Shown here one piece after another: positions 1-64,000 of a stretch of DNA of 64,000 bases (position 1 is the first letter of the stretch; every line of letters starts with the position of its first letter). Origin of the DNA: Luminiphilus sp. (GTDB taxonomy: Bacteria > Pseudomonadota > Gammaproteobacteria > Pseudomonadales > Halieaceae); the NCBI GenBank assembly GCA_029253085.1, contig JAQXAF010000033.1, positions 1 to 64,000 on the forward strand. Reading direction: 5' to 3'. The notes beneath the pieces were generated by a model that did no database searches, was not told where the DNA came from, and saw only the letters and a program-made list of their open reading frames with translations. The position numbers and the translations under genes are program-made.

Positions 1-110
1 AAGAGCAGTGCGTAATCGGCCAGCATGTGCAGCTCCCGCAGCCATGGCGTTTACGAATAGTACATTTTAAACAAAACCGAGCGCTACAGTAATGATTTGA
101 CGTTATATGC

Positions 111-1754
111 TTAAGACTTTCCGTCCTCGACCATCGCGCTGACACTGTCGGGGTCTACCCGCTGCAGCAGTGGCTTGAAGTCGTCTAATTCATGTCCTAA
201 CAGCGGATTCTCAAGGAGATGCCAGTCTAGACTGATCTTGAGAAACGCCTCAGACCGCTCTGCCATAACCGGCAGTACAGGCTTAAGGTAAGTGATCAGC
301 GCGCGGAAAAGATTAATTCCTACGGAGCACACGGCCTGAACCTCGCTTTCTTTGCCGGGCTCTTTAGCGAGCACCCAAGGCTTTTTATCATCAATATACT
401 GGTTGGCTTGATCGGCCAGGGCGATTATTTCCCGCATGGCGCGGCTAAACTCACGGGCTTCATACAACGCGGCTATATCGTCCCCAGCGGCAATGAAACC
501 CTTCACAAGGGCGGGCTCTGCACAATGATCGCTCAGGGTATTGGCGAATTTTTTGCGTAAAAATCCTGCGCATCGGCTGGCGATATTAACCACTTTACCG
601 ACGAGGTCAGAGTTGACGCGTTTCACGAAGTCATCGAGATTCAGATCAAAGTCATCAACGCCCGCCCCTAGCTTGGCAGCAAAATAGTAGCGCAGGTACT
701 CGGGGTCAAGGTGCTTCAAATACGCACTGGCGTGTATGAAGGTTCCTCGACTTTTCGACATCTTGGTGCCATCGACCGTCAGAAACCCGTGGGCGTAAAT
801 AGCGGTAGGGAGGCGCAGTCCTGCAGCTTGAAGCATTGCCGGCCAAAAAAGACCGTGGAAGTTAATGATGTCCTTGCCGATAAAGTGATAAAGCTCAGTG
901 TTATGTCCGAGTTGCCACCATTGATCAAAGTCTTCGTTTTCTCTTTGGCAGTAGTCTAGGCAGCTGGCAATGTAGCCAATGGGGGCATCAAGCCAGACGT
1001 AAAAATATTTCCCGGGATGCCCAGGAATTTCAAAGCCAAAGTAGGGCGCGTCACGACTGATATCCCAGTCTTGCAAGCCTGCGTCGATCCATTCACTCAA
1101 TTTGTTGCGGATGGCGGGTTGTAGGCTGCCACTAGCGGTCCAGTCTTCAAGAAGCTCTTGGAAATGAGATAGCTGGAAAAAAAGATGTTCCGACGACTTC
1201 TCGATGGGCACAGCCCCTGATAGCGCCGAAACTGGGTCGATTAAGTCCGTCGGGCTATAAGTGGCCCCACAGGCCTCACAATTGTCGCCATATTGTTCAG
1301 GCGCTTTGCAGCGCGGGCAGGTTCCTTTGATAAAACGATCGGCTAGGAACAGTCCTTTCTCCGGATCAAAGGCTTGTGTGATCTCACGGCTACCAATATG
1401 ACCCTGAGCCTCTAATCGACTGAAAATTTCATTAGACCATTTTTGATTTTCAGGAGAGTGGGTAGATGCATAGTTGTCAAAATCGATGAGAAATCCGGTT
1501 GAATCCTCAAGATGGTTCAGTCTGACCGCCTCAATATGCGCCTCGGGGGAGGTTTCGGATTTTTCTGCCGCGAGCATAATGGCGGTGCCATGAGCGTCAT
1601 CGGCACATACATACAAACAGTGGTGTCCCCGGGAGCGCTGGAATCTGACCCAAATATCGGTCTGCACCTGCTCCAGTATGTGTCCAAGGTGCAACGGTGC
1701 ATTGGCATAGGGTAGCGCTGATGTGACGAGTATATTCCGCGTTGCAGAAGTCAT
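111..1754 (-). CDS. metG: Methionyl-tRNA synthetase (short form without C-terminal tRNA-binding domain)
   Basis: [26 protein letters not shown], four-Cys zinc knuckle, [10 protein letters not shown]; start chosen at MTSATRN. Confidence 0.95.
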
Positions 1755-1884
1755 ACGGGGCAAGAGCCTGACAAAGAAGTTGCGGAAGTTTACCGGAACG
1801 CCGTCACTGTTTCATGCTGAGTTGAGCCAGTTGGGTATACTTACGTTTTTTTTCAATCCAGTCGAAAAGGTGGGCAGCCGCAGA

Positions 1885-2694
1885 ATGCAAACACAACCCA
1901 AACATATCGTCGCCATTGCCTCTGGAAAAGGAGGGGTGGGAAAGTCTACGGTCACCATGAATCTCGCTTTTGCCCTGCAGCAGCAAGGTCTGTCGGTCGG
2001 TCTTCTGGATGCTGACATCTACGGGCCCAGTCAACGACGCATGTTGGGAGTAAACCCTGAAATTACGCCCGAGCAGGAGGGTGAAAAGTGGCTTCACCCG
2101 GTTTCTGTTGGCGGCATCAAAGCGATGTCTATGGCGTTTTTGACCGATGAGACAACCGCGATGGTTTGGCGAGGCCCCATGGCGAGCGGCGCGTTGGTGC
2201 AAATGCTGGAACAAACTTTGTGGGGGGAGCTGGATATTTTGTTGGTGGATATGCCTCCGGGTACCGGAGATATCCAGCTCACACTGGCGCAAAAAGCCAC
2301 CTTAGCGGGCGCTGTTATCGTGACCACACCGCAGGATATTGCGCTTATCGATGCCAAGAAAGGCATTGAAATGTTTCGCAAGGTGGATATTCCTGTGTTG
2401 GGTATTATCGAAAATATGGCGACCCACGTATGCACTCAGTGCGGGCATGAAGAACCCATCTTTGGCCGTGGCGGTGGCGAGCAGATGGCCGATCAATACG
2501 AGGTTGATGTGCTAGCGAGTCTTCCCTTATCAAAGATTGTTAGGGAAACTGCTGATGCCGGTGTCGCAATGTTAAATGAGGCACCCGAGGATCCGGCATC
2601 TCGCGGCTTTCAACAGGCAGCTTCTGCGTTGTGGCGAAGCTTGTGTGCTGCTCAACCTAATGCTGGGCCCGTCATTACCATGGGCGACGACTGA
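1885..2694 (+). CDS. apbC: Mrp/ApbC/NBP35 family Fe-S cluster carrier P-loop ATPase
   Basis: [22 protein letters not shown] Walker motif; start chosen at MQTQPK inside the longer ORF. Confidence 0.93.
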
Positions 2695-2716
2695 ATCTAG
2701 AGCTGGAGTACTAACT

Positions 2717-3283
2717 TTGACAATTAAATCTGACCGCTGGATCCGTGAAATGGCTGAAACTAAGGGCATGATTGAGCCTTTTGTATCTGGCCAAGTTCGA
2801 CAAAAAGGCGATGAAAAGCTCATTTCTTATGGAACGTCAAGCTACGGATACGACGTGCGCTGCAGTCGAGAGTTTAAAGTTTTTACCAATATCAACTCGG
2901 CGACGGTAGACCCCAAAAATTTTGACGAAGGTAGCTTCGTTCACGTTGAAAGTGATGTTTGTGTCATTCCGCCAAACTCATTTGCTCTTGCTGCTACCGT
3001 TGAGTATTTCCGGATACCGCGCAATGTTTTAACGGTATGCCTCGGTAAAAGTACGTATGCCCGGTGTGGCATTATCGTCAATGTGACGCCCCTAGAACCT
3101 GAGTGGGAGGGGCATGTGACCCTCGAGTTTTCAAATACCACCACGCTCCCCGCAAAAATTTATGCAAACGAGGGCGTGGCTCAAATGCTATTTTTTGAAT
3201 CCGATGAGGTCTGTGAGACGAGTTATGCAGATCGAGGGGGTAAGTATCAGGGACAGCGGGGTGTGACGCTGCCTAGAGCTTAA
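2717..3283 (+). CDS. dcd: dCTP deaminase
   Basis: [27 protein letters not shown] and [20 protein letters not shown]; likely TTG start. Confidence 0.93.
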
Positions 3284-4041
3284 TGGCTGCCTTTTTGGGG
3301 CGCGATAGTGAGCGACTCCAAAGAGATTTCAATCGTTGAGTCATCTTCTATGTGTTGGGTACGCACCATTAGGTAGTCGAGTGAAGGCGCGATCCAGACT
3401 GCCGAGCGCCGGGTCGCCGTGGGTGGTCGCAGCTGCTTATAGTGCAGGGTCAACACGTCACCCATTGGCGTTGACAGTGTTTCCCGCCCCACAAATTGTA
3501 ATCTGCGGTCTTTAATTCTAGAACCATCAACGACTTTAAACTTGAGGATGTCTGGTGGTGCATCCGAGGCTTGGGCGGCTGACTTGAGATCGAGACGTAA
3601 CTGCTCTTGCTGGCTAAGCTGGTCGAGAACGCCCTCTGACCACTTGTGCTCTGACCACTCGTCCTTTTTTAGACTCTTTATAATCCCTGCCTCAGGTAAA
3701 AAAATGACCTCGCGCTTTCGCCGCACCACAGATTTAAGCTGATACTGGTAGTTAATCCCTTGAACATTTTCCCCGTCTAGCCTGAATCGAGCAGACTCCT
3801 TGATTTTGGCCAACATTGAACGTCCGTTGCTTGTGAGCCTGTAGCCCTCATCAGTCGTGACGAGTTCGCGTTCTATGCGCACCTTCATGCCCATGGCCTT
3901 TGTGAGATACGTTGCTTTGTAAGGAGCGAGGGTAGCGCCTTCAGCCCCTGCAACCGGAGGTGCAGTGGTGACACCAAGGAAGGCGCCAGCAAGCAAAAAT
4001 AGGCCGGTTGTTAACCGCCTTATTGGCAATTGGGCTTCCAA
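3280..4041 (-). CDS. DUF3108 domain-containing exported protein
   Basis: Signal peptide; family-like [23 protein letters not shown]...[21 protein letters not shown]. Confidence 0.7.
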
Positions 4042-4682
4042 ATTTGTCCTCCGGGAGGAAGTATTTCATCGTTCCACACTGCCCCGCGCTTGCTGAGGCT
4101 GACTTGGCCAGTCAGTACAAGATTAGCGGCATGGGGATAAAGCTGGTGCTCAAATGGCAGCACGCGGTTTGCAAGGGAGGCCGCAGTGTCGCCATCTTCG
4201 ATGGGCACGGGGGTTTGTAAAATGCCAGGACCCTCGTCGAGGTCGGCAGTGACAAAATGAACTGTAGCGCCACCTTCACACTCCCCTGCATCTAGAGCAC
4301 GCTGGTGCGTGTTGAGCCCACGGTATTTTGGTAGCAAAGAGGGGTGAATATTGATGAGTCGGCCGCGAAAACGATCAACAAAATTGGCGGTCAAAATTCG
4401 CATGAATCCCGCCAGGACGATCACATCGGGCTCGAATCCGTCAATTTTCTGCGCCAATACCTCATCAAATGCTTCTCTGGACTCATACAGGGTATGGTCG
4501 ACAGTTGCGGTCGCAATACCTGCGTCACGAGCGATTTTTAAGCCCGCAGCGTCAGGACGATTACTAATGACAGCTTCAACCGACCCCTGAAGTTGGCCCG
4601 TTTGCTGTGCTCGTAAAAACGCCCCAAGATTGCTGCCTCTACCGGACAATAGTAGCGCTAGACGTCCACTGCCTTTGCTCAT
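4020..4682 (-). CDS. purN: Phosphoribosylglycinamide formyltransferase
   Basis: [57 protein letters not shown] overlap with purM. Confidence 0.95.
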
Positions 4683-5722
4683 TCCGAAAACTCGACCCCC
4701 CCAGTGCCTGCGACGATATCGCCAATAGGCCAAGCGTCTATACCCGTGCTGGCCAGGTGTGATAACGCGGGTTTTGCTTGATCGGCAGCTACGACCAAGA
4801 CCATACCGACACCGCAATTGAAGGTTCTTAACATTTCATATTGTTCGACGTTACCGCCTTGTTGCAGCCATTCAAAAACAGCAGGTGGACGCCAACTACT
4901 GAGATCAATTCTGGCGGTACAGCCCTCAGGCAAAACCCGCGGCAGGTTTTCTGGAAGCCCTCCGCCGGTAATATGAGCCATAGCATGGATGGGCACCGCT
5001 TTTTGCAGCGATAGCAACGCACGATTATAAATGGTGGTGGGAGCTAGCAGCGCGTCTATCAATAGCTGCCCATCGGATAACTGCGTGTCCAGCGGGGCAG
5101 ATTGCACCTCGATAATTTTACGAATCAAAGAAAAGCCATTTGCATGGGGGCCACTTGAGGGAAGGGCAATCAGCACATCGCCGCCGGCAACCTTTTTTCC
5201 ATCGATAATGTGCTTTTTTTCAGCCACACCCACACAAAATCCGGCTAGGTCGTAATCCTCGCCTTCATACATGCCGGGCATTTCTGCGGTTTCTCCGCCC
5301 ACTAGCGCGCAACCCGCTAACTCACAGCCCTTGCCAATACCGGCTACGACCTCGGTGGCCACGTCAATATTGAGCTTGCCGGTCGCGTAGTAGTCAAGAA
5401 ATAGCAGTGGCTCTGCGCCGACTACGGCAATGTCGTTACTGCACATGGCGACAAGGTCGATACCAATCGTATCGTGACGTCCGGCGATCATAGCGAGCCG
5501 GAGTTTTGTGCCAACACCATCGGTACCCGATACTAAGACAGGCTGTTCGTAACCCTTGGGTATCTCGACTAGTGCACCGAAGCCCCCAATTCCACCTAAG
5601 ACTTCGGGTCTGCGGGTTGCTGCGGTGACGCTTTTCAGGCGATCAACCAGTTGATTGCCAGCGTCGATGTCGACTCCAGCGTCACGATAGGAAAGGGTAG
5701 GCTTTTTTGGGGTATCGCTCAT
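4679..5722 (-). CDS. purM: Phosphoribosylformylglycinamidine cyclo-ligase
   Basis: [46 protein letters not shown]. Confidence 0.95.
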
Positions 5723-5824
5723 GGGTGCTAGCGCCACTTGGGTCATTTGTGATCGTGACAGGGTACTGGCTGGCCGTGAACTAGGGAAGCAACGCTCGAC
5801 AGTTTTCACTGGTAAACTTACGGC

Positions 5825-6874
5825 ATGTTAAATTTAATGCGCCAATTATTGTGTCGAATCGGTCGAGTTGCCCTCTTATTGACCATTACGTCCCCCGTGT
5901 TTGCCCAGTCAGATTTTTATGCCGCTCGCGTTGAAGTCCCTGATCGCAGCGATGCTGCCTTGGCATTGGGGGCTCGCGAGGCCATGAACCGGGTGCTTAT
6001 CAGAGTATCAGGCAATGAAGATATCGCCCAAAATCCAACAGTCGCGGCCGCTTTGAGAGTGGCCCGTGACCGGATAGCCCTTTACAGCTTTGAGCAAGAC
6101 GAGGGGCAGATCTATCTTCAGGCCACATTCGATGATGTTTTGGTGAAGAGCATACTGCGCGAGTCAGACGCCACTTTCTGGTCTGAAGACAGGCCGCCGG
6201 TGTTACTTTGGTTGGTAGTTGACGAGCCCTATAGCCGTCGTTTTGCCACGGTCAGTCAAGATGGTGATTTGCTTTTGGAGTTATCCGAGGCCTTTACAGC
6301 ACGAGGCATTGATCTGCGTTTACCCCTTCTAGATTTAGAGGATGCCGCAAAGCTTTCCCCTGAAATGGTGTGGCAGCGGGTTGCTGGTCGCATTCGCGCG
6401 GCATCCCAGCGTTACGGCACTGAGCATATTTTGGTGGGACGTTACGTTCAGTTGACGACCGGTTCACAGATTGCAGATTGGCTTTACCTCGATAGTGAAG
6501 ATCAGCGACAAGTACAAATCCAGGGCACTAATCCGACGCCCGTTGTGCGGGCGGGGGTTGATTTGGCGGTTGACGCAATGGCCGATAGGTACGCGGTGAT
6601 ACTTGAGTCAACCCCGGGACAGAGTTTCATCGCGGTAACGGTCACCGGGGTCGAGAGTTTTACCGATTATCAATCGGTCATGGATATTCTCCGCCAGCTA
6701 CCCGTGCTCGACTCCCTCACTGTTGATGAAATTTACGGTGACAGGCTGGGAGTCCGGGTTACTGGATTGAGTGACGCCGAGGCTTTAGCAAGGGTACTCC
6801 CCGGGCGATCACGTCTTGGTGTTTTGGGCGATATATCAACGCGTCGCATAAATTTACACTGGGGACAGCCATGA
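5825..6874 (+). CDS. DUF2066 domain-containing protein
   Basis: Signal peptide, [34 protein letters not shown]; purM-DUF2066-PerM-hda neighbourhood. Confidence 0.75.
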
Positions 6875-7941
6875 ATACGCAACCTGCGGTCAATCGATGG
6901 CCCTTTGTGGCTGGCCTTATAGTGGTAACGACGGTTTTTGTTTGGGCATTACACCCTATTTTGGCGCCCTTTATCGTGGGGGCGCTCATCGCTTACCTAG
7001 GGGATCCTATTGTCGACGCGCTCGAAGCTCGAGGGTACGGGCGCTCTTCGGGAGTGGCATTGGTCTTCTTGGTCTTGGTCTTGGTCACCACCCTTATTTT
7101 ATTAGTGGGGATTCCTCTGCTCATAGACCAGCTGGATCAAGCGATAGAAAAGCTTCCTACTTTATACCGCTGGGTATCAACCTCATTGCTACCATCGGTG
7201 CATGAACGCATTAGTATCAGCCCCGTGGCTCTGCCACCGATTGATTGGGAGGCCGAGTTGGCTGCGCGGTGGCAATCTGTGGGCAAGCTGGTCGCAACCT
7301 CGGTGGCGAGTCTTACGCGATCTGGCTTTGGTGTGATCGCTGCGGTTTTCAATATGACCTTGATCCCTGTCGTGGCGTTTTACCTCATGCGCGACTGGGA
7401 TCGTATGATGGCGGCGATACTCGATCTTGTTCCGGTCACCTGGCAACAAGACCTGAGTCGAATGGTCGCCGAGGCTAACGATGTCCTAGGCGCTTTCATT
7501 CGCGGCCAATTTTTAGTCATGCTTGCTCAGGCGTTCCTTTACAGTGCGGGTTTGTGGTTCGTGGGATTAGATTTCGCGCTGATCTTAGGGACGGTGGCGG
7601 GCTTGGCTTCAATTATCCCTTATGCAGGCGCCGTGCTTGGCGTGGGTAGCTCACTAATCGTCGCCTGGTTTCAGACTGGAGGTGACCTGAGTTTTATCGC
7701 TTGGGTGGGGCTCGTTTTTGCTGTTGGGCAAACGCTGGAGAGTATGTTCCTTACCCCCGTGCTCATCGGTGATCGGATTGGGTTACACCCCGTTGTGGTT
7801 ATTTTCGCATTGCTTGCAGGTGGACAGTTAGCGGGTTTTACCGGCGTTCTGTTGGCATTGCCCGTCGCGGCCGTTATTTTGGTCTTTTGTAGACATGCTG
7901 TGGGTTACTACCGCAGTACAGAGACTTATCGCAGCAACTGA
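6871..7941 (+). CDS. AI-2E/PerM family transporter
   Basis: Multi-TM, IPYAGAVLGVGSSLIVA and GDRIGLHPVVVIFALLAGGQLAGFTGVLLALPVAAV. Confidence 0.9.
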   Translation: MNTQPAVNRWPFVAGLIVVTTVFVWALHPILAPFIVGALIAYLGDPIVDALEARGYGRSSGVALVFLVLVLVTTLILLVGIPLLIDQLDQAIEKLPTLYRWVSTSLLPSVHERISISPVALPPIDWEAELAARWQSVGKLVATSVASLTRSGFGVIAAVFNMTLIPVVAFYLMRDWDRMMAAILDLVPVTWQQDLSRMVAEANDVLGAFIRGQFLVMLAQAFLYSAGLWFVGLDFALILGTVAGLASIIPYAGAVLGVGSSLIVAWFQTGGDLSFIAWVGLVFAVGQTLESMFLTPVLIGDRIGLHPVVVIFALLAGGQLAGFTGVLLALPVAAVILVFCRHAVGYYRSTETYRSN

Positions 7942-7954
7942 ATATGAGGCCAAT

Positions 7955-8653
7955 GTGGTCGACCAGCTCCCTTTAAAAATTCCTCTGGATCACGACCTAA
8001 ATCTGGATAACTTTCAGCGGCGTCGTGATCTGCTGCAGTTACTCACTGGTGTTGATGCCCTGCTAGGAGGCGCTGATCAATCGCTGTTTCTTTGGGGGCC
8101 AACAGGAACCGGGAAAAGCCATTTACTGCAGGGTATTAGCCGAGCTATTGGTACTCGAGCTCTCTACCTTCCAATGACCGAGTTACTTCAGTACGCCCCA
8201 GAGGCAGTTCTTGAAGGGGTCGTGACATGTGAGGCGGTGCTTGTTGATGACATCCAGCTGATTGTCGGTAGAGAGGATTGGCAGGAGGCCTTGTTCCACA
8301 CGTTTAATCGGTTGAAAGCGGCGGGTATTCCCCAGGTTTATTCTGGATTAGCCCCCCCCGCGCAAATGACGCAGGTTTTGCCCGATTTACGGTCTCGCTG
8401 GGGTGAACTTATGGTTTATCACTTGCCGGCATTCAGTGAGAGTGAGCTGAGCGAATTGCTGCAGTTTCGCGCATCACAGCGGGGCCTGAAGATTTCAAAT
8501 GAGGTAGTGCAGTATATTTTACATCGAGCGCCCCGGAGTACCTCTGCACTCATGGCGTTACTCGATGAACTCGATCATGCGGCTTTGGCTAGGAGTCGAC
8601 CCATCACAATTCCCCTGCTAGCTGAGCTTAAGTTGTGGTCTCCGGATCGGTGA
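7955..8653 (+). CDS. hda: DnaA regulatory inactivator Hda
   Basis: DnaA-like AAA+ (LFLWGPTGTGKSHLLQG, VLVDDIQLI); likely GTG start (VVDQLPLKIPL). Confidence 0.88.
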   Translation: MVDQLPLKIPLDHDLNLDNFQRRRDLLQLLTGVDALLGGADQSLFLWGPTGTGKSHLLQGISRAIGTRALYLPMTELLQYAPEAVLEGVVTCEAVLVDDIQLIVGREDWQEALFHTFNRLKAAGIPQVYSGLAPPAQMTQVLPDLRSRWGELMVYHLPAFSESELSELLQFRASQRGLKISNEVVQYILHRAPRSTSALMALLDELDHAALARSRPITIPLLAELKLWSPDR

Positions 8654-9410
8654 TTGTAACCGCGTAGTCGTTGGGGCCTAGCTGTAAATAGCCTCGCAGC
8701 CAGCGAACAAGCAAATACAAAGGTAGGGTGTCTGCAAGTGCGGCGAGCGCTTTGAAGGCGTAATTGCTGCCCACTAGCACCAGCAGCGTGTTAAATGCCA
8801 TTTCACCGCGCCAGTACACGGCACCGAAAGTGACGGTGACCACCATAATGGAATCAACCATTTGGCTAAGTAATGTGCTGAAATTATTTCGCAGCCATAA
8901 GTGCTTGCCTCGGGTGAGACGCTTCCAAAAATGGTAGAGCTGAACATCACAGTATTGCGCCGTGATATAGGCCAGCATTGAGGCGAAAACTGCTCCGGAG
9001 GTCGTGGCATAAATCAGCTCAAACAATCCAATCTGGCCGGCGACAACATCGCCATTTGGTAATGCCACAGGTTCGGCTAGCTGTAGGATCTGCCAGGGTG
9101 GCATGGTCTCTGGGGGAACTGATGGCGCCAAATCGCCCAAAGTGAGCACTGCAAGAATCAAAAAGTTGAGGCCCAAGCCAACGGTCACTAAAAAATTCGC
9201 GCGCGCACGACCGTAGAGCTCAGAGACTAAATCAGTGCACAAAAATGTGAGGGGATAAGGCAAGACGCCGACGGCTAAAGCGAGTGGGCCCAGCTGTATA
9301 AAGCGCGTGATGCCGACCACGTTGAGTAGCGTCATGGCGCCCAGAAATACTGCCGCCAGCACAAGAAAAACGCGCTCGCGTCGCTCTCTTAGTAAGTCAC
9401 TCACCACCAC
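8628..9410 (-). CDS. YhhQ-family queuosine precursor transporter-like membrane protein
   Basis: YPLTFLCTDLVSELYGRARAN and AYITAQYCDVQLYHFWKRLT motifs. Confidence 0.85.
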   Translation of the reverse strand: MVVSDLLRERRERVFLVLAAVFLGAMTLLNVVGITRFIQLGPLALAVGVLPYPLTFLCTDLVSELYGRARANFLVTVGLGLNFLILAVLTLGDLAPSVPPETMPPWQILQLAEPVALPNGDVVAGQIGLFELIYATTSGAVFASMLAYITAQYCDVQLYHFWKRLTRGKHLWLRNNFSTLLSQMVDSIMVVTVTFGAVYWRGEMAFNTLLVLVGSNYAFKALAALADTLPLYLLVRWLRGYLQLGPNDYAVTITDPETTT

Positions 9411-10120
9411 TAATGCTCCACTTGCCCCAAATTACCGTGTAGAACAGCACCGTTAATGACAGGATTGCCGTGGGCCCAGAAAATCAAACGGGCGATTTCT
9501 TCAGGCTCAACAAGCCGACCAAAGCTATTCATATCGCTAATGGCCTCAATGATTTTTTGATCCTGACCAATATGATTACGCAGCATTTCTGTATCGGTGA
9601 AACCGGGGCAAATGAGAGCGGTGTGAATGCCGCGACCCATCAAATCTTGGCAGGTGGCTCGCATCATCCCAAGCTGGGCGTGCTTACTAACGACATAACT
9701 AAACGCCCCTTTAACGGCTTTTTCAGACAGCGTTGAGCCGACGAAGAGTGCGCTTGACCCACTAGGCATAAGAGGTAGGAGTTCTCGATTGAGATTATTT
9801 ATAGCCAAGGTGTTGATTTGGAGAACTCTCGCCAATGACGTGTCATCGGTGCTGTCCACCGTATCTTTAAGCATCAACGCTGCGTTATGTACCAAGCAAA
9901 CAGAAGATGGCTGGGTTTCCGCTAGTTGTTGCGACAGTGACCGCGCCAGCGCCTGAACAGACTCAGGGTCGCTCAAGTCACCGCATAAATCCGTCACGCC
10001 AGTGATGGGGCAAGGGCGGCGAGAAATATTGATAACGGCAAATCCAGCGTCGAGGAACAAGCTCGCAGCAGCCGCTCCAATGCCCGAGCTGGCTCCTGTG
10101 ATGATGGCGGTCCGTGTCAT
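9410..10120 (-). CDS. Short-chain dehydrogenase/reductase
   Basis: TGASSGIGAAAA cofactor motif, YVVSK catalytic motif, CPGFTDTEM; start chosen at MTRTAIITG. Confidence 0.9.
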   Translation of the reverse strand: MTRTAIITGASSGIGAAAASLFLDAGFAVINISRRPCPITGVTDLCGDLSDPESVQALARSLSQQLAETQPSSVCLVHNAALMLKDTVDSTDDTSLARVLQINTLAINNLNRELLPLMPSGSSALFVGSTLSEKAVKGAFSYVVSKHAQLGMMRATCQDLMGRGIHTALICPGFTDTEMLRNHIGQDQKIIEAISDMNSFGRLVEPEEIARLIFWAHGNPVINGAVLHGNLGQVEH

Positions 10121-10255
10121 GCTGGTAGCTTCCCTTATACACTGAGTTGACGGTACGCAGGTCTGCAGCAGGTGGATGCCAAACCTCTTGATTGGCTTGC
10201 TAACCGCTTCACCAGACCCCACCATACACTGTCCCCATAAATCTGGCAGTACACG

Positions 10256-10750
10256 ATGGCCCGTCTGACGACACTTTACATTGACAAGGAAGCGCATAAA
10301 TTTTCGGCGGCGCACTTCACTATTTTCACAGCCACCGAGCGTGAGCGATTGCACGGGCACAATTATTCGGTGTCGGCGCGTATTGTTGCCCCCATGGGGG
10401 CCAACGGTTTTTCGGCAGATTATAACGTTTACAAACGCCGAATTGCTGAGCTATGTAAGCCGCTCGACGAATACATGCTAATCGCGGGTAACTCGCCGTA
10501 TCAAATAATCGAAGAGCGCGATGATGAATATTGGGTGACCTTTGCCGGTAGAACCTTAAAGTTTTTACAAGACGAAACGCACCTGCTGCCCGTCGTCAAT
10601 GTCACGGTAGAAGAATTAGCACATTATTTGTTGGCTCAATTGATGACGTTAAGTGAGGGTGAAGGCTTGGTCGAGGTCGAATTGGGGGTTTCTTCTGGCC
10701 CTGGACAAACGGGCTCCGCGATCTGGACGGAGCCCCCAAAAAATAAATAA
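10256..10750 (+). CDS. 6-pyruvoyl-tetrahydropterin synthase / QueD superfamily protein (non-canonical active site)
   Basis: FSAAH and LHGHNY zinc-ligand motifs; C-x3-HGH Cys is absent. Confidence 0.8.
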   Translation: MARLTTLYIDKEAHKFSAAHFTIFTATERERLHGHNYSVSARIVAPMGANGFSADYNVYKRRIAELCKPLDEYMLIAGNSPYQIIEERDDEYWVTFAGRTLKFLQDETHLLPVVNVTVEELAHYLLAQLMTLSEGEGLVEVELGVSSGPGQTGSAIWTEPPKNK

Positions 10751-10895
10751 TATTTTTTGTGAACTTTTTACAGATGTTGCGGTCTCACTTATAGCTTCAG
10801 AGATGGTGTCACCCCGGGGATGGCACAAGGGAAACATCCTGTGAGCCCCTTTCCTGCGATGCAGGAGTGGCCCCGATTTGAGTGGCTCCTTTTTT

Positions 10896-10922
10896 CGCCG
10901 GCTAATCGCCGGCGTTTTTTTT
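10896..10922 (+). terminator. Rho-independent terminator
   Basis: CGCCGGC-taatc-GCCGGCG followed by T8. Confidence 0.85.
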
Positions 10923-10940
10923 GGCGGTGAGATGGGTGTT

Positions 10941-11354
10941 CTAACGCCCAAGCTCCACCAGCACACGATTGAGTGACTGAGCGGTTTGCGGACCCTTCAA
11001 CGTTGCAACTAGCGCCCCATCAGGACTTATTACCAGTGTTGTTGGCAGCACACTTGGACGCGTAATACCCAAGAGCGGTGCCGGGTCTAGGGGTAGATTG
11101 GCGAAAGTCATGCCCATTTCTGAACGCTGTTTGCTGAGGGCGTCCCCCTTTTGCTCGTCGTAGTTAACGCCAAACACCGTAATGTCTGCGGCACTATTGA
11201 TGGTGTTGAGTTCGGGGATTTCCTCGCGGCAGGGCGTACACCAAAGCGCCCAATAATTGATGAGTCGCCATTGCCCCTTTGCAGGAAGGGGAGAGCTGTC
11301 TTGACCATCGCATCCTGTTGCGAAGACCAAAAAAAGCACCAGCAGATATTTCAC
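10941..11354 (-). CDS. TlpA-like thioredoxin-fold lipoprotein
   Basis: Lipobox-like FATGC; WALWCTPCREEIPELN redox motif. Confidence 0.88.
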   Translation of the reverse strand: MKYLLVLFLVFATGCDGQDSSPLPAKGQWRLINYWALWCTPCREEIPELNTINSAADITVFGVNYDEQKGDALSKQRSEMGMTFANLPLDPAPLLGITRPSVLPTTLVISPDGALVATLKGPQTAQSLNRVLVELGR

Positions 11355-12607
11355 GAGGCGTGCGACCCCGCTGTGTCGTCCCCTGTCGTATTAAAAAGCT
11401 CCTCTAAGGAGGTGCTCAGAATGTCGCTTTGCATCACCCGTTGTTGACTAAGCAGCTCGGTGGCGCGAATTTGCCAGGGCTTACTCGACTCGACTATGGC
11501 AGGAACCGCTAACTCTTGAGTGATCAGCGCTTTGATCTCGATCAATTTGATGTGGTGCAAATCACGGCTAAGTACGTAGTGCCCCTGAAGGGTCTGGGTC
11601 ATGAGATTGGCCGCCATAAGTGAGTCGCGAATATGGCGCCAGCTGTCGCTATCCAGACCATCGTAAATGACGTCTCGATCTCTGAGAATTTCGAGTTCCC
11701 TCAAGGCTTTTCCTTTGAGCTGAGCCCGCCACAATAGGTAGAGCACGTCGAGTGCCTTCAGCAATATTGGCCGTCCAGCTTGCGCTGCCGTTTGATAGGA
11801 GGCCTGGCTGTGCACCACAATCGCGCCGAGTAACATGATCGTCCAAGAGATGTACAGCCATAGTAAAAAGACAGGCACTGCGGCAAACGCGCCATAAACA
11901 AGGGCATAACTGGAGTTAGCAATTGCTGCGGTGAATAGTGCTTTTGCCCCTGTAAATGCGACGGCGACAAATAAGCCTCCAAAAATAGCGTGACGGAATG
12001 GTACGGCACAGTTAGGTACCGCCATGTAAAGCGCCGTTACGCCAAGTATGCCTAAGCCGAAGGGCAGCACGGATAGCAAGGCCGAGGAGACGCCGAGCAC
12101 ATCAATTCCCTCTACGGCATGGGCAGCGGCAAAGAGGTAGGCCTTAATGCCAATGCCAAGGCCAATGAGGATCGGCGCTAAACTCAGAACGGCCCAGTAG
12201 AGAAGAAGGCTGGAAACAACGCTCCTGTTCTTGCTGTTGCGCCATATGTTGTTAAAAGCGCGTTCAACATTCCGCAACATAAGCACGGCGGTGGTCACTA
12301 AAATAGCAATGCCGACGCCGGTAAGATTTTTCGCTTGTTCGGAAAAGCTGGCGAGATAATCTGCCACGTCCTGAGAGGCTTCGGGCAGTAGGTTGTCGAC
12401 CAAAAATTGTTGCAGTTGCGCTTGGATATCCGTCGCAGTGGGAACCGCCGTTGATATGGCATAAATCAGGGTGAGCAGTGGTACCAAAGCAAAAAGGCTC
12501 ATATAGACGAGCGCTGCAGCAATTTCAGAGCAGCGGTCGTCTTGATATCGCTGAAGCAAATAACGACAGCGTTCAATGGCGTTCTGTATTGCAAAGTGCT
12601 CTGTCAT
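11351..12607 (-). CDS. YihY/BrkB family inner membrane protein
   Basis: RCSEIAAALVYMSLFALVPLLTLIYA, MLRNVERAFNNIW, FLLWLYISWTIMLLGA. Confidence 0.9.
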   Translation of the reverse strand: MTEHFAIQNAIERCRYLLQRYQDDRCSEIAAALVYMSLFALVPLLTLIYAISTAVPTATDIQAQLQQFLVDNLLPEASQDVADYLASFSEQAKNLTGVGIAILVTTAVLMLRNVERAFNNIWRNSKNRSVVSSLLLYWAVLSLAPILIGLGIGIKAYLFAAAHAVEGIDVLGVSSALLSVLPFGLGILGVTALYMAVPNCAVPFRHAIFGGLFVAVAFTGAKALFTAAIANSSYALVYGAFAAVPVFLLWLYISWTIMLLGAIVVHSQASYQTAAQAGRPILLKALDVLYLLWRAQLKGKALRELEILRDRDVIYDGLDSDSWRHIRDSLMAANLMTQTLQGHYVLSRDLHHIKLIEIKALITQELAVPAIVESSKPWQIRATELLSQQRVMQSDILSTSLEELFNTTGDDTAGSHAS

Positions 12608-12667
12608 ACTGGGCGCTCGTTTGGTGACTGTCAGATCATGTAACCGAGGCAAAAACTATTGCTATAG

Positions 12668-13689
<1,022 letters not shown>

Positions 13690-13706
13690 GTCATGGAGAG
13701 GCCGTA

Positions 13707-15542
13707 ATGGTAGTTTGGCGTGTGATTCGCGGGTTTTTTAAGGGGCTTTGGCGAGGCCTGTCCATTTTCAATAAAATCATTATGACGCTGGTTCCCCTCG
13801 TGGTAACGCTTTACCTCGTGGTGGTGGTAATGCTGGCCTTTAATCAGGTCGCACCTGAACCTGTGCCAGAGCGTGCGGCGCTGCTGATCAATCCCAACGG
13901 CGTGTTGGTCGAAAACCCTTCACCCCTAGAGCCCATCGAGGCGTTAATGCAGGATGGAGGAGCAGAAGTTCTCGTTTTCAGGGTCAAAAAGGCAATAAAA
14001 GAAGCTGCAGAGGACGACCGTATCACTGCCTTGGTTATGGACCTAGAAGCGCTAAACGGACCTTCAATCAGTCATGTTCAAGAGTTGAAGGCTGCTATTG
14101 AGGTGTTTAAAACTGCTGGAAAACCCGTGATAGCCACGGGTGACTACTACTCTCAATCTCAGTATTTGCTCGCGTCTCAGGCTAATCATGTTCTGTTACA
14201 CCCTGAGGGAGGTATAGAGGTTTCGGGCTTTGCGGTGTACCGAAATTATGTCCGCCAACTGCTAGACAACGTGTATCTGACAATGAACGTGTTTCGTGTA
14301 GGCGAAAGTAAGTCGGCAGTTGAGCCTTATCTTCGCGATGATATGTCTAACCTCGAGCGAGAGGTCGTTGGTCAGTGGCTGGGGGACGTTTGGCGCTCCT
14401 ACACGCAGTTAGTAGAAGTGCCAAGGCAGATGGAGTCTGGATTCGTCGACCAGTTTATCAATGAGTTCCCCGATCGGCTGGAGATATCGGGCGGCGATGC
14501 CGCTGCGTTGATGCTGGAAGCCGGATTCGTTGATGAGCTGGTAACCCACAGTCAACGGGATGAGATGTTGGCAGATTGGGTGGGCGCGACAGATGACGAC
14601 GGCCATTGGGTTTCAGTTTCGGTCTCTGATTATTTGGCCGCTAGGGAGGCCGAAAATGAAATCGAGGAGACGAACCCGCGCATTGCCGTTATTCCAATCG
14701 AAGGCGAGCTGATTCCTGGAGAGAGCGGTCGCGGCTTTGCCGGTTCCGACACTGTAGTGGCACAGCTAGAGCGTGCCCTCGAGCAGCCTGATTTGAGGGC
14801 TGTTGTGCTGCGAATTAACTCTCCCGGTGGCAGTGTCTTTGCATCCGAGGTCATTCGTCAGAAAATTCTGGAGATAAAAGCCCAAGACCTGCCGGTTGTC
14901 GCCTCAATGGGCTCAGTTGCGGCTTCAGGGGGCTACTATATTGCAGCGGATGCGGACGAAATTTGGGCGCAACCAAGCACGATTACCGGCAGTATTGGTG
15001 TGTTTGCTGCGTTTCCCACGGTGGAAAAGCTTTATCAATGGGCAGGGGTTACCCCCGACGGTGTGAGTACATCTAGTCTTGCAACCGCGGCTAGACTAGA
15101 TACCGGGGTGAACGACACGGGGCGTCGGATTATCAACAGTATGATTAGCAACGTTTATGATGACTTCGTGACGCTGGTTGCTTTGGGGCGTAGTCAAACC
15201 TGGGATGAGATTAATGCCGTCGCGGGGGGGCGAGTCTGGAGTGGGGAGGACGCACTGGCTGTCGGACTGGTCGATAGTTTAGGAGGCCTTCAGGCCGCTC
15301 TGGATTCGGCCGCAAGTCGCGCTGAAATTGAAGACTTCGATACGCTTTATATTGGTACGCCGATAAGTCCAGAGCAGCGATTTTTTGAACAGGTAGGTAG
15401 AGAGCTGGGGCAGGTAAATATGCCGGGAAGTTCAGTACTTGATCGACTGTCGCAGCAATTAGCACCCTTTATCCGTTTGTCAGACAGCTTGCAGGACCCT
15501 GCCAATATGTACCTACGCTGTCTTGAATGTGGCGGGTTCTGA
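13707..15542 (+). CDS. sppA: Signal peptide peptidase SppA, 67K type
   Basis: LRINSPGGSVFASEVIRQ, ASMGSVAASGGYYIAADAD. Confidence 0.95.
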   Translation: MVVWRVIRGFFKGLWRGLSIFNKIIMTLVPLVVTLYLVVVVMLAFNQVAPEPVPERAALLINPNGVLVENPSPLEPIEALMQDGGAEVLVFRVKKAIKEAAEDDRITALVMDLEALNGPSISHVQELKAAIEVFKTAGKPVIATGDYYSQSQYLLASQANHVLLHPEGGIEVSGFAVYRNYVRQLLDNVYLTMNVFRVGESKSAVEPYLRDDMSNLEREVVGQWLGDVWRSYTQLVEVPRQMESGFVDQFINEFPDRLEISGGDAAALMLEAGFVDELVTHSQRDEMLADWVGATDDDGHWVSVSVSDYLAAREAENEIEETNPRIAVIPIEGELIPGESGRGFAGSDTVVAQLERALEQPDLRAVVLRINSPGGSVFASEVIRQKILEIKAQDLPVVASMGSVAASGGYYIAADADEIWAQPSTITGSIGVFAAFPTVEKLYQWAGVTPDGVSTSSLATAARLDTGVNDTGRRIINSMISNVYDDFVTLVALGRSQTWDEINAVAGGRVWSGEDALAVGLVDSLGGLQAALDSAASRAEIEDFDTLYIGTPISPEQRFFEQVGRELGQVNMPGSSVLDRLSQQLAPFIRLSDSLQDPANMYLRCLECGGF

Positions 15543-16249
15543 TGTTCGAGAAAGTTGACTTGGAGAACAAGTCCACACCGGCACGGTCGGCTGCTACGCT
15601 GATTGTCACTCGAGAGGGACCTGACGGGCTGGAGGTGCTGCTTTTGCGCCGGAATCCGGCGCTTAAAGTCATGGCAGGTGCCTGGGTGTTCCCCGGCGGA
15701 AAGGTCGATGCAGATGATAGCGGTCAAGATGCGCTCTCTCGAGCAAACAGTGCCGCGATACGCGAGCTGCAGGAGGAGACGGGGCTCGAGGTCGGCCCCG
15801 AGCCGATATTGCATTTTTCACGATGGCTGACACCCGAGGTAGTCAAACATCGATTCGATACTTATTTTTTTCTGGCGCCACAAAGCGGCAACGCCTCAGT
15901 CGTGGTCGACGGCAGTGAAATCGTTGAATATCGTTGGGTAAAGCCCAATATCGCTATCGCAGAACAGGCGGCAGGGATGTTAAAAGTGCCGCCTCCGACG
16001 TTGGTCTCACTGACCGACGTCGCCGCACACGATTGTTTATCGGATCTAGTGCAAGCGGTGCGGCGTCGAGAGCCACCCTATTTTTTTCCAAGAATTCTCG
16101 AGGACGGAGAAGATCATGTCTTTTTGTATCCGGGGGATTCAGGCTACGAAGCCGCTGATGTTAGCCAATCGGAGACCTGTCACCGCACGACGATGCATCA
16201 AGGGGTGTTCAGCTATCGGCGTGATTTTGCCTGGCCTGATCGCCTGTAG
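15542..16249 (+). CDS. NUDIX hydrolase
   Basis: Degenerate Nudix box GGKVDADDSG...AAIRELQEETGLEVG. Confidence 0.85.
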   Translation: MFEKVDLENKSTPARSAATLIVTREGPDGLEVLLLRRNPALKVMAGAWVFPGGKVDADDSGQDALSRANSAAIRELQEETGLEVGPEPILHFSRWLTPEVVKHRFDTYFFLAPQSGNASVVVDGSEIVEYRWVKPNIAIAEQAAGMLKVPPPTLVSLTDVAAHDCLSDLVQAVRRREPPYFFPRILEDGEDHVFLYPGDSGYEAADVSQSETCHRTTMHQGVFSYRRDFAWPDRL

Positions 16250-16439
16250 CTGAAGTCATGGCTTGTACTTTCGCTATCAACATCTCATTGAGTTTGGCCA
16301 GCAACTGGTTGTAGGCGGCGGCGATTTGTGCCGCTTCGGTGTGACTCGCTACGGGTGTTTCAAGGCTGATTAGTTTGCTGGAAAAGGGGCTGTCTTGTGG
16401 CGTGATCTCGGTGGCAGTTAAAAGCGCTACGCGCTCGGA
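16209..16439 (-). pseudogene. C-terminal remnant of a PqiC-like (ABC transport auxiliary) lipoprotein
   Basis: Start-less frame: SERVALLTATEITPQDSPFSSKLISLETPVASHTEAAQIAAAYNQLLAKLNEMLIAKVQAMTSATGDQARQNHADS*. Confidence 0.45.
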
Positions 16440-16474
16440 TCATTTTAATACGTGGGGACGCTATACGGTGCGGC

Positions 16475-17044
16475 TTAACGCCAATTGGCCCCGGGCAGTT
16501 TTGCGCGTGTTGTGGCGACATTGGTGTTAAAAATATCGGCAACGGCACGTTGGTGACCCACCTCCCAGCGCCGAGATATCATCGTGACGGGAAATAGAAA
16601 TACCTCACTTGCGCCGTATTGCAGTGCGCGTGACCGTCCAGCTGGATCACGGTAAACGATCCAATTCATGTTAAGCTCCGCGGCTAATAGATCGCCCAAC
16701 ACAATGCCAAGAGCTTGAAGCTGCAATCTGTCATCGGAGGCTATTAAGCCCAATTCGAGAATACGCTGCAGTGTGGCAATGTCTCGCTCCGGAACACCCG
16801 TTAATTGTTGGCCCAATTGGTTGGCTAGGGCTTCGACTTTTGCGCGCTGGGCAGCCATGAATTGCTGGTCAATGGGACTTAGGGTTTCAATGCGTCGGTC
16901 AGGAGTGTTGGGGGAGACAATGGAATTTTGCGCCCAAATTGGGGTTCCAGTAGTGATCGACAAAACCAGTACCGCCAGAGGCAAAGTAATTTGCCTCCAT
17001 TTAAGTTGTATCGAAACCCTCGAAGTGGATAATTGCGCAGCCAT
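16475..17044 (-). CDS. DUF3806-like exported protein
   Basis: Signal peptide; LGIVLGDLLAAELNMNWIVYRDPAGRSRALQYGASEVFLFPVTMISRR. Confidence 0.6.
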   Translation of the reverse strand: MAAQLSTSRVSIQLKWRQITLPLAVLVLSITTGTPIWAQNSIVSPNTPDRRIETLSPIDQQFMAAQRAKVEALANQLGQQLTGVPERDIATLQRILELGLIASDDRLQLQALGIVLGDLLAAELNMNWIVYRDPAGRSRALQYGASEVFLFPVTMISRRWEVGHQRAVADIFNTNVATTRAKLPGANWR

Positions 17045-17086
17045 GATTAAAGTAAATTACTCGATAACGCCGTTGGATGAATCGCT

Positions 17087-17959
17087 ATGATAACCGGAAG
17101 TATCGTTGCGCTGGTAACGCCCATGCTACCCGATGGTGCGGTCGATAAAGAAGGCCTCGCGACACTGATCGAATACCACATTCAGTCGGGTACCGCGGCT
17201 TTAGGTATTGCCGGAACCACAGGAGAAAGCGCGACCCTGACTATGTCTGAGCATATTGATGTGATTCAGTTTGCCGTGGAGCAAGCCGCAGGCAGAATCC
17301 CGGTGGTTGCGGGAACGGGCTCTAACTCTACTCATGAGGCTATTGAGTTAACCGTGGCAGCGGCGGCAGCGGGTGCGGAATATTCCCTGTTGGTGACCCC
17401 GTACTACAATAAGCCGCCTCAAGAGGGGCTTTATCGGCACTTCTGCAAGGTCGCTGCTGCCGTCAATATTCCGATTATTCTGTACAACGTGCCATCGAGA
17501 ACGGGTATCGATCTCAGCAATGAGACCGTGCTGAGACTTAGTGAGGTGGGAAATATTGCGGGACTCAAAGATGCCACGGGCGATGTGGCGCGTGGCGGTG
17601 CCTTAATCGCAAAGTTACCCGATACCTTTTCGGTTTATTCTGGCGATGACGCCACAGCGTTTGATTTAATGTCTCTTGGGGGGCGCGGTAACGTTTCCGT
17701 GACCGCTAATATTGCGGCCGCTCAAGTGGCAGAGGTTTGTCGTTTGGCCATCGCCGGTGATATTGAGGGTGCGGGTAAAATTAATACACAGCTCAGCGCG
17801 CTCAATAACGCGCTTTTTATCGAACCTAACCCCATTCCGGTTAAATGGGCCATGTTAGAATTGGGGATGATAAAAGAAGGCATACGATTACCATTGGTGG
17901 CAATGTCATCGAAGCACCAACAAACAGTTTTAAAAGCACTCCGGCAGGCGGGATTATAA
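17087..17959 (+). CDS. dapA: 4-hydroxy-tetrahydrodipicolinate synthase
   Basis: GSIVALVTPM, GTTGESATL, PYYNKPPQEGLYRHF, YNVPSRTGIDL, GLKDATGD. Confidence 0.97.
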   Translation: MITGSIVALVTPMLPDGAVDKEGLATLIEYHIQSGTAALGIAGTTGESATLTMSEHIDVIQFAVEQAAGRIPVVAGTGSNSTHEAIELTVAAAAAGAEYSLLVTPYYNKPPQEGLYRHFCKVAAAVNIPIILYNVPSRTGIDLSNETVLRLSEVGNIAGLKDATGDVARGGALIAKLPDTFSVYSGDDATAFDLMSLGGRGNVSVTANIAAAQVAEVCRLAIAGDIEGAGKINTQLSALNNALFIEPNPIPVKWAMLELGMIKEGIRLPLVAMSSKHQQTVLKALRQAGL

Positions 17960-17961
17960 CG

Positions 17962-18996
17962 ATGGAAAGGTATGGCTTTATTCTCGCGCTATTTGCTTTG
18001 CTGCTTCAGGGCTGTAGCTGGATTTATGGTGAAGATGGTTTGTTTCCTGACAACACCGACCGTTATCAGGACGCTCCCGAGTTGGCAGTGATATCAGTAC
18101 CCCCGAAGGCTACAGTGGATGTGCTGGACCCCACTTACCCCATTCCCGACGTCAAACAGAGCTTTTTGTTGGAGAGTGAGTTTGAGGTTCCTAGACCGAC
18201 GCCGCTCACCGGATCAAACCAATACGAAACGGTCCGAATTCAGCGGCTAGCTGAAGAGAGTTGGGCGCTTGTTGCCGTGGCGCCTGGGCAGCTTTGGCCG
18301 CAAGTTCGGGGATTTCTAACGACCTCAGGTATCGCAGTCGCGTCCTCTGACGCTGAATCTGGGTTGATTGATACACAGTTTGTCACCCTGCAGGACAGAG
18401 CGTTACCCACACGGTTCCGCTTCAGGGTAGACACCGGTGTCCAGCGTAATACGTCGGAGTTGCATGTATTGCAGCAAAATCAGTCGAGCACCGATTTAGC
18501 GTGGCCGGGGACCTCTGATGACCCGGAGCTTGAGGCTGACATGCTCCGCAACATCGCACAATTTATTGCCAATAGTGCTGACGCGGCCCCGGTTTCAATG
18601 ATGGCTGATCGAGCGATGGGTGACGAGGGACGCGTCACGATGGAAGACAGTGAAACTGAGACCCGGTTAGTACTGCGGCTGCCGTTCAACCGCGCTTGGG
18701 CTTCTATGAACAAGGCATTACCCGAGGCGGGGTTTGCCATCGACGATAAAGATCGTACTGAAGGCGTGTTTTACCTGACTTTCATAGGCCCTCAAGAGGA
18801 AGATGAGAGCGGTTGGTTTGATTGGATGTGGGGTGGTGAAGATGCGCACCCCCTTGCCAATCGAAAATTTTTGGTCAAGGTGGCCTCGGTTGAGGAGTCA
18901 CGTATGGTGATTTCCCTGCTAGGAGAGGGGGGTGCCCCGGTTGACCGCAGAGATCAACAAGCCCTACTCACAGTGATAAAAGGCACGATTAACTGA
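17962..18996 (+). CDS. bamC: Outer membrane assembly lipoprotein BamC
   Basis: Lipobox LLLQGCSW; downstream of dapA; C-terminal NlpB-type domain. Confidence 0.85.
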   Translation: MERYGFILALFALLLQGCSWIYGEDGLFPDNTDRYQDAPELAVISVPPKATVDVLDPTYPIPDVKQSFLLESEFEVPRPTPLTGSNQYETVRIQRLAEESWALVAVAPGQLWPQVRGFLTTSGIAVASSDAESGLIDTQFVTLQDRALPTRFRFRVDTGVQRNTSELHVLQQNQSSTDLAWPGTSDDPELEADMLRNIAQFIANSADAAPVSMMADRAMGDEGRVTMEDSETETRLVLRLPFNRAWASMNKALPEAGFAIDDKDRTEGVFYLTFIGPQEEDESGWFDWMWGGEDAHPLANRKFLVKVASVEESRMVISLLGEGGAPVDRRDQQALLTVIKGTIN

Positions 18997-19796
18997 TGCG
19001 ATTCGCTTCCCTGGGCAGTGGCAGCCAGGGCAATGCAACTCTGGTGAGCACTGAAGAGACGCTTATCTTGGTTGATTGCGGCTTTCCGCGCAGGGAAACC
19101 GAACGTCGCCTAGAGCGACTCCATGTCGCGGCCGAAGACATCGATGCGATCATTGTGACCCATGAGCACGGTGATCACAGTGGAGGGGTGGCGAGTTTTT
19201 CACGGCATTATAAAACCCCTGTTTACTTGACCCATGGCACGGCGAGTAGTGGTCGTCTATCAGGGGTTTTTCGGCAGGTTCTAATAAATGCTGGGGATGA
19301 ATTTACGATAGGTTCGGTGCATGTGTTGGCGGTTCCTGTGCCTCACGACGCCCGTGAACCGGTGCAGTTTAAGTTCGAAGCATCGGGCAGTACTTTGGGT
19401 CTACTCACCGATTTGGGCAGTATTACTCCCCACCTTGTCGAGGCTTTTTCTGGCTGTGACGCACTGCTACTGGAATTTAATCACGACCTCGAACTGCTGA
19501 TGCAAGGCGCATACCCCGCTTCGCTGAAACGGCGTGTCGCTGGGGACTTTGGCCATTTAAACAACACCCAGGCGGGTGAGCTGTTAAGACGGCTCGACAA
19601 TCGGCGACTGAAAGTTTTAGTGGCGGGGCATCTAAGCCTCAAAAATAACAGCAGAGAGCACGCGCTCGCGGCACTCGCTGTCGCGGCTGACCATCATCAA
19701 GCTGCAGTCCATCTCGCCTCTCAAGACTCCGGATTCGAGTGGTTGTCGGTATCGGGTGACGAGGAATTCTCTATCGCCGATGCGGCGAGTGCTTGA
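18996..19796 (+). CDS. MBL-fold metallohydrolase
   Basis: RFASLGSGSQGNATLV, THEHGDHSGG, LLEFNHD. Confidence 0.93.
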   Translation: MRFASLGSGSQGNATLVSTEETLILVDCGFPRRETERRLERLHVAAEDIDAIIVTHEHGDHSGGVASFSRHYKTPVYLTHGTASSGRLSGVFRQVLINAGDEFTIGSVHVLAVPVPHDAREPVQFKFEASGSTLGLLTDLGSITPHLVEAFSGCDALLLEFNHDLELLMQGAYPASLKRRVAGDFGHLNNTQAGELLRRLDNRRLKVLVAGHLSLKNNSREHALAALAVAADHHQAAVHLASQDSGFEWLSVSGDEEFSIADAASA

Positions 19797-20635
19797 TGTT
19801 TCCAGCGGCGGTTACTCCATAGCCAATCATCGGGGCATGCACGTATGGCCGCTTCGGTGAGCTCGGCATAGCGTTCAATTATCCAGGAGGCTTCTACCGA
19901 TGCTGGGTCACGGGTAATTTCCACCAGCTCAATTTCAAAATAACCGCGTTTTTTACGCCGGCAACGGGCAAAAGCGACGGGAAATCCCGTGGCTCGGGCC
20001 AAAGTTGCTGCGCCTGAGAAAAAGGCCGTGTCTCGATTGAGAAACGGAGTCACGTGAACCCGTTCGCGCAACCCCGGTGATTGATCAGCGAGCATGTAAA
20101 TCAAGCGGGGTGTTCGCCGCTGCCGAATAATATTTCGGGCGGTGTCACGCATCTCTATCGCGGTAGCACCAAACCGCTCTCGCGCTTTGAGGCTGAATTC
20201 GTCAGCAGCCTGGCTGTGCAGCCGCTTATAAACAAATGCCATCGGCATCTCATACAGGGCTGCCGCTCGGTGCAGCATCCATTCCCAATTGCCCTGATGC
20301 GCGAGCATCACCAAGACCGATCGTTGCCCTTGCTGGCTCAAATCGAGGAGCAAATCGGGGTTGATAACGTTTAGGCGCTGCTCAAAAAAAGCGAGTGGTT
20401 GTCGTGATCCAGCGATGATCTCGACAGCGGTATCACAGAGGTTCTGGTAAAAATTGCTGCGAGTGGCTTTTAGGCTGGCGGGAGACCAATCGGGAAAAGC
20501 CTGAGCGAGGTTTTGTTCTACGTCTTTGCGCCGATAGCGGAATACATGTTGCAGTAACCAGGCAGCGCCTGTTGACAGGGCATAGAGCCATGTCAGGGGT
20601 AGCCGCGCTAGGGTTTTATAGAGTGTTTTAACCAT
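19721..20635 (-). CDS. LpxL/HtrB-like lysophospholipid acyltransferase
   Basis: ALSTGAAWLLQHVFRYRRKDVEQNLAQAFPD; MLAHQGNWEWM; MLADQSPG. Confidence 0.9.
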   Translation of the reverse strand: MVKTLYKTLARLPLTWLYALSTGAAWLLQHVFRYRRKDVEQNLAQAFPDWSPASLKATRSNFYQNLCDTAVEIIAGSRQPLAFFEQRLNVINPDLLLDLSQQGQRSVLVMLAHQGNWEWMLHRAAALYEMPMAFVYKRLHSQAADEFSLKARERFGATAIEMRDTARNIIRQRRTPRLIYMLADQSPGLRERVHVTPFLNRDTAFFSGAATLARATGFPVAFARCRRKKRGYFEIELVEITRDPASVEASWIIERYAELTEAAIRACPDDWLWSNRRWKHQALAASAIENSSSPDTDNHSNPES

Positions 20636-21134
20636 CTTGTTTCTCGGAAGCGCTTAGGCAGTGCTCTGGAACAGTCAAGATGGTCACAGCGTCGAGTAAA
20701 CCCGCTTTCGGGCACTGAAGCTTCGAGTTGCCGGTCAGGTCGAGTTGATGAAGCTTTGTAAGCTGAGCCAGCGGCACAGGGTCGACCACGTCATTGTTAT
20801 CGAGCCAGAGGGATTCAATACTAATCAGCTGCCCCAATTCGACGAGGTTACGTATGCGGTTATCAGAAAACTTTAATTGGGTAAGACCCGCAAATTGCCC
20901 CAGCCCGCTCAGCGAGGCAATACCGGCGTTGCTACAGTTTAAAATCTTCAACTGAAGGGGTGCTGAAATGTTTTCATCGGTGATACGTTGTTCGATACAG
21001 CGTTGCAATGCCTCGTCAGCGACCTCAAAGTCGGTCAATAGCCGAGTTGGCCCATAGACCTGACGATCATTCAAAGTGACGTCATAATTTTGGCAGGCGG
21101 TGAGTAGGAAACAAAGTACGCAAATGCGGTACAT
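20628..21134 (-). CDS. Leucine-rich-repeat lipoprotein
   Basis: Lipobox LLTAC and about four internalin-like LRRs (LTQLKFSDNRIRNLVELGQLISIESLWLDNNDV). Confidence 0.7.
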   Translation of the reverse strand: MYRICVLCFLLTACQNYDVTLNDRQVYGPTRLLTDFEVADEALQRCIEQRITDENISAPLQLKILNCSNAGIASLSGLGQFAGLTQLKFSDNRIRNLVELGQLISIESLWLDNNDVVDPVPLAQLTKLHQLDLTGNSKLQCPKAGLLDAVTILTVPEHCLSASEKQDG

Positions 21135-21193
21135 GGGCGACTCCTGAGTGTGTCCACGTATAATGCCAAGAACGAGAGTCGTGAGACACAGTT

Positions 21194-22306
21194 ATGGTAG
21201 ATAAATCCGGTCAATTGCGCCGACGTCAGGGTGAATCAGGGTCCCATCGGGCCAGAATCCTGCAGCAATTGGAACAATCGCTGCGTAAGCACTGGCGTCT
21301 CGGTCAAAATATGGTGTTGTGCTGGGCCCCGGATCCCAAGGGTTTACTAACACTAATGGTTCCTCATTACTTTTTGGGCAATCTGACAGCGGGGGGTGGT
21401 AGCGGTGAGCTGGCCGAGAAAGAGCAGTTTGTCAGTGCGGTTATCGGCGGCTCCTGTTTAAAAACTCACGAAGAAATTTTTAGTATTGCTCAGCGATTGG
21501 GGGTTTCCACAAGTTTCATTAAGCTTGACGGCGTCTTGGGGGAAGATCCCGATATGCTGGCAGCAGCTGACGCGATTATTTCCAGTTACGGGATCAGCTA
21601 TGTTGGCTCCCGCGCGGTGCTGCTCTTTGATATTGCTGAATTCTCTCTTTACACCCCCTTCGAGCAGGCTAGCCAACTTAATTCCCTATCGTATTCAATG
21701 AACTCAGCCTACAACAAGCTGCATCGTCAGGGCGTCGATGTAAACTTCGCCAGGACGACGACAGGGGATGGCTATTACGTCTGGAATCGCGATCAAGGTG
21801 CTTATCCTGATCTCGATATGTTGTCCTTTCTTTTGCTGATATTAATCGACAACGCGGTAGCTCGAGGTCAAGCCTCGGGAAATACGGTTCCAGTTATTCG
21901 GTCGGCGTTTCATATTGGGAGCCACTACGAGTTGTTTCAGGCTGAGGGGGTCAACCCTTCTGTTTTGAGCTACATCGTGGGGGATGTGACCATTACCTTA
22001 GCGCGAATGCTCGAGTCTGCTCGGGCGGGACAAATCATCCTTGGTGATTTTCAGGCGGACTTACCTGATCGTGAAGGCGTTTTTGGCGCGCAGGCATTTA
22101 TAGCTCAGGCCATTGCTGAATTGAGGGAGCTCGACAAGCTGCGCATCGCCGGCCAAGCCCTCGGAGATATCCGCGTTTTGACGCCCCAGCAGGGTGCCCT
22201 AGAGAGCTTATCGATGGTCGATAAGCATGGCATGACGTTAGAAGCGGTGAATCTGGAGCTGGAAGTTGAGCTGGCGACTGAGCGGCTGAGGTTGGGAGCG
22301 CACTAA
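21194..22306 (+). CDS. Protein with class III nucleotide cyclase-like domain
   Basis: AVLLFDIAEFSLYTPFEQ...RTTTGDGYYVWNRDQG metal-binding pattern. Confidence 0.6.
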   Translation: MVDKSGQLRRRQGESGSHRARILQQLEQSLRKHWRLGQNMVLCWAPDPKGLLTLMVPHYFLGNLTAGGGSGELAEKEQFVSAVIGGSCLKTHEEIFSIAQRLGVSTSFIKLDGVLGEDPDMLAAADAIISSYGISYVGSRAVLLFDIAEFSLYTPFEQASQLNSLSYSMNSAYNKLHRQGVDVNFARTTTGDGYYVWNRDQGAYPDLDMLSFLLLILIDNAVARGQASGNTVPVIRSAFHIGSHYELFQAEGVNPSVLSYIVGDVTITLARMLESARAGQIILGDFQADLPDREGVFGAQAFIAQAIAELRELDKLRIAGQALGDIRVLTPQQGALESLSMVDKHGMTLEAVNLELEVELATERLRLGAH

Positions 22307-22308
22307 CG

Positions 22309-23082
22309 ATGAGCTCGCTTCAGACAACGTTAGGGGACTGCACAGTAGTGCCCGCGGTTGCAGGCGCATGGCCTCTTGCGCAGCAGCTCGCTCTAAAGTT
22401 GAACTGTCCTAGTGTACGCCGTGCGGTTGATGCAAGCTCATCCGTGGTGCTTTTTGTGGATCATGATGATTTATGGCTGCAGCAGCAGGCCCGGGAGCAG
22501 GTGAGTCCAGTGCGTGTAGATTTTGCTTCGCCAGGACTGCAACATCGACGTAGGAGTGGGCAAAATGAGTTATTGGGGCGGGCAGTGGGTGTCAAGGGCG
22601 GCGAACGACCATCTGTCTTAGATGCGACAGCGGGGCTAGGTCGTGATGCCTACGTGTTGGCCGATCTTGGTTGCTCGGTCACGTTAATCGAACGTTCAGC
22701 CGTGTTGGCTTTAATGCTGCAGCAAGCGCTAGAGAGGGCGTCAATTAGCGCTATTCCCTCGGTTCAGTTAGCGGCTTCCAGGATGCAGCTGCAACCGGGA
22801 GACAGCCGAGACTATAAGCCGTCTCAGGAAACGGTTATTTATTTGGATCCCATGTTTACCGATCGACGCGGCTCCGCCGCAGTAAAGAAAGATCTCAGTG
22901 TTCTGCAGGCGCTGCATGGCAGTGTGGACAACGAGGATGAGCAACTGCTCGCCTGGGCGATGGCACAATCGGTACGCCGTGTTGTTGTAAAGCGCGCCCT
23001 GAAATCACCACCACTTGATGGTCGAAAACCATCCCATACCATCAAGGGAAAAGCTGTACGATTTGATGTTTATGTACTCTAG
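22309..23082 (+). CDS. rsmJ: 16S rRNA (guanine1516-N2)-methyltransferase
   Basis: LDATAGLGRDAYVLADLGCSVTLIERS; IYLDPMF. Confidence 0.92.
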   Translation: MSSLQTTLGDCTVVPAVAGAWPLAQQLALKLNCPSVRRAVDASSSVVLFVDHDDLWLQQQAREQVSPVRVDFASPGLQHRRRSGQNELLGRAVGVKGGERPSVLDATAGLGRDAYVLADLGCSVTLIERSAVLALMLQQALERASISAIPSVQLAASRMQLQPGDSRDYKPSQETVIYLDPMFTDRRGSAAVKKDLSVLQALHGSVDNEDEQLLAWAMAQSVRRVVVKRALKSPPLDGRKPSHTIKGKAVRFDVYVL

Positions 23083-23091
23083 GAGAGTGTC

Positions 23092-23514
23092 ATGTCTGCC
23101 TGCTATGTAACGGGTCTGGCTCAAGGAGGGGTGAAGATCTTAAGTTGTCCGGTCAGCGACGCTGTGAGTCAGGGTGATACCTGTGATCGGTTGCGACAAG
23201 CAGAAGGGCTGGAGACTCTTTTATTACGCTGTGAGCTAGACCCCTCGCTAGTCGAGGGCAACCGGGATCAGGAAATAGAAGCTTTGCAAGCCTTTATAGA
23301 AGCGCCCTGGGTATTGCTTCAGGCGGTGCTTGCCATCCCTAGCTGTGCCCAGCTAAGGGTGGTGCTGGAGCTGCCGCAACCGACTACCGAATTGATGCAG
23401 TCGATTGGATCGTTCTGGTCCTGTTGGCTGGAGTCCAAAAATTTGGCAGCTGACGCTACCCAGGGCAAAGTAGAACTTCGCTTTCTCAGTGAGACGCGAG
23501 CAGGCGAGTCATGA
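23092..23514 (+). CDS. Hypothetical protein
   Basis: Complete ORF just downstream of rsmJ on the same strand; no recognised domain. Confidence 0.5.
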
Positions 23515-24637
23515 TGCCATAGTAGATGGCGGTGAGGCGCGGAATATCACTGAGTAAAATGTGTTCGTCGATTTGATGGATAGACGCGTTAATCGGGCCT
23601 AGCTCTACAATCTGAGTGCCGGTTTTGGCAATAAATCGTCCGTCAGATGTCCCGCCACCCGTTGATAATGTCGGAGATGTCCCGGTGATTGATTCAATGC
23701 TGGCGGCGACGGCATCGACCAAAGCCCCCGGTTTAGTTAAAAACGGTTCACCGCTGAGACGCCATTCGATATCAAAGTCAGCAACGTAGGCACTTAAAAT
23801 TTGCTCGCAGCGGTCGCGTATGGCGGTCGCGTGGGTTTCTGTTGAGAAACGCACATTAAACTGGGCGGATAATGACCCTGGAATTACATTGGTCGCGCCA
23901 GTGCCAGCCTGAATATTGCCAAACTGTAGGCGAGTGGGCTCAAAAAAGGCGTTACCTTCATCCCAAGGCTCCTTTGCAAGCGCATCAAGGGCCAGGAATG
24001 CGCTGTGTATGGGATTGTTGGCGAATTGAGGGTAGGCGATATGACCTTGCTTGCCACGGATAGTGATCACCCCGTTAATCGAACCCCGTCGCCCGTTCTT
24101 GATGATGTCGCCCAGCGACTTTGAGCTCGAGGGTTCGCCCACCACGCACCAGTCAAGGCGCTCTCCTCTCGCGATTAATTCTTCAACGACTCTGACTGTT
24201 CCCTCTGTTGCTGGGCCTTCCTCATCGGCTGTAATTAAGAACCCCAACCTTCCCAAATGATCGCCGTGCTGTTTGGCGAAAGCCTCTGCTGCAACGGTCA
24301 TGGCCGCAAGGCTCGCCTTCATATCTGCGGCTCCGCGGCCATAGAGCACACCGTCTCGCTCAGTCGGTACAAAAGGCGGAGTTGACCAACCTGAATGAGG
24401 TCCTGGTGGAACGACATCAGTATGACCGGCGAAGACGAGGGTGCTCTCCCCCTGCCCGCGAGCGGCCCAGAAGTTGTCAACATCGCCAAAGCGCATTGGC
24501 TCGCAGGTGAAGCCGGCCGCACTCAGGCGCTGCATCATTATCTCTTGACAGCCTGCATCATCAGGTGTGACAGACGGGCACTCTATGAGTTGCCGGGTTA
24601 ACGCAATCGCAGCGGCCCCGTATTCAGTTGTTGGCAT
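23486..24637 (-). CDS. dapE: Succinyl-diaminopimelate desuccinylase
   Basis: [47 protein letters not shown]. Confidence 0.96.
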
Positions 24638-25634
24638 GAAGGCTCTCGTTAAGCTCGATGGCTGAGCGGTTAGTGAGGCACTCTACCGTTCCCGAAGTGC
24701 TGTTGCGTCGGAATAACAGATCGGATTTCCCGGCGAGGTCTCGGGCCGACACGGTTTCCACAGGTTTACGCGCGCCATCTAACAGTGTCACTTTTGTGCC
24801 TGCCGTTATGAAGAGTCCGGCTTCAATCGTGCAGCGATCTCCTAAGGGAATCCCTAGGCCTGCGTTGGCACCGATCAAGCACTCTCGTCCCACTGAGATA
24901 ACAATGTTACCACCCCCAGAGAGGGTACCCATGGTAGAGCAACCGCCCCCAAGGTCCGAGCCTGCACCCACCCAGACGCCCGCTGAAATGCGTCCTTCGA
25001 TCATGCCAGGTCCTTCGGTTCCTCCATTGAAATTGATGAAACCCTCGTGCATCACGGTGGTGCCCTCACCGAGGTAAGCCCCCAGGCGAACTCTTGCAGT
25101 GTGGGCAATACGGACCCCACTGGGTACAACGTAATTGGTCATCTTGGGAAATTTATCGACGCTGGCGACCTCGAGGACGGCACCTTTTAACCGCGCATCC
25201 AGTTGCCGCTGCGGCAGATCACTGAGGCAGACTGCGCCTTGGTCTGTCCACGCCACATTAGGCAATAATCCAAAAAGGCCCTCCAGCTCGGTGCCATGAG
25301 GCTGCACCTGCCGATGTGACAGCAAGTGCAGTTTTAAGTAGGCGTCTGCTACCGTAACAGGCGCTGTATTGTCGAGAAGCGTGGTTGCGATGACACGTCC
25401 CGCTGATGATCGTAGCTGCTCGGCCAGTTTGGCTTGCTCATTGGCGCCGACTGCAGCAAAGCTGCTGCTGAGCTCAGCGAGTTGACCATCATCTAGCGGC
25501 CCAGATACACCTTGTAGCAAGACGGCAAGATCGCCCTCAATGCTGCTTAGTGGCTTGGGGTAAAAGACATCGAGGGTCTCGTCCGCACTATTGTGGGTAG
25601 CAATACCCAGTCCAAATCCATGCATAGCGCTCAT
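24624..25634 (-). CDS. dapD: 2,3,4,5-tetrahydropyridine-2,6-dicarboxylate N-succinyltransferase
   Basis: Left-handed beta-helix repeats, [27 protein letters not shown]; next to dapE. Confidence 0.93.
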
Positions 25635-25661
25635 GGTTGTCTCCTGTAAATGTTTAAAATT

Positions 25662-26012
25662 TCATCGCCCAAATTTAGCGGCATAGTCAGTGGCGTTAAA
25701 ACCCACTGACGTCTCGCCCGCATATTCCAAAACTGGACGTTTTATCAACGTTGGGTGGGTTAACAAAAGCGCCAGGGCATTTCCGTTTTCCGCTTCCAAT
25801 CGATCTTGATCCGACAGATTTTTCCAAGTCGTACTGCGCTTATTCAACAAAGCTTTCTCGCCCACAGCGGCGCACCAATTGCTTAGCTGTGCTGGGGAAG
25901 GCGCGGCTTTTCTAAAATCAATAAATGTGTAGTGCAGGCCCTGAGACTCAAACCAGCCTCGAGCTTTCTTGATGGAATCACAATTGGGTATACCGTAAAT
26001 CACAGGGTTCAT
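25662..26012 (-). CDS. ArsC/Spx-family (YffB-like) protein
   Basis: VIYGIPNCDSIKKARGWFESQGLHYTFIDFR. Confidence 0.88.
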   Translation of the reverse strand: MNPVIYGIPNCDSIKKARGWFESQGLHYTFIDFRKAAPSPAQLSNWCAAVGEKALLNKRSTTWKNLSDQDRLEAENGNALALLLTHPTLIKRPVLEYAGETSVGFNATDYAAKFGR

Positions 26013-26062
26013 GGGAACTCCTTGAAAATCAACCAAGGCCGAGGCCCACAAGTTTAACAGAA

Positions 26063-26746
26063 TCAGGGTTTGCTAATCTTCTTTGGGTGTTTGCGAAGTG
26101 GGTAACAGGTCGTACAAATTTCACAGACACGACCGTCGCAGCCTCGTGCGGTGCAGTACTCCCTGCCATAAAAAATAATTTGCAGGTGGAGATCATTCCA
26201 GCGTGACTCTTGAAAGACTCTTTTGAGGTCACGCTCGGTCTCCACTACATTTTTACCTCGGGTCAAACCCCAGCGCTGAGCAAGGCGATGAATATGCGTG
26301 TCAACTGGAAATGCGGGATGGCCGAAGGCCTGTGCCATAACCACGCCAGCGGTCTTGTGACCAACCCCAGGCAAGGCCTCCAGCGCTGCAAACGTGCGAG
26401 GAACTTCAGCGTCGTGCTGTGTAATTAGAATCTGGCTTAGCCCCTTAATGGCTTTAGATTTTTGTGGAGATAGCCCGCAAGGACGAATAATGCTGCGAAT
26501 ATGTTCCACCGATAGATCAGCCATTGCTTCAGGCGTGTCAGCGGCGGCAAATAAAGCTGGGGTCACCTGATTGACCCGCTCGTCGGTGCACTGTGCGCTC
26601 AGCAAAACAGAAATCAAAAGTGTAAACGGGTCTTTATGATCTAGGGGCACCGGGGGCTCTGGATACAGTTGCGCTAGTCGGTTGTCTATTAATGCAACGC
26701 GCTCATCCTTCATTAAATTTCGCAGTGCCTTCGCTTTTGGGGTCAT
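26063..26746 (-). CDS. nth: Endonuclease III
   Basis: LISVLLSAQCTDERVNQVTPALF, EALPGVGHKTAGVVMAQAFG, four-Cys Fe-S motif near C-terminus. Confidence 0.96.
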   Translation of the reverse strand: MTPKAKALRNLMKDERVALIDNRLAQLYPEPPVPLDHKDPFTLLISVLLSAQCTDERVNQVTPALFAAADTPEAMADLSVEHIRSIIRPCGLSPQKSKAIKGLSQILITQHDAEVPRTFAALEALPGVGHKTAGVVMAQAFGHPAFPVDTHIHRLAQRWGLTRGKNVVETERDLKRVFQESRWNDLHLQIIFYGREYCTARGCDGRVCEICTTCYPLRKHPKKISKP

Positions 26747-26750
26747 GGTG

Positions 26751-27941
26751 TTACCAGCCTTGCTCAAGTACTTGTGCGATTCGTTCCGCAGCCTCAATGC
26801 ATATCCCTTGCTCGGCCACTAGCGCTATACGGATGCGGTTGGCTCCGGGATTCTCGCCATTGATCCATCGCCCTAAAAACTGTCCGGGGAGTACAGCGAC
26901 ATTACAGCGCCTTAGCAATTCACGAGAAAAATCCAAATCATCTATGGGCGTGCTGGGCCAGAGGTAAAACCCCGCGTCTGGGGTTATGACCTCAAGTTGC
27001 TGGGCTAGTATCGGGACCACCGCTTCAAATTTAGCCCGGTACGCGCTTCGATTGGCGACGACATGGATTTCATCACTCCAAGCAACGGTGCTTGCTACTT
27101 GATGATGAGGCGGCATAGCGCAGCCGTGATAGGTTCGATAACGTGTAAATTTTTGAACAATGTCAGCGTCTCCAGCAACGAAGCCTGACCGAAGCCCGGG
27201 AAGGTTGGAGCGTTTTGATAAACTATGAAAGCAAAGGCACTTCGTAAAATCGGTATGCCCCATATTGGCTGCGGCAGAGAGAAGCCCTACCGGAGGATTG
27301 CTTTCATCAGGATAAATTTCGCTGTAGCACTCGTCGCTGACAATGACGAAATCATGCTCTTGCGCAAGGGCAATGAGGGTGCACAATTCCTTTTCTGACA
27401 GCACGGCCCCCGACGGATTACCGGGGTTACAGATATACAGTAGTTCCAAGCGTTCCCAATCATCTGGGGTTACCTTGGAAAAGTCGGGCTTAAATCCATT
27501 GGCGGCGCTAGCTGGAACAAATTTAGGGTCTGTGCCCGCAAGCAATGCTGCGCCTTCATAGATCTGGTAAAACGGGTTGGGACTCATAACCCGGCCGGGT
27601 GCCCCGGGGGTTACGAGCGTTTGGGCTATTGCAAATAAAGCTTCTCGAGTACCGTTTACCGGCAGCACCTGTCGATCTGCATCTACGTGCGGCAACTTAA
27701 AGCGTTGTTCTAGCCAGCGAGCGATTCGGGTTCTCAGTGCCGGTGTGCCGGTGGTCGATGGGTAGTGGTTAATCCCGGTCAGTGCTTGCGCGAGTGCTTC
27801 TGTAACTACACGGGGGGGTTCGTGCTGTGGTTCACCAATCGTCAGTGCTATTTCGGGTAAGTTTGCCGCTGATACGTCTGCAAATAGCTGGCTTAGGCGC
27901 TGAAAAGGGTAGGGTTGTAATGCCTCGAGACCGGGGTTCAT
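26751..27941 (-). CDS. dapC: Succinyldiaminopimelate transaminase
   Basis: Fold-type I aminotransferase: CNPGNPSGAVL, SDECYSEIY, SLSKRSNLPGLRSGF; dap neighbourhood. Confidence 0.9.
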   Translation of the reverse strand: MNPGLEALQPYPFQRLSQLFADVSAANLPEIALTIGEPQHEPPRVVTEALAQALTGINHYPSTTGTPALRTRIARWLEQRFKLPHVDADRQVLPVNGTREALFAIAQTLVTPGAPGRVMSPNPFYQIYEGAALLAGTDPKFVPASAANGFKPDFSKVTPDDWERLELLYICNPGNPSGAVLSEKELCTLIALAQEHDFVIVSDECYSEIYPDESNPPVGLLSAAANMGHTDFTKCLCFHSLSKRSNLPGLRSGFVAGDADIVQKFTRYRTYHGCAMPPHHQVASTVAWSDEIHVVANRSAYRAKFEAVVPILAQQLEVITPDAGFYLWPSTPIDDLDFSRELLRRCNVAVLPGQFLGRWINGENPGANRIRIALVAEQGICIEAAERIAQVLEQGW

Positions 27942-30565
27942 GGATTGCTTTGCAGTTCAGCGTCTAGAGATTGCTTTATGGCATCCTCTAAAAGATTCAG
28001 TGTGTGGGCATCGTTAATACTGTTGCCATCACTGGTGGTGACAAAAAAGACATCTTCTACGCGCTCACCCAGGGTCTGAATTTTCGCCGCCTGAAGTGAT
28101 ACATTTTGGGCCACGAAGACGGCGCCAATATTGGCGAGAAGCCCTGGACGGTCTGGCGTGGCAATTTCTAATACGGTCCAGCCTCGACGTTCATCTTGAT
28201 GAACCGACGTTTCTGTTGGAATGACGAAGGATTTCTGCCGGCGTGGTGTGTGGCGACTGACTGTTCGTATCTCTTGTCGAGTCAGTGCTGCGGAAAGCCC
28301 GTCCCTAATGCTCCCTAGAGTCATGAGGTCCCCTGAGACTGGGTTGCCATCCGCCTTGAGCACATAAAATGTATCAAGAGTTGCGCCGTCGCCTCCCAAA
28401 TAAATTCGGGCATCGTTGACGCTCAGGTCCAGGAATTCAAGCTGAGCGCAAATACGAGCGAACAGATCAGGGCTGTCAGGTGCATGAACGAAAATTTGGG
28501 TGGCATTGGCCACGGTTGAATCGCTGCTTTGCCTCACTAGAACGAGAGCTTGGTCGAGGTTGCTGTGGTCTGCGATGGACTCGGTATGCCAGGCAATATC
28601 ATCGGGACGCTCCCGCAAAAAATAGTCATCACCCCTCAGCGCCCAAATAGTTTCGACATCGGCCTTAATGAACCCCCTATCCTCCAGTATTTCTAAAGCA
28701 GTTTTACGAGTGGTATCGACCACGCTTTGACGGTCTACCGGGTTTTCCAGACCACGGGTTAGAGCTCGACGTGTTTCCGTATAGGTTTGGCGAAGCAGGG
28801 TGCTGCGCCACGCATTCCAAAGCTCGGGGTTGGTGCCATGAATATCGGCGACCGTTAGGGTATATAAATAGTCAAGGCGCTCTTGAGTGGCCACGTGATT
28901 GGCGAAGCGGGCTATTTCATCCGGATCAGAAATATCTTTGCGTTGAGAGAACGAGCTCATCAGTAAATGGTTGCGTACCAGCCATACCACCAAGTTAGTG
29001 TCGGCTTGGCTGAGGCTGTGTCGTTCGCAAAATCCCTGGGCATCGACGGCACCGAGTTCCGAATGATCTCCCCCGCGGCCTTTGCCGATATCGTGATAAA
29101 GGGCTGCAATGTAGAGTAACTCGGGAGCTCTAAGCCGTTGGGCAATCCGCGTTGAGACGGGAAACTTATCGGTGTAGTCGGCCCGCATAAATCGTCGTGT
29201 ATTGGCGAGCACCTCTAGGGTATGCGCCTCAACGGTGTAGGCATGAAATAGATCAAATTGCATTTGTCCGACGATACGTCCAAATTCCGGAAGGTATCGA
29301 CCTAGCACGCCATGTCTCGCCATGCGGCGAAGTTGCAGGGTTACACCGTGAGGTGAGCGAATGAGCTCCATGAACAGGGCTTGGTTGATAGGATTCGCTC
29401 GAAAGGGCGGATCAATCAGGTCATGACCGGCTCTTAGCAGTCGCCAGGTGCCAGGTGCGATACCACTGATATCGGAGTTGTTGGCAAGGATAACGAAGCT
29501 TCGCAATAAATTTGAGGGTTCTTTAGCGAAAACATCATCTCGCCTTGCGGAAAGCAGGCCCCCAATAACCTCAAAGTCATCGCTAAGCAGTCGGGCTTTT
29601 TCGTGATCGTCACTGTGTAAAATTTGGCGCTCGAAGGCTTGCATGACAAGTTCACGCAGCTGCGCTAATGCTTGGGCCCAGCGGTAATAGACCTGCATAA
29701 ATTGTTCGACCGCGAGCTTGTCACCGTCGACCATTTCCCACAGATGAGAGAGCTTTTGTTGTTGCTCAAAAAGCAATCGGTCTTCTTCTCGGTCATTTAG
29801 CATGTGCAGGGCAAACCGGACTTGCCCGATAAAATTTTGACCGGCTTCTAACATCCGTTGCTCATCGGTATTTAGGAAGTCGGCTTCATTGATTTCCTGT
29901 AATGCGACACCGTAATGGCGCTTGGCGATCCACCCGATGACTTGTATGTCCCGTAGGCCACCCGGACCGTTTTTCACGTGGGGTTCTAAATTGCTTTCGG
30001 TGTTACCAAAGTGGTCGTGGCGCGATTCAGTTTCTTCAAGCTTGGCTTTATAAAAAGCCTTGCTATCCCACATTTTTGCTTGGTCAATGTGACCCTTGAG
30101 TTGTGAAAAAAGCGCAGGGCTTCCTGCGATACAGCGCGCCTCCAATAACGAGGTAAATATCGTGAGATCGTCTCGTGCCAGCGTCTCGCATTCCTCGAGC
30201 GTCCTGACACTAGAGCCCACCTTGAGGCCGATATCCCATAAATTTCTGAGCAGCTCTGAGATTTGAGCGGCGGTGTCTTCATTGGGCGAATCCTTGACTA
30301 AAATCAGTAGATCGATATCGGAGAAAGGGTACAGTTCACCGCGACCATAACCACCAACCGCGGCAAGGGCCAAATCAGTGCGTTGATCAAGATGAAAGTG
30401 CCATAGATGGCTCAACACGTTGTCGACCGCAGTCGAACGAGCGGACAACAGGGGCCAAACGGGACTCGTTGGGTGAAAATCTCCAGCGATTTCCTCGGTG
30501 ACCTGGGCTAGGTACCTCTGGCAATCTTGAACAGGCTGGTCTGAATGGCTAATTGGATTGGCCAT
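27938..30565 (-). CDS. glnD: [Protein-PII] uridylyltransferase
   Basis: GGYGRGELYPFSDIDLL, HD domain (ALYHDIGKGRGGDHS), C-terminal ACT (DRPGLLANIGAVF). Confidence 0.96.
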   Translation of the reverse strand: MANPISHSDQPVQDCQRYLAQVTEEIAGDFHPTSPVWPLLSARSTAVDNVLSHLWHFHLDQRTDLALAAVGGYGRGELYPFSDIDLLILVKDSPNEDTAAQISELLRNLWDIGLKVGSSVRTLEECETLARDDLTIFTSLLEARCIAGSPALFSQLKGHIDQAKMWDSKAFYKAKLEETESRHDHFGNTESNLEPHVKNGPGGLRDIQVIGWIAKRHYGVALQEINEADFLNTDEQRMLEAGQNFIGQVRFALHMLNDREEDRLLFEQQQKLSHLWEMVDGDKLAVEQFMQVYYRWAQALAQLRELVMQAFERQILHSDDHEKARLLSDDFEVIGGLLSARRDDVFAKEPSNLLRSFVILANNSDISGIAPGTWRLLRAGHDLIDPPFRANPINQALFMELIRSPHGVTLQLRRMARHGVLGRYLPEFGRIVGQMQFDLFHAYTVEAHTLEVLANTRRFMRADYTDKFPVSTRIAQRLRAPELLYIAALYHDIGKGRGGDHSELGAVDAQGFCERHSLSQADTNLVVWLVRNHLLMSSFSQRKDISDPDEIARFANHVATQERLDYLYTLTVADIHGTNPELWNAWRSTLLRQTYTETRRALTRGLENPVDRQSVVDTTRKTALEILEDRGFIKADVETIWALRGDDYFLRERPDDIAWHTESIADHSNLDQALVLVRQSSDSTVANATQIFVHAPDSPDLFARICAQLEFLDLSVNDARIYLGGDGATLDTFYVLKADGNPVSGDLMTLGSIRDGLSAALTRQEIRTVSRHTPRRQKSFVIPTETSVHQDERRGWTVLEIATPDRPGLLANIGAVFVAQNVSLQAAKIQTLGERVEDVFFVTTSDGNSINDAHTLNLLEDAIKQSLDAELQSNP

Positions 30566-30588
30566 AGATTGGGTTCTCTGAACTTAGC

Positions 30589-31368
30589 TCAACAGGGCAG
30601 GGTTTCGGGGGTTCTTTGGGTAAACACCTCACATCCGTCAGCGGTGACGGCTAGGGTGTGCTCCCACTGAGCTGAAAGCCTTCCATCTCGAGTTGTGACC
30701 GTCCAGCCATCCTTGGTATTAAGCTTGGTGTGGCGTTTTCCGGCATTGATCATAGGCTCGATGGTGAAAGTCATACCCTCCTTGAGGATTTCTCCAACGC
30801 CAGGAGAGCCGTAATGCAATATCTGAGGCTCTTCGTGAAAAATTTGGCCAATGCCGTGGCCGCAGTACTCGCGGACTACCGAATAGTAATTTTCTTCGGC
30901 GTATTGCTGAATCACGTGGCCAATATCTCCCAGAGTTGTTCCAGGGCGAACAATTGCGAGTGCTTTGTATAGGCATTCCTGAGTAATGCGCATTAGCCGC
31001 TCGGCGTGGGGTGCCACGTCGCCCACGCCAACCATGATGCTGGTGTCGCCATGCCAGCCGTCTTTAATAACGGTGACGTCAATATTAATGATGTCGCCGT
31101 TACGCAGTTTTTTACTGTCAGAGGGAATGCCGTGACAAATGACGTCGTTGACCGAGGTGCAAATAGATTTTGGAAATCCGTGGTAGTTTAAGGGCGCGGG
31201 AATGGCCTGTTGGACGTTGACGATGTAGTCGTGGCAAATGCGGTCAAGTTCTCCCGTCGTCATGCCCACTGTGACTAGCGGCTCTATCATCTCCAGAACT
31301 TCAGCGGCTAGCCGGCCTGCAACGCGCATGCCTTGTAGCTCTTGTGGGGTTTTGGGGGTAACAGCCAT
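30589..31368 (-). CDS. map: Methionine aminopeptidase type I
   Basis: NYHGFPKSICTSVNDVICHGIP, EYCGHGIGQIFHEEPQI. Confidence 0.97.
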   Translation of the reverse strand: MAVTPKTPQELQGMRVAGRLAAEVLEMIEPLVTVGMTTGELDRICHDYIVNVQQAIPAPLNYHGFPKSICTSVNDVICHGIPSDSKKLRNGDIINIDVTVIKDGWHGDTSIMVGVGDVAPHAERLMRITQECLYKALAIVRPGTTLGDIGHVIQQYAEENYYSVVREYCGHGIGQIFHEEPQILHYGSPGVGEILKEGMTFTIEPMINAGKRHTKLNTKDGWTVTTRDGRLSAQWEHTLAVTADGCEVFTQRTPETLPC

Positions 31369-31455
31369 GCCAGTTCACATCGTTTTCGAGTAGAAACAGT
31401 ATTGTAACCAAAGCTTGGGCCAATGTCCTTTTTCCTTCTCCATTTCGCTGAAATA

Positions 31456-31464
31456 TGGTATAAC
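31456..31464 (+). promoter_or_regulatory. Putative extended -10 promoter for rpsB
   Basis: TGGTATAAC upstream of an approximately 150-nt rpsB leader. Confidence 0.45.
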
Positions 31465-31617
31465 GCGCGCCTCGTTGGAATGAGTCTGACGGGGCGTGGG
31501 CATTAGCTTTCGCTTTAATGAACAACTCACCTATCAAAAAATCTAGGCCGGGTGCCGTTAATCGGTTGGACCTAGTAGATGCGTGACGATCAAAACCCAA
31601 ACCTCAGGAAGGTAATT

Positions 31618-32439
31618 ATGGCTCAGGTAAGCATGCGCGATCTGCTTCAAGCAGGCGCCCACTTCGGGCACCAGACCCGATTCTGGAATCCCAAAATGGA
31701 TCAATACATTTTCGGGTCACGAAATAAAATACACATTATTAATCTCGAGCACACAGTGCCCGCGTTTAATGACGCTTTGAAGCAAGTTCAGCGTCTCGCC
31801 AGCAACAAGAGCAACATCATGTTCGTAGGAACCAAGCGGGCAGCAGGGAAAGTCATCGAAGAGCAGGCAGCTCGCTGTGGCATGCCCTATGTAAGCCACC
31901 GCTGGTTGGGCGGCATGCTGACCAACTACAAAACGGTGCGCTCTTCAATCAAGCGCTTGCGTGAGCTTGAAGACCAAGAGGCAGACGGTACCTTTGCCAA
32001 GCTAACGAAGAAAGAGGCGCTAATGCGCACACGCTCGAAAGAGAAGTTGGATCGGTCGGTGGGTGGTATCAAGGATATGACTGGCTTGCCCGATGTCCTG
32101 TTCGTTATTGATGTGGATCATGAGCGAATCGCTATTACCGAAGCAAACAAATTGGGTATTCCCGTGATTGGTATTGTCGATACCAACAGTAACCCCGATG
32201 GTATCGACTACGTGATTCCCGGTAACGACGACGCAATTCGCGCGATCAGGCTGTACGTAAAAGCAGTCGCCGATGCCGTCTTGGAAGGTAAGGCAGAGCG
32301 AGGCGAAGTGCCTGCTGTCGTTGATGAATTTGTTGAGGTGGAAGAGCCGCCAACAGATGCGCCTGAGACGGAAGCGCCGCCAACAGATGCGCCTGAGGCC
32401 GAAGCGCCGCCAACAGATGCGCCTGAGCCCGAAGCCTAA
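31618..32439 (+). CDS. rpsB: 30S ribosomal protein S2 with repetitive acidic/Pro C-terminal tail
   Basis: [27 protein letters not shown]...; start at 31618 inside the longer ORF. Confidence 0.97.
32341..32430 (+). repeat. Three tandem 30-bp units encoding E[E/A]PPTDAPE[T/A/P]
   Basis: GAAGnGCCGCCAACAGATGCGCCTGAGnnn at 32341, 32371 and 32401. Confidence 0.97.
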
Positions 32440-32445
32440 GACCCC

Positions 32446-32470
32446 GCCGCGCTTCGCGCGGCTTTTTTTT
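32446..32470 (+). terminator. Rho-independent terminator between rpsB and tsf
   Basis: GCCGCGC-ttc-GCGCGGC followed by T8. Confidence 0.9.
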
Positions 32471-32554
32471 AACCGGTAGGGCCAACGCCCTGCAGCTCAG
32501 TAAATAAAGCACTATTGGCCATGGCAGCCGAAAGTGCGTAACGAGGATCGAGAA

Positions 32555-33412
32555 ATGTCAGCAGCATTGGTTAAGGAGCTTAGAGAGCGCACTGGATTGG
32601 GGCTTCTTGAGTGCAAAAGAGCACTGAAGGACGCGGCCAACGATATTGACGCGGCGATAGAGGCCTTACGCAAGTCCAGCGGCATGAAGGCGGCCAAAAA
32701 AGCAGGCCGGATTGCAGCGGATGGCGTTGTGACAACGCGTATTGCTGAAGATGGAAGCTATGGTGTTCTGGTCGAAGTGAACAGTGAGACGGATTTTGTC
32801 GCTAGAGATGAAAATTTCCTAGGCTTTGTCGGTTTAGTGGCTGATACGCTTTATGAAAGCCGGTCTGCTGACGTTGAAGCGCTCAAGTCGAGTTCCCTTG
32901 AGCAGACGCGCGAGGCTCTGGTGCAGAAAATCGGCGAAAATATCGGCGTTCGTAGAGCTTCCCTGGTGACCGCTGAAAATGGCGTTGTCGGTAGCTATGT
33001 GCATGGCAATAACAGAATCGCCGTGCTGGTTGAGCTGCGCGGTGGCGATCAGGATCTTGCGCGTGACGTAGCCATGCACGTTGCTGCGGTCAATCCTCAG
33101 GTGGTCTCTCCGGCGGATATGCCTGAAGCCTTGCTTGAAAAGGAGCGTGATATTTTCACCGCCCAAGCACAGGAGTCTGGCAAACCGGCAGAAATCATCG
33201 AAAAGATGATTGGCGGGCGCATCAAGAAGTACCTTGCCGAGAATAGCCTCTCAGAACAGGCTTTTGTTAAAGACCCCGATGTGACGGTTGGGCAGCTGGT
33301 CAAGGCCGCCGATGCCGAGGTCATCTCGTTCGCGCGTTTCGAGGTCGGCGAGGGTATCGAGGTGGAAAAGGTTGATTTCGCTGACGAGGTGGCCGCTCAG
33401 CTCAAAGGCTGA
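32555..33412 (+). CDS. tsf: Elongation factor Ts
   Basis: [38 protein letters not shown]. Confidence 0.97.
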
Positions 33413-33491
33413 ATCTAAGGCGGCCCTGGCAATGACGAGCCGCTGCAACTTGACCAAGCAGTTTTTTGTTGGTCATAAGTCGCTTAGTAAG

Positions 33492-33522
33492 CGCAAGTCA
33501 GGAACTTACGGCCTGACTTGCG
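33492..33522 (+). other. Perfect 11-bp hairpin in the tsf-pyrH intergenic region
   Basis: CGCAAGTCAGG-aacttacgg-CCTGACTTGCG; no following T-run. Confidence 0.75.
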
Positions 33523-33570
33523 ACTCAAGTGTCCGGTAGGATAGGAACGTCTTGAGATAGGAGAAGGGCT

Positions 33571-34287
33571 GTGGCGAGCGAAAAGATAGTTAAACGTATT
33601 CTGCTCAAACTCAGTGGCGAGGCACTAACTGGCGAGGAGGCTTTTGGTATCGACCCTAAGGTTTTGGACCAGCTCGCTCTCGAGGTGGGTCAATTGGTCG
33701 GCATTGGGGTGCAAGTGGGCTTAGTGGTCGGCGGCGGAAACCTTTTTCGTGGTAAGGCACTCCAAGCAGCAGGCCTCGATCGGGTGACCGGCGATCATAT
33801 GGGCATGCTGGCGACGGTGATGAACGCACTTGCGCTCCGCGATGCCCTAGAGCGCTCCAATATCGCGACGCAAGTCATGTCGGCCATTCCCATGAGTGGC
33901 GTTGTTGATCATTATGATCGCCGGAAGGCCATCCGTGCTCTGTCAAATGGCGATGTTGTTATCTTTACGGCAGGAACCGGCAACCCTTTCTTCACAACGG
34001 ATTCGGCAGCCTGCTTGCGGGGCATCGAAATCAACGCCGACCTGGTTTTGAAAGCAACTAAAGTCGACGGTGTTTACAGCGCCGACCCAATGAAGGACGC
34101 GGCAGCCGAGCGCTTTGACCAGCTGACTTTTGATCAGGTCCTAGATCGTAAGTTGGAAGTGATGGACCTGACCGCGATCGTGCTATGCCGTGATCACAAT
34201 TTGCCTGTTCGCGTCTTTGATATGGCACAGCGAGGTGCACTGCTCAGCATTGTTAGGGGTGGCTCCGAAGGAACTTTGATTAGCTGA
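33571..34287 (+). CDS. pyrH: Uridylate kinase
   Basis: [37 protein letters not shown] start. Confidence 0.97.
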
Positions 34288-34333
34288 AAGATGGTCTTGG
34301 TTACTAGGCCGTTGCGATAAGGGAAACAAAATC

Positions 34334-34891
34334 ATGATTGACGATATTCGCATTGAGACTGAGCAGCGTATGGTGAAGGCCTTGGACGCTTTGGGTCATC
34401 ATTTCAACAAAATCCGGACGGGCCGGGCTCACCCGAGTCTGCTCGACGGTATTAAAGCTGAATACTATGGGGCGCTGACACCCTTAAACCAGCTGGCAAA
34501 TATTACGGTGGAAGACGCGCGTACTTTGGCCGTTAGCGCCTTTGATAAAAGCATGACCCCCACGATTGAAAAGGCGATCATGAAATCTGACCTTGGTCTG
34601 AATCCCGCAACCGCGGGAGACGTGATGCGTATACCCATGCCTATGCTGACGGAAGAAACGCGGCGTGGCTTTATCAAACAAGCCAAGGCCGAGGCTGAAG
34701 CGGGCCGGGTCTCTATTCGCAGTGCACGGCGCGATGCCAACGGAATGCTCAAGGAATTGCTTAAAGATAAAGACATTTCAGAAGATGATGAGCGTCGTGC
34801 TCAGGATGCCATTCAGAAACTGACCGATACTTTTGTGGCGAAGGTCGAGGACGCTTTGGCTGCAAAAGAAACCGATCTGATGGAAATCTGA
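34334..34891 (+). CDS. frr: Ribosome recycling factor
   Basis: [34 protein letters not shown]. Confidence 0.97.
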
Positions 34892-34922
34892 GAGATTTTG
34901 CTGCTTAGGCGGTGACAATGCG

Positions 34923-35705
34923 ATGAATAAGCCCTTCGAATCAAATCTCATCAAATGGCGGCCAGAGCCGCTGCATATTGCCATTATTATGGACGGTAAT
35001 GGCCGATGGGCGAGTCGTCGCGGGCTGCCTGTACCCGCAGGACACCGCGCGGGGGTCGAGGCGGTTCGTGCGGCGCTAAAAACCTGCAAGAAGAAGGGTA
35101 TAGAGGTTCTCACCTTGTTTGCTTTTAGCAGCGAGAATTGGGGTAGGCCAGAAACTGAGGTTCGAGCCCTAATGGCACTTCTCTGTCATTATTTGCGTCG
35201 AGAGGTTGAGCAGCTGCAGCGCGACCACGTGCGCCTGCGCTTTATCGGGCGACGAGATCGATTAAGCGGTCGTTTACAGCGGTTGATGGCTCGAAGTGAG
35301 GAGGCAACCGCAGCTAACACGGGTGCCACTTTGGTTCTGGCGGTCGATTATGGCGGCCAGTGGGATGTCATTGATGCGGTTAAAAAACTCGCAAGTGAGG
35401 TAGCTGCAGGTACTTTATCTGCAGATCAAATCAATCCGGACCGATTTAAACAGACACTCTCGCTTGGTGATTTACCCGCACCCGACTTGTGTATCCGAAC
35501 GGGTGGTGACGCACGTATTTCTAATTTCATGCTTTGGCAGCTGGCCTATACCGAGTTCTATTTCTGCGATGCCCTGTGGCCCGATTTTGATGAGGCCGCC
35601 CTAACTCGTGCCATCGAAGATTTTCAGAGTCGAGAGCGTCGATTCGGGTTGCGCAGTGGTAGTGATATTTTCAGCGAGTCACTGGATAAAACTGGGAGCT
35701 CCTGA
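34923..35705 (+). CDS. uppS: (2E,6E)-farnesyl-diphosphate-specific ditrans,polycis-undecaprenyl-diphosphate synthase
   Basis: IAIIMDGNGRWASRRGLPVPAGHRAG, LTLFAFSSENWGRP. Confidence 0.97.
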   Translation: MNKPFESNLIKWRPEPLHIAIIMDGNGRWASRRGLPVPAGHRAGVEAVRAALKTCKKKGIEVLTLFAFSSENWGRPETEVRALMALLCHYLRREVEQLQRDHVRLRFIGRRDRLSGRLQRLMARSEEATAANTGATLVLAVDYGGQWDVIDAVKKLASEVAAGTLSADQINPDRFKQTLSLGDLPAPDLCIRTGGDARISNFMLWQLAYTEFYFCDALWPDFDEAALTRAIEDFQSRERRFGLRSGSDIFSESLDKTGSS

Positions 35706-35707
35706 TC

Positions 35708-36544
35708 ATGCTACGTCAGAGGGTAATAACAGGCGTCATCCTGGCCGTGGCTTTTGTAGCAGCTGTATTTTTTTTGCGCCTGGAGGCACTGGCAGCACTT
35801 CTTGGGGCTGTTTCGGTGGCTGGGGCGTGGGAGTGGAGCGGTCTGTCCGGCATAAAGGCTCCCCTTGGGCGCGCAGTCTACGCCGGTTTTTACGTTGGCT
35901 TGCTGGCCACGACTTGGCTAGTGCTCGGCAGTGGCGAGGTCCCCGCTTCTGATGCCTTTCAGCCGTGGTTGGGTGCCGCCTGCTTTTTTTGGTCAGTTGT
36001 CATGCTGGCGGTTGAAAGTTATCCGGCCTCTGCGCGGATCTGGCGCAGTCGGGCGAGCCGCGCGGTTTTTGGTTTGTTTATTCTGGCGACGACATGGCTG
36101 TCTACAATTTTCCTACTTACCCTGCCCAGCGGCACGGTCTTATTGGTGTTGTTGGTGTTGGCGGTGGCCTTAGCAGACATCGGCGCTTATTTCGTCGGTC
36201 GCCGTTGGGGACGCCACAAATTGGCCATCAAAGTGAGTCCGGGTAAGACCTGGGAAGGCTTCTGGGGGGGGGTTGCCTCAGTTGTCACCTTAACTCTAGT
36301 GGTCGCTTATGTTTTACCCAAGCACATGGCGCATCTGTCGTTGGTCACCCTGGTGCTGATGGGGCTTGCCGTCGCAGGTGCGTCCGTACTGGGTGATCTG
36401 ACGGTCAGTATGGTTAAGCGAGAAAGTGGTATGAAGGATTCAGGCACGCTGCTCCCCGGACATGGGGGGCTTCTGGACAGGATCGATGGCTTGTGCTCGG
36501 CGGCTCCCGTTTTTGCACTGGGATTACTTCTTGCAGGGTACTGA
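35708..36544 (+). CDS. cdsA: Phosphatidate cytidylyltransferase
   Basis: VSPGKTWEGFWGG, DLTVSMVKRESGMKDSGTLLPGHGGLLDRIDGL. Confidence 0.95.
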   Translation: MLRQRVITGVILAVAFVAAVFFLRLEALAALLGAVSVAGAWEWSGLSGIKAPLGRAVYAGFYVGLLATTWLVLGSGEVPASDAFQPWLGAACFFWSVVMLAVESYPASARIWRSRASRAVFGLFILATTWLSTIFLLTLPSGTVLLVLLVLAVALADIGAYFVGRRWGRHKLAIKVSPGKTWEGFWGGVASVVTLTLVVAYVLPKHMAHLSLVTLVLMGLAVAGASVLGDLTVSMVKRESGMKDSGTLLPGHGGLLDRIDGLCSAAPVFALGLLLAGY

Positions 36545-36545
36545 T

Positions 36546-37736
36546 GTGAAACAAGTCGTTGTTTTGGGCGCTACGGGCTCTATTGGCTTGAGCACCCTGG
36601 ACGTGCTCAACCGTCATACCGATCGATTTAGCCTACACACCATCACGGCCAATCGTTCCGTTAAAAAAATGCTCGAACTGGTGCTGGCCTATGAGCCTGT
36701 GCAAGCGGTTATGGCATGCCCTGATGCGGCAGAGCAGTTGGCTTCCCAGCTACCTTCGCAGTCGCCGACTCGCGTTCTAGGCGGCGAACAGGCTTTGATT
36801 GAGGCGGCGTCAGCCCCTGAAGTCGACGTAGTCATGGCTGCGATAGTGGGCTTTGCCGGGTTGCGACCCACACTGGCTGCTGCAGAACATGGCAAGCGAC
36901 TCCTGCTCGCCAATAAAGAAGCCTTAGTCAGTGCTGGCAGCGTTTTTATGGAGGCTACACGTGCCGGTGGCGCCACGCTGCTGCCGATCGATAGCGAACA
37001 TAATGCGATGTTCCAATGCATTCCAGCTAATAGCCAGGGTCGCCCACAGTCTGCAGGGGTAGAGAAAATTTTGCTCACCGCATCTGGTGGGCCTTTTAGA
37101 GGCCGCAGCCGCAGTGAGTTGGTGGCCGTGACACCTGAACAAGCCTGTGCCCATCCTAATTGGTCCATGGGTCGAAAAATATCGGTGGATTCAGCAACCC
37201 TGCTGAATAAAGGTTTAGAGCTGGCAGAGGCGTGCTGGTTATTTGAGTGCACCCCAGATGATATCGACGTCGTAGTTCATCCCCAAAGTATTATTCATTC
37301 TCTGGTTCGGTATCACGATGGCTCTGTGCTTGCCCAATTGGGCAATCCCGATATGCGGACGCCGATCGCTTACGGTTTATCGTGGCCTGAGCGCATTGAT
37401 GCAGGGGTTTCGCCTCTCGATCTAGTCAGCGTCGCCAAGCTCGATTTTGAGGCTCCGGACTTAGATGCTTTTCCCTGTCTTCGATTGGCACAAGAGGCGA
37501 TAACGCTGCCGGGGGGTATGTGTGTCCTCAATGCCGCAAATGAGGTCGCTGTTGCCGCATTTTTAGGTGGGGAGCTAGGCTTTACGGGTATTGATAACGT
37601 CATAGCGCATACCCTTGAGAGGGTTTCTAGTGGTGAGCCGGAAAATTTGGCGGCTGTTGAAGCCCTGGACAGTCGCGCCAGGGCCAGTGCTCAAGAGCGC
37701 ATTCAACAATTAAAACGTGACACGGGAGGTGTCTGA
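36546..37736 (+). CDS. dxr: 1-deoxy-D-xylulose 5-phosphate reductoisomerase
   Basis: VVVLGATGSIGLSTLDVL, LLANKEALVSAG, DSEHNAMFQC; GTG start. Confidence 0.96.
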   Translation: MKQVVVLGATGSIGLSTLDVLNRHTDRFSLHTITANRSVKKMLELVLAYEPVQAVMACPDAAEQLASQLPSQSPTRVLGGEQALIEAASAPEVDVVMAAIVGFAGLRPTLAAAEHGKRLLLANKEALVSAGSVFMEATRAGGATLLPIDSEHNAMFQCIPANSQGRPQSAGVEKILLTASGGPFRGRSRSELVAVTPEQACAHPNWSMGRKISVDSATLLNKGLELAEACWLFECTPDDIDVVVHPQSIIHSLVRYHDGSVLAQLGNPDMRTPIAYGLSWPERIDAGVSPLDLVSVAKLDFEAPDLDAFPCLRLAQEAITLPGGMCVLNAANEVAVAAFLGGELGFTGIDNVIAHTLERVSSGEPENLAAVEALDSRARASAQERIQQLKRDTGGV

Positions 37737-37740
37737 GGCT

Positions 37741-39093
37741 ATGGAATTGCTGTGGACAGTCCTGACGGCGCTTGTGACTCTGGGTATTTTGGTGGCGTTT
37801 CACGAATACGGGCACTTTTGGGTTGCCAGGCGGTGTGGCGTCAAGGTGCTGCGATTTTCCGTTGGCTTCGGTACGCCGATTTGGCGGACTCAGGACGCCG
37901 AGGGCACCGAGTACACTCTGGCGGCAATTCCTTTGGGTGGTTACGTTCGGATGCTGGATGAGCGAGAGGGTGAGGTTGACCCCAGTGAGCTTCATCGGGC
38001 CTTCAACCGACAGCCAGTTTGGTCGCGCATTGCGATTGTCAGCGCAGGACCAATGGCAAACTTCTTACTCGCTATTTTTGTTTTTTGGATACTGTTTCTC
38101 AGTGGCGAGAAAGGCATGGTGCCTATTGTCGACAGCATTGAGCCCGACTCCCCAGCGTACTTCGCGGGTATCGAAGTGGGTCAAGAAATTACTAGCATTG
38201 ACGGTAAATCCACGCCGACAGTTAACGCGGTGAGTTTCCGCCTACTTGAGCGTTTGGGTGATTCGGGATTTATTGAGTTGGGGGCTCGCTATTCGGGTTC
38301 CGAGGTTCAGTACAGTTCCAATGCCCCTATTGAACGCTGGCTTGCGGGTGTTGAGGCTCCCAACCCCATTGCAGGGTTAGGGATTTCTTTGGCTTTCCCC
38401 GCGGTACCGCCCGTTGTTGAGAAGACCATTGAAGATTCCCCCGCTGAGGCTGCTGGGTTTCTGTCAGGCGACCGTATTGTCTCTGCGGACGGTGTGTTGA
38501 TGGCGAACTGGTCAGACTGGGTTGACTACGTACAAGCCCGACCCGGAGCTCCCATCGCAGTGGTGGCAACGCGAGATAACATGGATTTTGCCCTAACCTT
38601 GACGCCGGTCGAGAAATTGTCGAATGGACAGGCCATTGGCAGCGTCGGCATGGCGGTTCGCAGTCCGGAGATTCCCGCGGAAAGCCTGCGCGTATTTGAT
38701 CGAGGGCCCATTGATGCACTTTTGGCTGCTTTGCAGCGAACTTTCGATCTAACCGTGTTTACATTTGAGTCTATTTTAAAGATGCTTCAGGGCTTAATTT
38801 CGACGGCAAATTTGTCGGGCCCCATTACGATCGCACAGGTTGCCGCAGCGTCAGCTGAATCAGGCTGGCAGTCATGGTTGGGTTTTCTGGCGCTGTTAAG
38901 TATTTCGCTGGGGGCATTAAATTTATTGCCAATTCCTATTCTTGATGGCGGTCATTTGTTGTTTTACACCATAGAGGCGCTTACCGGCCGGGCTATTCCC
39001 GAGCGTATTCAGGGGTGGGGGTATCAAATGGGACTAATAATGGTGATGAGTCTCATGGCCTTTGCCCTGTATAATGATTTCAGTCGGCTGTAA
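37741..39093 (+). CDS. rseP: Site-2 protease RseP
   Basis: HEYGHFWVARRCGVKVLRFSVGFG, two PDZ regions, NLLPIPILDGG. Confidence 0.96.
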   Translation: MELLWTVLTALVTLGILVAFHEYGHFWVARRCGVKVLRFSVGFGTPIWRTQDAEGTEYTLAAIPLGGYVRMLDEREGEVDPSELHRAFNRQPVWSRIAIVSAGPMANFLLAIFVFWILFLSGEKGMVPIVDSIEPDSPAYFAGIEVGQEITSIDGKSTPTVNAVSFRLLERLGDSGFIELGARYSGSEVQYSSNAPIERWLAGVEAPNPIAGLGISLAFPAVPPVVEKTIEDSPAEAAGFLSGDRIVSADGVLMANWSDWVDYVQARPGAPIAVVATRDNMDFALTLTPVEKLSNGQAIGSVGMAVRSPEIPAESLRVFDRGPIDALLAALQRTFDLTVFTFESILKMLQGLISTANLSGPITIAQVAAASAESGWQSWLGFLALLSISLGALNLLPIPILDGGHLLFYTIEALTGRAIPERIQGWGYQMGLIMVMSLMAFALYNDFSRL

Positions 39094-39203
39094 ATGCGTT
39101 GTTTGCGTGTCGGTTTACATAGCACCTTTGAGAGCCGATTCATTGAGTCGGCTTTGTTACTGATTGCGTTTAGACGCGGCGGTTTTGTTGGAGAGAGCAT
39201 CTT

Positions 39204-41828
39204 TTGATGTGTTTCGCTAAAAATAAAAGTAAAGCAGTACGTTTGGTGCCGGCACTTTTCATTGTGTTGCTCACTCTATTGCCCGCACTCACACAGGCAC
39301 AGGCTGAGGCATTTAACGTCAGCGATATTCGTGTCGAGGGGTTACAGCGAATATCTCCGGGGAGCGTTTTTGCCGCGCTGCCTGTCGGCGTGGGAGATGT
39401 TGCGGATACTTATGCGATCAGAGCATCGGCCAAAAATCTATTTGCGACGGGTAACTTTGATGACATTTCGATCGGCCGGGATGGGTCGGTTCTGGTTGTT
39501 ACGGTTGCCGAGCGACCAAGCATTAGCGAGATCACGATTGATGGCAACAAAGCGATCGAAACCGAGGCGCTGCTTGATGGCTTGAAAGGTGCGGGCCTTT
39601 CTGTAGGCAATGTATTCCAGCGTTCAACATTAGAGGGGATGCAGCTCGAGTTGCAGCGGCAGTATGTACTGCAGGGGCGCTACGATGCCCGAATCGAAGC
39701 CGAGGTTATTCCCGAGCCTCGAAATCGCGTTTCGATTGCGATTGATGTCAATGAGGGAACGGTCGCCTCGATCAAGCACATCAACATCGTCGGCAATACG
39801 ATTTACACCGACGAGCAGCTCCAAGATATTTTTGAGCTGAAGATGACTGGCTGGCTCTCATTTTTCACCAGTGATGATAAGTACTCTAAAGAAAAGTTGA
39901 CGTCTGATTTCGAAAACTTGAGTTCCTATTACCTCGATCGCGGGTACCTTGAATTTAATATTGATTCAACACAGATTGCTATTTCACCGGGCATGGAGGC
40001 GGTCTACATCACCGCTAACGTTACCGAGGGCGATAAATTTACGGTCAGTGACGTTGGGCTTTCCGGCGATCTGGTCCTTCCCGAAGATGACCTTAAGCGC
40101 TTTTTACTCGTGCAGCCGGGCCAGGTTTACTCTCAAACCTTGATCACGACGACTGAGGAGTATTTGACCCGTCGTCTGGGTAATGAGGGGTACAACTTCG
40201 CGACGGTGACGGGCATTCCTGAGGTAGAGGAAGACAGCAAGGTCAAGATCAAGTTTTTCGTGGATCCGGGAAAAAGAACTTACGTTCGACGGATAGACTT
40301 TAGCGGTAACCTCGATACCTCGGATGACGTGCTTCGTCGCGAAATGCGTCAGATGGAATCAGCTCCGGCGTCGGCGTCAGCCATTGAGCAAGGCAGGATT
40401 CGTCTGCAGCGTCTGGGGTTCTTCAAAACGGTGGAAGCTGATACGGAGGAGGTCGCGGGATATGATGACCTTATCGACGTTGAATACACGGTGACCGAGC
40501 AATCATTTGGCTCTATCGGTGGCAGTATTGGATACGCCCAAGATGCGGGCTTGATACTGGGTCTTAACCTGCAGCAAAACAACTTTTTGGGTACGGGCCG
40601 CAGAGTAGGGGTCAACCTTAATTCCTCCAGATATCAGGATGTTGTCAGCCTCAACTATACGAATCCCTACTTTACCGAAGATGGTGTGAGCCGCGGCTTT
40701 AGTGTGTTTTACCGCAAGACAGATCTCTCTGAAATTAATGTGGCGAGCTATACGACCGATACGGTCGGTGCCAATATGAATTTTGGATACCCGATCAGTG
40801 AAACACAGCGACTAGGCTTTTCCTTCGGTGTTACCGATACCAAGATAACCGCAGGCCAGTATGCGGTTCAGGAGATAAAATCTAGCCCTCGTCTCGAGCC
40901 TGAGGTCGCAAATTGGTATGAAAGCACGCTGCAGGCAGATGGCACTTACGCGGCTGCAGAGGTGTTACGGCCTATTGCAGAGTTGCCGATCACCGCGCTG
41001 ACGATTCCTGGTCAGCTCGGATTCCTAGACCTCAACGGCGATGAATACCTGAACTTTAGCGTGACCGGATCATGGTTACAGTCCACGCTCAACCGAGGGC
41101 AATTAGCGACCCGAGGGGTATCACAATCGGTGGCTCTCGAGGTTGCGGTGCCGCTGTCAGATTTAGAGTTCTACAAGTTCACTTATCGGGGTGAAATCTA
41201 TCTGCCGGTCTACAAAGAATTTGTCCTGCACTTGCGCGGTGAACTAGGTTATGGCGGTGGTTATGGCGATACCAGTGAACTGCCTTTTTACGAGCACTTC
41301 TTTGCAGGCGGTTTTGGTTCAGTGCGCGGTTTTGAAGCTAACACGTTAGGACCGCGTAGTACGCCACCATTGATATACAACTCGAACAGTCCGATTACCC
41401 AGATCGATGAAAACGGTAATCCGACGCAGGTGGGGGGGCCGTCAGGGCGAGGTTTCGGCTACGTCGTTGATCCTCGAACGGGCAAGCTCATCGTGCAACC
41501 CATCTCGACCCGTCCCGACCCTTTTGGTGGTAATGTGCTCGCGGAGGGTAGTGCCGAGCTGCTTTTCCCCATGCCGTTCATCAAGGATCGAAGCTCGCTT
41601 CGCTCAGCATTCTTTTTAGATGTCGGCAATGTGTTTAACACCAACTGCCGTGGTAATCAGATTAACTGTTTTGATGTCGACGCGGGTGAGCTGCGTTATT
41701 CTGTTGGAGTTGGTGTAACTTGGCTGTCAGGCTTTGGTCCACTGACATTTAGCTTAGCTAAGCCACTTAATGCCAGTGAGATTGACGAGCGCGAAGTATT
41801 CCAGTTTACGCTGGGAAGAAGTTTCTAA
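39204..41828 (+). CDS. bamA: Outer membrane assembly factor BamA
   Basis: POTRA repeats and C-terminal barrel ending FTLGRSF. Confidence 0.97.
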   Translation: MMCFAKNKSKAVRLVPALFIVLLTLLPALTQAQAEAFNVSDIRVEGLQRISPGSVFAALPVGVGDVADTYAIRASAKNLFATGNFDDISIGRDGSVLVVTVAERPSISEITIDGNKAIETEALLDGLKGAGLSVGNVFQRSTLEGMQLELQRQYVLQGRYDARIEAEVIPEPRNRVSIAIDVNEGTVASIKHINIVGNTIYTDEQLQDIFELKMTGWLSFFTSDDKYSKEKLTSDFENLSSYYLDRGYLEFNIDSTQIAISPGMEAVYITANVTEGDKFTVSDVGLSGDLVLPEDDLKRFLLVQPGQVYSQTLITTTEEYLTRRLGNEGYNFATVTGIPEVEEDSKVKIKFFVDPGKRTYVRRIDFSGNLDTSDDVLRREMRQMESAPASASAIEQGRIRLQRLGFFKTVEADTEEVAGYDDLIDVEYTVTEQSFGSIGGSIGYAQDAGLILGLNLQQNNFLGTGRRVGVNLNSSRYQDVVSLNYTNPYFTEDGVSRGFSVFYRKTDLSEINVASYTTDTVGANMNFGYPISETQRLGFSFGVTDTKITAGQYAVQEIKSSPRLEPEVANWYESTLQADGTYAAAEVLRPIAELPITALTIPGQLGFLDLNGDEYLNFSVTGSWLQSTLNRGQLATRGVSQSVALEVAVPLSDLEFYKFTYRGEIYLPVYKEFVLHLRGELGYGGGYGDTSELPFYEHFFAGGFGSVRGFEANTLGPRSTPPLIYNSNSPITQIDENGNPTQVGGPSGRGFGYVVDPRTGKLIVQPISTRPDPFGGNVLAEGSAELLFPMPFIKDRSSLRSAFFLDVGNVFNTNCRGNQINCFDVDAGELRYSVGVGVTWLSGFGPLTFSLAKPLNASEIDEREVFQFTLGRSF

Positions 41829-41858
41829 TTTAAAAAAACTCTGTTAAGGGAGGTTGTT

Positions 41859-42380
41859 GTGAAACCATTCAATAAATTCTTGGTGTCTGTGGCACTGTTG
41901 GTTCTACCCACACTGGCAATGGCTCAAGGGAAAATTGCTGTCGTTAATCTTGAGGAAGCTATCCTCCAAACTGACTTGGCACAGCAGCGTTTGGCTGAGT
42001 TTGAAAAAAATGAAGATTTCACCAGTGATAAAAATGAGTTTGAAAGTCTGCGAGAAGAACTTGACAAACTTGTTCAGGATTTCCAACGTGATCAAGCGGC
42101 AATGAGTGAAGATCAGATGGTCGCCGCGCGACAAAAGGTCTCCAGTAAGAATTCCGATCTCGAGTATGTCGCCAAGAAGTTGCAGACGCTACAGCAGCAA
42201 AACGCTCAGCGCGTTTTTCAAGAGCTTGCACCTAAGGCTCGGGAAGTTCTTCGTGACATCATTACGACAGAACAAATTGGCTTGTTACTGCAGCAGCAGG
42301 GGGTGATTCACGCTGACCTCGGTTACAGCATTACCGCCAAGGTTACTGACAAACTAAATCAGTTGCCCACTGAAGAGTGA
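41859..42380 (+). CDS. skp: OmpH/Skp family periplasmic chaperone
   Basis: Signal peptide, coiled coil, KIAVVNLEEAILQTDLAQQRLAEFE; between bamA and lpxD. Confidence 0.9.
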   Translation: MKPFNKFLVSVALLVLPTLAMAQGKIAVVNLEEAILQTDLAQQRLAEFEKNEDFTSDKNEFESLREELDKLVQDFQRDQAAMSEDQMVAARQKVSSKNSDLEYVAKKLQTLQQQNAQRVFQELAPKAREVLRDIITTEQIGLLLQQQGVIHADLGYSITAKVTDKLNQLPTEE

Positions 42381-42392
42381 AGTCAGTCTCTT

Positions 42393-43433
42393 TTGCTGAA
42401 GCTGGGTGACATTGCTAAGCGACTGAATCTTGAGCTCCTTGGCGAGCCAGAGTTAGAACTCGAGGGTATTGCTCCCCTCGCAACTGCTGGAGCCACAGAG
42501 TTGAGCTTTGTGGTCAAGCAGGGGCACTTATCGGAGGCCAAAGCGACTCGGGCAGCGGCACTCATTTTACGCCCCGAATGGGCTGAAAATTGGTCGGGGG
42601 CGGCACTACTTAGCAATGACCCTTACCTGAGTTTTGCCCAAGCCACCCAGCTCTTTGATGACCGGCCCGTTGCTGTGGTTGGGGTTCATGAAAGCGCAGT
42701 GGTTCATGAGACGGCAGTCTTGGGTAGCGCAGTGAGTGTGGGTGCTAATGCCGTCTTGGAAGAGGGCGTCGTCATTGGCGATGGGGCGATTATAGGTGCG
42801 GGTGTTTATGTAGGGCATCACACTCACGTCGGTCGTCACACACGCCTGTATCCCAACAGCGTTTTGTATCACCGTGTCGTGATTGGCGAGCACTGTATTG
42901 TTCATAGCAATGCAACGATAGGCGCTGATGGCTTTGGTTTTGCACCCTCTGGGGACGGCTGGGTAAAAATATTGCAGCTGGGCGGTGTTCGTATTGGTGA
43001 CCGTGTTGAGATTGGCGCTGGTTGTACGATCGACCGAGGTGCCCTTGAAGATACGGTTATTGAAGACAATGCTATTTTGGATAACCAGGTGCACCTAGCT
43101 CATAACGTTCAGGTGGGTCAGCGCACGGCTTTTGCCGCTTGCAGTGGTGTCGGGGGTAGTACGGTTATCGGTGCAGACTGTACTTTTGCGGGTATGGTCG
43201 GCATTAGTGATCACATTACTATTGCCGACAACGTACACGTCAATGGGCAGGGCCGGGTGAGTAAATCCTTGGAAGAGCCAGGCTTATATGCCTCAGGAAC
43301 ACCGATACAGCCCTACAAGGACTGGAGTAAAAACGCCGTGCGGTTTGAGCAGCTGGCGACTCTAGCTCGTCGCTTAACCGCGTTGGAAAAACAGTTGTCT
43401 AATACAATTGAGTCGGAGGAGAAAGGGACATGA
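42393..43433 (+). CDS. lpxD: UDP-3-O-acylglucosamine N-acyltransferase
   Basis: Hexapeptide repeats; [18 protein letters not shown]. Confidence 0.95.
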
Positions 43434-43864
43434 TTATGGATATCGCTGCGATTAGGGAGCACCTGCCCCATCGCTATCCATTCTTGTTGGTTGATAGAGT
43501 CATTGGCCTCGAACTTGGCGAATCAATTCACGCCTATAAAAACCTGAGCATCAATGAGCCTTATTTTGACGGCCATTTTCCTGAGCAGCCTGTATTTCCT
43601 GGTGTACTATTAGTTGAGGCAATGGCACAAGCGGCGGGAATATTGGGTTTTAAAACGATGGGAAAAACACCGAAAGATGGTTCGCTTTACTACCTTGTAG
43701 GAGTCGACAAGCTGCGGTTTAAGCGGCCGTGTGTTCCCGGGGATCGTGTTGATTTGTTCGCCAAAATCGTAAGCGAGCGGCGAGGCATTTGGAAGTTCGA
43801 TGTCCGCTCTGAAGTCGAGGGCGCCACTTGTGCCTCGGCAACTATCCTCTGTGCAGACCGCTAG
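43430..43864 (+). CDS. fabZ: 3-hydroxyacyl-ACP dehydratase FabZ
   Basis: [39 protein letters not shown]. Confidence 0.97.
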
Positions 43865-43867
43865 GTT

Positions 43868-44638
43868 GTGATTCATCCAACGGCCATCGTCGATGCCCAA
43901 GCCGAAATTTCGGATACCGCGACTATTGGTCCTTATGTGGTGATTGGTCCCGATGTCACTATTGGCCCGGATACGATCATAGAGCCCCACGTTGTGATTC
44001 GCGGGCCAACAACAATTGGCGCTAGAAATCACATATACCAGTTCAGCACCGTGGGTGAAGCCACCCCAGATCTTAAATATCACGATGAGCCAACGGAGTT
44101 GGTGATCGGTAATGACAACATCATTCGCGAGAATGTCACGATTCATCGAGGTACCGTACAAGACCGTGGCGTCACCCAGCTGGGCGACCACAATCTAATT
44201 ATGGCTTACGTTCACGTTGGCCACGACAGTGTCGTCGGGAACAATACGATCCTGGTAAACAATACCGCTCTTGCGGGCCACGTGGTGGTCGGAGACTGGG
44301 CCATTCTCAGTGGCTATACGCTAGTGCATCAGTTTTGCAAAATTGGCGCCCACAGTTTTAGTGGTATGGGAACCGCTATTGGTAAGGACGTGCCTGCATT
44401 CGTGACCGTGGCTGGCAGTCCAGCAGAGGCCAAGACCATTAATTCCGAGGGTTTGCGCAGGCGTGGCTTCAATAGTCATACCTTGGCGGAGTTGCGCCGC
44501 GCTTATAAGATCATTTACCGACAAGGGTTGACCCTGGATGACGCCGTTCAGCGTTTAGAGAGTATGGTCAAAGAGACCCCAGAGTTACAGATGCTTATTG
44601 ATAGTCTTTCCAACTCAGAGCGTGGCATTGTCCGCTGA
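43868..44638 (+). CDS. lpxA: Acyl-ACP--UDP-N-acetylglucosamine O-acyltransferase
   Basis: IHPTAIVDAQAEISDTATIGPYVVIGPDVTIG; GTG start. Confidence 0.96.
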   Translation: MIHPTAIVDAQAEISDTATIGPYVVIGPDVTIGPDTIIEPHVVIRGPTTIGARNHIYQFSTVGEATPDLKYHDEPTELVIGNDNIIRENVTIHRGTVQDRGVTQLGDHNLIMAYVHVGHDSVVGNNTILVNNTALAGHVVVGDWAILSGYTLVHQFCKIGAHSFSGMGTAIGKDVPAFVTVAGSPAEAKTINSEGLRRRGFNSHTLAELRRAYKIIYRQGLTLDDAVQRLESMVKETPELQMLIDSLSNSERGIVR

Positions 44639-44655
44639 CTGGGGCTGACACCTGC

Positions 44656-45786
44656 ATGCGACTTGGTGTCTTAGCGGGTGAGGCTTCTGGAGATATCTTA
44701 GGAGCTTCAGTGGCCAGCGAACTGCGCCGGCGCCACGCGCACTTGGAGCTGCGAGGTATTGGTGGTTCAAAATTGGCCGAGCAGGGCTTAGCTTCCCTTC
44801 AACCTATGGATCGTCTGTCTGTTTTTGGTATTGTCGATCCGCTCAAGCGTCTCCCAGAGTTACTCAAAATTAGACGGCAAGCGTTCCAGCAACAGGCCAA
44901 ATGGCGCCCTGATTGCTTCCTTGGGATCGATAGCCCCGACTTCAATCTGACTTTAGAGTCTCAACTGCGCGCGCGAGGTATCACAACGGCTCACTTGGTG
45001 AGTCCCTCTGTCTGGGCATGGCGCCCGGGTCGTGTGGGAAAAATCGCCGCAGCGGTTGATTTGATGCTTTGTTTGCTGCCTTTCGAAACGCGCTTTTATG
45101 AGGGAGCGGGTGTGCCTGCGGTTTGTGTCGGGCATCCGCTGGTTGAAGAGCTGGCTGAGTTACCCGGTCAAGGGGTACTGCGGGAAAAATTTGGGCTACG
45201 TGGCGATACCAAGGTGCTGGCGGTTCTACCCGGTAGTCGCGCTGGAGAGGTGGCGTCACTGATGGCTATTTACGGCCAAACTATGGCACGTTTGGCCTCA
45301 CAGCATCGGAATCTTCATTTTCTCATTCCCGCGGCCAATGCTGATCGCAGGCGGCAAATTGAAGCGGTGTTAGCGCCTTTGGAACTGCCGGCAACCATTA
45401 TCTCCGGCCAGGGTCGGGAGGCTATGCTGGCCAGTGATGCCGTGCTGCTGGCGTCAGGTACCGCGACGCTCGAGGCCATGTTGCTTCGTAAACCTATGGT
45501 GGTTGCCTATCGTATGCCATGGCTATCGTGGCAAATTTTGTCGCGCATGGCGATTACGCGGTTTGTCGGGCTCCCTAACGTTCTTGCAGGTCGAGAGGTG
45601 GTGCCAGAGCTACTCCAGGATGCCGCCTCTCCCGAGCAACTGGTAAGACAGGTTGAGTATGTATTGGAGCGCGGGCCTGAGCAGCAGGTTCCTGTGTTTG
45701 ACGAATTGGCAGCGCAGATTGGCGGGGGGTTTGCTGCCCGCACCGCTGATGCTCTGGATAACCTCGTGAGTTTGAAACGTGCCTGA
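44656..45786 (+). CDS. lpxB: Lipid-A-disaccharide synthase
   Basis: [34 protein letters not shown]. Confidence 0.96.
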
Positions 45787-46378
45787 GGTATCCATTCTTC
45801 CAGAGGTTTCTGGGCGATATCAATGGATTGCGGGGGTCGATGAGGTTGGCCGAGGTCCTCTGGCGGGGGACGTTGTGGCCGCTGCGGTCATCTTTGGTGA
45901 CAGTGTTCCAGCGGGGGTTACAGACTCAAAGAAATTGACGGCAAAACGTCGAGAGCAGTTAGCCGTCGCTATTAAGTCCAGTGCCCGTGCTTGGTGTATT
46001 GCTAGAGCCTCGGTGGCAGAAATCGATTCCCTCAACATTTTGCAGGCCTCATTACTGGCAATGCATCGAGCTGTGGATGGCTTGTCATTGGCGCCAGAAT
46101 TCGTTTTGGTCGATGGCAACCGTCTACCGGCCTGGGACTACAACTCAAAGCCTGTTATTGGCGGTGATGCATTGGAGGTAAGCATTGGCGCGGCCTCGAT
46201 TCTAGCCAAGGTGCAGCGTGACGCTGAGATGGTGGCTTTGGATGATGAGTATCCCGGTTACGGATTTGCACGGCATAAAGGTTATCCCACACGCGAGCAC
46301 ATGGCGGCGTTGGCAAGTTTAGGTGTGACACCGTGGCACAGAAAAAGCTTTGCGCCCGTAAAACGCTTGCTTAGTTAG
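45779..46378 (+). CDS. rnhB: Ribonuclease HII
   Basis: [44 protein letters not shown]. Confidence 0.97.
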
Positions 46379-46396
46379 GCCAGTGTCCTATAGCGT

Positions 46397-49300
46397 TTGC
46401 CTATGAAGCAATTTGTACACTTACGTTTGCACACCGAGTTCTCTCTGGTCGACGGGCTGGTCAGGATTCCCAAACTCATGGGCGAAATTGCTGCTCAAGG
46501 TATGCCTGCGGTCGCAGTGACAGATGCCACCAATTTTTATGGGTTGATTAAGGCTTATAAGGCCGCCCAGCGGGCGGGGTTAAAATTAATCGTTGGCGTG
46601 GACTTATGGGTCGAAGATGCTGACGATCGCGACCGGCCCAAGCCTCTATCGCTGCTGGCGATGAATGAACAGGGCTACCAGAATCTCACCTTGCTGATTT
46701 CCAAAGCATGGCGAGAGGGGCAGTACCACGGTTCACCTCGTGTAGAGCGGGATTGGCTGGATACACACGCTGAAGGAGTTTTAGCGCTGTCTGCCGGTTG
46801 CGAGGGAGAGTTTGGTCAGTTACTCAATAATGGGCATGTAGAAGAAGCTCGAGCCTCTCTAAAGCGATGGATGGCAACATTCCCTGAGCGATTCTATATT
46901 GAGGTGCATCGAACGGGTCGTCTTGGTGAAGAGGATTATCTTCATGCTGCGGTTGAGCTGGCCGCTGAAATGGAATGCCCGATTGTCGCTACAAATGACG
47001 TGCGATTTTTAGATACCAGTGAATTTGAGGCCCATGAGGCCCGGGTTTGCATCGGTTACGGGCGCACCCTAGACGACCCCCGAAGACCCAGACTGTATTC
47101 TGAGCAACAGTATTTGCGCTCCCCAGAGGAGATGGCTGAGTTATTCAGTGATCTTCCTGAAGCTCTAGCAAACACGATTGAAATCGCCCGGCGCTGTTCC
47201 GTCACTATTCCTTTGGGTAAGCCTAGCCTGCCCGATTTTCCCGTGCCCGATGGCACTACGATCGAAGACTTTCTGAGTCAGCTTTCACATGAAGGTCTCA
47301 GCCGTCGCCTTGAACAACTGCAATTGACAGAACCTGACACAATCGCAGAGTACCGTCAGCGGCTAGATTTTGAATTAGGCGTCATCAACCAAATGGGGTT
47401 TCCCGGCTACTTTTTGGTGGTCATGGATTTCATTCGTTGGGGTAAGCAGCAGGGCATTCCTGTAGGTCCCGGCCGTGGCTCGGGAGCAGGCTCTCTAGTT
47501 GCTTATGTTCTTGAGATTACAGATCTTGACCCCTTGGCTTACGACTTACTGTTTGAGCGGTTTTTGAACCCCCAGCGTGTATCGATGCCCGACTTCGATG
47601 TTGATTTCTGTATGGATCGTCGGGATGAGGTGATCGAGTATGTGGCAGATACCTACGGTAGAGAGGCAGTCTCTCAAATCATAACCTTCGGTACCATGGC
47701 CGCAAAGGCGGTGGTTCGAGATGTTGCTCGGGTTCAGGATAAGCCTTACGGACTTGCCGATAAGATGTCCAAGCTCATCCCCTTTGAAGTGGGCATAACC
47801 CTTGAAAAGGCCCTGGAACAAGAAGAAGCCCTGGCCCAGCTACTGAAAGATGACGGCTCGGCTCAGGAAATCTGGGATATGGCGATCCAGCTGGAGGGTG
47901 TGACCCGGAACGTGGGTAAGCATGCGGGTGGCGTGGTGATAGCGCCCTCTCGGCTGACAGATTTCTCGCCACTTTATTGCGATGAAGAGGGCGGTGGCCT
48001 CGTTACCCAGTACGACAAAAATGATGTCGAGGAAGCGGGTCTCGTGAAGTTCGATTTTCTGGGCCTTCGTACCCTCACGATCATTGATTGGGCGGTTGCC
48101 ATGATCAACAAAGCCCAGGCCTATGATCAGGATAAAACGTTAGATATCGGTGACATTCCCCTCGATGACTCAAAGGTATTCACCTTGCTGAAGTCCGCAG
48201 AAACCACGGCGGTATTTCAGCTTGAGTCTAGGGGCATGAAAGATTTAATCAAGCGCCTTCAGCCCGACTCTTTTGAAGATATTATTGCGCTGGTGGCGCT
48301 GTTTAGACCGGGCCCTTTGCAGTCTGGGATGGTTGATAATTTCATCAACCGCAAACACGGGCGTGAAGCCTTGGCTTACCCAGATGCGTCCTATCAACAC
48401 AGCTCTCTGCAGCCTATTTTAGAGCCTACTTACGGCATTATCTTGTACCAAGAACAAGTGATGCAGATTGCCCAAGAACTGGCCGGGTACACCCTTGGGG
48501 GTGCTGATCTGCTGCGGCGTGCCATGGGTAAGAAAAAGCCCGAAGAGATGGCTAAGCAACGCTCGGTGTTTGAGCAAGGCGCCAGTGAAAAAGGTATTGA
48601 TCCTAACTTGGCCATGAAAATCTTTGATTTGGTGGAAAAGTTTGCTGGCTATGGCTTCAACAAATCGCACTCCGCGGCTTATGCCTTGGTCTCTTACCAA
48701 ACGGCTTGGTTAAAGACACATTTCCCTGCGGAGTTTATGGCCGCGGTTATGAGCTCTGAGCTCGATAACACCGATAAGCTTTTAACCTTACGAGACGAGT
48801 GCAAATCTATGGGTGTGCCTTTGCGCTTGCCTGCGGTAAACGAGGGGGCCTACCTGTTTACCGTTAATGCCGAGAATGAAATCGTCTACGGCTTGGGTGC
48901 AATCAAGGGCTTGGGCGAGGGGCCGGTCGAAAACCTTCTGGCAGCTCGAGTTGCTGACGGTGTTTTTAAAGACCTTTTTGATCTCTGCTCACGCACAGAC
49001 CCTCGCAAAGTGAATCGACGTGCACTGGAAGCTTTGATTAAAAGCGGTGCTCTCGATGGCTTTGGTGTTGAGCGGTGGATTCAACTGGCAGCCCTCGACG
49101 ATGCATTGCGCGCTGCAGAGCAAACGGTGGCCAATGATGAAGCGGGAATGACCGATCTCTTTGGAGATGTGGCGCCCACCGCTAATGGTGATCCCTACGC
49201 GGAACATCGCAGTGTTCGACCTTGGACACTGAAGGAAATTCTCAACGGTGAGAAAGAGAGTGTCGGAAGTTTTCTGAGTGGTCATCCCATTCAAGAATAC

Positions 49301-49864
49301 GAAGCCGAAGTTCGCAAATTTGCACCCCGTCGTTTGCGCGATCTCCAGCCAGACAGCAATACGACGATTGCAGGGCTAATTGTCGATATTAGGACGATAA
49401 AAACCCAAAGAGGTGTGATGGCGGTCTTAAAATTGGACGATAACACGGGCCAAATTGAGTCAACAGTCTACGCAGAAGCGTACACTGAGCACCGGGAGCT
49501 GTTGGTGAAAGACCGAATTGTGCTTCTGAGTGGTCGGGTTCAGAGTGATGAGTACTCTGGGGGATTGTCTATGCGCGCTCGAGAGATCCGGTCCCTAGAG
49601 CAGGCAAGACTCTCCCGAGTCAGTGAAATCCGCTTAGAGGTTTTTGATGGCGGCTTAGATCAAAAATTGCGAAAACTCATTAAGGAGGTGTTGTTAACAT
49701 CGGGTGGAGGTGACTGTCCGGTCACGGTTGATTATTTTCAACCGAAAGGGTCTGCCCGCGTAGTGCTTGGGGACCAATGGCGAGTTAACCCCAGTGATGA
49801 TCTGCTAGAGCGTCTGAGAGGAACCGTTGGAGGAGAACATGTGGAAATTGTTTACGAGCGGTAA
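46397..49864 (+). CDS. dnaE: DNA polymerase III subunit alpha
   Basis: FVHLRLHTEFSLVDGLVRIPKL, GPGRGSGAGSLVAYVL, PDFDVDFCMDRRDEVI. Confidence 0.98.
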   Translation: MPMKQFVHLRLHTEFSLVDGLVRIPKLMGEIAAQGMPAVAVTDATNFYGLIKAYKAAQRAGLKLIVGVDLWVEDADDRDRPKPLSLLAMNEQGYQNLTLLISKAWREGQYHGSPRVERDWLDTHAEGVLALSAGCEGEFGQLLNNGHVEEARASLKRWMATFPERFYIEVHRTGRLGEEDYLHAAVELAAEMECPIVATNDVRFLDTSEFEAHEARVCIGYGRTLDDPRRPRLYSEQQYLRSPEEMAELFSDLPEALANTIEIARRCSVTIPLGKPSLPDFPVPDGTTIEDFLSQLSHEGLSRRLEQLQLTEPDTIAEYRQRLDFELGVINQMGFPGYFLVVMDFIRWGKQQGIPVGPGRGSGAGSLVAYVLEITDLDPLAYDLLFERFLNPQRVSMPDFDVDFCMDRRDEVIEYVADTYGREAVSQIITFGTMAAKAVVRDVARVQDKPYGLADKMSKLIPFEVGITLEKALEQEEALAQLLKDDGSAQEIWDMAIQLEGVTRNVGKHAGGVVIAPSRLTDFSPLYCDEEGGGLVTQYDKNDVEEAGLVKFDFLGLRTLTIIDWAVAMINKAQAYDQDKTLDIGDIPLDDSKVFTLLKSAETTAVFQLESRGMKDLIKRLQPDSFEDIIALVALFRPGPLQSGMVDNFINRKHGREALAYPDASYQHSSLQPILEPTYGIILYQEQVMQIAQELAGYTLGGADLLRRAMGKKKPEEMAKQRSVFEQGASEKGIDPNLAMKIFDLVEKFAGYGFNKSHSAAYALVSYQTAWLKTHFPAEFMAAVMSSELDNTDKLLTLRDECKSMGVPLRLPAVNEGAYLFTVNAENEIVYGLGAIKGLGEGPVENLLAARVADGVFKDLFDLCSRTDPRKVNRRALEALIKSGALDGFGVERWIQLAALDDALRAAEQTVANDEAGMTDLFGDVAPTANGDPYAEHRSVRPWTLKEILNGEKESVGSFLSGHPIQEYEAEVRKFAPRRLRDLQPDSNTTIAGLIVDIRTIKTQRGVMAVLKLDDNTGQIESTVYAEAYTEHRELLVKDRIVLLSGRVQSDEYSGGLSMRAREIRSLEQARLSRVSEIRLEVFDGGLDQKLRKLIKEVLLTSGGGDCPVTVDYFQPKGSARVVLGDQWRVNPSDDLLERLRGTVGGEHVEIVYER

Positions 49865-50333
49865 AAGGTTTTTTGTAGCGGTTATGTCAGGTTTATTGGT
49901 TGGGTGCGAATTCGCCCCCGATTGTACCGTCGAGGATGCCGAGGGAAGGTCTGGGCGTGTCGACCAAGCTTACACTGCGGGATGCTTGGTGCTCTATGAT
50001 AAAGAGGTCTTGTTGGTGGAAGCCTTGGGTAAGTGGGGTCCACCGGGAGGTACCGTGAGATCAGGGGAGTCGTCACAGTGCGGTGCAGAACGGGAAACCT
50101 GGGAAGAGACTAATGTCGCAGTGTCAGTTCAGGGCACTGCCGCTGTTTTTCAAAATGGTTTTCATCTGTATTGGTGCTCACCGGTGGGCAAGCCAGACCC
50201 AAAGGTTCGAGCCCCCCTTGAGGTTAGCAACGTCGACTTTTTTTCCACCGAGGAATTTGCAAATTTAAGGTGGCGCTATCCTGACCAAGCCAAAGAGTTT
50301 AGCCGCATGGTAAATAAGAGACTGAGGCGCTAA
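49839..50333 (+). CDS. Predicted lipoprotein with NUDIX hydrolase domain
   Basis: MWKLFTSGKRFFVAVMSGLLVGC signal/lipobox; Nudix box GTVRSGESSQCGAERETWEET. Confidence 0.7.
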   Translation: MWKLFTSGKRFFVAVMSGLLVGCEFAPDCTVEDAEGRSGRVDQAYTAGCLVLYDKEVLLVEALGKWGPPGGTVRSGESSQCGAERETWEETNVAVSVQGTAAVFQNGFHLYWCSPVGKPDPKVRAPLEVSNVDFFSTEEFANLRWRYPDQAKEFSRMVNKRLRR

Positions 50334-50336
50334 AAC

Positions 50337-50624
50337 ATGTCCAATGATGCTATTGAAGCGGCGGTATTCCGTCGTTTGCTCGCCCATTTAGATGGGCGTA
50401 AAGATGTTCAAAATATAGAGCTCATGACCCTTGCGGGTTTTTGTAGAAACTGCCTTTCCAAATGGTATGTAGCGGAAGCTGCCGAGCAGGGTGAGTCGGT
50501 AGCGCTCGATGATGCCCGAGAGTTTGTTTACGGTATGCCCTACGGTGATTGGAAGTCTCAGCATCAAACGGAGGCAACCGCGGAACAGATGGCAGCTTTT
50601 GATGCGGCTAATGCCTCAAAGTAA
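50337..50624 (+). CDS. DUF1244 family protein
   Basis: RRLLAHLDGRKDVQNIELMTLAGFCRNCLSKWYVAEA...EFVYGMPYGDWKSQHQ. Confidence 0.85.
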   Translation: MSNDAIEAAVFRRLLAHLDGRKDVQNIELMTLAGFCRNCLSKWYVAEAAEQGESVALDDAREFVYGMPYGDWKSQHQTEATAEQMAAFDAANASK

Positions 50625-51266
50625 TTGTGCGATAACATCGTCAACCGATATCACGTCAGCATACTTGGCGTTTAAATCGTACAAATTGGCATTGTGGGCA
50701 TCGATATCCCTGTCACCTACCGCTTCTCTGGGTACCACAACGCGATACCCATTCTGAAGGCCATCTACGGCTGTGGCTCGGACGCACCCGCTAGTTGTCA
50801 GGCCGGTCACCACGAGGGAGTCTGCATCATTCTCTGCGAGTTGCGCACACAGGTCCGTGCCATGGAAGGAGCTGGCATGGGTTTTTTCGATGACGCTATC
50901 AGAGTCGATTATTGGCAAGCGTGAATCGAAGGCGACCCAGTGCGATTCCGGCGTCAACAATTCAAGACTGGGTAAACGATCTCGAAATACGCGTGCCTGC
51001 CGCTCGTTTCTATAGATGACAGTGGTAAGAAAGACCGGTAGCCCGCGGTGGTGAAAAGCCTTCATTAAAGTGACATTGGCGGCGACAACGCTATCGGCAT
51101 CACTGCCTAGGGGGCAATCCGAGTCGGTAAAGGCATTTACGATGTCCACAACAACCAGTGCAGGACGATCACCCAGCCCTAGTGCGTTTCGCTGTAAAGC
51201 TCCTTTAGTTTTCAATGCGTTTTCCTTTTCCAGAACTGGTGGCTGGAGATCAGCTTTATCTAACAC
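50616..51266 (-). CDS. Isochorismatase-fold amidohydrolase (maleamate / N-carbamoylsarcosine amidohydrolase-like)
   Basis: ALVVVDIVNAFTD, VVTGLTTSGCVRATAVDGLQNGYRVVVPREAVGDRD. Confidence 0.82.
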   Translation of the reverse strand: MLDKADLQPPVLEKENALKTKGALQRNALGLGDRPALVVVDIVNAFTDSDCPLGSDADSVVAANVTLMKAFHHRGLPVFLTTVIYRNERQARVFRDRLPSLELLTPESHWVAFDSRLPIIDSDSVIEKTHASSFHGTDLCAQLAENDADSLVVTGLTTSGCVRATAVDGLQNGYRVVVPREAVGDRDIDAHNANLYDLNAKYADVISVDDVIAQLL

Positions 51267-51502
51267 CTACTGGCCACTGTACCTTGCCGCCAAAAAATTT
51301 TCATGGAATGGGTAGACCGCATCGCGCAGAATGACCAGGGTGTCAGGTTTAGGTAGCACGCTGGGCGTCCACCGTATGGGATTTTCCGTATAACGGCTGT
51401 TACTCTAGAAGTGAGCCGCGAATCTGCAAGCTATCGCCGTGCGTTTTTTTACGTGTCCGAGTCTTTGGGGCGCTGTCCCATAACCACAGTAAAGGGGTCC
51501 TC

Positions 51503-52399
51503 ATGACCAACGATATTTTGATAAAGGAAGTGGCACCTCGGGATGGTTTACAAGCTCAGCCCCAACATTTAACGCTAGAGCAACGCCAACGCTTGATAAA
51601 TAGCCTATCGATAACAGGGGTTCCTGAGCTCGAGATCGGGAGTTTTGTCTCGCCAAAAGCCGTACCTCAAATGGCGGGAACCGATGTGTTGGCGGCACAG
51701 CTACCGGCAGCGGATCTCGCTTACTCGGTGTTAGTTCCTAATATGAAAGGGTACGAGTTAGCGTTGGCCACGGGAATCAGAACTTATGCCATCGCTATTT
51801 CCGCGACCGAACAGATGAATCAGAACAATATCAAGAAGAGTCTTGAAGAGACGTTCTTGATGGCGGAGGATATTTTGGAGCGCGCTCGGGGCGACGGTGT
51901 CGATATTCATGTTTATCTGGCCGTCTCCTTTGTGTGTCCTTACGAGGGTCCGGTAGCGCCTGAAACTGTTCTGGCACAGGTGGAACGCCTGATGCGTGGT
52001 AACCCGGCTCGATTGATGATTGCGGATACCATTGGCGCGGCACATCCCAAGCAGGTGCACGATCTCATGACAGCGTTGGTGTCTCGGTATGGGCATCAAG
52101 ATCTTGGTTGCCATTTTCACGATACCCGCGCCATGGCTATCGCTAATGTCTACGCGGCAATCGAGGCGGGGGTTCGTCAGTTTGATAGCTCTGCAGGGGG
52201 GCTCGGTGGATGTCCATTTGCACCTGGAGCCAAGGGTAATGTTGCCACTGAAGACGTTGTTTTACTGTGTGAATCTATGGGGTATAACACCGGTATTCAC
52301 ATGCCTAGCCTGCTGGAGTCTGTTGCCTTGTTGAGTGAGTTTTTTGGCGCGCCCCAGGGTGGCCGCAGCCATTACTGGCTTAGCCGTGAATCGGCCTGA
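51503..52399 (+). CDS. HMG-CoA lyase-like protein
   Basis: IKEVAPRDGLQAQP, GCHFHDTRAMAIANVYAAIEAG, SAGGLGGCPFAPGAKGNVATED. Confidence 0.9.
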   Translation: MTNDILIKEVAPRDGLQAQPQHLTLEQRQRLINSLSITGVPELEIGSFVSPKAVPQMAGTDVLAAQLPAADLAYSVLVPNMKGYELALATGIRTYAIAISATEQMNQNNIKKSLEETFLMAEDILERARGDGVDIHVYLAVSFVCPYEGPVAPETVLAQVERLMRGNPARLMIADTIGAAHPKQVHDLMTALVSRYGHQDLGCHFHDTRAMAIANVYAAIEAGVRQFDSSAGGLGGCPFAPGAKGNVATEDVVLLCESMGYNTGIHMPSLLESVALLSEFFGAPQGGRSHYWLSRESA

Positions 52400-52408
52400 T
52401 TCGCTTCA

Positions 52409-53080
52409 ATGAATGTCTCAAAGGCGATTGAAGGTCGCCAAAGTATTCGCGCTTTCGATAGTCACCGTGAGGTGACCGAAGACGTTATCACGAGGATCCT
52501 CACCACCGCGGGTCGAGCGCCCTCGGGCTCTAATATTCAGCCTTGGCACGTGTATGTTGTGACAGGTGCAGCCAAAAATCGAATTACAGACGCCTGCACA
52601 GCACGTTACTTGTCGGGTGATGAAGGCGAATCTGAGTATCATTACTACCCTCAAACGTGGCGGCAACCTTACATTGGTCGGCGGCGACAAACGGGTTTTG
52701 GCTTGTACGGCCTGCTAGGCATCGACAAGGCAAATACCGAGGCAGTGCAGGGTTATCGTGTGACCAACTACCAGTTTTTTGGGGCTCCCATGGGCCTTTT
52801 TTTCACGATTGATCGCGATATGGAGTTAGGCAGCTGGGTAGATTACGGCATGTTCCTTCAGAGCATTATGTTAAGCGCTCGTGACGCAGGGCTCGAAACC
52901 TGTGCACAGGCAGCGTTTTGTCCCTATTACCAATCTGTGATGCCACTTTTGAACGCGCCGGACGAGCAAATGCTCGTCTGCGGGATGTCTTTGGGTTATC
53001 CCCAAAGGGAGGCAGTGATCAATGGCTACCGCACTGAGCGCCTCGATGCCCAGTCTTTCACGACCTTTCTCCAGGACTAG
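52409..53080 (+). CDS. Nitroreductase family protein
   Basis: IEGRQSIRAFDSHREV, GRAPSGSNIQPWHVYVVTG. Confidence 0.88.
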   Translation: MNVSKAIEGRQSIRAFDSHREVTEDVITRILTTAGRAPSGSNIQPWHVYVVTGAAKNRITDACTARYLSGDEGESEYHYYPQTWRQPYIGRRRQTGFGLYGLLGIDKANTEAVQGYRVTNYQFFGAPMGLFFTIDRDMELGSWVDYGMFLQSIMLSARDAGLETCAQAAFCPYYQSVMPLLNAPDEQMLVCGMSLGYPQREAVINGYRTERLDAQSFTTFLQD

Positions 53081-53082
53081 TG

Positions 53083-54231
53083 TTACTGGGCTCTCGCCAC
53101 CATTTGTTTTGCGATAATCATGCGCTGTATTTCGTTGGTGCCTTCCCCAATACAAAGCAGTGGGGCGTCACGGTAGAAGCGTTCGATTTCATACTCAGGC
53201 GAGTAGCTGTAGCCGCCAAAGACCCGCATAGCATCGAGGCTGTTTTGCACCGCTGATTCCGAGGCGAAAAATTTAGCTTGTCCCGCCTCAAGATCACAGC
53301 GTTCACCCTGATCAAATTTGTTGGCAGCTTGCTTCACCAACAATTCAGCCGCCGCAGCGCGGGTCGACATTTCTGCGAGTTTTAGTTGAATGGCTTGATG
53401 TTCGGCAATGGGTTTGCCAAAGGTTTTACGCTCCATGGCATAACGTAACGCCATGTCAGTAGCACCTTTCGCCATGCCGACGCCTCGGGCGGCAATGTTA
53501 ATGCGTCCCAGCTCCAGGCCGCCAGCGACCTGTTGAAAGCCTCGTCCCTCCTCGCCTCCAATTAAATTGTCGGCTGAGACGTGAAAGTCGTCGAAAATTA
53601 ACTCCGCACTGTCGATGGCTCGATAACCCAGCTTTTTAAGTTTCTTACCTACGGTAAACCCTTCGCCCTTTTCACAAAGAAATAGAGACATACCGCGATG
53701 CCGGGGTTCTATATCGGGATTGGTCTTGGTCAGGACTGCCAGGCAGTTGCCATTAATGCCATTGGAAATCCACGTCTTCGTGCCGTTTAAAATGTACTGG
53801 TCGCCTTGTCGTTTCGCCTGCAAGCGAATGCTCTGCAGATCAGAGCCCGCGTCGGGTTCCGTCAGGCCAATGCCGCCTCTTAACTCACCTGTGGCAAAGC
53901 GCGGTAAAAAATATTCTTTTTGCGCTTCGGTGCCCCCCCGCTCTACACAGTTAGCCATGATCAGATGCGAGTTAAAAATACCTGAGGGTGCCATCCACAC
54001 CTCACAAATTCGGGAAACAATTTTGGCATAAGTCGTCGCACTCAATCCGAGACCACCATACTGTTCAGAAATGGTGGCGCCAAAAAGGCCCAGCGCTTTC
54101 ATTTGTTCAACAAGGTCACTGGGGTACTCATCGGCCTGATCAAACTCTCTGGCGATAGGCCGCAATTCCCGTTCCACCCATTTGTCGATCGTAGCGAGTA
54201 TTTGCTGTTCAGTATCGTGTTCTGTAGTCAT
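53083..54231 (-). CDS. Acyl-CoA dehydrogenase
   Basis: GIGLTEPDAGSDLQSI, TKTWISNG, FGGYSYSPEYEIERFYRDAPLLCIGEGTNEIQRMIIAK. Confidence 0.95.
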   Translation of the reverse strand: MTTEHDTEQQILATIDKWVERELRPIAREFDQADEYPSDLVEQMKALGLFGATISEQYGGLGLSATTYAKIVSRICEVWMAPSGIFNSHLIMANCVERGGTEAQKEYFLPRFATGELRGGIGLTEPDAGSDLQSIRLQAKRQGDQYILNGTKTWISNGINGNCLAVLTKTNPDIEPRHRGMSLFLCEKGEGFTVGKKLKKLGYRAIDSAELIFDDFHVSADNLIGGEEGRGFQQVAGGLELGRINIAARGVGMAKGATDMALRYAMERKTFGKPIAEHQAIQLKLAEMSTRAAAAELLVKQAANKFDQGERCDLEAGQAKFFASESAVQNSLDAMRVFGGYSYSPEYEIERFYRDAPLLCIGEGTNEIQRMIIAKQMVARAQ

Positions 54232-54256
54232 GTTAACTCCGAATGGGGGCGGCGCT

Positions 54257-54751
54257 TTAAGCGGTCGGTGCAGGTTTTTTTGGCACCAGCATCTGACGTT
54301 CGAAGACACAGACTTCAACATCATGCTGATTAATGCCGCGGGTCAGTACCGTAACGATGCCAGCGTTGGGACGAGACTTGGACTCGCGTTTTCCCAGTAC
54401 TTCGGTGTTGGCGTAAAGCGTATCGCCGGGAAAAACTGGCTTGGTCAGCTTGATGTCCTTCCAGCCTAGATTCGCAATGGCTTTGGCGCTGACATCGGAC
54501 ACGCTCATGCCGACTACAATAGCAACTGTGAGCGGACTGGCGACCAGAGGTTTACCAAACTCGGTAGCTGCGGCATATTCCTCATCAAAATGTAGAGGGT
54601 GGGTGTTCATAGTGAGCAGGGTAAACCACGCGTTGTCTTGCTGGGATATGGTTCGACCCGGCAGGTGATGATAAATGTCACCTTCTTTAAAATCGTCAAA
54701 ATACCTTCCCGGCATAGCGGCGTAACGTTCCATTACTGATTGATTACTCAC
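54257..54751 (-). CDS. MaoC family (R)-hydratase
   Basis: GRYFDDFKEGDIYHHLPGRTISQQDNAWFTLLTMNTHPLHFDEEYAAATEFGKPL. Confidence 0.9.
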   Translation of the reverse strand: MSNQSVMERYAAMPGRYFDDFKEGDIYHHLPGRTISQQDNAWFTLLTMNTHPLHFDEEYAAATEFGKPLVASPLTVAIVVGMSVSDVSAKAIANLGWKDIKLTKPVFPGDTLYANTEVLGKRESKSRPNAGIVTVLTRGINQHDVEVCVFERQMLVPKKPAPTA

Positions 54752-54837
54752 CTCAATGGGCTCCTTCTAAGCTGTTTTTCGATCTTTTTGGGGTTTGCGG
54801 GTACTTCGGCCCCACAGCGCGTCAAAAACTCGTTAAA

Positions 54838-54849
54838 ATGTTCGGACAT
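54838..54849. promoter_or_regulatory. Predicted GntR operator, site 1
   Basis: ATGTTCGGACAT between the divergent MaoC and GntR genes; overlaps TAAAAT. Confidence 0.7.
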
Positions 54850-54874
54850 TTCCCGCAGAGTAGCAAGATTCGGC

Positions 54875-55657
54875 ATGCCGCCCAATCCAATAGACGTAAA
54901 AACTAAAAAAGAACCCCCGCTGTATCGGAAAATTGCCGATACGTTGCTGTCTGGAATCAGAGATGGCCTCTTTCCGGTTGGCACACTGTTGCCCGGGGAG
55001 CTCGAGCTAATTGAGCGCTTCAGTAGCAGTCGCCACACCGTTCGAGAAGCACTCCGTGTGCTGGAAGATATGGGTATCGTTAAGCGCCAGCGAGGGCGAG
55101 GTACTTTGGTGACTTCAACGGAAGCCAGGCCCGCTTTTGTGCAGGCAGTGCGTGACCCCCGTGAGTTGTTTACGTACCCCGAAAACAGCGCATTCCGTGT
55201 GCTGGCAGAGGGCAGTGTTGGGGATGAAGATCACTGGCCCGGTAAAATTGGCGAGGGGGTAGACGAAAATTGGGCGCGTATTGCAGGTCTCAGAACCCTG
55301 CATGATGGCAGCCCTTTTTGTTGGACCGATATTTATGTGCTCCCCGATTACGCGATGATTGCACAGCAGCTTGGCCGAACGAAAAGCCCTGTTTACGAAC
55401 AAATCGCTGAGACTTTTGGCGAAACCGTGCAGCGTATCAGCGTAGAGATTTGCGCTGGCAGCTTAAGGGGCGAGCGTGCGAAAGCCCTTTTGGTTGACGA
55501 GGGAACACCTTCACTGGTGTTGTATCGACGCTACCGCGGCAACGGTAACCGATTGTTTGAAGTCTCAGTAACTGAGCATCCCGCAGATAGTTTCAGCTAC
55601 TCCCTTGAATTTAATCGTGGTTGGCAAGCCGCCGAGCACTGGTCCTGGAGTAAATAG
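54875..55657 (+). CDS. GntR family transcriptional regulator, HutC/UTRA type
   Basis: wHTH PLYRKIADTLLSGIRDGLFPVGTLLPGELELIERFSSSRHTVREALRVLEDMGIVKRQRGRGTLV plus UTRA-like C-terminus. Confidence 0.92.
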   Translation: MPPNPIDVKTKKEPPLYRKIADTLLSGIRDGLFPVGTLLPGELELIERFSSSRHTVREALRVLEDMGIVKRQRGRGTLVTSTEARPAFVQAVRDPRELFTYPENSAFRVLAEGSVGDEDHWPGKIGEGVDENWARIAGLRTLHDGSPFCWTDIYVLPDYAMIAQQLGRTKSPVYEQIAETFGETVQRISVEICAGSLRGERAKALLVDEGTPSLVLYRRYRGNGNRLFEVSVTEHPADSFSYSLEFNRGWQAAEHWSWSK

Positions 55658-55659
55658 GT

Positions 55660-56556
55660 ATGGCACAGAGAGAGCTAGCGGTTATTCGCAGTTTTATGTT
55701 TACCCCTGCGAATCATCCCCGTCGCGTTGAAAAAGTTTTTCAGATTGGTGCCGACGCAGTCATCCTAGACTTAGAGGACGCCGTCGCGGTTGCAGAAAAA
55801 GTTGCTGCCCGGGACGATGTCATTGCTGCATTTTCTGCGTCTGGGCGTGACTGTCTGCACTATGTGCGCATCAATAGCATTGATACCGAATACTGGCTTG
55901 ACGATATTCGAGCTACCGTTGGTCCTTGGCTTGACGGAGTGGTTGTGCCGAAGGTGGAATCCGCTGCGGCACTGCTAGAGGTTGAGGGCGCAATTGCTGA
56001 GGCCGAAAGCACGGCCGGTCTTGAGGTGGGCAGTCTCGATATTTTGCCAATTATTGAAACGGCAAAGGGTGTCGAGACTGCCGCTGAAATCGCGACTGCA
56101 GGCTCCAGAATACGCCGACTCGCCTTTGGTGGCGGAGATTACACCCTTGATCTAGATTACGAGTGGAGCTCGGATGAGGACGTGCTGGCTTATGCTCGGG
56201 CGCGGTTGTCTCATGCCTCTCGGTTGGGCGGGTTGCAGCCGCCGATTGATACGGTTGTTCTTCAGATTAAAGACGATGAGCGTTTTACTGCGTCCGCACA
56301 GCGCGGACGCAAGTTTGGGTTTGGTGGAAAGCTCTGCATACACCCCAGTCAGGTACCGTTAACAAATTCAATCTTTTCGCCCTCAAGCGAAGAAATTGCT
56401 CATGCGAGCGCCGTCGTTGCGGCATTTGAGGCCGCTGAAGCCACTGGTTCAGCGTCGATTCAGCTCGATGGTTATTTTATTGATTATCCGATTGTCTACA
56501 AAAGCCAGCGCATTCTTGCCCTCGCAGCGCTGTTGGAGCAGCGAGAGGTTTCTTAA
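55660..56556 (+). CDS. HpcH/HpaI aldolase/citrate lyase (CitE-like) family protein
   Basis: RSFMFTPANHPRRVEKVFQIGADAVILDLEDAVAVAEK, GGKLCIHPSQV. Confidence 0.9.
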   Translation: MAQRELAVIRSFMFTPANHPRRVEKVFQIGADAVILDLEDAVAVAEKVAARDDVIAAFSASGRDCLHYVRINSIDTEYWLDDIRATVGPWLDGVVVPKVESAAALLEVEGAIAEAESTAGLEVGSLDILPIIETAKGVETAAEIATAGSRIRRLAFGGGDYTLDLDYEWSSDEDVLAYARARLSHASRLGGLQPPIDTVVLQIKDDERFTASAQRGRKFGFGGKLCIHPSQVPLTNSIFSPSSEEIAHASAVVAAFEAAEATGSASIQLDGYFIDYPIVYKSQRILALAALLEQREVS

Positions 56557-56575
56557 GCCGCCGGCGTCACCTATA

Positions 56576-56587
56576 ATGTCCGGACAT
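56576..56587. promoter_or_regulatory. Predicted GntR operator, site 2 (perfect palindrome)
   Basis: ATGTCCGGACAT; overlaps perfect -10 TATAAT at 56572-56577. Confidence 0.78.
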
Positions 56588-56600
56588 TTAAGGAGGCGCA

Positions 56601-58022
56601 GTGACTAATACACCAACCCATCAAGATTCGTTGACGCGGCGTATTGCAACGTCATCCCTAGCTTTGCAGGGGGAAGACGTTGCGCCTGAAATAATGGCGT
56701 ATACCAAGAGCTGTATTGCCGACGCGATCGGCATAGGGTTTGCCTCGCATTATTACGACTTCGCAGAGCGTACCGTGGCGGGTGTGAGAACCCTCGCTAG
56801 CCCCGGTACGGGTGTCGTGATTGGGCTGGAGGATACCTTGGCGCCCAGGGATGCGGCGCTGTTAAATGGGACCTTGGTTCATGGTCTAGATTTTGACGAT
56901 ACGCATTTGGCTTCAGTCGTACATTGCTCGGCGAGTGCGTTGCCCACCGCCCTAGCGCTAGCGTCGGAGAGAGCGGTTTCGGGTACGGACTTACTGTTGT
57001 CATGCATTATTGCTACTGAGGTTGATGCTCGCCTGGGAAGCGCAGCGGGTGGCACCTTTCAGCAGCTTGGATTCCATCCAACGGGTGTTGTGGGTATTTT
57101 TGGTGCCACCGTTGCTGCAGTTCGACTGCTGGGTGGCACTATCGATGAGGCCGTCCGCGCCCAGGGAATTGCCCTGAGTATGGCTGGGGGAAGTATGGCT
57201 TTCCTTGATACGGGAACATGGACCAAAAGATTACATCCGGGCTGGGCTGCGCAATCCGCTCTGGCCGCGGCCAGGTTGGCCCTAGCGGGATTTGAGGCCC
57301 CACCTGAAGCCTATGCAGGGCGCTATGGGTTCTATGCGTTGTTCACGCAGAATGCTGACAACGTGAATAACGTAGATTGGTCCAGTGCCTATCAAGATTT
57401 CGCGATGGAGTCTGTGGCGATAAAACCCTATCCGATATGTCATTTCAATCACGCTCCGGTAGACGCGGCATTGCATTTGCGTGCTCAGCACGGACTCCGT
57501 CCAGACCATATCGAGTCGGTCACGATAGGGCTGCATGAGCGACAGTTCGCTGTGGTTGTCGAACCCGTAGCACGTAAACAAAGGCCTGAGAGTGAATATG
57601 AGGCCAAGTTCAGTGTCGCCTATGCGGTGGCAACCGCCTTGGTTCGCGGGGAATTAGGGCTGCGTGAATTAGAGCTCGAAAGCCGAACTGATGAAGAGAT
57701 TTTAGGGCTAACCCCGCGCATTCATTGCGTACACGACGATCGCTCCAATTATCCACAGACCTTCTCCGGTGGGGTTCGTATCAAGATGCGCGATGGCACA
57801 GTGTATGAGCATTTTGATGCGGTCAATCGGGGCGCCGAAGGCCGTTTATTAAGTGTGGGTGACGTTAAAACGAAGTTTTTCCAAAACTGCCGCTTAGTGC
57901 TTTCTCAAGCACGGACAGAAGCGGTCTGGGAAACGATTATGGACGTCGACAAGCAAGACGATTGCTCGACGTTATTAGAGGCCCTTAAAGGGCTAGGTGA
58001 CCATAGGTTGACTGCGAACTAA
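56601..58022 (+). CDS. MmgE/PrpD family protein
   Basis: CIADAIGIGFASHYYDFAE, LNGTLVHGLDFDDTHLASVVHCSASALPTALALAE-like motif; GTG start with AGGAGG. Confidence 0.92.
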   Translation: MTNTPTHQDSLTRRIATSSLALQGEDVAPEIMAYTKSCIADAIGIGFASHYYDFAERTVAGVRTLASPGTGVVIGLEDTLAPRDAALLNGTLVHGLDFDDTHLASVVHCSASALPTALALASERAVSGTDLLLSCIIATEVDARLGSAAGGTFQQLGFHPTGVVGIFGATVAAVRLLGGTIDEAVRAQGIALSMAGGSMAFLDTGTWTKRLHPGWAAQSALAAARLALAGFEAPPEAYAGRYGFYALFTQNADNVNNVDWSSAYQDFAMESVAIKPYPICHFNHAPVDAALHLRAQHGLRPDHIESVTIGLHERQFAVVVEPVARKQRPESEYEAKFSVAYAVATALVRGELGLRELELESRTDEEILGLTPRIHCVHDDRSNYPQTFSGGVRIKMRDGTVYEHFDAVNRGAEGRLLSVGDVKTKFFQNCRLVLSQARTEAVWETIMDVDKQDDCSTLLEALKGLGDHRLTAN

Positions 58023-58048
58023 CTTAACGCAGTGGCGAGGAGTACAAC

Positions 58049-59623
58049 ATGCTGATGAAGTCTGGCGGAAAAATTATGAGCGCCGAAGAATACCGCGAAA
58101 GCCTGCGCAGTTATTCGCCTACGGTTTATGTCGATGGCGACCTGATAGAGAGCGTTGCGGATGAGCCGAGGTTAGCCCCAGGTATCCGAGCCGTTGGTGT
58201 TACCTACGATTTTGCTCAAAAGCCCGAGTTTGGCGGCGTGATGCTGGCTGATCAGGCGAGCTCAGGCAAGACGGTCAATCGCATGCTGCATATTAATCGG
58301 CATTCCGAAGATTTGCTGAGCAAACTTGAGGCCGTGCGCTTATTGTGTCGTGAGAGTGGTTGTGCACAACGCTACCTGACCCATGATGCGCTCAATGCAA
58401 TTTATCAGTCCACTTGGCGTATGGCTGATGAAACCTCAGGTAGTGAGTATCACTCCCGGTTCATGGATTATTTGCACGATATTCAAGATCGCGACCTGAC
58501 CCTTGGCGTGGCTATGACTGACGCCAAAGGGGAGCGCAGTTTGCGGCCGCACGCTCAGTCTAACCCCGACGTGTACGTGCACATCAGTGAGCGTCGGGCC
58601 GATGGCATTGTGCTGTCAGGTACCAAGGCAATTGTGACGGGTGGCCCTTATATGCACGAGCTGCTGGTGATGCCCTGCCGGACGATGGTGAAAGGTGACG
58701 CTGACTTTGCGGTTTGTTGTGCCGTTCCTATCGACGCCAAAGGGCTGACCGTGATCGCCCGTCCAGCGGGACGTCCGGGTCAGGCCGCCGCTAAATTCAG
58801 CGCACAATATGGGCAGAGCACAGCGGTTTGCCATTTTTCCGAGGTTTTTGTGCCTTGGGATCGGGTGTTCATGGCTGGGGAATGGAACCAGACTGAGCAC
58901 CTCGTGACTTCTTATGCGAACCATCACCGTCACAGCTGCATTGGTGCCAGGGCAGGATTTGGCGATCTTCTCATCGGGGCAGGCGCGCTAATGACCGATG
59001 CCAATGGTCTCGATATGGACGACGTCTCGCATTTGCGGGAGACCATGGTTGAGCTGATTAAAATTGTTGAAGGCTTTTACGCTTGTGGTGTCGCGGCATC
59101 TGTTTATGGCATTCAAGATCCCTGCGGCTCTTGGATGCCAGAGCCGGTGTTTTCCAATATCGGTAAGTTACTGCTGGCGACACAGATCTACGATATGCAC
59201 CGAACCGCTCATGAGGTATCGGGGGGGTTGATTGTGGCCCTACCCGGACCGGATGAAGACCATAATCCGGCAACGGCGGGGGATCTCGCGGCAGTCCTCT
59301 CAGCGCGTCCCGATGTCCCCTATGATAAGCGTATGGAGGTTTCGCGCTTTATCGAAGACTTAACAGCCTCTTCGACCGGCGGTTGGTACTCAGTGATTAG
59401 CCTTCATGGTGGCGGTTCTCCCCAAGCGATGAAGCGTGAGATCTATCGGCGCTACCCGGTGGAAGAAAGAAAGGCACTTGTGGAACGCCTGCTTGATCGC
59501 GGTGTGGCTGAAACAGGCAGCACGGGTGCGCCAGATCGCCAGAAGCAACCGGGGCAATGTTGCGCAACCGGCTGTCAGGTGCCCGAATCGGGCCAAGGGC
59601 CAGAGCAAGAATCAGACGGCTAA
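58049..59623 (+). CDS. 4-hydroxyphenylacetate 3-hydroxylase / 4-hydroxybutyryl-CoA dehydratase superfamily flavoprotein
   Basis: SAEEYRESLRSYSPTVYVDGDLI, DAKGERSLRPHAQSNPDVYVHISERRADGIVLSGTKAIVTG, HGGGSPQAMKREIYR. Confidence 0.88.
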   Translation: MLMKSGGKIMSAEEYRESLRSYSPTVYVDGDLIESVADEPRLAPGIRAVGVTYDFAQKPEFGGVMLADQASSGKTVNRMLHINRHSEDLLSKLEAVRLLCRESGCAQRYLTHDALNAIYQSTWRMADETSGSEYHSRFMDYLHDIQDRDLTLGVAMTDAKGERSLRPHAQSNPDVYVHISERRADGIVLSGTKAIVTGGPYMHELLVMPCRTMVKGDADFAVCCAVPIDAKGLTVIARPAGRPGQAAAKFSAQYGQSTAVCHFSEVFVPWDRVFMAGEWNQTEHLVTSYANHHRHSCIGARAGFGDLLIGAGALMTDANGLDMDDVSHLRETMVELIKIVEGFYACGVAASVYGIQDPCGSWMPEPVFSNIGKLLLATQIYDMHRTAHEVSGGLIVALPGPDEDHNPATAGDLAAVLSARPDVPYDKRMEVSRFIEDLTASSTGGWYSVISLHGGGSPQAMKREIYRRYPVEERKALVERLLDRGVAETGSTGAPDRQKQPGQCCATGCQVPESGQGPEQESDG

Positions 59624-59728
59624 GGCATGCTCATCAGGTACGAAGGGCACGTAAGCGCGCGATTAGTGCCTCGCAAAGCCAAGAAAAAGGGGCAGAGCGC
59701 CCCCAGCGTTCTGGCAGCGGCGGCAACT

Positions 59729-60574
59729 TTAAACGGGTACCGCTAGAGCCGCTGGCGGCAAAATAGTTGTCCGCTTCATGAGTCGATCGTGACTTTGGTC
59801 AAAGGGATCCCGACGATGCATGGTGCAGGCATTGTCCCAGAGCAATGCGTCACCCGGTTGCCACAAATGTGAGTAGACATAGCGGGGCTGCACCGTCCAA
59901 TCAAAGAGATAATCAAGCATGGCCCGGCTATCGGCTACTCCCCATCCGACAATTTCGGTCGTCATGCCGGGGCATAGGTAGAGGGCTTTCTCACCCGTTA
60001 TGGGGTGGGTTCGCACGATGGGATGCTCAATGTCTGGAGAACGTTTCTTTTGTTCATTGCTCGTGGGGACACTGTATGCGCTGTTAAAAGCCTCATAGGA
60101 TTGTACGGCGCGCGCGCCCTCAAGTCGCTGCTTGACCTCTTCGGGCAGCTCCCTATACGCCGATGTCATGTCGGCAAATTCTGTGTTGCCCCCGGTTGGT
60201 GGCAGGGTATGGGCCATTAACAGTGAGCCAACGGCAGGACGGGGTAAATAAATTTGATCGTAATGCCAACCTACTTCGGTGTCGGCAAGAATGCCCATTT
60301 TCTTTCCGTTGTTTTGCATATTTGAGACGTACAGAACCTCGGGAAACTCTGACGAAAGGTATTCGGTGCGAACGTGAATTTCGAGGTCGCCAAAAACGCG
60401 GCTAAAGGTGACTAGGGTTTCTTCATCGAGATTCTGGTTTCTAAATAAGAGCAGCTTATGTTTGGCCCACAGAGACTTTATGGCCGTGTTTTCCTCGCCA
60501 GACGTTGTCGAGGAGATTGTGTATTCAGAAACTTCTGCACCGAAAGTGGCAGCCAGAGGCCTTGTGTTGAGCAT
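59729..60574 (-). CDS. TauD/TfdA family Fe(II)/2-oxoglutarate dioxygenase
   Basis: GWHYDQIYLPRPAVGSLLMAHTLPPTGGNTEFADM (HxD); distal His in DNACTMHRRDPF. Confidence 0.92.
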   Translation of the reverse strand: MLNTRPLAATFGAEVSEYTISSTTSGEENTAIKSLWAKHKLLLFRNQNLDEETLVTFSRVFGDLEIHVRTEYLSSEFPEVLYVSNMQNNGKKMGILADTEVGWHYDQIYLPRPAVGSLLMAHTLPPTGGNTEFADMTSAYRELPEEVKQRLEGARAVQSYEAFNSAYSVPTSNEQKKRSPDIEHPIVRTHPITGEKALYLCPGMTTEIVGWGVADSRAMLDYLFDWTVQPRYVYSHLWQPGDALLWDNACTMHRRDPFDQSHDRLMKRTTILPPAALAVPV

Positions 60575-60605
60575 AATGTCACCTGTATTCGGTTCAAAAA
60601 ATCAA

Positions 60606-60617
60606 TTGTACGGACAT
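60606..60617. promoter_or_regulatory. Predicted GntR operator, site 3
   Basis: TTGTACGGACAT upstream of the TauD-like gene (minus strand: ATGTCCGTACAA). Confidence 0.62.
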
Positions 60618-60641
60618 TTGCTGGCGAATCAAACCCGTAGT

Positions 60642-61505
60642 TCAGGATTTGGCTTTTTGGTACGCACTACGCCACTCGAGTAGCGCCACACTGAGGACAA
60701 CTAAGGCAGTTCCTAGTAACTGCAACACGGACAGCCGTTCGTCATAAATTAGGTAAGCCATAAAGGCGGTTGCCGGTGGACCGACAGTGCTGAGCAGGGC
60801 GCCTCGTGATGCGCCGATTCGTCGTATACCCTCGGCGACGCAAAACAAGGGTAATACCGTTGCAAAGACCACAAGCCCCAGCATGATCGGTAAACTATTC
60901 CCCGGCAGTTCAACGTTGAGCCAACCCATGATGAGGCCATGATGAATAAAAAAAGCGGTGCCAGCGGCCGTCATGGCAGTGAGGGTAAAGGTGGCTGAAC
61001 TCATGTTGCGAGTGAGTGCGCCGTTGGCCATGAAGTAACAGGCGATTGTGACAGAGCAAAAAAGCACCCAGAACACCCCCTGCCATTGATCAGATGAGAG
61101 TTGTGTATCGGCAGCGCCAGTGACCAGCAAAACCCCTACAGAGGTCGTTCCAAGGGCTAGCATGGTGGATCCGGAGGGGATCGTCCTCGTCGTAATGGCC
61201 GAAAACAATACAACCATCGCGGGATAGGAAAAAAGCAGGGCACGTTCCACGTTCGCCTGAATCAGCGTCAGAGCATAAAAATTGGCCAATGCGCCAAAAT
61301 AATAGCACCAGAGCCCGGCGGCAGCGGCAGCGATTAAATGCATGGCGGTAGGCTTGGGGCTGGGTTTTCCTCTAAACCGATGGGCACTGACGGCTGCGAC
61401 CAAAATGAACCCTGGGATAGCCAAGACTGAACGTACTGCAGCGACATCATGATAGGTCATGCCCTGAGCATAGAGTGCTTTGGCAAAGAGCCCCTTAGCG
61501 GCCAA
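60642..61505 (-). CDS. EamA/DMT family transporter
   Basis: About 10 hydrophobic TM segments; PPATAFMAYLIYDERLSVLQLLGTALVVLSVALL. Confidence 0.85.
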   Translation of the reverse strand: MAAKGLFAKALYAQGMTYHDVAAVRSVLAIPGFILVAAVSAHRFRGKPSPKPTAMHLIAAAAAGLWCYYFGALANFYALTLIQANVERALLFSYPAMVVLFSAITTRTIPSGSTMLALGTTSVGVLLVTGAADTQLSSDQWQGVFWVLFCSVTIACYFMANGALTRNMSSATFTLTAMTAAGTAFFIHHGLIMGWLNVELPGNSLPIMLGLVVFATVLPLFCVAEGIRRIGASRGALLSTVGPPATAFMAYLIYDERLSVLQLLGTALVVLSVALLEWRSAYQKAKS

Positions 61506-61567
61506 AAGTATGGCCCCTAAGGCAACGAGGAGTGCACCTATTAGCCCGCTTCGGGCATCCGTGCTAA

Positions 61568-62251
61568 TTATCGGGCGCCTTGGTGGAGTTCTGTGAGCAC
61601 CTCATCGGTTGTCAACACGCGCGCCCACAGTCTTTTTAGCATAGTCAGGGTGGCGTTCTGCATTTCATCGCTGTCTGTTCCGGTGCCGTCACTGACAACG
61701 ACCACCCGATACTGAAGGTCGCAGGCTTCCATGGAGGTCATAGCGACACAGTTGTTAGTAGATACGCCCACGGTTACCACGGTTTTGATGCCCTTGGCTC
61801 GGAGGGTGGTATCTAGGCCGGTGGAGCAAAAGGCACCCTGGGTCGTTTTGTTAACAACCAATTCACCGGGTTGTGGCTGTAACGGGGCGACGATCTCATG
61901 TTCTTTTTGCCCTGCAATATTGTTTGTGGCGCGAATAATAGGTGCCATATGGGCCGGGGCATCGCTCGCGTCGGGAGCGTTGGCACCGTAGGTAACGTAA
62001 ATCACTTCAGCCCCCAGCTTTCGGAAGCCGGCTAATAGCTTTTGAATGTTAGGGATCAAAAGTTCGTTGATGCGGTTGAAGCGATAGGCGGCACCCTCAA
62101 ATTCACCGCGGTCGGCGAGGAGCTTGCCCAATCCCATATCGGGGTTACCGGTAGCGTTTTGCATATCAATGACGACCAAGGCGGTCTCACTGGGCGTGAT
62201 GGCAAAATTCTGGCTAAAGGCATCGACGAATCCCGGCTGGCTATGATTCAT
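61568..62251 (-). CDS. Isochorismatase-fold hydrolase (RutB/biuret hydrolase-like)
   Basis: ETALVVIDMQNATGNPDMG, VNKTTQGAFCSTGLDTTLRAKGIKTVVTVGVSTNNCVAMTSMEA; start chosen at MNHSQPG. Confidence 0.85.
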   Translation of the reverse strand: MNHSQPGFVDAFSQNFAITPSETALVVIDMQNATGNPDMGLGKLLADRGEFEGAAYRFNRINELLIPNIQKLLAGFRKLGAEVIYVTYGANAPDASDAPAHMAPIIRATNNIAGQKEHEIVAPLQPQPGELVVNKTTQGAFCSTGLDTTLRAKGIKTVVTVGVSTNNCVAMTSMEACDLQYRVVVVSDGTGTDSDEMQNATLTMLKRLWARVLTTDEVLTELHQGAR

Positions 62252-62269
62252 TTTCAGTGCTCTCTTGAA

Positions 62270-62281
62270 ATGTTCGTACAT
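62270..62281. promoter_or_regulatory. Predicted GntR operator, site 4
   Basis: ATGTTCGTACAT between divergent isochorismatase genes; minus strand reads TAAAATGTACGAACATTT. Confidence 0.7.
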
Positions 62282-62339
62282 TTTACGCCATATTGCGACT
62301 CCACCCCAAACGACACTCTCAACATCGAGGTTTGTAGCG

Positions 62340-62957
62340 ATGGATCAGTTTGAACGCGCAGGATATGGGCAGAGAAATATTGGTTTTGGCGCAAGACCTG
62401 CGCTGTTAATGGTTGATTTTCAGCTGGGGTTTACTGACGGGGTAAGTCCCATTGGTCGCAGTGAGCATATTCAAAGTGCAGTAGACAACACCCGCACGTT
62501 GCTTTTGGCGTGCAAAGCGAAAGGGATTCCGGTGGCCTCCTGTCGCGTGTCTTGGGGTGGCCCCGATGAAATGACGCATTGGAAAATAGAAACGTTATTC
62601 GACGGTAGCTTTTATCACGGCCATCATTGCACTGAGCTGGACCCACGCATAGCAGATCCAGACTACGTGTTTGAGTTCATAAAAACCGCACCGTCGATTT
62701 TTTATGAAACACCGTTGAAGCCTTGGTTGGTTACTCACGGTATCGATACGACCATTGTCACGGGTTGCACCACCTCGGGCTGTGTTCGAGCATCGGTTGT
62801 CGATAGTTTTTCAGCGGGTTATCGCACGATTGTTCCCGCAGATTGCTGTGGCGATCAGGATGCAGAAGCGCATGCGAGCAATCTTCGCGATGTCGATCGG
62901 CGCTATGCAGATGTTGTCGATTTACAAACGGTTTTAAATCACATTAACGGTTCCTAA
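62340..62957 (+). CDS. Isochorismatase-fold amidohydrolase (N-carbamoylsarcosine/maleamate amidohydrolase-like)
   Basis: PALLMVDFQLGFTDG, IVTGCTTSGCVRASVVDSFSAGYRTIVPADCCGDQD; start chosen at MDQFERAG. Confidence 0.85.
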   Translation: MDQFERAGYGQRNIGFGARPALLMVDFQLGFTDGVSPIGRSEHIQSAVDNTRTLLLACKAKGIPVASCRVSWGGPDEMTHWKIETLFDGSFYHGHHCTELDPRIADPDYVFEFIKTAPSIFYETPLKPWLVTHGIDTTIVTGCTTSGCVRASVVDSFSAGYRTIVPADCCGDQDAEAHASNLRDVDRRYADVVDLQTVLNHINGS

Positions 62958-62982
62958 TTTTTTAATTCAAGGAGAGTACGCC

Positions 62983-63786
62983 ATGCCTGTGGCCCACATT
63001 AACGGACACAATATGTACTACGAAGTCCACGGCGAAGGTCCGCCCGCGGTTTACATTGGCGGGTGGGATACCTTTTGTCATGGCCGCAGCCATTTTCTGG
63101 CTCGGGGTATGACTGACAATTACAGCACCCTGATAATTGATTATCGCGGTATTGGTGAGTCCGACGATGATTTGTCGATGACACCCTCTACGGAGCTGTT
63201 TGCAGACGACATCGCGGCGCTGCTTGATCATCTCAATATGAAGTCAGTGTATTTTGTGGGGTTGGTGGGCATGGGGGCGTGCATAGGACAGTGGGTTGCC
63301 CTGAAACGCCCTGATCTCGTGCGATGCATGGTCAATATGGGTTGTTGGACATGGGCGGATCCCATGTTGTCAGATCAGCTGCAGTCTTTCGGTGATATTC
63401 ATGAACATGCCGGTTTCGCCGCGTTTCAGGCGATGGTGGCGTCGTATTCTTTCCGACCCGATTACTACAACACCCATCGGAATAAGTTAATGGGTCCGGG
63501 AGGTGTATGGGGCAGTTTAGAGGGGCGAATACCGGCTCACTTACGTTTCATTCAGGCCTGTAGAGGACACGATATTCGCCCGCACCTCAAGGATATCGCG
63601 GCGCCGACCTTGGTTCTGCATGCGGGACAGGACGTGATCACGGGCCCGCGCACCACCATGCCGTTGGAGGAGGGGTTGCCCAATAGCACGGGGGTCATGA
63701 TGGAGCAGGTTGCCCATGTGGTTGCAGGTAAAGACGAAAAAATCGCGTTTTGTGACATCCTGTTCGACTTCCTCCAAAAGCATTAA
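62983..63786 (+). CDS. Alpha/beta hydrolase, RutD-like
   Basis: IIDYRGIGESDDD, VLHAGQDVITGP and EQVAHVV (acid and His); no GxSxG. Confidence 0.82.
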   Translation: MPVAHINGHNMYYEVHGEGPPAVYIGGWDTFCHGRSHFLARGMTDNYSTLIIDYRGIGESDDDLSMTPSTELFADDIAALLDHLNMKSVYFVGLVGMGACIGQWVALKRPDLVRCMVNMGCWTWADPMLSDQLQSFGDIHEHAGFAAFQAMVASYSFRPDYYNTHRNKLMGPGGVWGSLEGRIPAHLRFIQACRGHDIRPHLKDIAAPTLVLHAGQDVITGPRTTMPLEEGLPNSTGVMMEQVAHVVAGKDEKIAFCDILFDFLQKH

Positions 63787-63811
63787 TCCAAGGGGCACCC
63801 GTAGACTCGCG

Positions 63812-63843
63812 GGCGACCGAGCATGGGTCGCCTAGTTTCTTTT
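63812..63843 (+). terminator. Rho-independent terminator after the hydrolase gene
   Basis: GGCGACC-gagcatg-GGTCGCC followed by T-rich tagtttcttttt. Confidence 0.7.
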
Positions 63844-63932
63844 TGTCTCGCTGGCGCGCGGGTCACCCCACGTCTTTGGGTAGCGTCTATTAGTAGGGTT
63901 TGAAGCGGCTAACGGCGCAGAAAGGCGCGATA

Positions 63933-64000
63933 ATGCAAGATAAACCTACACAAGCAAATACAAGCCAAAAGAAGAGTGAATCAGGGAAGGGTTCTCGCCA
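63933..64000 (+). CDS. 5' end of a truncated ORF (MQDKPTQANTSQKKSESGKGSR...)
   Basis: ATG-initiated frame open to the window end; no recognisable domain. Confidence 0.3.
   Translation, partial: MQDKPTQANTSQKKSESGKGSR

Follow-up and report, generated by a model that had tools for sequence, protein, structure and literature searches.

The analysed DNA, a stretch of 64,000 nucleotides from a Luminiphilus sp. contig (hereafter the window), contains an intact ORF at 58049–59623 on the plus strand, which codes for a flavoprotein of the AbfD/HpaB fold (524 aa, followed by a stop codon). It is the last gene of a same-strand run that begins with a GntR/UTRA regulator (54740–55657, +) and continues with a CitE/HpcH-type C–C lyase (55660–56556, +) and an MmgE/PrpD-family protein (56601–58022, +), the latter ending 26 bases before the flavoprotein ORF starts. 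On the left side, the outer neighbours are an isochorismatase-family hydrolase (50616–51266, −), an HMG-CoA-lyase-like enzyme (51503–52399, +), a nitroreductase-family protein (52409–53080, +), an acyl-CoA dehydrogenase (53083–54324, −, as listed from the first ATG; it overlaps the following ORF) and a MaoC/RipB-like enoyl-CoA hydratase (54257–54751, −). On the right side, the flavoprotein is followed by a TauD/TfdA-family dioxygenase (59729–60574, −), two further isochorismatase-family hydrolases (61568–62281, −, similar to RutB and biuret hydrolase, and 62265–62957, +) and a PcaD/RutD-like alpha/beta hydrolase (62983–63786, +). The gene order around the flavoprotein is conserved among close Luminiphilus relatives.

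Beyond the window, the same contig carries genes for a family III CoA-transferase, for HyuA/HyuB-like (caprolactamase-related) subunits and for a RutA-like flavin monooxygenase, which scored 381 bits against the RutA cut-off of 498. The HyuA/HyuB-like pair and the CoA-transferase were found at the window's end in all three loci compared (L166, contig C33, 63001–71374; L167; L168), and in L166 and L167 the RutA-like LLM monooxygenase comes next. Together with the three isochorismatase-type hydrolases, these genes look like a large uncharacterised Luminiphilus region for the catabolism of cyclic amides or N-heterocycles, and the gene cluster may serve more than one pathway.

The flavoprotein consists of an HpaB_N domain (PF11794, residues 12–275, 58082–58873, +; E = 5.5e-82, 275.8 bits) and an HpaB C-terminal domain (PF03241, residues 284–483, 58898–59497, +; E = 6.5e-54, 182.6 bits), both above the gathering score. 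The fold is shared by cluster-free monooxygenases and by 4-hydroxybutyryl-CoA dehydratase (4HBD), the textbook case of radical chemistry carried out by a flavin together with an Fe–S cluster. The best PDB match was the 4HBD AbfD (1u8v, E = 5e-91, 35% identity), followed by a second 4HBD (6vjr, E = 6e-86), while HpaB lay well behind them (E = 2e-31). The likeness to AbfD along the length of the protein, proposed in the initial annotation, holds: the motifs quoted there were all found, and both 4HBDs could be aligned over residues 9–481. The comparison of a predicted structure with solved folds, which had also been proposed, gave the same picture, since Foldseek placed the AF2 model (mean pLDDT 87) closest to 6vjr and 1u8v (rmsd 1.8–2.0, TM 0.86–0.92) and HpaB-type oxygenases next. 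The relation to AbfD-type 4HBDs is thus consistent in the PDB search, in Foldseek and in the tree described below. The scores obtained with the NCBIfam models TIGR02309 (119.4 bits, cut-off 480.2) and TIGR02310 (70.6 bits, cut-off 885.2) were both below the cut-off.

Orthologues with 80–98% identity are present in Luminiphilus (Halieaceae), and those with 64–71% identity occur in other Gammaproteobacteria and in further Pseudomonadota classes, judged to be alphaproteobacterial. For comparison, 111 relatives were aligned, including 38 full-length members of this clade, which belong to Gamma- and Alphaproteobacteria, and 73 other proteins, 35 of which are canonical 4HBD-like. In the maximum-likelihood tree the clade was sister to all sampled 4HBDs, both groups having 100/100 support, and stood apart from the HpaB-like proteins. 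Among the Luminiphilus genomes searched, 24 (including that of the window) carry a clade member and 13 a canonical 4HBD-like homologue, with no overlap. Both types occur together in genome G863, which belongs to another class. On plasmid pMSPYR101 of Mycolicibacterium gilvum (L136, 12001–12564), a clade member survives as a remnant whose QPGKCCATGC tail is intact; it lies beside an acyl-CoA dehydrogenase fragment and extends the clade to Actinomycetota. A third, very divergent variant with 30% identity (L108, genome G630, 1492–2991, −) branches near the base of the 4HBD group and has neither any of the cluster-ligand positions nor the tail. A fusion-like homologue in a 1192-aa open frame (L093) was taken as a spurious GC-rich upstream extension. 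No earlier description of the clade was found in the open-access literature, to which the search was confined. Hence the flavoprotein is best filed as a member of an apparently uncharacterised clade, sister to 4HBD, within the known HpaB/4HBD acyl-CoA-dehydrogenase-like superfamily.

To locate the cluster ligands, AbfD residue numbers were checked against the PDB sequence before alignment. Two of the four ligands are retained in 38/38 members, C99 as C105 (58361–58363, +) and H292 as H293 (58925–58927, +), while C103 is replaced by Y109 (58373–58375, +) and C299 by A300 (58946–58948, +), equally in 38/38. These are exactly the states that had been read by eye in the initial annotation. That annotation missed the further exchanges at 4HBD active-site positions and the newly acquired invariant cysteines, among them those of a C-terminal CCxxGC. 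At the positions corresponding to AbfD 99/103/257/292/296/299/300/455/460, all 38 clade members have C-Y-(T/V)-H-C-A-R-I-G and all 35 canonical relatives have C-C-E-H-Y-C-K-E-A, without any intermediate among the aligned 38 and 35 sequences. E257, Y296, K300 and E455, which we take to be active-site residues of AbfD, are thus Thr or Val, Cys, Arg and Ile, respectively, in every member; the last one is I450 (59396–59398, +), in place of an acidic residue. The loss of the canonical 4HBD [4Fe–4S] cluster is a well-supported expectation from these sequences, as is the earlier claim that canonical 4HBD chemistry is improbable, given that two ligands and the equivalents of E257, Y296, K300 and E455 are exchanged throughout.

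The losses were accompanied by gains. Six invariant cysteines of the clade are absent from 4HBDs: C100 (58346–58348, +), which is Gly in 35/35 4HBDs, C224 (58718–58720, +), C297 (58937–58939, +), which takes the place of AbfD Y296, and C504, C505 and C509 of the C-terminal tail. H293, C297 and A300 lie at i, i+4 and i+7 on one helix of the AF2 model (residues 279–318). The tail motif, QPGQCCATGCQVP (residues 500–512, 59546–59584, +), is conserved as QPG[QRK]CCxxGCxxP in 38/38 members, and a CCxxGC near the C-terminus was found in none of the 73 other relatives. It is separated from the HGGGSP motif by a linker that sets the CC at a distance of 47–59 residues, and it is modelled as disordered (pLDDT <50). 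At the invariant tail residues the members differ in synonymous codons (TGT or TGC for Cys, all four codons for Gly), indicating that selection acts on the protein. A pseudogene or a sequencing error was ruled out, since all 38 members, including those at only 64% identity, show the pattern and the invariant tail positions vary only synonymously. As judged from the alignment, the ligand pattern is a fixed signature of the clade and not decay: residues capable of metal binding or redox chemistry were both lost and gained, so the clade did not simply degenerate. Membership of the tail in PF09791 (Oxidored-like) was also ruled out, because the match fell well short of the gathering score (13 of the 24 bits required, E = 0.088) and the final Cys is missing; a scan of the window's genome with PF09791 gave no match.

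R108, D113 and T197, which are superfamily-wide positions, are retained in the clade together with the AMTDxKGxR stretch of 4HBDs, and therefore binding of FAD is likely. No flavin reductase gene is adjacent to the flavoprotein. The genome codes for three PF01613 proteins away from it, one of which is closest to the model of the p-hydroxyphenylacetate hydroxylase reductase (HpaC-type). Outside Luminiphilus the neighbourhood of the clade members is variable: a TetR gene diverges from the flavoprotein gene in about 15 genomes, and in about ten of these it is followed by an isochorismatase-family hydrolase. An acetyl-CoA-synthetase-like gene is added at three loci (L097, L132, L133), and an AidB-like acyl-CoA dehydrogenase is present at some. 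At one locus (L156, 10825–16187), genes for an alpha/beta hydrolase, an MFS transporter and a TctA/TctC tricarboxylate-type transporter lie upstream on the same strand as the clade member, which hints at an organic-acid substrate. The recurrent pairing of a flavoenzyme with an amide-type hydrolase follows a Rut-like logic, and the neighbours suggest that the clade breaks down cyclic amides, N-heterocycles or related acids.

Considering these results, the explanation we prefer, to which we give about an even chance, is a catabolic FAD enzyme that has retained the fold and the superfamily-wide residues expected at the FAD site, has lost the 4HBD cluster together with the 4HBD residues, and works aerobically with a reductase supplied in trans. 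The flavoprotein would bind FAD, reduced FAD would be delivered by an HpaC-type reductase for aerobic turnover, and the substrate to be oxidized would be small, a cyclic amide, an N-heterocycle or a related carboxylic compound. The product would then pass to the amide hydrolases encoded nearby and also, in Luminiphilus, to the CoA-ester enzymes, while the flexible three-Cys tail could act as a redox or metal-binding accessory to the active site. The nature of the substrate and the role of the tail are the least certain of these steps. Monooxygenase activity is plausible from the fold and the neighbours, but Y104 and H142 of HpaB are not conserved, so that a hydroxylation site of the HpaB type is absent. 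A flavin without a cluster is possible and is favoured among the three readings of the cofactor, the others being a rebuilt metal or Fe–S site and a dithiol relay. The proposal of a flavin-only enzyme in the initial annotation stands as far as the loss of the canonical cluster is concerned, whereas flavin-only is just one option, since the new invariant cysteines would be sufficient for another centre. The six gained cysteines are more in line with a metal or redox centre than with a plain flavin monooxygenase.

A rebuilt metal site is rather unlikely: C105, H293 and C297, completed by C504, C505 and C509 of the tail or by Y109, would hold an Fe–S cluster or a mononuclear metal beside FAD, the ligands being exchanged rather than abandoned. 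This would agree with the position of C297 on the modelled helix of H293, with the invariance of C105, H293, C297, C504, C505 and C509 in 38/38 members, with the coincidence of cysteine gains and ligand losses in one clade and, far below the cut-off, with the resemblance of the tail to the CCxxGC core of PF09791. The tail cysteines could come from the same or from a neighbouring subunit. The C-terminal helix of TtHpaB wraps around dimers (PMC10816480), so it is conceivable that the tail reaches the active site of the neighbour. On the other hand, the model provides no geometry for the disordered tail, and His plus two Cys alone would make an unusual ligand set for a cluster. A more specific version, in which two ligands of the protein body were swapped for the helix Cys and a mobile CCxxGC tail that gates a metal or Fe–S centre beside FAD, with a reaction unlike those of 4HBD and HpaB, is unlikely.

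That the tail is a redox relay, in which the vicinal Cys pair and the third Cys form a mobile dithiol for electron exchange with FAD and with a disulfide in the active site (e.g., C105–C297), seems doubtful. C-terminal redox tails are known from thioredoxin reductase and mercuric reductase, an analogy that is functional only. Such a relay would fit the vicinal CC, which lies in a predicted disordered tail after a linker that varies in length, and the invariance of C105 and C297, both at positions that belonged to the cluster site, but no sequence relation to the two reductases was found, and the third Cys and its QPG…GC..P context would be left unexplained. An ordinary HpaB-type two-component phenol hydroxylase is very improbable. 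The Pfam matches, the fold and R108, which corresponds to R100 of HpaB, speak for it. HpaB binds its substrate by R100, Y104 and H142 (PMC10816480); Y104 is replaced by Ala or Gly and H142 by Val, Ile or Ala in the clade, the protein falls far below the cut-off of TIGR02309 and the tree places the clade with 4HBDs. Finally, a 4-hydroxybutyryl-CoA dehydratase or vinylacetyl-CoA isomerase whose degenerate cluster still functions is hardly credible, since the near-identical fold, the 35% identity to AbfD and the adjoining CoA-ester enzymes in Luminiphilus are outweighed by the exchanges in all members and by the presence of a canonical 4HBD-like paralogue in some genomes (e.g., G863).

As the sister group of 4HBD, the clade lost half of the ligands through a single concerted series of exchanges while it gained a conserved cysteine tail. 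It is a natural experiment that bears on the loss or rebuilding of a catalytic cluster. The HpaB name of the Pfam families would be misleading for its chemistry, and fixed diagnostic residues now distinguish it from its relatives. A 4HBD fold without most of the catalytic residues is combined in it with a strictly conserved three-Cys tail, and its chemistry is now directly testable.

Compared with known systems, the clade shares with AbfD (1u8v) and the N. maritimus 4HBD (6vjr) the fold over about 480 residues, C99 and H292, the AMTDxKGxR stretch and T190. It differs by the invariant exchanges (C103 to Tyr, C299 to Ala, Y296 to Cys, K300 to Arg, E455 to Ile and A460 to Gly in 38/38, and E257 to Thr or Val), by the extra invariant cysteines and by the CCxxGC tail. 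In Metallosphaera two candidates for 4HBD have been listed, and activity was measured for only one of them. The second candidate may lack ligands. With HpaB (2yyg) the clade has the superfamily fold and R100 in common, but identity is about 23%, Y104 and H142 are exchanged, a residue is inserted at Y109, and the clade does not group with the HpaB-like proteins in the tree. As the 4HBD residues are exchanged and only R100 of the HpaB trio is retained, the active site matches neither 4HBD nor HpaB, and in the absence of Y104 and H142, HpaB chemistry cannot simply be transferred to it. The tail has the CCxxGC core in common with the Oxidored-like motif of PF09791, without its final Cys, and the arrangement of a flavoenzyme beside an amide-type hydrolase at the clade loci resembles that of the Rut pathway.
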